From: Stutzerimonas stutzeri
Lineage (GTDB): Bacteria > Pseudomonadota > Gammaproteobacteria > Pseudomonadales > Pseudomonadaceae
Length of the DNA stretch: 64,000 bases
Assembly (NCBI RefSeq): GCF_024451105.1
Contig: NZ_JANGEY010000002.1
Coordinates: 62,001-126,000 of the forward strand
Direction: 5' to 3'
In this document: positions 1-64,000 of the stretch, piece after piece
How the letters are laid out: every line of letters starts with the position of its first letter
How positions within the stretch are numbered: position 1 is the first letter of the stretch
Notes under the pieces: model-generated
What the model was told of the DNA's origin: nothing
The model's input: the letters and a program-made list of their open reading frames with translations, nothing else
The model's database searches: none
Position numbers and translations under genes: made by a program

Positions 1-556
1 CTCCCCAGCTTAGCGGCGGCAGCTTCAGCGACCAGTGCAGACGACGGACCTGGCAGCCGAACAGGACCAGCGAGGCCGCTCGATCCCCCGCCAGGTGGCC
101 GCCGGCCAGGGCAGCGACCACACTCAGCCCACCCAGAGAATGGCCCAGCCAGTGCGCCGCACGCCCGCTCTGCTCGGCGATGAAGGCGGCGATGGCCGGC
201 AGGTCGTAGCGCGCGTAGTCGACCAGCCGGTTGTGGCGATAACGGCGATTGCGTGGCGACAGACCGTGGCCGCGCATCTCGGCCAGCCAGACATCGAAGC
301 CGGCGCGCGCCAGCCAGGCACCCAGGCCATGACCATGGGCGGTGTACCAGCAGCGCCGGTTGGCAAAAGCCCCGTGCAACAGCACCAGCGGCTCGCCACG
401 CCCGAGCGCACCGGCATGCCCGAGACGAGTCAGCGCCAGCTCGACCGAGCTGTCGGGACTGTTGTTGGGCTTGAGGAGATAGACGTCTTCGGTCAGGTCG
501 CCGCACAGCTCGGCGCTGACCAGGGCGACGGGAAAGAGTTTGCTGCTGCTCTGCAT
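1..556 (-). CDS. alpha/beta-fold hydrolase, lipase/esterase-like (3' end outside window)
   Basis: This gene reads leftward and leaves the window, so only the first 185 codons are seen. The product has the opening of an alpha/beta hydrolase: an oxyanion-hole strand LVLLHGAF at residues 57-64 and the nucleophile elbow GHSLGG with the candidate catalytic serine at residue 140. The acid and histidine of the triad should lie beyond the window. No signal peptide is evident. The ATG at 556 was chosen because hydrolase-like sequence starts soon after it and a terminator for the upstream ppsA lies just before it. A probable lipase/esterase gene sits next to ppsA in Pseudomonas aeruginosa. The substrate cannot be told. 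Confidence 0.75.
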   Translation of the reverse strand, partial: MQSSSKLFPVALVSAELCGDLTEDVYLLKPNNSPDSSVELALTRLGHAGALGRGEPLVLLHGAFANRRCWYTAHGHGLGAWLARAGFDVWLAEMRGHGLSPRNRRYRHNRLVDYARYDLPAIAAFIAEQSGRAAHWLGHSLGGLSVVAALAGGHLAGDRAASLVLFGCQVRRLHWSLKLPPLSWG

Positions 557-575
557 CTGCTGTTGTTCACTTGCA

Positions 576-605
576 CGAAAAAGGGCGGGGATTGCCCCCG
601 CCCTT
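576..605 (-). terminator. rho-independent terminator of ppsA
   Basis: On the minus strand a 10-bp GC-rich stem (AAGGGCGGGG, 581-590, pairing with 596-605) with a 5-nt loop is followed by a run of five T (the stem-end pair and 578-580). It lies just downstream of the ppsA stop and separates it from the hydrolase gene. Confidence 0.75.
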
Positions 606-631
606 CTCTGGTTACCGCTTGAGGCCTGCTG

Positions 632-2998
<2,367 letters not shown>

Positions 2999-3165
2999 GG
3001 TGACCTCTCCCCTATGTGGTGCCCGCACAACGCGCGGACTGGTCGGGCCCTGCTTGTGGCCGAGCCCCGGAAAATAAGTGACAATGCCGCCGTACGGCAT
3101 ACCGGGCGCCCTGCGCGCTCGTGGATCCAGCCGGGAAACGATCCCATCGCAAGGCCAGGGCGCCC

Positions 3166-3984
3166 ATGAAACGCACCGCTTTCTTCATCTCCGACGGCAC
3201 CGGCATCACCGCCGAAACGCTGGGCCAGAGCCTGCTGGCGCAGTTCGAGAACATCAACTTCCACAAGCTGACCCGGCCGTACATCGATACCGTGGAAAAA
3301 GCCCGTGCCATGGTACAGCAAATCAACGCGGCTGCCGAGGCGGACGGCGTGCGGCCGATCATCTTCGACACCATCGTCAACCGCGACATCCGCGAGGAAC
3401 TCTCGCACTGCAACGGCTTCATGGTCGACATCTTCTCGACCTTCCTCTCCCCCCTCGAACAGGAGCTGGCTTCGCACTCCTCCTACTCGGTGGGCAAGTC
3501 GCATTCGATCGCCCACAACCCCAACTACATGGAGCGCATCGACTCGGTGCACTTCGCCCTCGACAACGACGACGGCGCACGCACCCACTACTACGGCAAG
3601 GCCGATCTGATCCTGGTCGGCGTGTCGCGCTGCGGCAAGACCCCGACCTGCCTGTACATGGCCCTGCAATACGGCATCCGCGCCGCCAACTATCCGCTCA
3701 CCGAGGACGACATGGAACGCCTGCAGTTGCCCGGCGCGCTCAAGGAGCACAAGGGCAAGCTGTTCGGCCTGACCATCGACCCCGACCGCCTGTCGGCGAT
3801 CCGCAACGAGCGCAAGCCCAACAGCCGCTACGCCAGCTACGCCCAGTGCGAGTTCGAGGTGCGCGAGGTGGAAAGCCTGTTCCGCCGCGAAAACATCCCG
3901 TTCATCAACTCCACGCACTTCTCGGTCGAGGAGATCGCCGCGAAGATCCTGGTGGAAAAGGGCGTCGAGCGGCGCCTCAAGTAA
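3166..3984 (+). CDS. ppsR: PEP synthase regulatory protein (bifunctional kinase / pyrophosphorylase)
   Basis: A 272-aa DUF299-family protein. The family inactivates PEP synthase by ADP-dependent threonine phosphorylation beside the catalytic histidine and reactivates it by phosphate-dependent dephosphorylation. The conserved N-terminus [16 protein letters not shown] is present, as is the P-loop-like motif GVSRCGKT at about residues 152-159. The ATG at 3166 fits the family N-terminus; an in-frame ATG at 3121 would add 15 residues unlike the family. The gene diverges from ppsA across about 165 bp, the usual pairing of regulator and target. Confidence 0.93.
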
Positions 3985-4004
3985 CGCCTCCCCGAAAGAA
4001 GCGA

Positions 4005-4022
4005 GCCCGGACTGCTCCGGGC
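4005..4022 (+). terminator. hairpin after ppsR
   Basis: A 7-bp stem GCCCGGA (4005-4011) pairs with TCCGGGC (4016-4022) around a CTGC loop, 20 bp after the ppsR stop. Only a weak pyrimidine tract follows, so it is a probable rather than certain terminator between the convergent ppsR and prpF. Confidence 0.5.
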
Positions 4023-4148
4023 CCCTTCCCCCTGTACTGCACGGGCGCGGAAGCGCCCGACGAGCCGGCGCCGAGACGCCGCTCGCCTCGCCCCGCCGCA
4101 GCCTCGGGCCCGACGGAGCGTTCGCTGCCGCGGCAGCGAATCTCGCCG

Positions 4149-5327
4149 TCAGAAGGCGTCGGCCGGCACCCGCACCCAGCCTTCCATCAGCACCCGCGCG
4201 CTGCGGCTCATCACCGCCTTGGTGGCGGTCCACTCGCCGTCGACCAGTGCCGCCGCCGCGCCGACCCGCAAGGTGCCGGACGGATGACCGAAGGTCACCG
4301 CCTCACGCTCGCCGCCACCGGCGGCCAGGTTGACCAGGGTGCCCGGCACCGCGGCGGCGGTGGCGATGGCCACCGAGGCGGTGCCCATCATCGCGTGGTG
4401 CAGCTTGCCCATCGACAGCGCGCGCACGCAGCAGTCGATCTCGTCGGCTGCCACGGTCTTGCCGCTGGAGGAGACGTACTCGGTGGCCGGCGCGACGAAG
4501 GCGATCTTCGGCGTGTGCTGGCGGGCGGCGGCCTCGGCGATGTCGGAAATCAGCCCCATCTTCAGCGCACCGTAGGCGCGCATGGTCTCGAAGCGCGCCA
4601 GCGCCTCGGCGTCGGAGTTGAGGTCCTTCTGCAGCTCGGTGCCGGTATAACCGATGTCGGCGGCATTGACGAAGATGGTCGGGATCCCGGAGTTGATCAT
4701 GGTCGCCTTGAAGGTGCCGATGCCGGGCACTTCCAGATCGTCGACCACGTTGCCGGTGGGGAACATCGAGCCTTCGCCGTCGGCCGGATCCATGAACTCG
4801 ATGACCACCTCGGCGGCCGGGAAGGTCACGCCGTCCAGCTCGAAGTCGCCGGTTTCCTGCACCTGGCCGTCGCTGATCGGCACATGGGCGATGATGGTCT
4901 TGCCGATGTTCTTCTGCCAGATGCGCACGGTGCAGATGCCGTTCTCCGGGATGCGCTCGGCATCGACCAGCCCGCCGGCAACCGCGAAGGCGCCGACCGC
5001 CGCGGTCAGGTTGCCGCAGTTGCCCGACCAATCGACGAACGCCTTGTTGATCGCCACCTGGCCGAACAGGTAGTCGACGTCGTGGCCGGGCTGCTCGCTC
5101 TTGGCCACGATCACCGTCTTGGAGGTGCTGGAGGTCGCGCCGCCCATGCCGTCGATCTGCTGGCCGTAGGGGTCGGGGCTGCCGATCACCCGCATCAGCA
5201 GGCGGTCTCGGGCCTCGCCCGGCACCTGGCAGCGCTCGGGCAAATCCTGCAGGCGGAAGAACACGCCCTTGCTGGTGCCGCCACGGATGTAGGTGGCGGG
5301 AATCTTGATCTGGGGGAGATGCGCCAT
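4149..5327 (-). CDS. prpF: 2-methylaconitate cis-trans isomerase PrpF
   Basis: A 392-aa member of the PrpF/DUF453 family, which isomerises the 2-methylaconitate made by AcnD so that it can be hydrated to 2-methylisocitrate. The family N-terminus is plain: PATYIRGGTSKGVFFR. The middle holds the segment SGNCGNLTAAVGAFA, with the family's conserved cysteine. The start at 5327 gives MAHLPQIKIPATYIRGG; an ATG at 5474 would add 49 residues of GC-rich nonsense. It is the last gene of the leftward prp operon, 100 bp after acnD. No prpD follows: the next gene downstream is the convergent ppsR. Confidence 0.94.
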   Translation of the reverse strand: MAHLPQIKIPATYIRGGTSKGVFFRLQDLPERCQVPGEARDRLLMRVIGSPDPYGQQIDGMGGATSSTSKTVIVAKSEQPGHDVDYLFGQVAINKAFVDWSGNCGNLTAAVGAFAVAGGLVDAERIPENGICTVRIWQKNIGKTIIAHVPISDGQVQETGDFELDGVTFPAAEVVIEFMDPADGEGSMFPTGNVVDDLEVPGIGTFKATMINSGIPTIFVNAADIGYTGTELQKDLNSDAEALARFETMRAYGALKMGLISDIAEAAARQHTPKIAFVAPATEYVSSSGKTVAADEIDCCVRALSMGKLHHAMMGTASVAIATAAAVPGTLVNLAAGGGEREAVTFGHPSGTLRVGAAAALVDGEWTATKAVMSRSARVLMEGWVRVPADAF

Positions 5328-5427
5328 GCGAATCTGTTCCTCATGAAGCCGCAGCGCCGGACGGCGCTGCGGAGATGGAATGCGTGGCCGACGGCCCCGC
5401 CACAGGGCGGGACCGTCGGCCGGCCGG

Positions 5428-8031
<2,604 letters not shown>

Positions 8032-8122
8032 CAGGCAGGAACTCAATCGGGTGGCGATCGGTGGGTGTCTCCGGGGAGCGCAGGAGGGAGAGCTCCTCGT
8101 AAGAGCCCTCCCCCGCTGCGGA

Positions 8123-9250
8123 TCAGCGTGCGGCGATCGGCGGAACCGGACGCTGCTCCACGCCGATGTACTCGGCGCTCGGACGGATGATGCGGTTGTT
8201 GCTGCGCTGCTCGAACACATGGGACGCCCAGCCGGTGACCCGCGAGCAGACGAAGATCGGGGTGAACAGCTTGGTCGGGATGCCCATGAAGTTGTAGGCG
8301 GACGCGTGGTAGAAGTCGGCGTTGGGGAACAGCTTCTTCTGCTCCCACATGACCTTGTCGATCGCCTCGGAGACCGGGAACAGCACGGTGTCGCCGACTT
8401 CCTCGGCGAGCAGCTTGGACCAGCCCTTGATCACCTCGTTGCGCGGGTCGGAGACGCTGTAGATCGCGTGACCGAAGCCCATGATCTTGTCCTTGCGCGC
8501 CAGCATGGCCAGGGTGCCTTCGGTGGCCTCCTCGGGGGTAGCGAACTTCTCGATCATCTCCATCGCCGCCTCGTTGGCGCCGCCGTGCAGCGGGCCGCGC
8601 AGCGAGCCGATCGCCCCGGTGATGCAGGAGAACAGGTCGGACAGGGTCGAGGCACAGACGCGGGCGGTGAAGGTCGAGGCGTTGAACTCGTGCTCCGCGT
8701 AGAGGATCAGCGACACGTTCATCACCTTGCGGTGCAGCTCGCTGGGTGCCTTGCCGTGCAGCAGGGTCAGGAAGTGGCTACCCAGGTCCGGCGCGTCGCT
8801 GGTGCAGTCGATGCGCACGCCTTCGTGGCTGAAGCGGTACCAGTAGCACATGATCGCCGGGAAGGCGGCCATCAGGCGGTTGGCCTTGTCGAGCTGCTGC
8901 TCGAAGCTTTCCTCGGGCTCCAGGTTGCCGAGCATCGAGCAGCCGGTGCGCATCACGTCCATCGGGTGGGCGCTGGCCGGAATGCGCTCGAGCACTTCCT
9001 TGAGGGCCTGGGGCAGGTCGCGCTGGGTCTGCAGCTGGGTCAGGTAGGCATCCAGCTGGGCCTGGGTGGGCAGCTCGCCGTAGAACAGCAGGTAGGCGAC
9101 TTCCTCGAACAGGCAGTCCTTGGCCAGCTCGCGGACGTCGTAGCCGCGGTAGGTCAGGCCGGCGCCGGCCTTGCCGACGGTGGACAGGGCAGTCTGGCCA
9201 GCGATCTGGCCGCGCAGACCGGCACCGGAGAGAACTTTACCTTCAGCCAT
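8123..9250 (-). CDS. prpC: 2-methylcitrate synthase
   Basis: Condenses propionyl-CoA with oxaloacetate to 2-methylcitrate. At 375 aa it has the short type II citrate synthase form of PrpC. Active-site segments seen are LHGGANEAAM, with its histidine, and GFGHAIYSVSDPRNEVIK, with histidine and arginine. The N-terminus KVLSGAGLRGQIAGQTALSTVG is typical of PrpC. A GAGGAA ribosome site lies upstream of the ATG. It sits between prpB and acnD in the operon; the 94-bp gap to prpB holds a strong hairpin. Confidence 0.95.
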   Translation of the reverse strand: MAEGKVLSGAGLRGQIAGQTALSTVGKAGAGLTYRGYDVRELAKDCLFEEVAYLLFYGELPTQAQLDAYLTQLQTQRDLPQALKEVLERIPASAHPMDVMRTGCSMLGNLEPEESFEQQLDKANRLMAAFPAIMCYWYRFSHEGVRIDCTSDAPDLGSHFLTLLHGKAPSELHRKVMNVSLILYAEHEFNASTFTARVCASTLSDLFSCITGAIGSLRGPLHGGANEAAMEMIEKFATPEEATEGTLAMLARKDKIMGFGHAIYSVSDPRNEVIKGWSKLLAEEVGDTVLFPVSEAIDKVMWEQKKLFPNADFYHASAYNFMGIPTKLFTPIFVCSRVTGWASHVFEQRSNNRIIRPSAEYIGVEQRPVPPIAAR

Positions 9251-9308
9251 CGCGTTGTTCCTCTTCTTTATTTATTGAAGTTGTTGGCGGATACAGCAAC
9301 TCACTGGA

Positions 9309-9327
9309 GGAGCCCCGACGGGGCTCC
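9309..9327 (-). other. intercistronic hairpin between prpB and prpC
   Basis: GGAGCCCC (9309-9316) pairs perfectly with GGGGCTCC (9320-9327) around a 3-nt loop, between the prpB stop and the prpC start. No T-run follows on the minus strand, so it more likely stabilises or processes the polycistronic mRNA, or gives partial attenuation, than ends transcription. Confidence 0.55.
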
Positions 9328-9344
9328 CGGTCGTCCAGACGGGA

Positions 9345-10253
9345 TCAGCACTCCCGCGGCTGGATCTTTTCCTGCTTCTTCTGGGCGAACAGCTCGTCGA
9401 GCTTGTCCTCGTAGGCGTGGTAGCCGAGGTACTTGTACAGGTCGGCACGGGTCTGCATGATCTCGACCACGTTCTTCTGGGTGCCCTGCTCGCGGATCGC
9501 CTGGTAGACCTTCAGCGCCGCGGCGTTCATCGCCCGGTAGGCGCCGCAGCAGTACAGCACCATGTCCACGTCCACCGAAGCCAGCTCGTCGCAGGTGAAC
9601 AGCGGGGTGTGGCCGAATTCGGTGATGTTGGCGAGGATCGGCACGTTCACCGCGGCGCGGAACTGCTTGTACATCGCCAGTTCGGTCATCGCCTCGGGGA
9701 AGATCATGTCGGCGCCGGCCTCGACGTAGGCGCAGGCGCGGTCGATGGCGGACTGCAGGCCCTCGCCGGCCAGCGCGTCGGTGCGCGCCATGATCACGAA
9801 GCTGTCGTCCTGGCGGGCATCGACGGCGGCCTTGATGCGGTCGACCATCTCCTCGGTGCTGACCACTTCCTTGCCCGGACGGTGGCCGCAGCGCTTGGTG
9901 CCGACCTGGTCCTCGATGTGCACGGCGGCCACGCCGACCTTCTCGAACGAGCGGATGGTACGGGCGATGTTGAAGGCGCCGCCCCAGCCGGTGTCGATGT
10001 CGACCAGCACCGGCAGGGTGGTGGCGTCGGTCAGCCGGCGGGCGTCGGTCAGCACGTCTTCCATGGTGCTGATGCCCAGATCCGGGATGCCCAGCGAGTT
10101 GGCCGCCACGCCGCCGCCGGAGATGTACAGCGCCTTGAAGCCGGTAGCCTCGGCCATGCGGCCGGCGTAGGCAGTGATCGCACCGACGATCTGCAGCGGA
10201 TTCTCGCTGGCGACCGCTTCGCGGAACTTCTGGCCGGGAGTCTTCTGGGTCAT
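9345..10253 (-). CDS. prpB: 2-methylisocitrate lyase
   Basis: Splits 2-methylisocitrate into pyruvate and succinate, the last step of the methylcitrate cycle. The 302-aa protein belongs to the isocitrate-lyase/PEP-mutase family. It has the metal-binding segment [12 protein letters not shown] and the catalytic-loop motif [10 protein letters not shown] with the active-site cysteine. The start codon overlaps the gntR stop by 4 bases (ATGA), indicating translational coupling. It is the first enzyme gene of the operon. Confidence 0.95.
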
Positions 10254-10996
10254 GACTTACCTCGTTGCTTGGCGTTCTTGTGGGCGGCGTCCTGGAAGTG
10301 ACGCTCGACGTTGCGCTTGGATGCCGCAATGTGGCGGCGCATCAAGAGCTCGGCCAGCTCGCCGTCACGCTCGGCGATGGCGTCGAGAATGCGGTGGTGC
10401 TCGGCAAAGGCCTGGCGCGGCCGATTCGGCATGGTCGAGAACTGGATGCGGTACATGCGCACCAGCTGGTACAGCTCGTTGCACAGCAGATTGCTCAGGG
10501 TCTGATTGCCGCTGCCCTGGATGATCCGGTAATGGAAGTCGAAATCGCCCTCCTGCTGGTAGTAGCCGACCCCGGCCTGGAAGGCGGCGTCGCGCTCGTG
10601 GGTATCCAGCACCCGGCGCAGCTCGTCGATCTCCGCCTCGCTCATCCGCTCGGCGGCCAGCCGGCAGGCCATGCCCTCCAGCGATTCGCGGATCTCGTAC
10701 AGCTCGAGCAGCTCGGCCGGACTCAGCGAAACCACCCGCGCACCGACGTGCGGGACGCGCACCAGCAGGCGCTGCCCCTCCAGGCGGCGGATCGCCTCGC
10801 GCAGCGGTCCGCGACTGATGCCGTAGGCGCGCGCCAGCTCCGGCTCGGATATCTTGCTGCCCGGAGCAATCTCGCCGCGCACGATGGCCGACTGGATACA
10901 GCGGAAGACGTGATCGGAGAGGGTTCCGGCGTCGTCGTCCAACTGGCGGCTTTCGGCAAGGGCTTCGCTCATCATTGTCGACACATCGAGATTCAT
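10250..10996 (-). CDS. GntR-family (FadR/FCD subfamily) regulator of the prp operon
   Basis: A 248-aa regulator with an N-terminal winged helix-turn-helix (about residues 30-95, including [25 protein letters not shown]) and a C-terminal all-helical FCD ligand domain. It is the first gene of the operon and overlaps prpB by 4 bp, so it probably controls its own operon; methylcitrate-cycle intermediates are the likely ligands by analogy with other proteobacteria. The ATG at 10996 gives the longest form. Two further in-frame ATGs at 10975 and 10972 fit the domain equally well, and a partial copy of the operator overlaps this area, so the true start is uncertain. Confidence 0.88.
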
Positions 10997-11006
10997 CGTT
11001 CGCCAG

Positions 11007-11063
11007 AAACTAGGACAATCCCCGATTCATGTCAAACCAACTTAGACGATTGTCGACAATCGT
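11007..11063 (-). promoter_or_regulatory. promoter and palindromic operator of the gntR-prp operon
   Basis: On the minus strand a -35 TTGACA (11030-11035) and a -10 TAGTTT (11007-11012) are separated by exactly 17 bp. Just upstream lies an 18-bp perfect palindrome ACGATTGTCGACAATCGT (11046-11063), a likely operator for the GntR-family product. A second, partial copy (TGTCGACA, 10976-10983) lies downstream, at the start of the regulator's reading frame. An operator pair straddling the promoter fits autoregulation. Confidence 0.75.
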
Positions 11064-11242
11064 GCTTCCCAGCATCATTCCGTCACGATTCTTGCGTGCC
11101 GCCGACGCGGTCGCGCAGACAGGCGGCAGGCAGTGCCCGCCGCCTGTCGCCCACCCCAAGGGTGCGTGCTAGAATGCAGCCCGCCCGAGCGGCTGCCAGC
11201 CGCCCCGCCTTTCGGCCCCTTCATGCCCATCGCACAGGACCT

Positions 11243-11779
11243 ATGAGACTCAAGCCCCTCGTCTTGCTCCTCAGCCTGATGATGCCCTGCGGCCTTGGCC
11301 TCGCTGCCGAAAAGACCGTCTACGGCCTCAACGAATATGCCCAGCTGCCGGAACTCGGCAACGTTCTGGCTGCCAAACTCGACACCGGCGCCAAGACCGC
11401 CTCGCTCAGCGCACGCAACATCCGGCGCTTCAGGCGCGAGGGCGAAGCCTGGGTACGCTTCAACCTCGGCACCGACGAGGATGGCGTCGCGCCGATCGAA
11501 AGACCCCTGGCCCGCATCAGCAAGATCAAGCGCCGCGCCGGCGACTTCGATCCCGACGAGGGCAAGACCTACACCGCCCGGCCGGTGATCGAACTGGACG
11601 TCTGCATGGGCAGCAGCCTGCGCACCATCGAGGTGAACCTGACCGACCGCAGCGCCTTCCAGTACCCCCTGCTGATCGGCGCCGAAGCCCTCAAGCACTT
11701 CGGCGCCCTGGTGGACCCCAGCCTCAAGTACGCCGCCGGCAAGCCCGGCTGCACCAACGTTGCACTCTCGGACGAGTAA
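11243..11779 (+). CDS. retropepsin-like aspartic protease (RimB/Zn_protease family), periplasmic
   Basis: A 178-aa protein with an N-terminal signal peptide (RLKPLVLLLSLMMPCGLGLAA) and a family core around LDTGAKTASL, where Asp47 in the D-T-G motif is the expected catalytic aspartate of a retropepsin fold. The family is often named ATP-dependent zinc protease although the fold is aspartic-protease-like. The start at 11243 is the ATG that gives the signal peptide; a TAGAAT -10-like hexamer lies at 11170-11175. It heads a tight three-gene set with the transglutaminase-like/7TM protein (5 bp gap) and a RimK-like ligase. Its substrate is unknown; a peptide linked to the ligase's product is an inference. 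Confidence 0.82.
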   Translation: MRLKPLVLLLSLMMPCGLGLAAEKTVYGLNEYAQLPELGNVLAAKLDTGAKTASLSARNIRRFRREGEAWVRFNLGTDEDGVAPIERPLARISKIKRRAGDFDPDEGKTYTARPVIELDVCMGSSLRTIEVNLTDRSAFQYPLLIGAEALKHFGALVDPSLKYAAGKPGCTNVALSDE

Positions 11780-11784
11780 TCTCG

Positions 11785-13311
11785 ATGCGCTCTCTCACCT
11801 TGCACCTGAAAGTCCTCATCGCCATCCTGGTGAGTCTGGGCGTGGCGATCACCGCCTACCAGATCTTCGTCCTCGGCATCCCGGTGACCGAGGCGGAAAC
11901 GGACAACGTCTGGAACATCGACGCCAAGGTCGAGTTCCAGGCCAATCCGCGCACCCCGGTCAAGGTGCAGATGTTCGTCCCGCCGCTCAGCCAGGATTTC
12001 GTCAGCCTCAACGAGAGCTTCATCTCCAACAACTACGGCGTCAGCGTCAACAACGTCGACGGCAACCGCCGGGTGACCTGGTCGGCGCGCCGCGCCAACG
12101 GCAAGCAGACCCTGTACTACCGGATGGTCCTGACCCAGCGTTTCTCTACGGAGAAAGCCCCGGAAAAGGGGCCAATCTACCGGGAAAGCCTGCCGATTTC
12201 CGGCCCCGAGCAGATCGCCGCCGAGGCCCTGCTGGCCCCCATCCGCCAGCACTCGGCCGACGTCGAGACCTTCATCGGCGAGACCATCAAGCGCGTCAAC
12301 AACCTCGGCGACGACAACGTCAAGCTGCTGCTCGCCGGCGACACCTCGGTGGCCAACCGCGCCCGGGTGATCGACCTGCTGCTGTCCATCGCCCACGTGC
12401 CCATGGAACGCGTGCACACCATCCGCCTGGTCGAGAACCAGGCGCAGACTCCGGAACTGTGGCTGCGCAGCTTCAACGGCCAGAACTGGCTGTACTTCAA
12501 CCCGGCCAGCGGCCAGCAGGGCCTGCCGCGCGACCGCCTGATCTGGTGGTTCGGCGACGCCGAACTGGTCAGCGTCGACGGCGGCCGCCAGGCGCAGGTG
12601 ACCTTCACCCTCAACACCAGCGAGCTGAACGCCATCCGCCTGGCCAAGCAGTCCGACGCCTCGGCCGACTCGGGCTTCCTCGAGTACTCGCTGTACGGCC
12701 TGCCGCTGCAGACCCAGCAGACCTACCAGATCATGATCATGATCCCGATCGGCGTGCTGGTGATCCTCATCCTGCGCAACCTCGGCGGCCTGCAGACCCT
12801 CGGCACCTTCACCCCGGTGCTGATCGCCCTGGCCTTCCGCGAGACCCAGCTGGGCTTCGGCATCGTGCTGTTCACCATCATCACCGCGCTGGGCCTGTCG
12901 CTGCGCTCCTACCTCGAACACCTCAAGCTGCAGATGCTGCCGCGCCTGTCGGTGGTGCTGACCTTCGTGGTGGTACTGATCGCGGTGATCAGCCTGTTCA
13001 GCCATAAGCTGGGCCTCGAGCGCGGCCTGTCGGTGGCACTGTTCCCGATGGTGATCCTGACCATGACCATCGAGCGTCTGTCGATCACCTGGGAGGAGCG
13101 CGGCGGCAGCCATGCCTTCAAGGTCGCCATCGGCACCCTGATCGCCGCCACCCTGGCGCACCTGCTGATGAGCATCCCGGAGCTGACCTACTTCGTGTTC
13201 ACCTTCCCGGCGGTGCTGCTGATCCTGGTCGGTTTCATGCTGGCGATGGGCCGTTACCGCGGCTACCGCCTGACCGAACTGTTCCGCTTCAAAGCCTTCC
13301 TCAAGGACTGA
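11785..13311 (+). CDS. inactive transglutaminase-like domain fused to a 7TM domain
   Basis: A 508-aa membrane protein. One N-terminal membrane helix (about residues 7-28) is followed by a periplasmic region of about 280 residues resembling the UUP-type inactive transglutaminase domain. The C-terminal part holds seven closely spaced hydrophobic helices, starting at about residue 315 (TYQIMIMIPIGVLVILIL). No convincing Cys-His-Asp triad is seen in the transglutaminase-like part, in line with the family name. It lies between the retropepsin and the ATP-grasp ligase, a neighbourhood conserved in many proteobacteria and predicted to handle peptides or peptide-modified proteins. The function is not known. 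Confidence 0.8.
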   Translation: MRSLTLHLKVLIAILVSLGVAITAYQIFVLGIPVTEAETDNVWNIDAKVEFQANPRTPVKVQMFVPPLSQDFVSLNESFISNNYGVSVNNVDGNRRVTWSARRANGKQTLYYRMVLTQRFSTEKAPEKGPIYRESLPISGPEQIAAEALLAPIRQHSADVETFIGETIKRVNNLGDDNVKLLLAGDTSVANRARVIDLLLSIAHVPMERVHTIRLVENQAQTPELWLRSFNGQNWLYFNPASGQQGLPRDRLIWWFGDAELVSVDGGRQAQVTFTLNTSELNAIRLAKQSDASADSGFLEYSLYGLPLQTQQTYQIMIMIPIGVLVILILRNLGGLQTLGTFTPVLIALAFRETQLGFGIVLFTIITALGLSLRSYLEHLKLQMLPRLSVVLTFVVVLIAVISLFSHKLGLERGLSVALFPMVILTMTIERLSITWEERGGSHAFKVAIGTLIAATLAHLLMSIPELTYFVFTFPAVLLILVGFMLAMGRYRGYRLTELFRFKAFLKD

Positions 13312-13315
13312 TGCC

Positions 13316-14302
13316 ATGTTCGGCCTGATCAAGACCTGGAAGGCCCTGAGTGCCAAGGGCATCATGGGCATCAACCGGCGCAACGCGGACTACGTGCTGA
13401 AGTACAACAAGCGCAGCCTGTACCCGGTGGTGGACGACAAGATCCTCACCAAGGAGCGCGCCATCGCCGCCGGCATCCACGTCCCGGAGCTGTACGGGAT
13501 CATTGCCACCGAGAAGGAAATCGAGAACTTCGACAGGATCGTCGAGGGGCGCAACGACTTCGTGATCAAGCCGGCGCAGGGCGCCGGCGGCGACGGCATC
13601 CTGGTGATCGCCGACCGCTTCGAGGGGCGCTTCAAGACCGTCTCCGGCAAGATCGTCAGCCACTCGGACATCGAGCAGCAGCTGTCGAGCATCCTCTCCG
13701 GCCTGTACTCGCTGGGCGGCGGCCGCGACCGCGTGTTGATCGAATACCGGGTGACACCGGACCCGATCTTCAAGAGCATCAGCTACGAGGGCGTGCCGGA
13801 CATCCGCATCATCGTCCTCAAGGGCTACCCGGTGATGGCCATGCTGCGCCTGCCGACCCGCCAGTCCAACGGCAAGGCCAACCTGCACCAGGGCGCCATC
13901 GGCGTCGGCGTCGACCTGGCCACCGGCCTGACCCTGCGCGGCACCTGGCTGAACAACAAGATCAGCAAGCACCCGGACACCGCCAACGCGGTGGACGGCG
14001 TGCAGCTGCCCAACTGGGATGGTTTCATGAAGCTGGCCGCCGGCTGCTACGAGCTGTGCGGCCTGGGCTACATCGGCGTGGACATGGTCCTCGACGTCGA
14101 CAAGGGCCCGCTGATCCTCGAGCTCAACGCCCGCCCCGGCCTGAACATCCAGATCGCCAACGACTGCGGACTGACCCACCGCCTGCAGGCCGTCGAGGCC
14201 CGCCTGGAGGAGCTGGCCGCCAAGGACATCGAGGAAACCCCGGAACAGCGCGTGCGCTTCTCCCAGGAAGTGTTCGGCCACGTCAAGCCGATCGAGCTGT
14301 GA
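13316..14302 (+). CDS. RimK-like alpha-L-glutamate ligase family protein (ATP-grasp)
   Basis: A 328-aa ATP-grasp enzyme. Nucleotide and metal binding motifs are visible: DFVIKPAQGAGGDGILVI (around residue 80) and LILELNARPGLNIQIAN near residue 270, with the metal-binding glutamate and asparagine. Such enzymes join an amino acid or peptide to a carboxylate by way of an acyl phosphate. It starts 5 bp after the 7TM gene and ends at a hairpin, so it closes the three-gene operon. The substrate is unknown; the name alpha-L-glutamate ligase comes from similarity to RimK and need not hold. Confidence 0.85.
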   Translation: MFGLIKTWKALSAKGIMGINRRNADYVLKYNKRSLYPVVDDKILTKERAIAAGIHVPELYGIIATEKEIENFDRIVEGRNDFVIKPAQGAGGDGILVIADRFEGRFKTVSGKIVSHSDIEQQLSSILSGLYSLGGGRDRVLIEYRVTPDPIFKSISYEGVPDIRIIVLKGYPVMAMLRLPTRQSNGKANLHQGAIGVGVDLATGLTLRGTWLNNKISKHPDTANAVDGVQLPNWDGFMKLAAGCYELCGLGYIGVDMVLDVDKGPLILELNARPGLNIQIANDCGLTHRLQAVEARLEELAAKDIEETPEQRVRFSQEVFGHVKPIEL

Positions 14303-14309
14303 CCCGTGC

Positions 14310-14334
14310 GCGGGCGCCCGCAACGGGCGCCCGC
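14310..14334 (+). terminator. hairpin after the ATP-grasp operon
   Basis: An 11-bp perfect stem GCGGGCGCCCG (14310-14320) pairs with 14324-14334 around a CAA loop, 8 bp after the ligase stop. No T-run follows, so it is terminator-like only. Confidence 0.5.
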
Positions 14335-14386
14335 CTCCGCCCCGCCCTGCGTTAGAATCCCGGCTTGCACTCGTTCGAGCCCCGCC

Positions 14387-15736
14387 ATGTCCACCTGCGT
14401 CATCCATCCCCTGCCCTACCACGCCGATCCGCGCCCGCGCTTCGCCCACCTGCACGCCGCCCCCGGCGCCTGCCTGCTCGACGGCGGCCGCCCACGGGCC
14501 GAGCGCGGGCGCTTCGACCTGTTCAGCGCCTGGCCGGAGCAGACGCTCAGGCCCGAGCCCGGCGAGGACGGTCGCAGCTTCCTCGCCCGCTGCCGCGCGG
14601 CGCTGGCCCGGCTGGGCCGCGCCGAAGCGCCGGCCGGCGTCGAGCTGCCGTTCACCGGCGGCCTGCTCGGTTACCTGGGCTACGACTTCGGCCGCCGCCT
14701 GGAACGCCTGCCCGAGCAGGCCGTCGACGACCTCGCCCTGCCCGACGCGGCCTTCGGCCTGTACGCCTGGGCACAGGTCACCGACCACCAGCGGCAGACC
14801 TCGCAGCTGGTGTTCCACCCGAGCCTGGCGGCCGAACGGCGCGCCGCGCTGATCGCCCTGTTCGCGAACGAGGCAGCCGCACCGGCCGGCGACGAGCTCC
14901 GCCTGCTGGCGCCGTTCGCCGCCGACCTCGACGCCGCCCGGTACCGCGCCGCCATCGAGCGCATCCAGGCCTACATCCGCGCCGGCGACTGCTACCAGGT
15001 CAACTTCGCCCAGCGCTTCCAGGCGCCCTGCCAGGGCGAACCATGGAGCGCCTACACCCGGCTGCGCGAGGCCTGTCCGACGCCGTTCGCCGGCTACCTG
15101 GCACTGGACGACGGCGCCATCCTCAGCCTGTCCCCCGAGCGCTTCCTCAGCGTGCACCAGGGCCGGGTCGAGACCCGGCCGATCAAGGGTACCCGCCCGC
15201 GCGGCGCCACGCCGGACGCCGACCGCGCCTTCGCCGAGGAGCTGGCCGCCAGCGCCAAGGACCGCGCCGAAAACCTGATGATCGTCGACCTGCTGCGCAA
15301 CGACCTCGGCCGCAGCTGCCGCATCGGCTCGGTGCGCGTGCCTGAACTGTTCGCCCTGGAAAGCTATCCCAATGTCCACCATCTGGTGAGCAGCGTGACC
15401 GGCGAACTGGCCGCGGGCCTCGACGCCTTCGACCTGCTGGCCGGCAGCTTCCCCGGCGGCTCGATCACCGGCGCGCCGAAGATCCGCGCCATGCAGATCA
15501 TCGATGAGCTGGAACCGACCCGCCGCGCCATCTATTGCGGCTCGCTGCTGTATGTCGACTGCCGCGGCGAGATGGACAGCTCGATCTGCATCCGCACCGT
15601 GCTGGTGCGCAATGGCCGCGCCAGCTGCTGGGGCGGCGGCGGCATCGTCATGGACTCCGACTGGCAGGCCGAGTACGAGGAGTCGAAGACCAAGGTGCGC
15701 GTGCTGCTGCAGACCCTGGAAGCCACCCTCGACTGA
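14387..15736 (+). CDS. pabB: aminodeoxychorismate synthase component I
   Basis: Converts chorismate and ammonia or glutamine nitrogen to 4-amino-4-deoxychorismate for folate synthesis. The 449-aa protein has the anthranilate-synthase component I fold. Conserved chorismate-binding segments include ETRPIKGTRPRG, RAENLMIVDLLRNDLGR, GSFPGGSITGAPKIRAMQII and CGGGIVMDSD-like GGGGIVMDSDW near the C-terminus. The lysine in IKGT is typical of PabB and argues against anthranilate synthase. The start at 14387 follows a TAGAAT hexamer. In Pseudomonas aeruginosa pabB lies beside thrH; here four SMC-cassette genes separate them. Confidence 0.93.
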   Translation: MSTCVIHPLPYHADPRPRFAHLHAAPGACLLDGGRPRAERGRFDLFSAWPEQTLRPEPGEDGRSFLARCRAALARLGRAEAPAGVELPFTGGLLGYLGYDFGRRLERLPEQAVDDLALPDAAFGLYAWAQVTDHQRQTSQLVFHPSLAAERRAALIALFANEAAAPAGDELRLLAPFAADLDAARYRAAIERIQAYIRAGDCYQVNFAQRFQAPCQGEPWSAYTRLREACPTPFAGYLALDDGAILSLSPERFLSVHQGRVETRPIKGTRPRGATPDADRAFAEELAASAKDRAENLMIVDLLRNDLGRSCRIGSVRVPELFALESYPNVHHLVSSVTGELAAGLDAFDLLAGSFPGGSITGAPKIRAMQIIDELEPTRRAIYCGSLLYVDCRGEMDSSICIRTVLVRNGRASCWGGGGIVMDSDWQAEYEESKTKVRVLLQTLEATLD

Positions 15737-15835
15737 ATCCCGCGCGGCCGCAAAGGCGACCTGGGCGACACACGCTGTCGCCCGGCTCGCCTAGACTGCG
15801 CCCCGGCCCCGTTTCGTTGCCCTGAAAGGATCCCC

Positions 15836-18800
15836 ATGCCCAGCCTCAACCGCATCATCCTGATCAACACCCACCTCGCGGGCGTGGTCGAGCTGGTGGT
15901 CGACGACCACACCAACATCTGCGGCACCAACGCCTCCGGCAAGACCACCCTGCAGCGCCTGGTGCCGGTGTTCTACGGCGAATACCCGAGCCGCGTGGTG
16001 CCGGCCACCCGCGACAGCTTCGAGCGCTGGTACCTGCCGACCGAGCAGAGCTTCATCGTCTACGAATACCAGCGCATGGACGGCGAGGCCTGCCAGACCA
16101 TCCTCGCCGCCAGCAGCGACGGCCGCGGCGTCGACTACCGCCTGGCGCACAAGGGCTTCGAGCTGGACGACTACATCAGGAGCCGCCAGGGCGATGTCGT
16201 GGTCTGCCGCAGCATGGCCGAGCTGGGCCGCCACTTCCGCCAGAGCGGGGTGGCGGTCAGCAACCAGCTGAACACCCGCCAGTACCGCGCGATCATCCAG
16301 AACGACCGCAGCCTGCTCGCCGCCGACAGCCAGCGCGGCGAACTGCGCCAGCTGGCCCGGCAGTTCTCGCTGTGCGCCGGCGAGCACAGCCTGCGCCACA
16401 TCGAGAAGCTGGTGCGCGCCGTGCACTCGCGCGAGGGCAAGATGGAGACGGTCAAGTCGATGGTCGCCGCCATCCTCGAGGAGGACGGCGTGGCGCCGCC
16501 GACCACCGGCCTCAGCCCGCAGAAGGTCGAGGACTGGATCCGCGACAGCCAGCTGATCCAGGGCTTCGCCGCCCTGCGCCCGCAGTTCGCCCGCCTGGAG
16601 CACGACTTCGCCGAGCTGCAGGGCAACGAGGCGCGCCTGGCCGGCCTGCTGCAGGCCTTCCAGACCGACCAGCCGCTGCTGTTCGCCCGCCAGGAGCAGC
16701 TGCGCCTCGCCCTCGAGCAGAGCGGCTTCGAACTCAAGCTGCTGGAAGACGACTGGAGGGACCAGCGCGACGCCCTCAGCCTCGAGCTGTCGCAGGTCCA
16801 GGCGCGCATCGAGAGTGCGGAAACCCAGCTGCAGCACATCGAGGAGCAGTACCAGCAATACCTCGACGCCGACATCGACCAGGCCAAGGCCGACCTGGAG
16901 AAGCTCGACGGCTGGCGCCTGGAGCTGGACAACCACAAGGAACGCCTGCGCCTGCTCACCGAGCAGCACGCCGACGTGCAGAACGCCTACCTGGAGCGCA
17001 AGCAGATCGTCCAGGAGCGCCAGCAGGAAGCCGTCGACCGCCTGCACGAGCAGGAAGGCCGGGTGCGCGACGAACTGGCCGAGCGCAACCAGCACAGGCA
17101 CGAGGCCCTCGCCCAGCTCGACCGCGCCTTCGCCAACCGCCGCCAGGAGGCGGAAAGCGCCAGCCGCGAGCGCCGCCACGCCCTCGAACTGGAGAAGAGC
17201 CGCCAGGAACAGCTGATCGCCAGCTTCGCCTACAGCGAGGAGGAAACGCTGAGCCTGGAGGTCTTCGACCGCCGCCTGGAGGAGGCCGACGAGCAGCGCG
17301 ACGGCGCCGCCCAGCAGCTCGACGCCTTGCAGCAGCAGGAGCGCCTGCGGCTGCGCCAGCGCGAGGACGCCGCCCAGCAGCTCGCCCAGGCCAGCCGCCG
17401 GGTCGGCGAACGCCAGCGCGAGCTGGACGACGCCGAGCGCCTGCTCTACCCCGGCCAGCACAGCCTGCTGGAATTCCTGCGCCGCGAGCAGCCGGGCTGG
17501 GAGCAGAGCCTCGGCAAGGTGATCGAGCCGAGCCTGCTGCAGCGCAGCGACCTCAAGCCGGCCCTCAGCGCGGCGCCGGCCGACAGCCTGTACGGCGTGC
17601 AGCTCGACCTCGCCGCACTGGCCACGCCGGAGCACGCCGCCGGCGAGGCGGAACTGCGCCACCGCGTGCAGCTGGCCGGCGACAACCTGCAGGACGCCCG
17701 CAACCAGCAGGAGCAGGTGGAACAGCAGCTGGGCGAGCACGGCGCCGCGCTGGAGGAGCTGAACACCCGCCTGGTGGTGGCGCGTACCGCCCTGCAGACC
17801 GCCAAGGACAACCGCCAGCGCCTCAAGGAGGAGCGCGCCGCGCTCAAGGAACGCCTCGACGCCGCCCTCGCCGAGCGCCGCCAGGCCGCGCGCCAGCAGC
17901 TCGCCGGCCTGGACGCCGCCCTCGCCCAGCTCAAGCTGGAGCACGCCAGCCTCGTCGAGGAGCTGGACAGCCAGCACCGCGAGGCGCGCCTGGACACCAG
18001 CGCGCACTGGCAGCAGGTGATCGGCGACCTGGAGCAGCGCCTGGCCCAGCTGCGCGGCCAGCTGGAGGAGCAGCGCGCCCAGGGCAAGGCCGAGCTGGCC
18101 GCCTGCGAGAGCTGGTACCGCAACGAACTGAAGTCGCGCGGCGTCGACGAGGCGCAGCTGATCCAGCTGAAGAGCGGCATCCGCGAGCGCGAGCAGCGCA
18201 TCCGCGACACCGAGGCGCGCCGCGCCGAGGTGCACCGCTTTGATGAGTGGTACGCGGTCACCTGGCTCAAGCGCAAGCCGCAGCTGCAGGAGGATCTGGT
18301 CGAGCGCAAGCGCGAGGCCACCGACCTCAGGCTGCGCCTGGACACCGCCACCCTGGCCTTCAAGAGCCGCCGTGACGCCCTCGAACAGCAGCGCCGCCAG
18401 GCCCTGCAGGCCCAGGGCCAGGTGTCCGAGCAGCTCGACAGCCTCAAGGCCCTGCTCAAGCGCCTCGGCGAGCTCAAGCTGCCGCGCGACGGCCAGACGC
18501 CGGCCGGCGAGCTGGACGAGCGCCTGCGCCTGGCCCAGGAGCTGCTGCACGGCCGCGAGAACCTGCTCGCCGCCATCAAGCAGCACGTCGAGCGCTTCGA
18601 CAGCCTGATCGCCGGCAAGGCCGGCTCCAGCCTGACCGAGACCTGGGAGCGCAGCCGCGAGGAATGCAGCCTGGTCAGCGAGCGCGGCGGGCCGGCCTTC
18701 GACTACCGCCGCCTGGTGCCGGCGCTGGCCCAGCTGCTCAACGTGCTGGTGCCGCAGAGCATCACCGCGCTGCGCGAGCAGGGGCGGATCTTCGGCAAGG

Positions 18801-19510
18801 ACCTGTTCGACTACTTCGCCGTGCTCGCCGACATCGACCAGCGCATCGCCAGCCAGAGCGCGCGGATCACCCGCGAGGTCGGCGAGGAACTGTTCCTCGA
18901 CGGCGTGTCCAACTCGGCGGTGACCATCCGCTCGAAGATCACCGAACTGGAGTTCTGGCCGGAGCTGCGCGCCTTCGTCGCCGCCTACCGCGAATGGGAG
19001 GACAGCGGCTTCAGTGAGCTGCCCGGCGAGGACTACACCGGCAGCATGCGCCGCGCCCTCGAGGTGCTCGGCCGCTCGGCGCTGACCAGCGGCATCGCCG
19101 GCCTCTTGGAGATCGAGCTGCGCCTGCGCGAGGGCAACAGCGACCTGGTGATCCGCACCGACCGCCAGCTCAACGAGTCGTCCAGCCACGGCATGGCCTA
19201 CCTGATCCTCTGCAAGTTCCTGCTGGCCTTCACCCGCCTGCTGCGCGGCCGCGCCCCGGCGACCATCCACTGGCCGATCGACGAGCTGGGCACCCTGCAC
19301 CACAGCAACGTGAAGAAGATCTTCGACGCCTGCGCCAGCAACGCCATCCGCATCCTCGGCGCCTTCCCCAACCCGGACTCCGAGGTGCTGGCGCTGTTCA
19401 AGAACCGCTACATCGTCGACAAGCAGAGCCGCCGGCTGCAGGTGGTCAAGCCGCGCCTGGACGTGATCGGCGAACGCCTGAAAGCCCGCCTGAGCGAGGA
19501 GACCGTCTGA
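15836..19510 (+). CDS. jetC: SMC-like ATPase of a Wadjet/MksB-type complex (JetC-like)
   Basis: A 1,224-aa SMC-type protein with split ATPase ends. The Walker A motif GTNASGKTT is at residues 30-38. A signature-like NESSSHGMAYL lies at about 1111-1121 and Walker B ATIHWPIDELG at about 1141-1151. The roughly 750 residues between are mostly heptad-rich, Gln/Glu/Arg-laden coiled coil (for example QLRGQLEEQRAQGKAEL), with a hinge-like break near the middle. This is the MukB/MksB/JetC branch; the companions downstream (JetB-, JetA- and JetD-like) make a Wadjet-type complex the best reading. Such complexes extrude DNA loops and the JetD nuclease cuts small circular plasmids. An AAAGGA site precedes the ATG. 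It opens the cassette and overlaps jetB (TGATG). Confidence 0.85.
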   Translation: MPSLNRIILINTHLAGVVELVVDDHTNICGTNASGKTTLQRLVPVFYGEYPSRVVPATRDSFERWYLPTEQSFIVYEYQRMDGEACQTILAASSDGRGVDYRLAHKGFELDDYIRSRQGDVVVCRSMAELGRHFRQSGVAVSNQLNTRQYRAIIQNDRSLLAADSQRGELRQLARQFSLCAGEHSLRHIEKLVRAVHSREGKMETVKSMVAAILEEDGVAPPTTGLSPQKVEDWIRDSQLIQGFAALRPQFARLEHDFAELQGNEARLAGLLQAFQTDQPLLFARQEQLRLALEQSGFELKLLEDDWRDQRDALSLELSQVQARIESAETQLQHIEEQYQQYLDADIDQAKADLEKLDGWRLELDNHKERLRLLTEQHADVQNAYLERKQIVQERQQEAVDRLHEQEGRVRDELAERNQHRHEALAQLDRAFANRRQEAESASRERRHALELEKSRQEQLIASFAYSEEETLSLEVFDRRLEEADEQRDGAAQQLDALQQQERLRLRQREDAAQQLAQASRRVGERQRELDDAERLLYPGQHSLLEFLRREQPGWEQSLGKVIEPSLLQRSDLKPALSAAPADSLYGVQLDLAALATPEHAAGEAELRHRVQLAGDNLQDARNQQEQVEQQLGEHGAALEELNTRLVVARTALQTAKDNRQRLKEERAALKERLDAALAERRQAARQQLAGLDAALAQLKLEHASLVEELDSQHREARLDTSAHWQQVIGDLEQRLAQLRGQLEEQRAQGKAELAACESWYRNELKSRGVDEAQLIQLKSGIREREQRIRDTEARRAEVHRFDEWYAVTWLKRKPQLQEDLVERKREATDLRLRLDTATLAFKSRRDALEQQRRQALQAQGQVSEQLDSLKALLKRLGELKLPRDGQTPAGELDERLRLAQELLHGRENLLAAIKQHVERFDSLIAGKAGSSLTETWERSREECSLVSERGGPAFDYRRLVPALAQLLNVLVPQSITALREQGRIFGKDLFDYFAVLADIDQRIASQSARITREVGEELFLDGVSNSAVTIRSKITELEFWPELRAFVAAYREWEDSGFSELPGEDYTGSMRRALEVLGRSALTSGIAGLLEIELRLREGNSDLVIRTDRQLNESSSHGMAYLILCKFLLAFTRLLRGRAPATIHWPIDELGTLHHSNVKKIFDACASNAIRILGAFPNPDSEVLALFKNRYIVDKQSRRLQVVKPRLDVIGERLKARLSEETV

Positions 19511-20151
19511 TGCTGTCGAACAAGGGCAAGGTCATCGAGCGCCTGCTGCAGGGCGCCTTCATCTGCCGCACCAGCGACGAGGAAGGCTGGCGCTTTTTGA
19601 AGAATCCGGCCAACCGCGAGCAGGTCGACGACTACCTGGCCACCCTCAACCGCAGCGTGGCCACGGTCGGCGCCGGCAGCGAGGCCGAGGTGTTCTACTG
19701 CGCCTATCGCCAGCTCGGCGAAGCCGAACGGCGGGTGGTCGGCCAGCAGTTCCGCGACGTGTGCAACGCCCTCACCCCGCTGGTCGAGTGGCTGCTGCTG
19801 GTCCAGGAAGCCGGCGCCCAGGATGCGCCGCTCACCGAGGGCAGTCCGATCCGCCTCAACGAGCTGCAGAGCATCGTCGAGGACACCCCGGCATTCCGCG
19901 AGCAGCTGGCGCGCATCAGCCACTACCGGCTGTTCGGCTCGACCAGCGCCAGCGTCGACGCGCAGATCAAGCAGGTGTTCAAGCGCCTGTGCGAACTCGG
20001 CTACCTGCTGCGCCCCAACCCGGAGAAGCAGATCTACCTCGGCACCGGCAAGCTGGACTACCTGTACGAGGTGATCCGCTTCATCGACGAGGCCGAAGGC
20101 CTCTCGCTCGAGGAGCGCGCCGAGCTGGCCAGCCAGGGGAGCCTGCTGTGA
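19510..20151 (+). CDS. jetB: KITE-type accessory subunit (JetB/MksE-like)
   Basis: A 213-aa protein with the size and position of the MukE/MksE/JetB subunits, which are tandem winged-helix (KITE) proteins that bind the kleisin. Typical features are the segments FICRTSDEEGWRFLKNPANREQVDDYLATLNR and VFKRLCELGYLLRPNPEKQIYLGTGKLDYLYEVIRFI (each cited here for position: about residues 18-45 and 157-190). It overlaps the end of jetC (TGATG) and the start of jetA (GTGA), consistent with fixed-ratio, coupled translation. Assignment rests on context plus fold-like pattern. Confidence 0.78.
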   Translation: MLSNKGKVIERLLQGAFICRTSDEEGWRFLKNPANREQVDDYLATLNRSVATVGAGSEAEVFYCAYRQLGEAERRVVGQQFRDVCNALTPLVEWLLLVQEAGAQDAPLTEGSPIRLNELQSIVEDTPAFREQLARISHYRLFGSTSASVDAQIKQVFKRLCELGYLLRPNPEKQIYLGTGKLDYLYEVIRFIDEAEGLSLEERAELASQGSLL

Positions 20152-21365
20152 GCGGCAACCTGCACCAGGCCGGCGTGCGCTTCCTGCGCCAGCTGGGCCG
20201 CCACGCCGAGACCATCATGGACGCCTACCTGGCCGGCGCGGTCGGCGACGACGCCCTCGAGCCCGGCGTGCAGGAGCGCCTGGTCAAGGACGGCGTGCTC
20301 TATCGCCCGGAGCCGGGCGCCGACCTGCACCTGCGCAGGGTGGTGCGCGCGCTGCTCGAGGAGGCGCTCAGGGACGACCGCAATCGACAGATCGACGCCA
20401 ACACCGGCAGCACCCTGGCCACCTTCAAGACCCTTGCCGCCCACTACAAGGAGGCGCGCCACCAGGGCGACTTCGCCGCCGCCGACGCCTACCTGGCCGA
20501 CCTGCGCGAGCACGTCTACAGCTTCTGCGAGGGCCTCGGCCACAGCGTGCGGGTGCTGTGGGGGCGGATCAACAACGAGTTCGGCTACGTCGGCAGCCTC
20601 GGCGCCAAGATCCGCGAGAACGAGCTGGCCCAGACCCAGGTCAGCGAGCTGCTGGCCGGCCTCGAACTGATCGACTTCAGCGAACTGGCGGAAACCGCCG
20701 GCGAACTGCGCGAGCTGCGCCGCCTGCTGGTCACCCGCCTGCAGCGCCAGGTCAGCGACTGCTGCCAGGAGCTCGGCGTGGTGCAGGGCCGCCTGCTCGA
20801 ACTGCTCGGCCGCTTCCGCAAGATCCAGGGCCGCACCCGCCTGCTGCGCGGCTGGCTGCTGCACGCCGAACAGCAGCCCGACTACCGCCCGGGCAGCCAC
20901 ACCGCGCGGCCCGAGATGCCGCAGCTGCTCAACCTCGCCGAGGCACTGATCGCCCCTGCGGCGGCGAACCTCCACGACAGCGGCCAGGAAGCCGAGCTGC
21001 TCGCCCTCGCCGCGCAGATCCGCGCCCAGCGCGAGGAACGCCCGGCCACGCCGCCGGCCGAGGCCGGCGAGCTGACCCTGGGCGAGATGGAGAGCTTCGA
21101 GGTGCAGCCCAACCCGATCCAGCTCGCCGTGCAGGAGTACCTCTGCGCGGTGATCGAGAGCGGCCAGCCGGTGTCGGCGCTGACCTGGTGGCGCGAGCGC
21201 GAGCTGCCCTGGGATCCGGAGACCTGGCTGTACCAGGTGATCGGCGGCTACGAGGCGCTGCCCGACGAACAGCGCGCCTGCTTCCAGCTCGACCCCGACG
21301 GCGAGCCGCACCCGGTGTTTTCCGGCAACTTCATCGTGCGGGACCTGTCGCTGTGGCTGGCCTGA
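20148..21365 (+). CDS. jetA: kleisin-type subunit (JetA/MksF-like)
   Basis: A 405-aa protein starting at GTG 20148, which overlaps the jetB stop by 4 bp (GTGA). It is largely helical, with a helix-rich N-terminal half (LRRVVRALLEEALRDDRN, then TGSTLATFKTLAAHYKEARHQGD) and a C-terminal winged-helix-like segment around WWRERELPWDPETWLYQVI. This layout suits the kleisin MksF/JetA that bridges the SMC heads. The identification depends on the neighbouring SMC and KITE genes; the sequence alone has no diagnostic motif. Usual cassettes place this gene first, here it is third. Confidence 0.72.
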   Translation: MSGNLHQAGVRFLRQLGRHAETIMDAYLAGAVGDDALEPGVQERLVKDGVLYRPEPGADLHLRRVVRALLEEALRDDRNRQIDANTGSTLATFKTLAAHYKEARHQGDFAAADAYLADLREHVYSFCEGLGHSVRVLWGRINNEFGYVGSLGAKIRENELAQTQVSELLAGLELIDFSELAETAGELRELRRLLVTRLQRQVSDCCQELGVVQGRLLELLGRFRKIQGRTRLLRGWLLHAEQQPDYRPGSHTARPEMPQLLNLAEALIAPAAANLHDSGQEAELLALAAQIRAQREERPATPPAEAGELTLGEMESFEVQPNPIQLAVQEYLCAVIESGQPVSALTWWRERELPWDPETWLYQVIGGYEALPDEQRACFQLDPDGEPHPVFSGNFIVRDLSLWLA

Positions 21366-22183
21366 GCCGCAGCCACCACAACGCCGTGCACCGGCTGCTG
21401 CGCGAGCGTCTGGAGCGGGTGGAGTTCAACCGCACCTGGCAGCAGCTGTACGCCCATTTCGAGCTGGGCCGCCCCATGGGCAAATGGCTGCACTTCGACG
21501 CCGAGACACGCCGTCTGCTGCAGCGCATGGCAGGGGACGAGTGGGGCTTCGATCCGCTGGCGGGCGTACCGGACGGCAGCCGCCGCGAGGTGGCCGCCCA
21601 CGCGGTCGACGAGAAGATCGCCCGGCGCCGCCCCGACGACGATTTCGTGCTGGTCAAGGGTGCCCTGCCCGCGCCGCTGCCAGCCCTCGCCCGCGGCCTC
21701 AGCCTGCGCGTGGCGCTGCAGCAGCTGGACGCCGCCGCCATCGCCCGGGTGCTGCTGATCGAGAACCTCGACAGCTTCGACGACTGGGAGGACTACCCGG
21801 CACCGCCCGAACTGGCCGGCAGCCTGGCCGTCTACCGCGGCCATCGCGGCCTGGCCCGCGGCGCCCGCCAGCTGCTGGAACGGCTGCCGGCAGCCACGCC
21901 GGTGGTGGTCTTCGCCGACTTCGATCCGGCCGGCCTGGCCATCGCCGCCAGCCTGCCGCGCGCCGACGCCCTGCTGCTGCCGGAACTGGACGAGACGCTG
22001 CTGGCCAGCGGTAGCCGCGAGCACTTCGACCGCCAGTTCCGCCAGGCCGCCCAGCTGGACAGCCTGGAACTGGGCGGCTGGCAAGCCGTGTGGGACGAGC
22101 TGCAGCGGCACCGGGTCAGCCTCAAGCAGCAGCACATGCTGGCCTTCGGCTGCCGGCTGCGCCTGGTGCCGCGCCGCGGCTGA
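21353..22183 (+). CDS. jetD: Toprim-domain nuclease subunit of the cassette (JetD/MksG-like, short)
   Basis: A 276-aa protein from a GTG at 21353 that overlaps jetA by 13 bp. The C-terminal half has Toprim hallmarks: a glutamate in LLIENLDSF (Glu137) and the acidic pair in VVVFADFDPAGLAIA (Asp189 and Asp191). In Wadjet systems this DUF2220-type Toprim subunit cleaves plasmid DNA. JetD proteins are usually about 370-400 aa with an N-terminal DUF3322 arm; this one is about 100 residues shorter, so the arm is reduced or of a different type. A GTG at 21390 is an alternative start. A hairpin terminator follows. Confidence 0.75.
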   Translation: MAGLSRSHHNAVHRLLRERLERVEFNRTWQQLYAHFELGRPMGKWLHFDAETRRLLQRMAGDEWGFDPLAGVPDGSRREVAAHAVDEKIARRRPDDDFVLVKGALPAPLPALARGLSLRVALQQLDAAAIARVLLIENLDSFDDWEDYPAPPELAGSLAVYRGHRGLARGARQLLERLPAATPVVVFADFDPAGLAIAASLPRADALLLPELDETLLASGSREHFDRQFRQAAQLDSLELGGWQAVWDELQRHRVSLKQQHMLAFGCRLRLVPRRG

Positions 22184-22200
22184 ACGCGGCGCGCAGAAAC

Positions 22201-22230
22201 GCCGAGGCCCGCACGATGGCGGGCCTCGGT
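22201..22230. terminator. bidirectional hairpin between jetD and thrH
   Basis: GCCGAGGCCCGC (22201-22212) pairs with 22219-22230 (one G-T pair) around a 6-nt loop. It lies between convergent jetD and thrH and can serve both. Confidence 0.65.
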
Positions 22231-22253
22231 CGACAGTCGATGCAGCGTTGCGC

Positions 22254-22871
22254 TTACAGGCTCAGCGGGCGAATCGACGCCTTGAGGAATTCCTGCTTGA
22301 GGTCTTCGTAGGTGTGCACCGCCGGGAACTGCGGGAACTCGCGGATCACGTTGTCCGGCGCATGGAACAGGATGCCGGCGTGCGCCTCGCTGAGCATGGT
22401 GGTGTCGTTGTAGGAGTCGCCGGCGGCGATCACCCGGTAGTACAGGCTCTTCAGGGCGATCACCGACTGGCGCTTGGGATCCTTCTGGCGCAGCTGGTAG
22501 TCCACCACGCGATCGGTCTCGTCGGTGATCAGCTTGTGGCACAGCAGGGTCGGGAAGCCGAGCTGGCGCATCAGCGGCTGGGAGAACTCGTAGAAGGTGT
22601 CGGAGAGGATCACCACCTGGAAGCGCTCGCGCAGCCAGTCGACGAACTCCACCGCGCCGTCCAGCGGCTTGAGGGTGGCGATCACTTCCTGGATGTCGCG
22701 CAGCTTCAGGCCGTGCTCGTCGAGGATGCGCAGACGCTGCTTCATCAGCACGTCGTAGTCGGGAATGTCGCGGGTAGTCGCCTTGAGCGCGTCGATTCCG
22801 GTTTTTTCGGCGAAGGCGATCCAGATTTCCGGGACCAGTACGCCCTCGAGATCAAGGCAGGCGATTTCCAC
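22254..22871 (-). CDS. thrH: phosphoserine phosphatase / homoserine phosphotransferase ThrH
   Basis: A HAD-superfamily enzyme that removes phosphate from phosphoserine and can pass it to homoserine. From GTG 22871 the protein is 205 aa, the length known for ThrH. The catalytic aspartates sit in IACLDLEGVLVPEIW, the threonine/serine motif is LSDTFYEFS and the C-terminal metal motif is AAGDSYNDTTML. The GTG start is preferred over an upstream ATG at 22997 because the family begins with EIACLDLEG and GAGGAG lies about 8 bases before the GTG. It diverges from cysH. Confidence 0.94.
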   Translation of the reverse strand: MEIACLDLEGVLVPEIWIAFAEKTGIDALKATTRDIPDYDVLMKQRLRILDEHGLKLRDIQEVIATLKPLDGAVEFVDWLRERFQVVILSDTFYEFSQPLMRQLGFPTLLCHKLITDETDRVVDYQLRQKDPKRQSVIALKSLYYRVIAAGDSYNDTTMLSEAHAGILFHAPDNVIREFPQFPAVHTYEDLKQEFLKASIRPLSL

Positions 22872-23093
22872 AGCAGACTCCTCGATGAACAGACAGAAAT
22901 TGAGGCGGCACTCTAGCGAGTTGGCCCGCGGGGCGCAACGCGGCGCAGGGAAGCGCCTGACAGAAAAGCGCCCGAACCGGCGCCACATATTCCACATTGT
23001 TAGGTGAATAGCGGCATTTGGTTATTTCAATGCATAAACAGCTTGCTGGTACCATTTCCGCATCTGCCGAACCCATGACAAGCGGAAGCCCTG

Positions 23094-23828
23094 ATGAGCC
23101 AGACCTTCGATGTTGCCGCCCTGGCGGCCGCCTATGCCGACAAATCCCCGCAGGAGGTGCTCAAGCTCGCCTTCGAGCATTTCGGCGACGACCTGTGGAT
23201 CTCCTTCAGCGGCGCCGAAGACGTGGTGCTGGTGGACATGGCCTGGAAGCTGAACAGGAACGTCAGGGTGTTCAGCCTGGACACCGGCCGCCTGCATGCG
23301 CAGACCTACCGCTTCATCGAGCAGGTGCGCGAGCACTACGGCATCGCCATCGAGGTGCTGTCGCCGGATCCGCGCCTGCTCGAGCCGCTGGTGCGCGAGA
23401 AGGGCCTGTTCAGCTTCTACAAGGACGGCCACGGCGAGTGCTGCGGCATCCGCAAGATCGAGCCGCTCAAGCGCAAGCTGGCCACCGTCAGCGCCTGGGC
23501 CACCGGCCAGCGCCGCGACCAGAGCCCGGGCACCCGCAGCAAGGTCGCCGTGCTGGAACTGGACGGCGCCTTCTCCAGCGCCGACAAGCCGCTGTACAAG
23601 TTCAACCCGCTGGCCAACATGAGCAGCGAGGAAGTCTGGGGCTACATCCGCATGCTGGAGATTCCCTACAACCCGCTGCACGAGCAGGGCTACATCAGCA
23701 TCGGCTGCGAGCCCTGCACCCGTCCGGTGCTGCCCAACCAGCACGAGCGCGAGGGCCGCTGGTGGTGGGAGGAAGCCACCCACAAGGAATGCGGACTGCA
23801 CGCCGGCAACCTGATCGCCAAAAACTGA
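23094..23828 (+). CDS. cysH: adenosine 5'-phosphosulfate reductase (assimilatory)
   Basis: Reduces APS to sulfite with thioredoxin in cysteine synthesis. The 244-aa protein carries the four cysteines that mark the APS-specific, [4Fe-4S] form: C116-C117 in [12 protein letters not shown] and C205-xx-C208 in [11 protein letters not shown], followed by a C-terminal KECGLH motif holding the catalytic cysteine. The PP-loop-like [15 protein letters not shown] and the segment [13 protein letters not shown] are present. It diverges from thrH across about 220 bp of AT-richer DNA that must hold both promoters. Confidence 0.95.
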
Positions 23829-23843
23829 GTCAGGGCGCAATCA

Positions 23844-23876
23844 ACAAGGCCCGGGCGCGCTGCGTCCGGGCCTTGT
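23844..23876 (+). terminator. terminator after cysH
   Basis: An 11-bp stem ACAAGGCCCGG (23844-23854) pairs with CCGGGCCTTGT (23866-23876), then CGTT. It follows the cysH stop by 15 bp. Confidence 0.6.
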
Positions 23877-23953
23877 CGTTCCCGGGCCGCTGTAACCCGG
23901 CGTTAACCTGGCCCCTCTAGACTGCCCTCACCGGCAGATCAGGAGAGACCGCC

Positions 23954-24130
23954 ATGCACCGCGAACAACTACCCACCTCCATCCAGACCGCACGGAAGCT
24001 GCGTCACCTGCACCTGGGCGCGATCATCGACGCCCAGGGCCGCGAGATCCCGATCACCGAGCAGATGATCCTGCAGGCCTGCCGCCAGCTGGAGAAGGAC
24101 AGCCAGCCACGCCGCCGCCTGTTCGGCTGA
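23954..24130 (+). CDS. small conserved pseudomonad protein of unknown function
   Basis: A 58-aa reading frame begins with MHREQLPTSIQTARKLR and continues GAIIDAQGREIPITEQMI and LQACRQLEKD. The phrase IDAQGREIPITE recurs, as far as I recall, in short pseudomonad proteins of unknown function. Codon use matches the neighbours, AGGAGA precedes the ATG by 7-12 bases and a promoter-like TAGACT lies before it. No membrane segment or signal peptide is seen. Its stop abuts that of convergent pdxB with no bases between them. Confidence 0.7.
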   Translation: MHREQLPTSIQTARKLRHLHLGAIIDAQGREIPITEQMILQACRQLEKDSQPRRRLFG

Positions 24131-25273
24131 TCAGTCCAGCTGCACTCCCAGCGCCGCCAGCTGGCGGCGCAGATCCATCCCTTCCCCCGTCACCCGCACC
24201 CTGAGCTCGGGCAGCTCGCGGCGCATCGGATAGTGCTTGCGCAGCGCATCGAAGCCGGCGCGGCGCGCCTCGGCATCGCCGGCCAGGCTGCGCCGGAAGT
24301 TGGCATCGTCGCGGCGCGGGTCGTACACCGCGCGGCAGACGGTGGCCAGCGCCCAGGCCGCTTCGGCCGCCCCGTGCAGCACCAGCTCGCTCAGCCAGGC
24401 CGGCGGCAGCAACTCGGCAAGGCAGACCGGCGCCGGCTCGCCGCGCCAGCGGCAGAACGCCTGGTAGATCTGCTCGGTGCCGCGCAGCTTGCCGTCCAGG
24501 CTGTAGCCGGCGATGTGCGGCGTGGCCAGCCGGCACAGTGCGGCCAGTTCGGCATCCACCTGCGGCTCGCCCTCCCAGACGTCCAGCACCACCTCGAGCT
24601 CGGCGCCGGCCTGCAGGTGGGCCTTGAGCGCCGCATTGTCGAGCACCGCGCCGCGGCTGGCGTTGACCAGCCAGCAGCCCGGCTGCAGGCGAGCCAGACG
24701 CGGCGCGTCGAACAGGTGCCAGGTGGCATCGGCGCCCTCGCGGGTCAGCGGCGTGTGCAGGCTGATCACGTCGCAGCACCGGACGATCTCCTCCAGCGTC
24801 ACGAAGTCGCCGCCCTCGGCGGCCTGGCGCGGCGGATCGCAGACCAGCACGCGCCAGCCCAGCCCGCGCAGCAGCTCGACCAGCCGGCCGCCGACCTGGC
24901 CGGCGCCGACCACGCCGTAGGTGCGCGCGGCCAGCTCGACGCCATGGCGCTCGCCCAGCGCCAGCAGCGCACCCAGCACGTACTCGACCACCCCGCGGGC
25001 GTTGCAGCCCGGCGCGCTGGACCAGGCGATGCCGGCCTCGGCGAAGTACGCCAGGTCCAGATGGTCGGTGCCGATGGTGCAGGTGCCGACGAACTGCACC
25101 GGGCTGCCCTCCAGCAGCGCGCGGTCGACCCGGGTCACCGAACGCACCAGCAGCACGTCGGCGTCGGCCACGGCGCTGCGGTCGATGGCGCGCCCGGGCA
25201 GGCGGCGGATCTCGCCGAAGGACGCGAAGAAGGGATCGAGCAGGGGAATGTTCTCGTCGGCCAGCAGGCGCAT
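24131..25273 (-). CDS. pdxB: 4-phosphoerythronate dehydrogenase
   Basis: NAD-dependent oxidation of 4-phospho-D-erythronate in pyridoxal phosphate synthesis. The length of 380 aa equals that of known PdxB. The N-terminus [28 protein letters not shown] is characteristic, the Rossmann motif [21 protein letters not shown] lies near residue 118-138, and the catalytic-domain segments [10 protein letters not shown] and [10 protein letters not shown] are present. The C-terminal PdxB dimerisation domain follows residue 285. It reads toward the 58-aa gene and diverges from the MATE pump gene. Confidence 0.95.
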
Positions 25274-25395
25274 GGGGGGTGTCCGTCAGGAAATTTGCCC
25301 AACTCTAGCGCAGATGGGCGCCGCGGCGGCAGTCGGGCCGCTGGCTCCACTCTGGTGCACGGCGTAGACTGACCGCCTGCTTTCCGAGGCCCGTC

Positions 25396-26793
25396 ATGTC
25401 CGTCCCGCCCGCTCCAGCCCCCCTCTCCCGCAGCCGCCGCAGCCTGAACGAACTCCGAGCCCTGCTCGCCCTCGCCGGCCCGATCATGGTCGCCCAACTG
25501 GCCAACACCGCCATGGGCTTCGTCGACACCCTGATGGCCGGACGGGTCAGTCCCCACGACCTGGCGGCGGTGGCGCTGGGCAACTCGATCTGGGTGCCGG
25601 TGCTGCTGCTGATGAACGGCATCCTGCTGGCCACCACCGCCAAGGTGGCGCGCAAGGTCGGTGCCGGCGACTATCCGCGGATCGGCCCGCTGGTGCGCCA
25701 GGCCCTGTGGCTCGGCCTGCTCCTCGGCCTGCTCGCCGCCGGCCTGCTGCTGGCCGCCGAGCCGGTACTGCGCCTGATGCAGGTCGAGGATGCACTGCGC
25801 GCCAGCAGCATGGGCTACCTGCAGGCGGTAGCCAGCGGCTTCCCGGCGCTGGCCCTGTACATGGTGCTGCGCAGCTTCAGCGACGGCCTCGGCAGCACCC
25901 GGCCGACCATGGTGATCGGCCTGCTCGCCCTGCTGCTGAACATTCCGGCCAACTACATCTTCATCAACGGCAAGTTCGGCCTGCCGGCCATGGGCGGGGT
26001 CGGCTGCGGCTGGGCCACCGCGCTGGTGATGTGGTTCATGCTCGGCGCCATGCTCTGGTGGGTGCGCTGGGCGCCGGCGTACCGCACAAGCCGGCTGTTC
26101 GAGCACCTGGAACCACCGCAGTGGCCGGCGCTGCGCGGCCTGCTGGCGGTCGGCGTGCCGATCGGCGTGGCCATCTTCGCCGAGGCCAGCATCTTCTCGG
26201 TGATCGCCCTGCTGATCGGCAGCCTGGGCGCCAGCGTGGTCGCCGGGCATCAGGTGGCGCTGAACTTTTCCTCGATGGTGTTCATGATCCCCTACTCGCT
26301 GGCGATGGCCGCCACCGTGCGGGTCGGCCAGGCGCTGGGCCGCGCCGCGCCGCGCGAGGCGCGCTTCAGCGCCGGGGTCGCGATGGCCACGGCGCTGGCC
26401 TATGCCTGCTGCTCGGCCAGCCTGATGCTGTGGCTGCGCGGGGACATCGCCCGGCTGTACACCCCGGACCCGCAGGTGCTGGCGGTGGCCAGCGCGCTGC
26501 TGGTGTACTCGGCGCTGTTCCAGTTCTCCGACGCCATCCAGGTCACCGCTGCCGGCGCGCTGCGCGGCTACCAGGACACCCGCGCGACCATGCTGATCAC
26601 CCTGCTGGCCTACTGGGGCATCGGCCTGCCGATCGGCTACGGGCTGGGCCTGGCCGACTGGTTCGGTCCGGCCAGCGGCCCGGCCGGCCTGTGGCAGGGG
26701 CTGGTGGTGGGGCTGAGCTGCGCCGCGCTGCTGCTCGGCGTGCGCCTGCAGCGCATCGGCCGGCGCCAGATCCGCACCACCGCACAGACGTAG
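25396..26793 (+). CDS. MATE-family multidrug efflux transporter (NorM/PmpM-like)
   Basis: A 465-aa integral membrane protein with about twelve hydrophobic segments arranged as two MatE halves. The first begins ELRALLALAGPIMVAQLANTAMGFVD and the second VGVPIGVAIFAEASIFSVIALLIG, the repeated family pattern. MATE pumps of the NorM type export cationic drugs and dyes in exchange for protons or sodium. The ATG at 25396 is close to a short Arg/Ser-rich leader. The TAG stop lies inside an intergenic repeat-like element. Confidence 0.92.
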   Translation: MSVPPAPAPLSRSRRSLNELRALLALAGPIMVAQLANTAMGFVDTLMAGRVSPHDLAAVALGNSIWVPVLLLMNGILLATTAKVARKVGAGDYPRIGPLVRQALWLGLLLGLLAAGLLLAAEPVLRLMQVEDALRASSMGYLQAVASGFPALALYMVLRSFSDGLGSTRPTMVIGLLALLLNIPANYIFINGKFGLPAMGGVGCGWATALVMWFMLGAMLWWVRWAPAYRTSRLFEHLEPPQWPALRGLLAVGVPIGVAIFAEASIFSVIALLIGSLGASVVAGHQVALNFSSMVFMIPYSLAMAATVRVGQALGRAAPREARFSAGVAMATALAYACCSASLMLWLRGDIARLYTPDPQVLAVASALLVYSALFQFSDAIQVTAAGALRGYQDTRATMLITLLAYWGIGLPIGYGLGLADWFGPASGPAGLWQGLVVGLSCAALLLGVRLQRIGRRQIRTTAQT

Positions 26794-26879
26794 GGTGGAA
26801 AACGACCACAGGTCTTTCCACCACAGGCAACGGCGGAAAACGCTGCGCGGTTTGCCACGGGATGGCCAGCCACCCTAGC
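26790..26879. repeat. probable dispersed intergenic repeat (GTAGGGTGG... type)
   Basis: The segment opens GTAGGGTGGAAAACG and closes CCACCCTAGC, so its ends are inverted copies of each other. Inside are a GGTCTTTCCACC segment, and a GGCGGAAAACGC segment. Elements of this kind recur between genes in pseudomonads. Only this copy is in the window, so repetition itself is not shown here. Confidence 0.5.
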
Positions 26880-26908
26880 GCCGGCCCCTACCGCGGTCAC
26901 CGCCAGTT

Positions 26909-27148
26909 TCAGTCGGGCTTCTTGCGGATCCAGTACAGGTAGGTGCCGGCGTCCTGCTGCTGCTCGAGCAGCTCGTGGCCGAGGAACAGGCAGAATTTGG
27001 GGATGTCGCGCCAGGTCGAGGGATCGGTGGCGATCACCTTGAGCAGACCGCCGGCCGGCAGGTCGCGCACCTTGTTGTGCAGCAACATGACCGGCTCGGG
27101 GCAGCTCAGCCCGGTGGCGTCGAGAATGGCATCGGGTTGCTGGGACAT
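26909..27148 (-). CDS. tusA: sulfurtransferase TusA family protein
   Basis: A 79-aa SirA/TusA-fold protein that relays persulfide sulfur, in E. coli for 2-thiouridine formation in tRNA. The hallmark is [21 protein letters not shown] with the sulfur-carrying Cys16 in the CPEP motif. The C-terminus ends YWIRKKPD, typical of TusA. The ATG at 27148 matches the family length; an upstream ATG at 27202 would add 18 unconserved residues. It diverges from acnA. Confidence 0.9.
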
Positions 27149-27280
27149 GGGGGGCTCCAGTGGACAGGCCGGCATTGTCGCGCAAAGCGACCGTGCGGCC
27201 AACCGACCGGCAGGCAGGCGGCGGACGGACTAGGCTTGAGGATCGAGTCCCGCCGCCCAGCCCGCCTGGAGGACACCGCC

Positions 27281-29953
<2,673 letters not shown>

Positions 29954-29978
29954 GCGACGGCGCTCGCCCACCCCCGCC

Positions 29979-30626
29979 CTACGCGCAGACGGAGGCCGGC
30001 GCGGCGAGGAACCCGGCGACCGCCTCGACGGTGCGCTGCAGGTGCTGCGCGTGGCTGCAGCCGGAGGCCTTCAGCGGCTTGAGGTCGTGGTCGGCCGCCG
30101 CCAGCCAGAGCAGGCGGATCGCCGGCGCCAGCGCATAGCCGGCCACTCGTTCGCGATTGCCGAGGGCGTCGCGTTCGCCTTGGACGATCAGCGTCGGCGT
30201 ACGCAGCGCGGCCAGGTGCTCGACCCGCGGCTTCTCCGGCTTGCCGGCGGCATGGAAGGGATAGCCCAGGCAGACCAGCGCCGCGGCCCCCAGCTCGTCG
30301 GCCAGCAGGCTGGCCATGCGCCCGCCCATCGACTTGCCGCCCACCGCCCAGGCGCCCGGCTCGCGCGCGTTCACCTCGCGCCACACCGCCCGCCAGCAAT
30401 CGAGCAGTCGCGCCTGCGGGTCGGGCGGCCGCTTGCCGCCGCCCCCGCGCCGCGCGGCCATGTAGGGAAACTCGAAGCGCACCACCCTCACGCCCTGCTC
30501 GGCCAGCCGCTCGGCGATGTCGTCCATGAACGGACTGTCCATCGGTGCACCGGCGCCGTGGGCGAGAATCAGCCGGCCGCGCGGGCGGACGACCGGCCCG
30601 GAGCACAAAAGTTCGGAAAATTCCAT
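29979..30626 (-). CDS. small alpha/beta-family hydrolase (KANL3/Tex30-like)
   Basis: A 215-aa single-domain hydrolase. It has the oxyanion segment [16 protein letters not shown], a nucleophile elbow [11 protein letters not shown] (serine in G-K-S-M-G) and, toward the C-terminus, GERDALGN and a histidine in AADHDLKPL as probable acid and base. Proteins of this type are related to dienelactone hydrolases but their substrates are unknown. It diverges from the first cco operon, and the Anr box between them could affect both. Confidence 0.8.
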
Positions 30627-30653
30627 GCGAAAGACCTCATGCCCCCTAGGGCC

Positions 30654-30667
30654 TTGATTTGTATCAA
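30654..30667. promoter_or_regulatory. Anr/FNR box of cco operon A
   Basis: TTGATTTGTATCAA matches the FNR/Anr consensus TTGAT-N4-ATCAA in all ten fixed positions. It lies 77 bp before the first ccoN start. The intact anr gene in this window (44400-45140) provides the regulator. No exact -10 is obvious; TTTATC at 30684-30689 is the nearest. Confidence 0.85.
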
Positions 30668-30743
30668 CATCTATCCGAGGCAGTTTATCCATGCTGACGC
30701 TGATCTTTTTCCGATCAAGCCCATTAGTCGTGGAACCTCGAAA

Positions 30744-35538
<4,795 letters not shown>

Positions 35539-35539
<1 letters not shown>

Positions 35540-36150
35540 TGAACAAGCACGAAATCATCGAGAAGAACATCGGCCTGATGGCGCTGCTGATGGTGCTCGC
35601 CGTCAGCATCGGCGGCCTGACCCAGATCGTGCCGCTGTTCTTCCAGGACGTGGTCAACGAGCCGGTCGAGGGCATGAAGCCCTACACCGCCCTGCAGCTG
35701 GAAGGCCGCGACGTCTACATCAAGGAAGGCTGCGTCGGCTGCCACTCGCAGATGATCCGTCCGTTCCGCGCCGAGACCGAGCGCTACGGCCACTACTCGG
35801 TGGCCGGCGAGAGCGTCTGGGACCACCCGTTCCTGTGGGGCTCCAAGCGTACCGGCCCGGACCTGGCCCGCGTCGGCGGCCGCTACTCCGACGACTGGCA
35901 CCGCGCCCACCTGTACAACCCGCGCAACGTGGTGCCCGAGTCGAAGATGCCCTCCTACCCCTGGCTGGTGGAGAACAAGCTGACCGGCAAGGACACCGCC
36001 GCCAAGATGAGCGCGCTGCGCACCCTGGGCGTACCTTACACCGACGAAGACATTGCCGGCGCCCGCGACGCGGTCAAGGGCAAGACCGAGATGGACGCGC
36101 TGGTCGCGTACCTCCAGGTCCTCGGCACCAGCATCAAGAACAAACGGTAA
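35539..36150 (+). CDS. ccoO: cbb3 oxidase subunit II, monoheme c-type (operon B)
   Basis: A 203-aa monoheme cytochrome with the CVGCH heme motif and one N-terminal anchor helix. It is almost identical to the operon A protein and starts within the preceding ccoN stop (TGATG). Its end runs on to ccoQ after 6 bp. Confidence 0.96.
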
Positions 36151-36156
36151 CGCGCC

Positions 36157-36342
36157 ATGGATATCGGGACTCTGCGTGGACTGGGCACAGCCATCGTTTT
36201 GATCGCCTTCGTGGGCCTGCTGCTCTGGGTCTTCAGCGGCAGGCGCAAGAAGAGCTTCGACGAGGCGGCCAACCTGCCCTTCGCCGACGAGCCCAAATCC
36301 GAAAAGCGTGAAGAAGAAGCTTCTAGGAGTAAGCACGAATGA
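36157..36342 (+). CDS. ccoQ: cbb3 oxidase subunit IV (CcoQ)
   Basis: A 61-aa single-helix protein: [19 protein letters not shown], then [20 protein letters not shown] and a charged tail with lysine and glutamate. CcoQ stabilises the assembled oxidase, especially the contact of CcoP with the NO core. The stop overlaps the ccoP start by 4 bp. It is found only in operon B; the equivalent space in operon A is 29 bp. Confidence 0.9.
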
Positions 36343-37253
36343 CCAGTTTCTGGAATTGGTACGTCACCATACTCAGCCTCGGCACCATAGTGGCGCTGGT
36401 CTGGCTGCTGTTCGCGACCCGCAAGGGGCAGCGCCAGGACACCACCGACCAGACCGTCGGCCACAGCTTCGACGGCATCGAGGAGTATGACAACCCGCTG
36501 CCGCGCTGGTGGTTCATGCTGTTCGTCGGCACCGTGGTGTTCGCCTTCGGCTACCTGGCCCTCTATCCGGGCCTGGGCAACTGGAAAGGCATCCTGCCCG
36601 GCTACGAGGATGGCTGGACCCAGGTCAAGCAGTGGCAGAAGGAAATGGATCGCGCCGACGCCGAGTACGGCCCGCTGTTCGCCAAGTACGCCGCCATGCC
36701 GGTGGCCGAGGTGGCCAAGGATCCGCAGGCGCTGAAGATGGGCGCGCGCATGTTCGCCTCCTACTGCTCGGTATGCCACGGCTCCGACGCCAAGGGCAGC
36801 TACGGCTTCCCCAACCTGACCGACGCCCACTGGCGCTGGGGCGGCGAGGCCGACACCATCAAGGCCAGCATCCTCGGCGGCCGTCACGGCATCATGCCGG
36901 GCTGGGAAGCGGTCATCGGCGAGGAAGGCGTGAAGAACGTCGCCGCCTACGTGCGCGGCGAACTGGCCGGCCTGCCGCTGCCGGAAGGCCACGGCGCCGA
37001 CCTGGCCGCCGGCCAGCAGGTGTTCGCCACCAACTGCGTCGCCTGCCACGGCCCGCAGGGCAAGGGCGTGCCGGCCATGGGCGCTCCGGACCTGACCGCC
37101 AGCGCCGGCTGGATCTACGGCTCCAGCCTGACCCAGCTGCAGCAGACCATCCGCCTCGGCCGCCAGGGCCAGATGCCCGCCCAGGAGCCCTACCTGGGCA
37201 ACGACAAGGTGCATCTGCTGGCCGCCTACGTGTACAGCCTGTCGCAGAAGTAA
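36339..37253 (+). CDS. ccoP: cbb3 oxidase subunit III, diheme c-type (operon B)
   Basis: A 304-aa diheme cytochrome c with two N-terminal helices and two heme motifs, CSVCH and CVACH. The first 110 codons differ from operon A at many sites, and the rest is nearly identical down to the DNA. It ends SLSQK where the other copy ends SLSQQSK. A long perfect hairpin follows. Confidence 0.95.
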
Positions 37254-37270
37254 GCCTCCGCCCGCTGTCC

Positions 37271-37309
37271 GACAACGGCGCTTTCCGCTCACCGGAAAGC
37301 GCCGTTGTC
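37271..37309 (+). terminator. strong hairpin after cco operon B
   Basis: A 17-bp perfect stem GACAACGGCGCTTTCCG (37271-37287) pairs with 37293-37309 around the loop CTCAC. Only a short GTTT follows. It parts the oxidase genes from the assembly genes ccoGHIS; the 168 bp up to ccoG show no gene and must hold the ccoG promoter. Confidence 0.7.
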
Positions 37310-37477
37310 GTTTCCGGAACAGCGCGACCCGCAGGCAGCATACTCCGGCAGGTATTGCGCGACGACCCGTCGCATGCAGGCGCCAGCCATTAGGCGTACC
37401 ATTGCGCAAAAGGTGAACCGACCCTGTCGGCCATGCACCGCGGGGCACCTCTCCTCCTCCAGCCGTGGCAGAGACCG

Positions 37478-38896
37478 ATGAGCGACAAGATTCCCGTCCA
37501 GGACGTAACCCCCACCAGCGCAGCCAAGAAGGGCGACAGCGTGGATCTCTACGCCAAGCGCGAGATGATCTACACCAAGTCCTTCACCGGCCTGTTCCGC
37601 AACATCCGCATGGCGAGCGGCGCCTTCCTGTTCCTCCTGTTCTTCGGTACCGCCTGGCTCAACTGGGGGGATCGCCAGGCCGTCTGGTGGAATCTGCCCG
37701 AACGCAAGTTCTACATCTTCGGCGCCACCTTCTGGCCGCAGGACTTCATGCTGCTGTCCTGGCTCTTGATCATCTGCGCCTTCGGCCTGTTCTTCATCAC
37801 CGTGTTCGCCGGCCGCGTCTGGTGTGGCTACACCTGCCCGCAGAGCGTGTGGACCTGGGTGTTCATGTGGGCCGAGAAGGTCACCGAGGGCGACCGCAAC
37901 CAGCGCATGAAGCTCGACAAGCAACCGATGAGCGCCACGAAGCTGCTGCGCAAGACCGCCAAGCACGCCATCTGGCTGGGCGTCGCACTGGCTACCGCGC
38001 TGACCTTCGTCGGCTACTTCACCCCGATCCGCCAACTGCTCGTCGACCTGGTCACCTTCAATCTCGAGGGCTGGGCGCTGTTCTGGGTCGGCTTCTTCAC
38101 CCTGGCCACCTACGGCAACGCCGGCTGGTTGCGCGAGCAGGTGTGCATCCACATGTGCCCCTATTCGCGCTTCCAGAGCGTGATGTTCGACAAGGACACC
38201 CTGATCGTCTCCTACGACGCCGGCCGCGGCGAGCAGCGCGGCCCGCGCAAGAAGGATGCCGACTACAAGGCCCAGGGCCTCGGCGACTGCATCGACTGCA
38301 AGATGTGCGTGCACGTCTGCCCGACCGGCATCGACATCCGCAACGGCCTGCAGATCGCCTGCATCGGCTGCGCCGCCTGCGTCGACGCCTGCGACAGCAT
38401 CATGGACAAGATGAACTACCCGCGCGGGCTGGTCGGTTACACCACCGAGCACAACCTCAGCGGCCAGAAGACCCACCTGCTGCGCCCGCGCCTGATCGGC
38501 TACGCCGTCGCCCTGCTGGTGATGATGGGCGCCTTCACCACCGCCCTGGTGATGCGCCCGCTGGCCGAACTGGACGTGCTCAAGGACCGCGTGCTCTACC
38601 GCGAGAACGAATTCGGCCGCATCGAGAACGTCTACACCCTGCGGATCATGAACAAGGACCAGCGCGACCACGTCTACACCATCGGCGTCGAAGGGCTCGA
38701 CGGCCTGGTGATGGAAGGCCAGCGCGAAGTGCGCGCTGCCGCCGGCGAGGTGCTGTCGGTACCGATCGAACTGTCCATCGATCCGGAAAAGCTGCCTTCC
38801 ACCACCAACGAAATTCTCTTTACAATCCAGGCCGCCGACCTTCCCGGCAAAACCTTCGACGCCGAAAGCCGCTTCATCGGCCCGCGCGTCCGCTGA
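37478..38896 (+). CDS. ccoG: cbb3 oxidase accessory protein CcoG (FixG/RdxA)
   Basis: A 472-aa membrane ferredoxin-like protein; the family reduces Cu(II) to Cu(I) for insertion at CuB. It has several membrane helices in the first half (for example ASGAFLFLLFFGTAWLNW), a CGYTCPQSVW motif, and two [4Fe-4S] motifs, CIDCKMCVHVCPTGIDIR and CIGCAACVDACDSIMDK. A C-terminal Ig-like FixG domain follows. The ATG at 37478 gives MSDKIPVQDV; an ATG at 37433 would add 15 residues. First gene of the ccoGHIS cluster. Confidence 0.94.
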   Translation: MSDKIPVQDVTPTSAAKKGDSVDLYAKREMIYTKSFTGLFRNIRMASGAFLFLLFFGTAWLNWGDRQAVWWNLPERKFYIFGATFWPQDFMLLSWLLIICAFGLFFITVFAGRVWCGYTCPQSVWTWVFMWAEKVTEGDRNQRMKLDKQPMSATKLLRKTAKHAIWLGVALATALTFVGYFTPIRQLLVDLVTFNLEGWALFWVGFFTLATYGNAGWLREQVCIHMCPYSRFQSVMFDKDTLIVSYDAGRGEQRGPRKKDADYKAQGLGDCIDCKMCVHVCPTGIDIRNGLQIACIGCAACVDACDSIMDKMNYPRGLVGYTTEHNLSGQKTHLLRPRLIGYAVALLVMMGAFTTALVMRPLAELDVLKDRVLYRENEFGRIENVYTLRIMNKDQRDHVYTIGVEGLDGLVMEGQREVRAAAGEVLSVPIELSIDPEKLPSTTNEILFTIQAADLPGKTFDAESRFIGPRVR

Positions 38897-38911
38897 CAGT
38901 AGAGAGAGAGC

Positions 38912-39418
38912 ATGCAGCAGCCCGAGATCACCACTCGCTGGTACAAGCAGTTCTGGGCCTGGTTCGTCATCGCCATCCTGGGCAGTTCCGTCGTCCTCGG
39001 CACATCGCTGCTGGTCATATCGATCCGCAGCGCCGACACCCTGGTGGCCGACAACTACTACGACGTCGGCAAGGGCATCAACCAGTCGATCGAGCGCGAG
39101 CAGCTCGCCGAGCGCCTGGGCATGCATGCCGAGCTGACCCTCGACGAGCGCGAGGGCAGCGCCGAGCTGCGTCTGAGCGGCATCAGCCAGCCCCGCCAAC
39201 TGGTGCTCAATCTGCTCTCGCCGACCCAGCCGGAGCGCGACCGCCGCGTCGTGCTCCAGCCGGTGCCCGGCGAAGCCGGGCTGTACCGCGGCCAGATGAT
39301 CGACGCGGTCAGCGGCCGTCGCTTCGTCGAGCTGATCGGCAGCGAAGGCGGCCAGGACTGGCGGCTGTTCGACGAGTTCGTCCTGGAAGATCGCCGCCCG
39401 ATCTCCCTGGCGCCCTGA
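38912..39418 (+). CDS. ccoH: cbb3 oxidase assembly protein CcoH (FixH family)
   Basis: A 168-aa protein with one N-terminal membrane helix ([20 protein letters not shown]) and a periplasmic FixH domain beginning [18 protein letters not shown]. CcoH helps stabilise the early oxidase subcomplex with CcoP. It lies 15 bp after ccoG behind an AGAGAGAGA ribosome site and 9 bp before ccoI. Confidence 0.9.
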
Positions 39419-39427
39419 CGCCAGCCC

Positions 39428-41902
<2,475 letters not shown>

Positions 41903-41916
41903 TCCGGAGGTACCCC

Positions 41917-42138
41917 ATGCCCGCCCTCTACCTGCTGATCCCGGTGGCCGTCGGCCTGGTCGGCCTGGCCATCTGGGTGTTCTTCTGGGCCGTGGACAGC
42001 GGCCAGTACGACGACCTCGACAGCCCGGCGCACAGCATCCTGTTCGACGACGAGGATCCCAAGCACCAGGCCGGCATCGACGAGGCCAGCGCCGGCCAAG
42101 GCGAGGACAAGCGCGACGAGGAGCCGCCGCGTGGCTGA
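41917..42138 (+). CDS. ccoS: cbb3 oxidase maturation protein CcoS
   Basis: A 73-aa single-helix protein: MPALYLLIPVAVGLVGLAIW, then FFWAVDSGQYDDLDSPAH, the conserved CcoS signature, and an acidic tail. CcoS is needed to insert heme b and CuB into CcoN. GGAGG precedes the ATG. It overlaps the next gene by 8 bp. Confidence 0.93.
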   Translation: MPALYLLIPVAVGLVGLAIWVFFWAVDSGQYDDLDSPAHSILFDDEDPKHQAGIDEASAGQGEDKRDEEPPRG

Positions 42139-42847
42139 ACTGCTGCCCCTGCTGGTATCGGCACTGATCCTCGGTCTGCTCGGCGGCGGCCACTGCATCG
42201 GCATGTGCGGCGGCCTGATGGGCGCGCTGACCCTGGCGATTCCCGCCGAGCAGCGCCAGCGCCGCCTGCAGCTGCTGCTCGCCTACAACCTCGGCCGCAT
42301 CGCCTCCTACGGCCTCGCCGGCCTGCTGCTCGGCGCCGCCGGCTGGGCGCTGGCCAACGGTCCGGCAGCCACCGTGCTGCGCGTGCTCGCCGGCCTGCTG
42401 CTGATCGCCATGGGCCTCTACCTGGCCGGCTGGTGGAGCGGCCTGACCCGCATCGAGGGGGCCGGCCGCCTGCTCTGGCGACAGGTCGAACCGCTGGCCC
42501 GCGGCCTGCTGCCGGTGCGCAACGCGCCGCGCGCCCTGCTGCTCGGCGGGCTGTGGGGCTGGCTGCCCTGCGGCCTGGTCTACAGCACCCTGCTGTGGGC
42601 CGCCAGCCAGGGCGACGCGCTGGACAGCGCCCTGCTGATGCTGGCCTTCGGCCTCGGCACCCTGCCGGTGCTGCTGGCCACCGGGCTGGCCGCCGAGCGC
42701 CTGACCGCCCTGCTGCGCCGCCGCGGCGTGCGCATCGCCGGAGGCCTGCTGGTCATCCTGTTCGGCATCTGGACCCTGCCCGGCCCGCACCAGGACTGGC
42801 TGATGGGCCACGGCAGCGGCCACGCCGGCCTGCAAGGCGCACGCTGA
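42131..42847 (+). CDS. TauE/SafE-like membrane protein (DsbD_2-type), cco-associated
   Basis: A 238-aa membrane protein from a GTG start at 42131, which overlaps ccoS. Six hydrophobic segments are seen. It carries the pattern LGLLGGGHCIGMCGGLMGALTLA near the N-terminus (about residues 14-36) and GGLWGWLPCGLVYSTLLWAAS in the middle, each with cysteines and glycines as in the 'sulfite exporter TauE/SafE family' named CcoS neighbours. Its place at the end of the assembly cluster suggests copper or thiol handling for cbb3; the name implies sulfite export, which is not supported here. Confidence 0.8.
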   Translation: MAELLPLLVSALILGLLGGGHCIGMCGGLMGALTLAIPAEQRQRRLQLLLAYNLGRIASYGLAGLLLGAAGWALANGPAATVLRVLAGLLLIAMGLYLAGWWSGLTRIEGAGRLLWRQVEPLARGLLPVRNAPRALLLGGLWGWLPCGLVYSTLLWAASQGDALDSALLMLAFGLGTLPVLLATGLAAERLTALLRRRGVRIAGGLLVILFGIWTLPGPHQDWLMGHGSGHAGLQGAR

Positions 42848-42852
42848 AGCGG

Positions 42853-42894
42853 TTGATGCAAGTCAACACCCCCCCGGCGCCCGGACTCTAGACT
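42853..42894 (+). promoter_or_regulatory. Anr-dependent class II promoter of hemN
   Basis: TTGATGCAAGTCAA (42853-42866) matches the Anr box TTGAT-N4-ATCAA at nine of ten fixed positions. A -10 hexamer TAGACT lies at 42889-42894. With a start near 42901 the box is centred at about -41.5, the class II activator position. Confidence 0.8.
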
Positions 42895-42926
42895 GCAGCG
42901 CAAGTCTGATAATCCGGGACAACCGC

Positions 42927-44309
42927 ATGCTCGACGCCATCCGCTGGGATACCGATCTGATCCGCCGTTACGATCTGGCCGGGCCGCGGTACACCTCCTA
43001 CCCCACCGCCGTGCAGTTCCACGACGGCATCGGCCCTTTCGACCTGCTCCACGCCCTGCGCGACAGCGCCCAGGCCAAGCGTGCGCTGTCGCTCTACGTG
43101 CACGTCCCGTTCTGCGCCCACATCTGCTACTACTGCGCCTGCAACAAGGTCATCACCAAGGACCGCGGATGCAGCGCGCCGTACCTGCAGCGCCTGCTGC
43201 GCGAGATGGAGCTGATCAGCCGCCACCTCGACCCCGCCCAGGTGGTCGAGCAGCTGCACTTCGGCGGCGGTACCCCGACCTACCTCAGCCACGACGAGCT
43301 GCGCCAGCTGATGGCCGGCCTGCGCCAGCATTTCCACCTGCTCGACGACGACAGCGGCGACTACAGCATCGAGATCGACCCGCGCGAGGCCGACTGGGCG
43401 ACCATGGGCCTGCTGCGCGACATCGGCTTCAACCGCGTCAGCCTCGGCGTGCAGGACTTCGACCCGGCGGTGCAGCGCGCAGTCAACCGCCTGCAGAGCC
43501 TGGAGGAGACCCGCGCCATCCTCGAGGCCGCACGCACCCTGCAGTTCCGCTCGATCAACGTCGACCTGATCTACGGCCTGCCGCTGCAGACCCCGGAGTC
43601 CTTCGCCCGAACCGTCGAGGAAGTCATCGCCCTGCAGCCGGACCGCCTGTCGGTATTCAACTACGCGCACCTGCCCGAGCGTTTCATGCCGCAGCGGCGC
43701 ATCAACGCCGAGGACCTGCCCAGCCCCGGCGCCAAGCTGGAGATGCTGCAACGCACCATCGAGCAGCTGACCGCCGCCGGCTACCGCTACATCGGCATGG
43801 ACCACTTCGCCCTGCCCGACGACGAGCTGGCCATCGCCCAGGAGGAAGGCAGCCTGCAGCGCAACTTCCAAGGCTACACCACCCACGGCCACTGCGACCT
43901 GATCGGCCTCGGCGTGTCCTCGATCAGCCAGATCGGCGATCTCTACTGCCAGAACAGCAGCGACATCGCCGACTACCAGAGCACCCTCGAGAACGGCCAG
44001 CTCGCCACCCGCCGCGGCCTGCACTGCACCAGCGACGACCGCATCCGCCGCGCGGTGATCCAGCAACTGATCTGCCACTTCAGGCTCGACTTCGCCGAGA
44101 TCGAGGAACAGTTCAACATCGACTTCCGCGGCTACTTCAACGACCTCTGGCCCAGCCTGGAAAGCGCCGCCGGCGACGGCCTGATCCGCCTGGATGCACA
44201 GGGCATCGACATCACCGCCGCCGGCAGGCTGCTGGTGCGCTCGGTGTGCATGCTGTTCGATCGCTACCTGCCGATGCTCGACACCCAGCGCTTCTCCCGC
44301 GTCATCTGA
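42927..44309 (+). CDS. hemN: oxygen-independent coproporphyrinogen III oxidase
   Basis: A 460-aa radical SAM enzyme that decarboxylates coproporphyrinogen III to protoporphyrinogen IX without oxygen. The cluster motif is C-x3-C-x2-C in VPFCAHICYYCACNKV. The glycine motif LHFGGGTPTYLS and the C-terminal HemN domain are present. The length and the motif CNKV separate it from HemW. Heme supply for cbb3 under low oxygen fits its Anr promoter and its place between the cco genes and anr. Confidence 0.95.
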   Translation: MLDAIRWDTDLIRRYDLAGPRYTSYPTAVQFHDGIGPFDLLHALRDSAQAKRALSLYVHVPFCAHICYYCACNKVITKDRGCSAPYLQRLLREMELISRHLDPAQVVEQLHFGGGTPTYLSHDELRQLMAGLRQHFHLLDDDSGDYSIEIDPREADWATMGLLRDIGFNRVSLGVQDFDPAVQRAVNRLQSLEETRAILEAARTLQFRSINVDLIYGLPLQTPESFARTVEEVIALQPDRLSVFNYAHLPERFMPQRRINAEDLPSPGAKLEMLQRTIEQLTAAGYRYIGMDHFALPDDELAIAQEEGSLQRNFQGYTTHGHCDLIGLGVSSISQIGDLYCQNSSDIADYQSTLENGQLATRRGLHCTSDDRIRRAVIQQLICHFRLDFAEIEEQFNIDFRGYFNDLWPSLESAAGDGLIRLDAQGIDITAAGRLLVRSVCMLFDRYLPMLDTQRFSRVI

Positions 44310-44399
44310 GCCAAATGGACGCGCCAGCATACTGGCAGCGTCCGGCTGGCTGGGGTAACCTTGCCCCCACTTTCAGTAGTGTTTAGGTAAGAACCCGCC

Positions 44400-45140
44400 A
44401 TGACCGCCGGCCAAGACACCATCAAGGCACGCAACCTGCCTCAGGCGCACTGCAAGGAATGCAGCCTCGCTCCCCTGTGCCTTCCGCTGTCCCTCAACCT
44501 CGAGGACATGGACGCACTGGACAACATCGTCAAGCGCGGCCGCCCGCTGAAGAAGGGCGAATTCCTGTTCCGCCAGGGCGACGGCTTCAACTCGGTGTTC
44601 GCCGTGCGCACCGGCGCGCTGAAGACCTTCAGCGTCACCGACGGCGGCGAGGAGCAGATCACCGGCTTCCACTTGCCCAGCGAGCTGGTCGGCATGTCCG
44701 GGATGGACGGCATGGCCTATCCGGTGTCCGCCCAGGCGCTGGAAACCACCTCGCTGTGCGAGATCCCCTTCGAGAAGCTCGACGAACTGTCGGTGCAGCT
44801 GCCGCAGCTGCGCCGCCAGCTGATGCGCATGATGAGCCGCGAGATCCGCGACGACCAGCAGATGATGCTGCTGTCGAAGAAGACCGCCGACGAGCGCATC
44901 GCCACCTTCCTGGTCAACCTCTCCGCGCGCTTCCGCGCCCGCGGCTACTCGGCCAACCAGTTCCGCCTCGCCATGTCGCGCAGCGAGATCGGCAACTACC
45001 TGGGCCTGGCGGTGGAAACCGTGTCGCGGGTGTTCACCCGCTTCCAGCAGAACGGCCTGCTGCTGGCCGAAGGCAAGGAAGTGCAGATCCTCGACTCGGT
45101 CGAGCTGTGCAGCCTGGCCGGCGGACGCCTGGAAGGCTGA
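44400..45140 (+). CDS. anr: oxygen-responsive transcription regulator Anr (FNR family)
   Basis: A 246-aa CRP/FNR-family activator. The [4Fe-4S] sensor cysteines are C18, C21 and C27 in [13 protein letters not shown], plus one in TTSLCEIPF (near residue 120). A cyclic-nucleotide-like domain, a long dimer helix and a C-terminal helix-turn-helix, [21 protein letters not shown], follow. The E-x3-R pattern (ETVSR) recognises TTGAT half-sites. It is the likely activator of operon A and hemN. A TTGACT-like box was not found before the gene. Confidence 0.95.
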
Positions 45141-45175
45141 GCCTGCAGCGCCCCCGCGGCAAGCGCACCAACAGC

Positions 45176-45208
45176 AACGCCCGCTGCGGCCTGGCCGCAG
45201 CGGGCGTT
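45176..45208. terminator. bidirectional terminator between anr and recR
   Basis: A 15-bp perfect stem AACGCCCGCTGCGGC (45176-45190) pairs with 45194-45208 around CTG, then GTTCGT on the plus strand. It lies between the convergent anr and recR genes. Confidence 0.75.
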
Positions 45209-45227
45209 GTTCGTGACGGGCGACTGA

Positions 45228-45827
45228 TTACAGGGCGATCGGCCGGCGCCCGGCCATGGCGTGTGCCAGGGTGCCACCGTCGACCAGCTCCAGCTCGCCG
45301 CCCAGCGGCACGCCATGGGCGATGCGCGACAGCACCAGCCCCCGCGGCGCCAGCAACTGGGCGATGTAGTGGGCGGTGGCCTCGCCCTCCACCGTGGGAT
45401 TGGTGGCGAGGATCACTTCCCTGAACGCCCCGGCGGCGATGCACGCCTCCAGCTCGGGAATGCCGATGGCTTCCGGCCCCAGACCGTCCAGCGGCGAAAG
45501 GTGCCCCTTGAGCACGAAGTAGCGGCCGCGATAGCCGGTCTGCTCCACCGCGAACACGTCCAGCGGCCCCTCCACCACACAGAGCAGCGCGTCGTCGCGG
45601 CGCGGATCGCTGCACTGCGGGCACAGCTCGTCCTCGCTGAGGGTGCGGCACTGCCGGCAATAGCCGACGCCCTCCATCGCCTGGGTCAGGGCCTGGGCCA
45701 GGCGCAGGCCGCCGCTGCGGTCACGTTCGAGCAGGTGCAGGGCCATGCGCTGGGCCGTCTTCTGGCCGACACCGGGCAGGATGCGCAGGGCGTCGATCAA
45801 CTGACGGATCAGGGGGCTGAAACTCAT
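45228..45827 (-). CDS. recR: recombination mediator protein RecR
   Basis: A 199-aa protein that works with RecF/RecO to load RecA on gapped DNA. It has the N-terminal helix-hairpin-helix ([21 protein letters not shown]), a four-cysteine zinc site ([16 protein letters not shown], residues 56-71), and a Toprim domain with [12 protein letters not shown]. Last gene of the dnaX-ybaB-recR operon, 97 bp after ybaB. Confidence 0.96.
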
Positions 45828-45924
45828 GGAAATTACCGTCGCAGTGCATGCTGCGCCCGGCGCCCCCGCGAATGCGGCATCGCAATCGCGCAGAATGCGC
45901 CGTGCACAGCACGGAATATCGTGA

Positions 45925-46251
45925 TCAGAACGGCATCTTGAAGCCGGGCGGCAGCTGCATGCCGGCGGTCATGCCGGCCATCTTCTCCTGGTTGTTCTGC
46001 TCGATCTTGCGCACGGCGTCGTTCACCGCGGCGGCCAGCAGATCCTCGAGGATCTCCTTCTCCTCCTGCATCAGGCTGTCGTCGATGGAAACGCGCCTGA
46101 CGTCGTGGCGACCGGTCATCACCACGCTCACCAGGCCGGCGCCGGACTGGCCGGTCACCTCGGCGTTGGCCAGCTCCTCCTGCATCTTCTGCATCTTTTC
46201 CTGCATCTGCTGGGCCTGCTTCATCAGCGCGGCCATGCCACCTTTCATCAT
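45925..46251 (-). CDS. ybaB: nucleoid-associated protein, YbaB/EbfC family
   Basis: A 108-aa DNA-binding protein. The typical pattern is present: [20 protein letters not shown], then [20 protein letters not shown] and a C-terminus [18 protein letters not shown]. The gene lies 9 bp after dnaX, as in most proteobacteria, and before recR. Confidence 0.95.
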
Positions 46252-46260
46252 GGGATCACC

Positions 46261-48189
<1,929 letters not shown>

Positions 48190-48833
48190 CGAATCGGTTC
48201 GCTACTGCTGAGTTGAGCGTGGGGGGCACCATGCTAGCGAAGCGCGGGGCAAATTGCACGGCAAGGGGCGAGCCGCGCGGCTGCCGGAGGCGTCTCCCAG
48301 CAACGGAGCCGCGACGCCGACAAAGGGGAATGCGGCCGCGCTCGCAGGCATCCGTCACCGGCCATGCTGGACGACAGCGAAACGTCCGCACACTCCCGCA
48401 ATACGCGACGAAACTATTCGCGCGCGAAAAAACAATATCGTCTCGGGCCAATTACTTGCCGCTACAGGAGTTCAAGAACACCGACTCGCCTGCCGTCAAT
48501 TGCCGAAAAAACGATGCACCCGAGTCGCTCCAGCCTGCCGGCAAGCCCCCATTGACCGCGTACAACCCCGGGGATAACCTGCGCCGCCTCCCGACTTCCG
48601 ACCGCTGGCCTCTCCGACAGAGCGGCTGCCTTGCCGTTGCCGGGCCCCGACGCCAGCCAGAACAATCAACGACCCAGGAGACCGGCAAGCCGCGAACACA
48701 AGTTCAATAACATATAAACAGCAAAACAATAACAAGTTCACCAAGCACGGGACCAACAGCAATCCCTGTTGCCCCCTAACACTCCAGGCGAACGGCTCCA
48801 CAAGAGCCCGCTTCTCCTGATCGAGGTTCCCGC
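48190..48833. other. 640-bp gap without recognised gene
   Basis: The stretch between the divergent dnaX and chemoreceptor genes holds no frame with protein-like sequence or sensible codon use; the longest frame (48213-48710) is rich in Arg, Pro and Gln as expected of random GC-rich DNA. AT-rich patches lie at 48420-48445 and 48705-48745. Promoters for both flanking genes must be here. No RNA gene or repeat was recognised. Confidence 0.6.
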
Positions 48834-50699
48834 ATGTTTTCCTCCCTGAAAGTCCGTATCCAGCTCACCAGCCTGGCCATCATCGCCCTGGCGATGACGC
48901 TGGTATCCGTGGTCAGCTATTTCACCGTCAAGTCCCACTACGAGGCGACGATCAAAGGCAGTCTCGATGCCGTCATCGCGAGCAACGTCGGCACCATCGA
49001 GCAGTGGGTGAGCACCAGCGTCGCCATGGTCGAAGCCACGCGCAGCGGCATGCTGGGCACCGACCCGCTGCCGCCCCTGCAGCAACTGGCCGAATCGGGC
49101 GGCTTCGCCATGACCTACATGGCGCGAACCGATGGCAGCCTCACCAGCAACACCGGCTGGAAACCCGCCAGCGACTACGATCCGCGCCAGCGCATCTGGT
49201 ACCGGGAGACCGTCGCGGCCGGCAGAGCCGTGCTGACCATGCCCTATGTCGACGTCAGCAGCGGCGAACTGGTGGTGACCATCGCCAGCCCGGTGGAGCA
49301 GGACGGTCGGCTGATCGGCGTCCTCGCCGGAGACATCGCCCTCTCCAGCATCGTCGAGAGCGTCGCGGCGATCCGGCCGACCCCGCAGAGCTTCGCGTTC
49401 CTCAGCAGCAAGGGTGAAACGCTGATCGCCCACCCCGACGACCAATTGTCGCTGCAACCGGTCGCCACCCTGAACCCGCTCCTCACCCCGCAGTTCCTCG
49501 CCGCCGCCAACCAGGACGACCGCTGGCGACAGCTCGAGCTCGACGGCCGCAGCAGGCTGCTCCGCGTGACGCCGATCGCCGGCAGCGAATGGGAACTGGC
49601 CGTCGCCCTGGACCAGCACGAGGCGACCGCCGGGCTGCGCGCCATCGTCCAGTCCTCCCTGACCACCCTGGCGGTCGTCACCCTCAGCGTCGCCGTCCTG
49701 CTCGGCTTGTGGCTCAAGCGGGCATTCGCCGGCCTGGTCCGGGCGCGCGACGCCATGGAGGACATCGCCGGCGGCAGCGGCGATCTGACCAAGCGCCTGC
49801 CGGTCGACGGCCGCGACGAGGTCGCCCAGATCGCCGACGCCTTCAATCGCTTCGTCGGCAAGGTCGAACAGGTGCTCGTCGACATCCGCGACAGCAGCGA
49901 GTCGATCCGCCTGGCCAGCGACGAGATCGCCCAGGGCAGCCAGGCCCTCTCCGCGCGCACCGAATCCACCGCCGCCAACCTGCAGGAAGCCTCGGCCTCG
50001 ATGGAGCAGCTCACCGGCACGGTGGGGCACACCGCGGAAGCCTCGCAGCAGGCCAGCCGACTGTCCCAGGAGGCGACCGGGGTCGCCTCGCAAGGCAGCG
50101 AAGTGGTCATCCAGATGGTCCGGACCATGGAGGACATCGACAGCGCCTCCCGGCAGATTGCCGAGATCGTCGGCGTCGTCGACGGCATCGCCCTGCAGAC
50201 CAACCTGCTGGCGCTCAACGCCTCGGTCGAGGCCGCGCGCGCCGGCGAACAGGGCCGCGGCTTCGCCGTGGTCGCCGGCGAGGTGCGCCAACTGGCCAGC
50301 CGCAGCGCCGCGGCGGCGCAGCAGATCCGCCAGTTGATCGAAGCCTCGACCGGCAAGACGCACAACGGCGCCGCGCTGGCACAGACCGTCGGCGCCAGCA
50401 TGGAACGCGTCGTGGCCAGCGTCGACCAGGTCGCCACGGTGCTCGGCGAAATCAGCGCCGCCACCCGCGAGCAGAGCCAGGGGATCGGCCAGGTCAACCT
50501 GGCGGTTGCCGAGCTGGACCGCATGACCCAGCAGAACGCCGGCCTGGCCGGCGCCTCCACCGCCGCCGCCGACCACCTGCGCGCCCAGGCGCAGCGGCTG
50601 AGCCTCGCCGTCGGCGCCTTCCGGTTGTCCCGGCGCGGTCCCGTCGACGCCCCGTCCGGGGCGACGCACGCACCGGCTGCGGCCGAGCCGACCTTCTGA
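48834..50699 (+). CDS. methyl-accepting chemotaxis protein with dCACHE sensor
   Basis: A 621-aa chemoreceptor. One N-terminal membrane helix (about residues 8-30) precedes a periplasmic dCACHE domain of about 240 residues, with TDGSLTSNTGWKPASDYDPRQRIWYRE-like ligand-pocket positions near 100-125. A second helix at about 270-290 is followed by HAMP (from LVRARDAMEDIAGGSGDLTKRLP) and a signalling domain with the hairpin tip EIVGVVDGIALQTNLLALNASVEAARAGEQG (about residues 445-475). The dCACHE type often binds amino acids or other small organic ions; the ligand here is unknown. No C-terminal CheR-binding pentapeptide is present. Confidence 0.92.
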   Translation: MFSSLKVRIQLTSLAIIALAMTLVSVVSYFTVKSHYEATIKGSLDAVIASNVGTIEQWVSTSVAMVEATRSGMLGTDPLPPLQQLAESGGFAMTYMARTDGSLTSNTGWKPASDYDPRQRIWYRETVAAGRAVLTMPYVDVSSGELVVTIASPVEQDGRLIGVLAGDIALSSIVESVAAIRPTPQSFAFLSSKGETLIAHPDDQLSLQPVATLNPLLTPQFLAAANQDDRWRQLELDGRSRLLRVTPIAGSEWELAVALDQHEATAGLRAIVQSSLTTLAVVTLSVAVLLGLWLKRAFAGLVRARDAMEDIAGGSGDLTKRLPVDGRDEVAQIADAFNRFVGKVEQVLVDIRDSSESIRLASDEIAQGSQALSARTESTAANLQEASASMEQLTGTVGHTAEASQQASRLSQEATGVASQGSEVVIQMVRTMEDIDSASRQIAEIVGVVDGIALQTNLLALNASVEAARAGEQGRGFAVVAGEVRQLASRSAAAAQQIRQLIEASTGKTHNGAALAQTVGASMERVVASVDQVATVLGEISAATREQSQGIGQVNLAVAELDRMTQQNAGLAGASTAAADHLRAQAQRLSLAVGAFRLSRRGPVDAPSGATHAPAAAEPTF

Positions 50700-50712
50700 G
50701 CCACAGCCCGAA

Positions 50713-50738
50713 GCGCGCCGCGTCCGGACGCGGCGCGC
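50713..50738 (+). terminator. palindromic hairpin after the chemoreceptor gene
   Basis: A 26-bp perfect inverted repeat, GCGCGCCGCGTCC (50713-50725) directly followed by its complement, lies 13 bp after the stop. There is no T-run. Confidence 0.55.
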
Positions 50739-50865
50739 ACACCGGCCGCACGCCGCTCGACATGAGTCGCGACGCACCAGACTGAAAAAAGGGGGGATCA
50801 CTGACGTGCGGCACCGACGACGGACGCAGGCAAGCGATGAAGGAAAAACGGAGGGCAGAAATGGA

Positions 50866-50975
50866 GGTGGCCCCACCAGCCACACCCCGGCACACGACGT
50901 CACCGCTACGGCTGCTCCCTTCCGGGCCTGACCGGGTTCACGGCTGATCGTTGCGGGGGGACCGATGGAGCCACC
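50866..50975 (-). ncRNA. ffs: 4.5S signal recognition particle RNA
   Basis: The minus strand holds the SRP RNA core GGTCAGGCCCGGAAGGGAGC followed by AGCC, the conserved loop region that binds Ffh. The two ends, GGTGGCTCC (5') and GGGGCCACC (3'), can pair with a G-T, closing the long hairpin. The ends given are from that pairing and may be off by a few bases. A T-rich stretch (GTTTTTCC) follows downstream on this strand. In pseudomonads the gene lies near dnaX. Confidence 0.9.
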
Positions 50976-51265
50976 ATAACGCGCCCGCCAATCGGCGAGC
51001 CGCGCCATTGTAGCGGCTCGCGCGCAAGTTACAAGCCGGCAGGCGAAAAACTCTGCCAGCACGGAAACCTGCAAGCCCCGGAGGCACGACGGCCACTTGC
51101 AAGGCTGACCCGCATCAATATGCAAAGTGCATCACAAAATCGGAGCATTGAATTATCATCTCGTCATAAGGATCGCCGGACGAGCCCCGGGCGCCTGACA
51201 CCGGGCGCACCAGCTGATTTCCTTGCCCGAGCTGCCCCCACCCAGCCCGATCGAGAGCCCCAGGA

Positions 51266-54202
51266 ATGCAGGACACCAAGAGAACCACCCTCCGCGGCTG
51301 GATGTGGCGCGCCTTCGTGCAGAGCGCGCTGATTCCGCTGATCCTGGTGGAAACCGTACTGATCGCCGCCTACCTGCTGACCAACAGCTCGATCCGCGAA
51401 GCGCAGATCGAGCACCTGCGCGAAACCGCGCTCAGCGACCTCAAGACTGCCGCCCAGCAGGAAGCGCACCTGGTCAGCGAGCGCCTGAGTGCCATCGCCC
51501 GGCTGACCGAGGTCTATCGCCAGCAGGTCGACAGCGTGCTGCGCGCTCCCCACTACCAGGTCGACGAGCTGGAGCGCACGCGCCACGCCCGCACCGAGGA
51601 CGGCGTGCTGTTCACCCGCAGCGACGACGGGCGCGCCGCCTCCTTCTATGCCAACAGCACGCCGGTGGAACGCCAGGACTTCGAGCGCGTCTTGCGCCTG
51701 GCCCAGCTCGATCCGCTGATGAGGAGCCTGCACGGCAGCAACCCGCTGGTCGCCGCCATCTACTTCAACACCTGGGACAGCTACAACCGCATCTATCCGT
51801 GGTTCCACACCCCGTCGCAGTACCCGCACGACATGGTGATCCCCAACTACAACTTCTACTATCTGGCCGACGCCCGCCACAATCCGCAGCGCAAGGTGGT
51901 GTGGACCGACATCTACGTCGACCCGGCCGGCCTGGGCTGGATGATGTCGGCGCTGGCGCCGGTGTACCGCGGCGACTTCCTCGAAGGCGTCGCCGGCCTC
52001 GACATCACCGTCGACAACATCCTCAAGGAGATCGCCGGCCTGCAGGTCGCCTGGAACGGCTACGCCCTGCTGGTCAGCGACGAACTCAACATCATGGCCC
52101 TGCCCCCCCAGGGCGAGCAGGACCTGGCCCTCGACGAGCTGACCAGCCACTCCTACGACGAGGCCATCCGCCAGGAAATCTTCAAGCCGGCCGACTTCAA
52201 CCTCGCCAAGCGTCCGGACACCGGCGCCCTGGCCCGCGCCATCGGCCGCGCGCCGACCGGTATCGAGGCGATCCGGCTGGACGGCAAGCCCAAGCTGGCC
52301 GCCTGGGCGACCATTCCGGAAACCGGCTGGAAGCTGATCACCGTGGTCGACGAGGCCGAAGTGTTCAGCAAGACCAACGCCCTGGCCGAGCGCTACCTGC
52401 AGATCGGCTACCTGCTGATCGCCGGTCTGATACTGTTCTACCTGCTGTTCTTCGCCGCCATGTGGCTGCGCTCGCGCCAGCTGGTCGAGCAGCTGCAGCG
52501 GCCGATCGACGGCGTCATCGGCATGATGGCGCAGATCGGCCAAGGCCACTGGACCCCGCAGCGCGCGCACTCGGACATCGACGAGCTCGACCGCATGGCC
52601 AGCTCGGCCGCCGCGATGGGCGGACAGCTCGCCCACAGCGAGGCCACCCGCCAGCAGGCGCAGAAGCAGCTCGCCCTGGTTCTCGACTCGACCACCGACA
52701 GCGTCTGGGAGATCGACCTCGAGCAGCGTCGCATCCATATCGAGGGACGCTTCCTGCAGCGCTTCGGGCTCGCCGACGCCGACATGGCGCTGGACGCCTT
52801 CTACGCCCTGGTCCACCCCGACGACCTCGAGGAAGTGGTGATCTGCCACGAGCATCCCGAACGGCGGCCCAGCGACAACTACACCATCGAATACCGCTTC
52901 AGCGACGCCTGCGGCGTCTACCACTGGCTGCTCAGCCGCGGCCGGGCGATTGCCCGCGATGCCGGGGGCGAAGTGCAGCGCCTGGCCGGCACCCACGTCG
53001 ACATCGACGCCCTCAAGACCACCCAGGAAGCGCTGCAACGGGCCAGCCAGCAGGCCCAGGCCGCCAACGTCGCCAAGACCCGCTTCCTGTCGAGCATGAG
53101 CCACGAACTGCGCACCCCGCTCAATGCCGTGCAAGGCTTCGCGCAGATGATCCAGCTCGATCTGCTCGAACGCCCCGAGGAGGTCAACCTGCAGCAGTAC
53201 GCCGGCGAGATCCTCGCCGCCAGCAGCCACCTGTGCCTGCTGGTCGACGATATCCTCGACCTCGCGCATATCGAGGCGGAAAAGACCAGCATCGCCCTGG
53301 AGACCGTCGATGCCCGGCAGATCATGAGCGAGTGCATCGAACTGATCCGCCCGCAGACCCGCGCGCAGCACCTGCAGCTGGAAAGCCACCTGCCCGAGGG
53401 CAGCCTGCTGGTACGCGCCGAACCGCGCCGCCTGCGGCAGATCCTGCTCAACCTGCTGAGCAACGCGGTCAAGTACAACCGCCCCAACGGCCACATCTCG
53501 CTCAGCTACAAGACCACCCCGACCAGCCTGCGCCTGATCGTCGAGGACACCGGCCTGGGCATCGACCAGGACAAGCAGGCGCTGCTGTTCAAGCCGTTCC
53601 AGCGGCTCGGCCACGAGAACAGCACCATCAAGGGCTCGGGCATCGGTCTGGTGCTGAGCCGCGAGCTGGCCGAACTGATGAACGGCAAGCTCGGCTACAG
53701 CAGCGAGCCCGGCATCGGCAGCACCTTCTGGGTCGAGCTGCCGTTCGACCCGGCGATGCAGCGCAGCCTCCCGACCGGCCAGGCACCGCTCGGCGAGACG
53801 CCCCGCCAGCGCATCCTCTATGTCGAGGACAACCGCGCCAGCCAGATGCTGGTGCAGAGGGCCCTGGCCGACCTCGGCGACGTCGAGGTGATGGAGAACG
53901 GTCTCGAGGCCCTGCACTGGATCACCGAGAATCCGCCGCAGCTGCTGTTGCTCGACATCGACCTGCCCGGCCTGCAGGGCGACAGCCTGCTGCGCAGCCT
54001 GCGCCGCAACGCGCGCACCAGCGAGCTGCCGGTGATCGTCATCAGCGCCGGCGCCCTGCCGGAAGACTTCGCCCAGGTCAGCGACCTCGACGTGCTCAAC
54101 TACCTGACCAAGCCGCTGAAGATCCAGACCCTGCGCGAGGCGGTGCTGCGCGCCAGCCGTCACCACAGCCGCCCCGCCACCGACCCGGCCCCCAGCGCCT
54201 GA
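51266..54202 (+). CDS. hybrid sensor histidine kinase / response regulator
   Basis: A 978-aa membrane kinase. A membrane helix (about residues 18-38) and a second near 380-402 flank a periplasmic dCACHE-like sensor of about 340 residues. After a HAMP-like stretch come a PAS domain (about 470-590), a HisKA helix FLSSMSHELRTPLNAV with His613 as phosphorylation site, a HATPase domain (LLNLLSNAVKYNRPNG, DTGLGIDQD and GSGIGLVLS) and a C-terminal receiver with Asp897 in LLLLDIDLPGL. No output domain and no separate regulator or Hpt gene lies nearby. It stands alone between ffs and the polysaccharide operon, so control of that operon is conceivable but unproven. Confidence 0.93.
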   Translation: MQDTKRTTLRGWMWRAFVQSALIPLILVETVLIAAYLLTNSSIREAQIEHLRETALSDLKTAAQQEAHLVSERLSAIARLTEVYRQQVDSVLRAPHYQVDELERTRHARTEDGVLFTRSDDGRAASFYANSTPVERQDFERVLRLAQLDPLMRSLHGSNPLVAAIYFNTWDSYNRIYPWFHTPSQYPHDMVIPNYNFYYLADARHNPQRKVVWTDIYVDPAGLGWMMSALAPVYRGDFLEGVAGLDITVDNILKEIAGLQVAWNGYALLVSDELNIMALPPQGEQDLALDELTSHSYDEAIRQEIFKPADFNLAKRPDTGALARAIGRAPTGIEAIRLDGKPKLAAWATIPETGWKLITVVDEAEVFSKTNALAERYLQIGYLLIAGLILFYLLFFAAMWLRSRQLVEQLQRPIDGVIGMMAQIGQGHWTPQRAHSDIDELDRMASSAAAMGGQLAHSEATRQQAQKQLALVLDSTTDSVWEIDLEQRRIHIEGRFLQRFGLADADMALDAFYALVHPDDLEEVVICHEHPERRPSDNYTIEYRFSDACGVYHWLLSRGRAIARDAGGEVQRLAGTHVDIDALKTTQEALQRASQQAQAANVAKTRFLSSMSHELRTPLNAVQGFAQMIQLDLLERPEEVNLQQYAGEILAASSHLCLLVDDILDLAHIEAEKTSIALETVDARQIMSECIELIRPQTRAQHLQLESHLPEGSLLVRAEPRRLRQILLNLLSNAVKYNRPNGHISLSYKTTPTSLRLIVEDTGLGIDQDKQALLFKPFQRLGHENSTIKGSGIGLVLSRELAELMNGKLGYSSEPGIGSTFWVELPFDPAMQRSLPTGQAPLGETPRQRILYVEDNRASQMLVQRALADLGDVEVMENGLEALHWITENPPQLLLLDIDLPGLQGDSLLRSLRRNARTSELPVIVISAGALPEDFAQVSDLDVLNYLTKPLKIQTLREAVLRASRHHSRPATDPAPSA

Positions 54203-54205
54203 CCG

Positions 54206-54242
54206 GCGCCACGGCTGTCGGCCCTGCCGACGGCCGTGGCGC
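54206..54242 (+). terminator. hairpin after the hybrid kinase
   Basis: GCGCCACGGC (54206-54215) pairs with GCCGTGGCGC (54233-54242); an inner TGTCGGC...GCCGACG stem extends it. It follows the stop by 3 bp. Confidence 0.6.
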
Positions 54243-54799
54243 GCTCCGCTCTCGCCGGCTGCAACATGCGCAGCGCGGAGCCCGCCCGAACGGAGGGTGC
54301 GCCCGCCCCCAGCGCCCCGACATGCCGGCCGGCCAACCCGCCCGCGCACAACTCATGGGCATATTCGGACCGATATACCAGCAGAAATTATTTACCAGCA
54401 ATAGTTCGAATACCGAAGTTTCCCGCGAGAACCAGGCAACGCCAGAATCCACGAAAATTAATTCCACAAAAGGGAGTAATTATCTACCAGCGAATTCCTC
54501 AGCCGCGCGACAAGGCAATTCGACAAACAACAAACCGCCCGCACGAAAAACAACTCGCGCAGACGTCTGAAGATATCCCGCAAACGAACAGCCGATACGC
54601 CAGGCCCAGCCGAGCGGGCGACAGCCGATCCGGAAAACCCCGTCGAAACGCCCTATCCAGAGCCCCTCAAGACCATTCCAAACGCTCGATTCGCGTCTCC
54701 ATGCCCATCCCTCGTCGATCGATCTATCTGCGTCGGACAAACTTCCCGCAGCACAAAAACTAGACAACCCGAAACTATCCGACAAGGACGCTCGTCGAC
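54243..54799. other. AT-richer gene-free stretch before the polysaccharide operon
   Basis: From about 54360 the base composition changes to clearly AT-richer DNA with many AAA and TTA runs, unlike the GC-rich genes around it. Open frames here (for example on both strands between 54236 and 54785) have no protein-like pattern. It may be a foreign or decayed remnant, or a long control region. No repeat, RNA gene or transposase trace was recognised. Confidence 0.6.
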
Positions 54800-54827
54800 T
54801 TTACGGGTCGTCAAGGCACACTACACT
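54800..54827 (+). promoter_or_regulatory. candidate sigma70 promoter of the polysaccharide operon
   Basis: TTTACG (54800-54805) and TACACT (54822-54827) are 16 bp apart, upstream of the JUMPstart/ops element. Transcription from here would give a leader of about 240 nt before the first gene. The match is moderate. Confidence 0.4.
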
Positions 54828-54902
54828 CTCGTTCATGAGCACGCTCTCGGCGCTGCTTATCCCCAACTAGCAGAACATCCGCAAATACTCGTTTTCAGGA
54901 AA

Positions 54903-54930
54903 CAGCGGTTAATCTTGGGGCGGTAGCGTG
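54903..54930 (+). promoter_or_regulatory. JUMPstart/ops element (RfaH-type antitermination site)
   Basis: The core GGCGGTAGCGTG (54919-54930) equals the ops element found in the 5' leaders of capsule, O-antigen and conjugation operons. The bases before it (CAG, GTTAA and GGGG at 54903-54920) also follow the longer JUMPstart pattern. It lies about 145 bp before the first gene and on the coding strand, as required for a site acting on the transcription complex. RfaH, a NusG paralogue, is recruited at ops and suppresses pausing and termination in long operons; the rfaH gene itself is not in this window. Confidence 0.8.
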
Positions 54931-55074
54931 CCTGTTCGAGTCTGTCAATCGCACCAATAACCCATCGGCGATGGCGCCCGCGGAACTCCCGAGAAACGGA
55001 GGTCCGGAGCGCCAGCCGAGCGCCGCCAGCGCAACGCCCCCGGCCAGCGAGCGGCGCACACGAGGAGGTTCGAC

Positions 55075-55404
55075 ATGCGCAGCATCCTGACAATCCTTTC
55101 CCTGGCCATCGCCCTCGGCGCCACTCAGGCACTGGCGGCAGCGGAGGCGCGCGGCGCGGGAGCGGCGGCGAAGCTGCCGCAGCTCCTGGCCGCCGAGGAA
55201 GCGGCCGCCGGCGAGAGCGACCGGCAGAACCAGGTTCGCCAGGCCCAGGATCGGCAGACCCAGTCCGCCAACGACACGACGCCCGCGACGCCGGCCACGC
55301 CCGCGCAGCCGGGCGACCCCGGCACACCGGCGACGCCGGCCGTTCCCGCCGCCCCGGCCACGCCCGGCGAGGGCCGCGGACCGGGCAAGGCCAGCCGCAG
55401 CTGA
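55075..55404 (+). CDS. small secreted Ala/Pro/Thr-rich protein, first gene of the polysaccharide operon
   Basis: A 109-aa protein with a signal peptide (MRSILTILSLAIALGATQALA, cleaved after about residue 21 or 22) and a low-complexity mature part: Ala/Glu-rich helix-like residues 23-65, then repeated T/A-P units (TPATPATPAQPGDPGTPATP region, residues 69-96) and a basic tail. No lipobox cysteine. A strong GAGGAGG ribosome site precedes the ATG. Its codon use is that of the neighbours. It lies 54 bp before the export gene and downstream of the ops element, so it is probably co-expressed. The family is not recognised; a cell-envelope or matrix-associated role is only inferred. Confidence 0.65.
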   Translation: MRSILTILSLAIALGATQALAAAEARGAGAAAKLPQLLAAEEAAAGESDRQNQVRQAQDRQTQSANDTTPATPATPAQPGDPGTPATPAVPAAPATPGEGRGPGKASRS

Positions 55405-55458
55405 ACCGGCGGCGCAACCGACGCATCGACCCGCCGACGTCACCAGAGAGACCGCGCC

Positions 55459-56001
55459 ATGATCCTCCGTCATTTCATCCTGGCCCTCGGCCTCAGCCTG
55501 TTCCTGCCCTTCGCCGGCAGCCTCCAGGCCGAAGGCGACTCGACCTACAAGCTCGCCTCGGGCGACATCATCCGCATCAGCGTGTTCGGAGAGCCGGACC
55601 TCAGCTTCCCGGAGATCCGTCTCAACGATGCCGGGATCTTCTCCTACCCCTTCCTCGGCGACGTGCGCGCCGGCGGGCGGACCGCCGCGGAAATCGAGCG
55701 TCTGCTCACCGAACGCCTCAAGGGCGACTACCTGGTCGATCCGCGAGTGTCGGTGAGCATCCTCAAGTACCGCGAGTTCTACATCAGCGGCGAGGTCAAG
55801 ACCCCCGGCGGCTACCCCTTCCAGCCCGGCCTGACCCTGCGCCGCGCGGTGGCCCTGGCCGGCGGCCTGACCGAGCGCGCCTCGACCAGCCGCATCAGCA
55901 TCATCCGCGACCAGGATCCGCAACGCCGCTCCGAGCGCGCCACGCTCGACACCCAGGTGATGCCGGGCGACACCATCACCATCGAACAGGGCTTCTTCTG
56001 A
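55459..56001 (+). CDS. polysaccharide export protein, Wza/EpsE-type (short)
   Basis: A 180-aa periplasmic/outer-membrane export protein. After a signal peptide (residues 1-23) comes the Poly_export domain (YKLASGDIIRISVFGEPDLS, GIFSYPFLGDVRAGGRT, EIERLLTERLKGDYLVDPRV) and one SLBB domain (FYISGEVKTPGGYPFQPGLT). It is about half the length of E. coli Wza and has no lipobox cysteine, so it lacks the C-terminal membrane-barrel helix. Short versions of this kind occur in several EPS loci and may pair with a separate outer-membrane component. It is next to the Wzc-like kinase. Confidence 0.88.
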   Translation: MILRHFILALGLSLFLPFAGSLQAEGDSTYKLASGDIIRISVFGEPDLSFPEIRLNDAGIFSYPFLGDVRAGGRTAAEIERLLTERLKGDYLVDPRVSVSILKYREFYISGEVKTPGGYPFQPGLTLRRAVALAGGLTERASTSRISIIRDQDPQRRSERATLDTQVMPGDTITIEQGFF

Positions 56002-56026
56002 CCCCACCGCCCCGAGGGCAGCCGCC

Positions 56027-58318
56027 ATGGACAAGACTCCCCAACCCCAGGCACGTACCTGGATCGCGCAGCGCCTGGAGAACGATGCGCCGGACCTGCT
56101 GCAGATGTGGCAGACCATCTGGAGGCGCAAGTGGAGCATCCTCGGCCTGACGCTGATCGTCATGATGGCGGTCGCCCTGGGCACCTACGCCATGACGCCG
56201 ATCTACCGGGCCACCGCCACCCTGCTGATCGAGCAGAAGAAGGCCAACGTGGTCTCCATCGAGCAGGTCTACGGCGCCGAAGGCACCGGCAACGAATACC
56301 TCGAGACCCAGTTCCAGCTGCTCAAGTCGCGCGTCCTGGCCGAGCGGGTGGTCAACGCGCTCGAACTGACCAGCCATCCGGAGTTCGATCCGCGCCAGCG
56401 AGGCGAGCCGCTGGTCGACCTGCGCGGCCTGCTCGCCAGCTTCGACCTCGCCCGGGCGATGCCGGTCGCCCTGCCGGAAGACCTGCTGGACGAACCGGCC
56501 GGCAGCAGCGAGGCGGAGATCCTCGACGCGGTCACCCGGGCGTTCATGGGGCGGATCAACGTCGAACCGGTCGGCAAGAGCCAACTGGTCAAGGTCCAGG
56601 TCGACATGGCCGACCCCGAGCTGGCGGCCCGTGCCGCCAACGCCCTGGCCAACGGCTTCATCGAGGCCCAGCTGGAAGCCTCGATGGACATGTCGATGCA
56701 GGCCACCACCTGGATGAACAACCGCCTGGTCGAGCTGCGCAGCCGGCTGAAGGATGCCGAGGCCCGCCTGCAGGCCTTCCGCGAGAAGGAGAACCTGGTG
56801 GACGTCGGCGGCGTGGCCAGCGTCAGCGCCGCCGAACTGTCGGCCACCAGCGACCGCATGATCGACGCCCGCCGCCAGCGCGCCGAGGCGCAGAGCCAGT
56901 ACCGCCAGGTGCAGTCGATGCGCAGCGGCGGCTGGGAAAGGCTCGCCACCATCCCGGCCGTGCTCGGCCATCCGCTGATCCAGCAGTTCAAGGCCGAAGA
57001 GGCCAAGGCCCGCGCCAAGGTCGAGGAACTCTCCAAGCGCTACGGCAGCCGCCACCCGGCGCTGGAGGCCGCCCGCACCGAACTGGCCGCCGCCTCGGCC
57101 AGCCTGCGCGGCCAGGTCGAGCAGATCGTCGCCGGCATCGAGCGCAACTACCAGCTGGCGGTCGCCAACGAGAACTCGCTGCGCGCCTCGGTGGAGTCCA
57201 ACAAGGCGCAGATCCAGAAGATCTCCCGCAAGGAGTTCGAGGTCCGCGAACTGATGCGCGAGGTGGAGGCCAGCCGCACCCTGTACGAAACCTTCATGAC
57301 CCGCCTCAAGGAAACCACCGCCACCGCCGACCTGGAGAGCGCCAACGCCCGGGTGGTCGATCCGGCCGTGGTGCCCAACGCCCCGATCAGGCCGAAGAAA
57401 GACCTGATCGTCACGCTGTCCGGCTTCCTGGCCCTGGTGAGCGGCGCCGGCGTCAGCCTGCTGCTGCAGGTCCTCAACAACACCTTCAAGAGCACCGAGG
57501 AGGTGGAAAGCAAGCTCAACCTGCCGGTGCTGGGCATCCTGCCGCTGGTCAAGAACCGCCAGCGCAACCAGATCGCCCGGCTGTTCGGCAGCAACGAGGA
57601 CCACAGCTTCAGCGAGTCGATCCGCACCATCCGTACCGCCCTGGTGCTGTCGGGCATGAACGAGCCGCACCGTATCCTGGTGGTCACCTCCTCGCTGCCC
57701 GGCGAAGGCAAGAGCACGGTGGCCGCCAACCTGGCCTACGCCTTCGGACAGATGGAGAGGGTCCTGCTGGTCGACGCCGACCTGCGCCGGCCGACCCTGG
57801 CGAAGAACTTCAAGTTCCCGGTGGGCGCGCCGGGCCTGGCCAACCTGATCGCCGGCACCGCCCGCTTCGAGGACTGCGTGCGCAACGTCGACGGCATCGA
57901 CATGCTGTGCGCCGGCGCCGTGCCGCCCAACCCGCTGGAGCTGCTCTCCTCGGAACGCTTCGCCAAGCTCATCGCCCAGCTCAAGCCCCGCTACGACCGG
58001 GTGATCGTCGACTCGCCGCCGGTCCAGGCGGTCAGCGACGCCACCATGCTGGCCATCCACGCCGACGCGCAGATCTACGTGATCAGGTCCGAGGTCACCC
58101 CGGTGCCGCTGGCCCGCAAGGGCATCGGCCAACTGCTGCAGAGCAACTCGCCGGTCACCGGCGTGGTGCTCAACCAGGTCGACGTCAAGAAGGCGCAGAA
58201 ACAGGGCTACCACTACGGCGGCTACTACGACTACTACGGCTACACCACGCCGCAGAAGGCCAAGGCCGACGTCCCGGTCGCCCAGAGCGCGCAGGCCCGC
58301 CCCGCCGTGGGTCCCTGA
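56027..58318 (+). CDS. polysaccharide co-polymerase / tyrosine autokinase, Wzc-type
   Basis: A 763-aa inner-membrane protein. An N-terminal Wzz domain with helix ([20 protein letters not shown], about residues 38-58) leads into a periplasmic coiled-coil region to about residue 455, and a second helix ([20 protein letters not shown]). The cytoplasmic BY-kinase has Walker [15 protein letters not shown] (about 553-566), Walker A' [13 protein letters not shown] (about 580-592) and Walker B VIVDSPPV. The C-terminal tail has a tyrosine cluster, [13 protein letters not shown] (about 728-740), the autophosphorylation site. It controls chain length and export in Wzx/Wzy-type synthesis. Confidence 0.95.
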
Positions 58319-58338
58319 GCAACGGGAAAGGACACGCC

Positions 58339-59064
58339 ATGATCGACCTGCACAACCACCTGCTGCCCGGCATCGACGACGGCGCCCCCGATCTCGACAC
58401 CGCGCTGCGACTGGCGCGCATGGCCGTCGAGGAAGGCATCACCCACCTGGTGTGCACTCCGCACATCCATCCCGGGCGCTACGACAACGACATCGCCGGC
58501 ATCGAGGCCGCCCGCCGCCGGCTGGTCGCCGGCCTGCAGGAGGCCGGCATCCCCCTGCAGGTGGCCGCCGCCGCCGAGGTGCGCTACGGCAGCGAACTGA
58601 TGCAGGGCATCGAGCAGGGCCGCCTGCCCTTCCTCGGCCACTGGCACGGCCGCCGGGTGCTGCTGCTCGAACTGCCGCACAGCGAGGTGCCGTTCGGCGC
58701 CGAGCGCCTGACCGAATGGCTGCTGCAGCACGGCGTCATGCCGATGATCGCCCATCCCGAGCGCAACAAGGGCGTGATGCACTGCCCGCGCAAGCTCAAG
58801 CCGTTCATCGAACAGGGCTGCCTGCTGCAGGTCACCGCCGGCGCGGTGGCCGGCCGCTTCGGCGAGCCGGCCCGACTGATCGCCCAGGCCCTGCTCGAAC
58901 TGGGCCTGGTCACCGTCCTCGCCAGCGACGCCCACAACGTCCAGCATCGCCCGCCGGCGCTGGTCGAGGGCATGCGCCAGGCCGCGCGCATCGTCGGCGA
59001 CTTCCAGGCCGAACGCCTGGTCCTCGACACCCCCTGGCAGATCGCCTGCGGCCATTTCGCCTGA
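58339..59064 (+). CDS. tyrosine-protein phosphatase, CpsB/YwqE (PHP) family
   Basis: A 241-aa metal-dependent PHP-fold phosphatase that would dephosphorylate the Wzc-type kinase. Metal ligands are seen in [18 protein letters not shown] (H-x-H), [21 protein letters not shown] and ASDAHN. The position 20 bp after the kinase gene matches the Gram-positive CpsB/Wzd pairing. Gammaproteobacteria often use a low-molecular-weight Wzb phosphatase instead; here the PHP type is used. Confidence 0.92.
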
Positions 59065-59162
59065 CCGCCCACTGCCAACCGCTTCGCGAGCGCCGGGAAG
59101 ACGCCCCGTCAACGGATCAGGGACGACCGAGAACCTTCCAAGGCTCCCTCAGGACGACCATC

Positions 59163-60440
<1,278 letters not shown>

Positions 60441-60568
60441 CCCACCGAGTTGTGGACGGCTCGCCCGCGGCGCCAGGCGGACACGGTCTGCCGCGATGCA
60501 CCGGGCATCGCGCCACGGGCGTCCGTCCACAAACCATCCGCCTCGCCCCCACCACGGAAGCGTCCACC

Positions 60569-63222
<2,654 letters not shown>

Positions 63223-63223
<1 letters not shown>

Positions 63224-64000
63224 TGCTCGAACGCACCGACTACCCGGAGCAGGCCGGCGACTGGCCGCAGGCGCCGCCGGCGGCCGCGCAGAGCCCCGAC
63301 GCCGCCAGCCGCAAGGCCCTGTACCGGAGCTTCTCGGCCGGCGAGCGGAGCCTGCCGATCTTCAGCCGCGCCTGGTGGCTGGACGCCAGCGCCGGAGCGG
63401 ACGACTGGGGGGTCGCCCTGGTCGAGCACCAGGGGCGGGTGCTGGCCAGCCTGCCCTACGCCATCGAGCGGCGCCTGGGCTTCATCCTGCTCGGGCAGCC
63501 GCCGCTCACCGGGATGCTCGGCCCGTGGATCCGCGAAAGCGGCGCCAAGTACGCCAGGCGGCTGGCCCAGCAGAAGGACCTGATGGAGGCGCTGATCGAC
63601 CAGCTGCCGCCCTACGACCACTTCGAGCAGCACTGGCACCACAGCCAGACCAACTGGCTGCCGTTCCACTGGCGCGGCTTCCGGCAGACCACCCGCTACG
63701 GCTACCTGCTCGACGACCTGAGCGTCCCGGAGCGGCTGGCGGCCGACGCCGCCAGCCGCAAGGCCAGCGCCCGGCTCGAGGTGGTCCAGGCCATCCCGGC
63801 CCGCGAGTTCCACGACCACCACTGCCTGACCCTGGCCAAGCAGGGCCGGCCGAGCGCCTGCGGCTGGGAGGAGTTCCGGCGCATCCACGACGCCTGCCTC
63901 GCCCACGGCGCCGGCCGGACCGTCGCCGCCTACGATGCCGCAGGCAACCTGCACGCTGCGCTGTTCGCGGTCTGGGACGAGACGAGCGCCTACGTGCCGA
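63223..64000 (+). CDS. FemAB/GNAT-like protein (cut by window end)
   Basis: At least 259 codons of a protein with the pattern of FemAB/CelD-type GNAT proteins found in exopolysaccharide loci: WWLDASAGADDWGVALVEHQ, then LPYAIERRLGFILLGQPPLTGMLGPWI, HWRGFRQTTRYGYLLDDLS and AAYDAAGNLHAALFAVWDE near the window edge. Such proteins may transfer an amino acid or acyl group to a sugar. It starts within the stop of the WbpD-like gene (TGATG) and runs off the end. The substrate is unknown. Confidence 0.75.

What the first reader, a model, noticed from the sequence alone, without database searches (positions are those of the whole stretch)
15836..22183. Wadjet-like SMC cassette with C-B-A-D gene order between pabB and thrH
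Four overlapping genes encode an SMC ATPase (1,224 aa), a KITE-like protein (213 aa), a kleisin-like protein (405 aa) and a Toprim protein. Known Wadjet (JetABCD) and MksFEBG operons, as I know them, run kleisin-KITE-SMC-Toprim; here the first three are reversed while the Toprim gene stays last. The genes overlap by 1, 4 and 13 bp, so the order is not a recent accident. It sits between two housekeeping genes that are close neighbours in P. aeruginosa, suggesting insertion at a defence-prone site. This may be a separate subtype of plasmid-restriction condensin.
Basis: partly seen in the sequence, partly recalled or inferred. Interest (0 to 1): 0.78.

Follow-up and report, generated by a model that had tools for sequence, protein, structure and literature searches.

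The report
SMC condensin with a detachable nuclease
This is a four-gene DNA-looping machine (an SMC motor, two helper subunits and a DNA-cutting subunit) from an unnamed branch of the MukBEF/Wadjet group, and across bacteria the cutting subunit has been lost many times while the looping machine is kept and strongly conserved, which lets one test how plasmid-defence machines and chromosome-folding machines turn into one another.

Summary
The four overlapping genes are real and correctly placed. They encode a full-length PF12128/DUF3584 SMC, an MksE-type KITE, a MukF-like kleisin known only by fold, and a Topo VI-A/JetD-type Toprim protein (DUF7281) with intact E, N and DxD residues. The order SMC-KITE-kleisin(-Toprim) is the standing order of a distinct family: it holds at every locus checked that spans the genes, including 11 plasmids and one phage record. 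PADLOC's Wadjet models do not recognise it, and the same genome carries a canonical JetABCD elsewhere.

The "Wadjet cassette at a defence-prone site" reading needs correction. The pabB-thrH gap is empty in most Pseudomonadaceae; the one other insert examined is metabolic. The Toprim is optional: present at 41 and absent at 50 classifiable loci, with at least 12 changes on the SMC tree. Two near relatives carry the trio at this same site with the Toprim deleted; one keeps a 16-codon in-frame scar, the other apparent remnants. Toprim-less trios are intact, under strong purifying selection (omega 0.01-0.06). 122 of 129 Shewanella species carry the SMC, mostly at one syntenic locus, with or without the Toprim.

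Most likely the window copy is a nuclease-armed, circular-DNA-restricting version of an old condensin that also works unarmed. No activity was tested.

The parts
15836..19510 (+). SMC-type ATPase, 1224 aa, DUF3584 family; Walker A GTNASGKTT, signature-like NESSSHG, Walker B WPIDE
   Evidence: PF12128 1198 bits, residues 8-1195 on profile 1-1190; motifs conserved in relatives
19510..20151 (+). KITE subunit, 213 aa, MksE-like
   Evidence: MksE PF21980 20.5 bits and DUF4194 20.4 bits, both below cut-off for this protein; 36 of 40 family members match MksE, best 2.9e-8; plasmid and phage relatives exceed the MksE cut-off
20148..21365 (+). kleisin-like subunit, 405 aa, no sequence family
   Evidence: no Pfam, PADLOC or NCBIfam match; AlphaFold2 model with N-terminal helical domain, long helices and C-terminal winged-helix-like part; best fold matches MukF
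21353..22183 (+). Toprim protein, 276 aa (DUF7281), putative nuclease; E137, N138, D189, D191
   Evidence: PF23947 181 bits; fold matches Topo VI-A, MksG and JetD; E, N, D, D invariant in 40 chromosomal (window included) and 12 mobile-element copies
14306..15736 (+). pabB, upstream flank (not part of the cassette)
22254..22997 (-). thrH, downstream flank, convergent (not part of the cassette)
22202..22229 (.). 11-bp perfect inverted repeat between Toprim and thrH, possible two-way terminator
   Evidence: read from sequence; the repeat is also seen in the two Toprim-less relatives; no T run, so not called by the terminator scan

Best explanation
The cassette encodes a MukBEF/Wadjet-group SMC complex of a distinct lineage (DUF3584 SMC, MksE-like KITE, MukF-like kleisin) carrying an optional Topo VI-A/JetD-type Toprim nuclease. 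Working model: two SMC dimers bridged by kleisin and KITE extrude DNA loops; when a small circle has been fully extruded the motors stall and the bound Toprim cuts it, as in Wadjet. Without the Toprim gene the same motor still serves the cell, most likely as a second condensin beside Smc-ScpAB. Shown here: genes, motifs, order, fold class, repeated Toprim loss with scars, and purifying selection on the trio. Inferred: complex formation, loop extrusion, DNA cleavage, plasmid restriction, and the chromosomal role of unarmed forms.
For: SMC full-length PF12128 with Walker A and B. KITE matches MksE across the family. Kleisin model's top fold matches are MukF (Foldseek ranks 1-8; VIA Z 12.4, 240 residues). 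Toprim fold: Topo VI-A Z 12.3, C. glutamicum MksG Z 11.6, P. aeruginosa JetD Z 9.9. Catalytic E/N/D/D invariant in 52 sequences, and no invariant tyrosine in the N-terminal domain, as in JetD (PMC10586767). Order constant on chromosomes, plasmids and a phage record. Toprim present at 41, absent at 50 loci, at least 12 changes. Toprim-less genomes have no DUF7281 elsewhere apart from one weak JetD-like hit in P. sagittaria; three positive controls were recovered. In-frame deletion scar in L156 and apparent remnant in L155. Omega 0.01-0.06 for the Toprim-less trio. SMC in 122 of 129 Shewanella genomes; same downstream symporter with (16) or without (25) the Toprim. Toprim and SMC trees agree in part (r 0.78 against at most 0.63 in 500 permutations), which favours loss over regain. 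ScpA in 18 of 18 sampled genomes, MukB in 1 of 18.
Against: No biochemical or genetic test exists here. The kleisin assignment rests on a model with pTM 0.40, and unrelated helical proteins reach Z 10.9. Profile comparison with single MukF, MukE, JetA and JetB sequences found nothing, and with MukB and JetC only the Walker B end. A chromosomal role for unarmed forms is inferred from conservation only.
Confidence: 0.72

Rival explanations
1. It is simply a divergent Wadjet defence system; Toprim-less copies are decaying remnants.
For: Toprim fold and catalytic residues as in JetD/MksG; the cassette occurs on plasmids and in a phage record, as conflict systems do.
Against: All 51 Toprim-less SMCs examined keep their motifs; omega 0.01-0.06 between Toprim-less species; 122 of 129 Shewanella species keep the SMC; whole clades without the Toprim.
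Confidence: 0.15
2. It is a chromosomal condensin in which the Toprim protein acts as a topology partner (topoisomerase-like, or a non-cutting loader or unloader) rather than a restriction nuclease, analogous to MukB with Topo IV.
For: Toprim is nearest in fold to Topo VI-A; the cassette is a stable chromosomal resident.
Against: No invariant tyrosine in the N-terminal domain; Toprim evolves several times faster than the SMC and is often lost, unlike a needed partner; plasmids and a phage record carry the same four genes.
Confidence: 0.13
3. The Toprim was gained repeatedly by an originally unarmed condensin, rather than lost repeatedly.
For: Presence is scattered on the SMC tree.
Against: Deletion scar and apparent remnant at the two Toprim-less Pseudomonas loci; Toprims of Shewanella form one clade and Toprim and SMC trees correlate; the deepest branches and the mobile-element copies have the Toprim.
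Confidence: 0.12

Closest known systems
Wadjet type I / MksBEFG (JetABCD)
   Same: SMC + KITE + kleisin + Topo VI-A-like Toprim in one operon; Toprim last; JetD/MksG fold match
   Different: Gene order SMC-KITE-kleisin-Toprim instead of kleisin-KITE-SMC-Toprim; PADLOC Jet models give marginal scores only; the 276-aa Toprim lacks the longer JetD N-terminal region; Toprim optional in half of chromosomal loci
MksBEF condensin
   Same: KITE family matches Pfam MksE; often works without a nuclease; coexists with Smc-ScpAB
   Different: Order reversed (Mks is F-E-B in PMC10123090); SMC belongs to DUF3584; kleisin has no sequence match
MukBEF
   Same: Kleisin fold; three-subunit complex without a nuclease, as in the Toprim-less forms
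   Different: SMC 1224 against 1486 aa; order reversed; no MukB (PF04310) match in 17 of 18 carriers; carriers have ScpAB
Lamassu (LmuB SMC-like)
   Same: SMC-like ATPase; weak coiled-coil match to LmuB
   Different: Has KITE and kleisin subunits and a Toprim; the LmuB match lies in the coiled coil only

Membership tests
Wadjet (JetABCD types I-III) | JetC, JetB, JetA and JetD proteins recognised by type models | tested here: not met
   PADLOC: JetC1 13.9 bits, JetB1 17.4 bits, JetD1 18.7 bits, no JetA for the window; true Wadjet of the same genome scores 889, 385, 1606 and 632 bits
Wadjet (JetABCD types I-III) | Toprim nuclease with Topo VI-A/JetD fold and acidic triad | tested here: met
   Fold match to JetD and MksG; E137, D189, D191 invariant
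Wadjet (JetABCD types I-III) | Operon order kleisin-KITE-SMC-Toprim | tested here: not met
   SMC-KITE-kleisin-Toprim here and in the relatives; type II and III orders could not be looked up
Wadjet (JetABCD types I-III) | Restricts plasmids by cutting small circular DNA | not testable with these tools
   needs transformation and cleavage assays
MukBEF/Mks/Wadjet SMC group (broad) | SMC head with Walker A and B and a long coiled coil | tested here: met
   PF12128 full length; motifs present in the window copy and in 88 of 89 chromosomal SMCs by pattern
MukBEF/Mks/Wadjet SMC group (broad) | KITE (MukE/MksE-type) subunit | tested here: met
   MksE in 36 of 40 family members, above cut-off in plasmid and phage relatives
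MukBEF/Mks/Wadjet SMC group (broad) | Kleisin of MukF/MksF type | tested here: inconclusive
   Model best matches MukF, Z 12.4, but helical background reaches 10.9 and no sequence match was found
MukBEF (strict) | MukB N-terminal family PF04310 | tested here: not met
   No PF04310 match in the window genome
Lamassu | LmuB with LmuA effector, no kleisin or KITE | tested here: not met
   LmuB match only in coiled coil 617-921; KITE and kleisin-like genes present

The most novel reading that the evidence does not exclude
A lineage of the Wadjet/MukBEF group is caught in the act of changing function: an armed, Wadjet-like complex repeatedly drops its nuclease at a fixed chromosomal site and the remaining trio is kept as a core chromosomal condensin, genus-wide in Shewanella, while plasmid- and phage-borne copies keep the nuclease.
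Probability: 0.5. Interest if true: 0.85.

Novelty: new variant of a known kind. Interest (0 to 1): 0.68.

Why it matters
Whether MukBEF-type condensins descend from defence systems, or the reverse, is called unresolved in a 2023 review (PMC10586767), and a 2025 paper notes only that several Wadjet-group members, MukBEF among them, lack the nuclease (PMC7617805). Here sister species differ by presence or absence of the nuclease gene at one syntenic locus. That makes the question directly testable with natural pairs, and it reveals an unnamed SMC complex near-universal in Shewanella and missed by defence-system annotation.

Tried and rejected
Horizontal insertion hot spot at pabB-thrH: rejected by the 92-genome survey; the extra DNA in G002 and G005 is transport and metabolic where checked. 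Replacement effector in Toprim-less loci: none seen; kleisin is followed directly by the symporter or by thrH. Toprim moved elsewhere in the genome: not found. IMG/VR scans for viral copies: none confirmed. Sequence-level links of SMC, KITE and kleisin to solved structures: none significant. hhalign with single MukF, MukE, JetA and JetB sequences: uninformative. Promoter and terminator scan: nothing. Papers naming DUF7281: none; five papers mention DUF3584, and none of their titles or abstracts concerns such a complex. The Petrushenko 2011 Mks paper is not held, and neither that paper's Mks subfamilies nor the operon list of PMC7617805 could be compared, so this family may sit unlabelled in either.

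Full report
OBSERVATION. The SMC is a full-length member of PF12128/DUF3584 (1198 bits); the last gene is PF23947/DUF7281 (181 bits); the second matches MksE and DUF4194 weakly; the third matches nothing. PADLOC's Jet models give at most 19 bits. As a control, the same genome's other contig (C15) holds a canonical JetABCD, in the order A-B-C-D, which PADLOC scores at 889, 385, 1606 and 632 bits. So the window cassette is not a recognised Wadjet and differs from the true one beside it.

SUBUNITS. KITE: 36 of 40 family members match Pfam MksE, and plasmid and phage relatives pass its cut-off. Kleisin: an AlphaFold2 model (47 sequences, pLDDT 78, pTM 0.40) has an N-terminal helical domain, long helices and a C-terminal helix-plus-hairpin domain; MukF fills Foldseek ranks 1-8 and VIA ranks 1-8 with Z 12.4 over 240 residues, against 10.9 for the first unrelated helical protein. 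This is good but not conclusive. Toprim: model pLDDT 90; matches Topo VI-A (Z 12.3), MksG of C. glutamicum (11.6) and JetD of P. aeruginosa (9.9) over residues 94-276. E137, N138, D189 and D191 are invariant in 40 chromosomal (window included) and 12 mobile-element sequences. No tyrosine is invariant in the N-terminal domain, as in JetD, which lacks the topoisomerase tyrosine (PMC10586767).

ORDER. A scan of 84,980 species found 383 relatives; of the 80 best, every locus that spans the genes has SMC-KITE-kleisin in this order on one strand. The same order with the Toprim last holds on 11 plasmids of 110-925 kb whose Toprim was checked, and in the record of Dolichospermum phage Dfl-JY45; a twelfth plasmid, of 1168 kb, has four ORFs in the same order, its Toprim residues unchecked. 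These copies share only about 22-31% SMC identity with the window, so the order is old. In a same-class sample the SMC occurs in 8 of 369 genomes.

THE NUCLEASE IS OPTIONAL. On a tree of 94 SMCs the Toprim is present at 41 loci and absent at 50 (three contigs end too soon), with at least 12 changes forced by well supported branches. Toprim-less loci include P. oryzagri (97% SMC identity) and P. sagittaria at the same pabB-thrH site. In P. sagittaria the kleisin stop overlaps the start of a short frame reading VAGLSARLRMVPRQPR*: the first five codons of the Toprim fused in frame to its last codons. P. oryzagri keeps what look like degraded 5' remnants. Of 27 Toprim-less genome entries searched whole (two assemblies were reached under two handles each), none has a DUF7281 gene apart from a weak JetD-like hit in P. 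sagittaria; three Toprim-positive controls were found. Shewanella Toprims form one clade (support 87), and Toprim and SMC trees correlate (r 0.78; at most 0.63 in 500 permutations; 19 of 34 splits shared). Loss therefore fits better than regain.

THE UNARMED TRIO IS KEPT. All 51 Toprim-less SMCs examined have Walker A, signature-like and Walker B motifs. Between Toprim-less species omega is 0.01-0.06 for SMC, KITE and kleisin; where the Toprim is present it evolves faster than its SMC (dN 4-15 times higher in most pairs). All 129 Shewanella genomes held have an SMC of this family, and by my count of the listing 122 have the close version, the rest only a divergent one. In 41 species of Shewanella and its sister genus Parashewanella the operon is followed by the same cation:dicarboxylate-type symporter, 1.1-1.9 kb after the kleisin when the Toprim is present (16) and 0.3-0.7 kb when absent (25). 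All 18 sampled carriers have ScpA, and only one has a MukB-like protein, so this would be a second condensin beside Smc-ScpAB, as MksBEF is in P. aeruginosa (PMC7485682, abstract).

SITE. Among 92 Pseudomonadaceae with pabB and thrH on one contig, 77 gaps are under 0.6 kb, 4 are 0.7-1.0 kb, one is 3.5 kb and 10 hold the cassette. G002 and G005 carry a further 14 kb between cassette and thrH; the proteins checked are TRAP and EamA transporters, regulators, an ornithine cyclodeaminase-family and an arylmalonate decarboxylase-family enzyme, with no defence gene among them. The site is not shown to be defence-prone. In Azotobacter the cassette lies elsewhere.

MECHANISM. By analogy with Wadjet, the SMC-KITE-kleisin dimer would extrude loops and the docked Toprim would cut circles that are fully extruded. 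Complex formation, extrusion, cleavage and docking are inferred. The Toprim-less trio most likely organises or segregates the chromosome; a nuclease-free silencing role against foreign DNA is not excluded.

LIMITS. The locus set is the 80 best matches plus the window's family, so 41:50 is not a population frequency. Tree counts come from FastTree on single proteins. The mobile-element loci were the best plasmid matches, not a random sample. The Dolichospermum phage record is taken as deposited. The papers that would show whether this family already lies in a published Mks or Wadjet tree could not be opened to that depth.

Noticed in passing
L187 (PP438435.1:86907-93262): Dolichospermum phage Dfl-JY45 (209 kb record) carries a complete SMC-KITE-kleisin-Toprim cassette, all annotated hypothetical; whether the record is a true phage was not checked.
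   Followed up: partly
L183-L186, L188-L195: Twelve large plasmids (Pseudomonas, Vibrio, Acinetobacter, Marinobacter, Azospira, Aromatoleum) carry the four-gene cassette, annotated as ATP-binding protein plus hypotheticals; Toprim catalytic residues were verified in eleven.
   Followed up: partly
L030:1641-8332 (G000:C15): The window's genome also holds a canonical JetABCD (Wadjet type I), so two distinct SMC-Toprim systems coexist.
   Followed up: yes
L065:13349-15391: Shewanella sp. KJ10-1 has a split kleisin and an interrupted Toprim beside an intact SMC and KITE: apparent decay of the armed form.
   Followed up: no
L192:4486-10928: Vibrio campbellii plasmid copy has SMC and kleisin each split into two ORFs while KITE and Toprim are intact.
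   Followed up: no
L198:1300-15700 and L199:1040-15480: In G002 and G005 a 14 kb block with transporters, regulators and catabolic-type enzymes sits between the cassette and thrH.
   Followed up: partly
G577, G662: Some Shewanella genomes carry a second or only a divergent SMC of this family (about 400-470 bits), perhaps a mobile version coexisting with or replacing the core copy.
   Followed up: no
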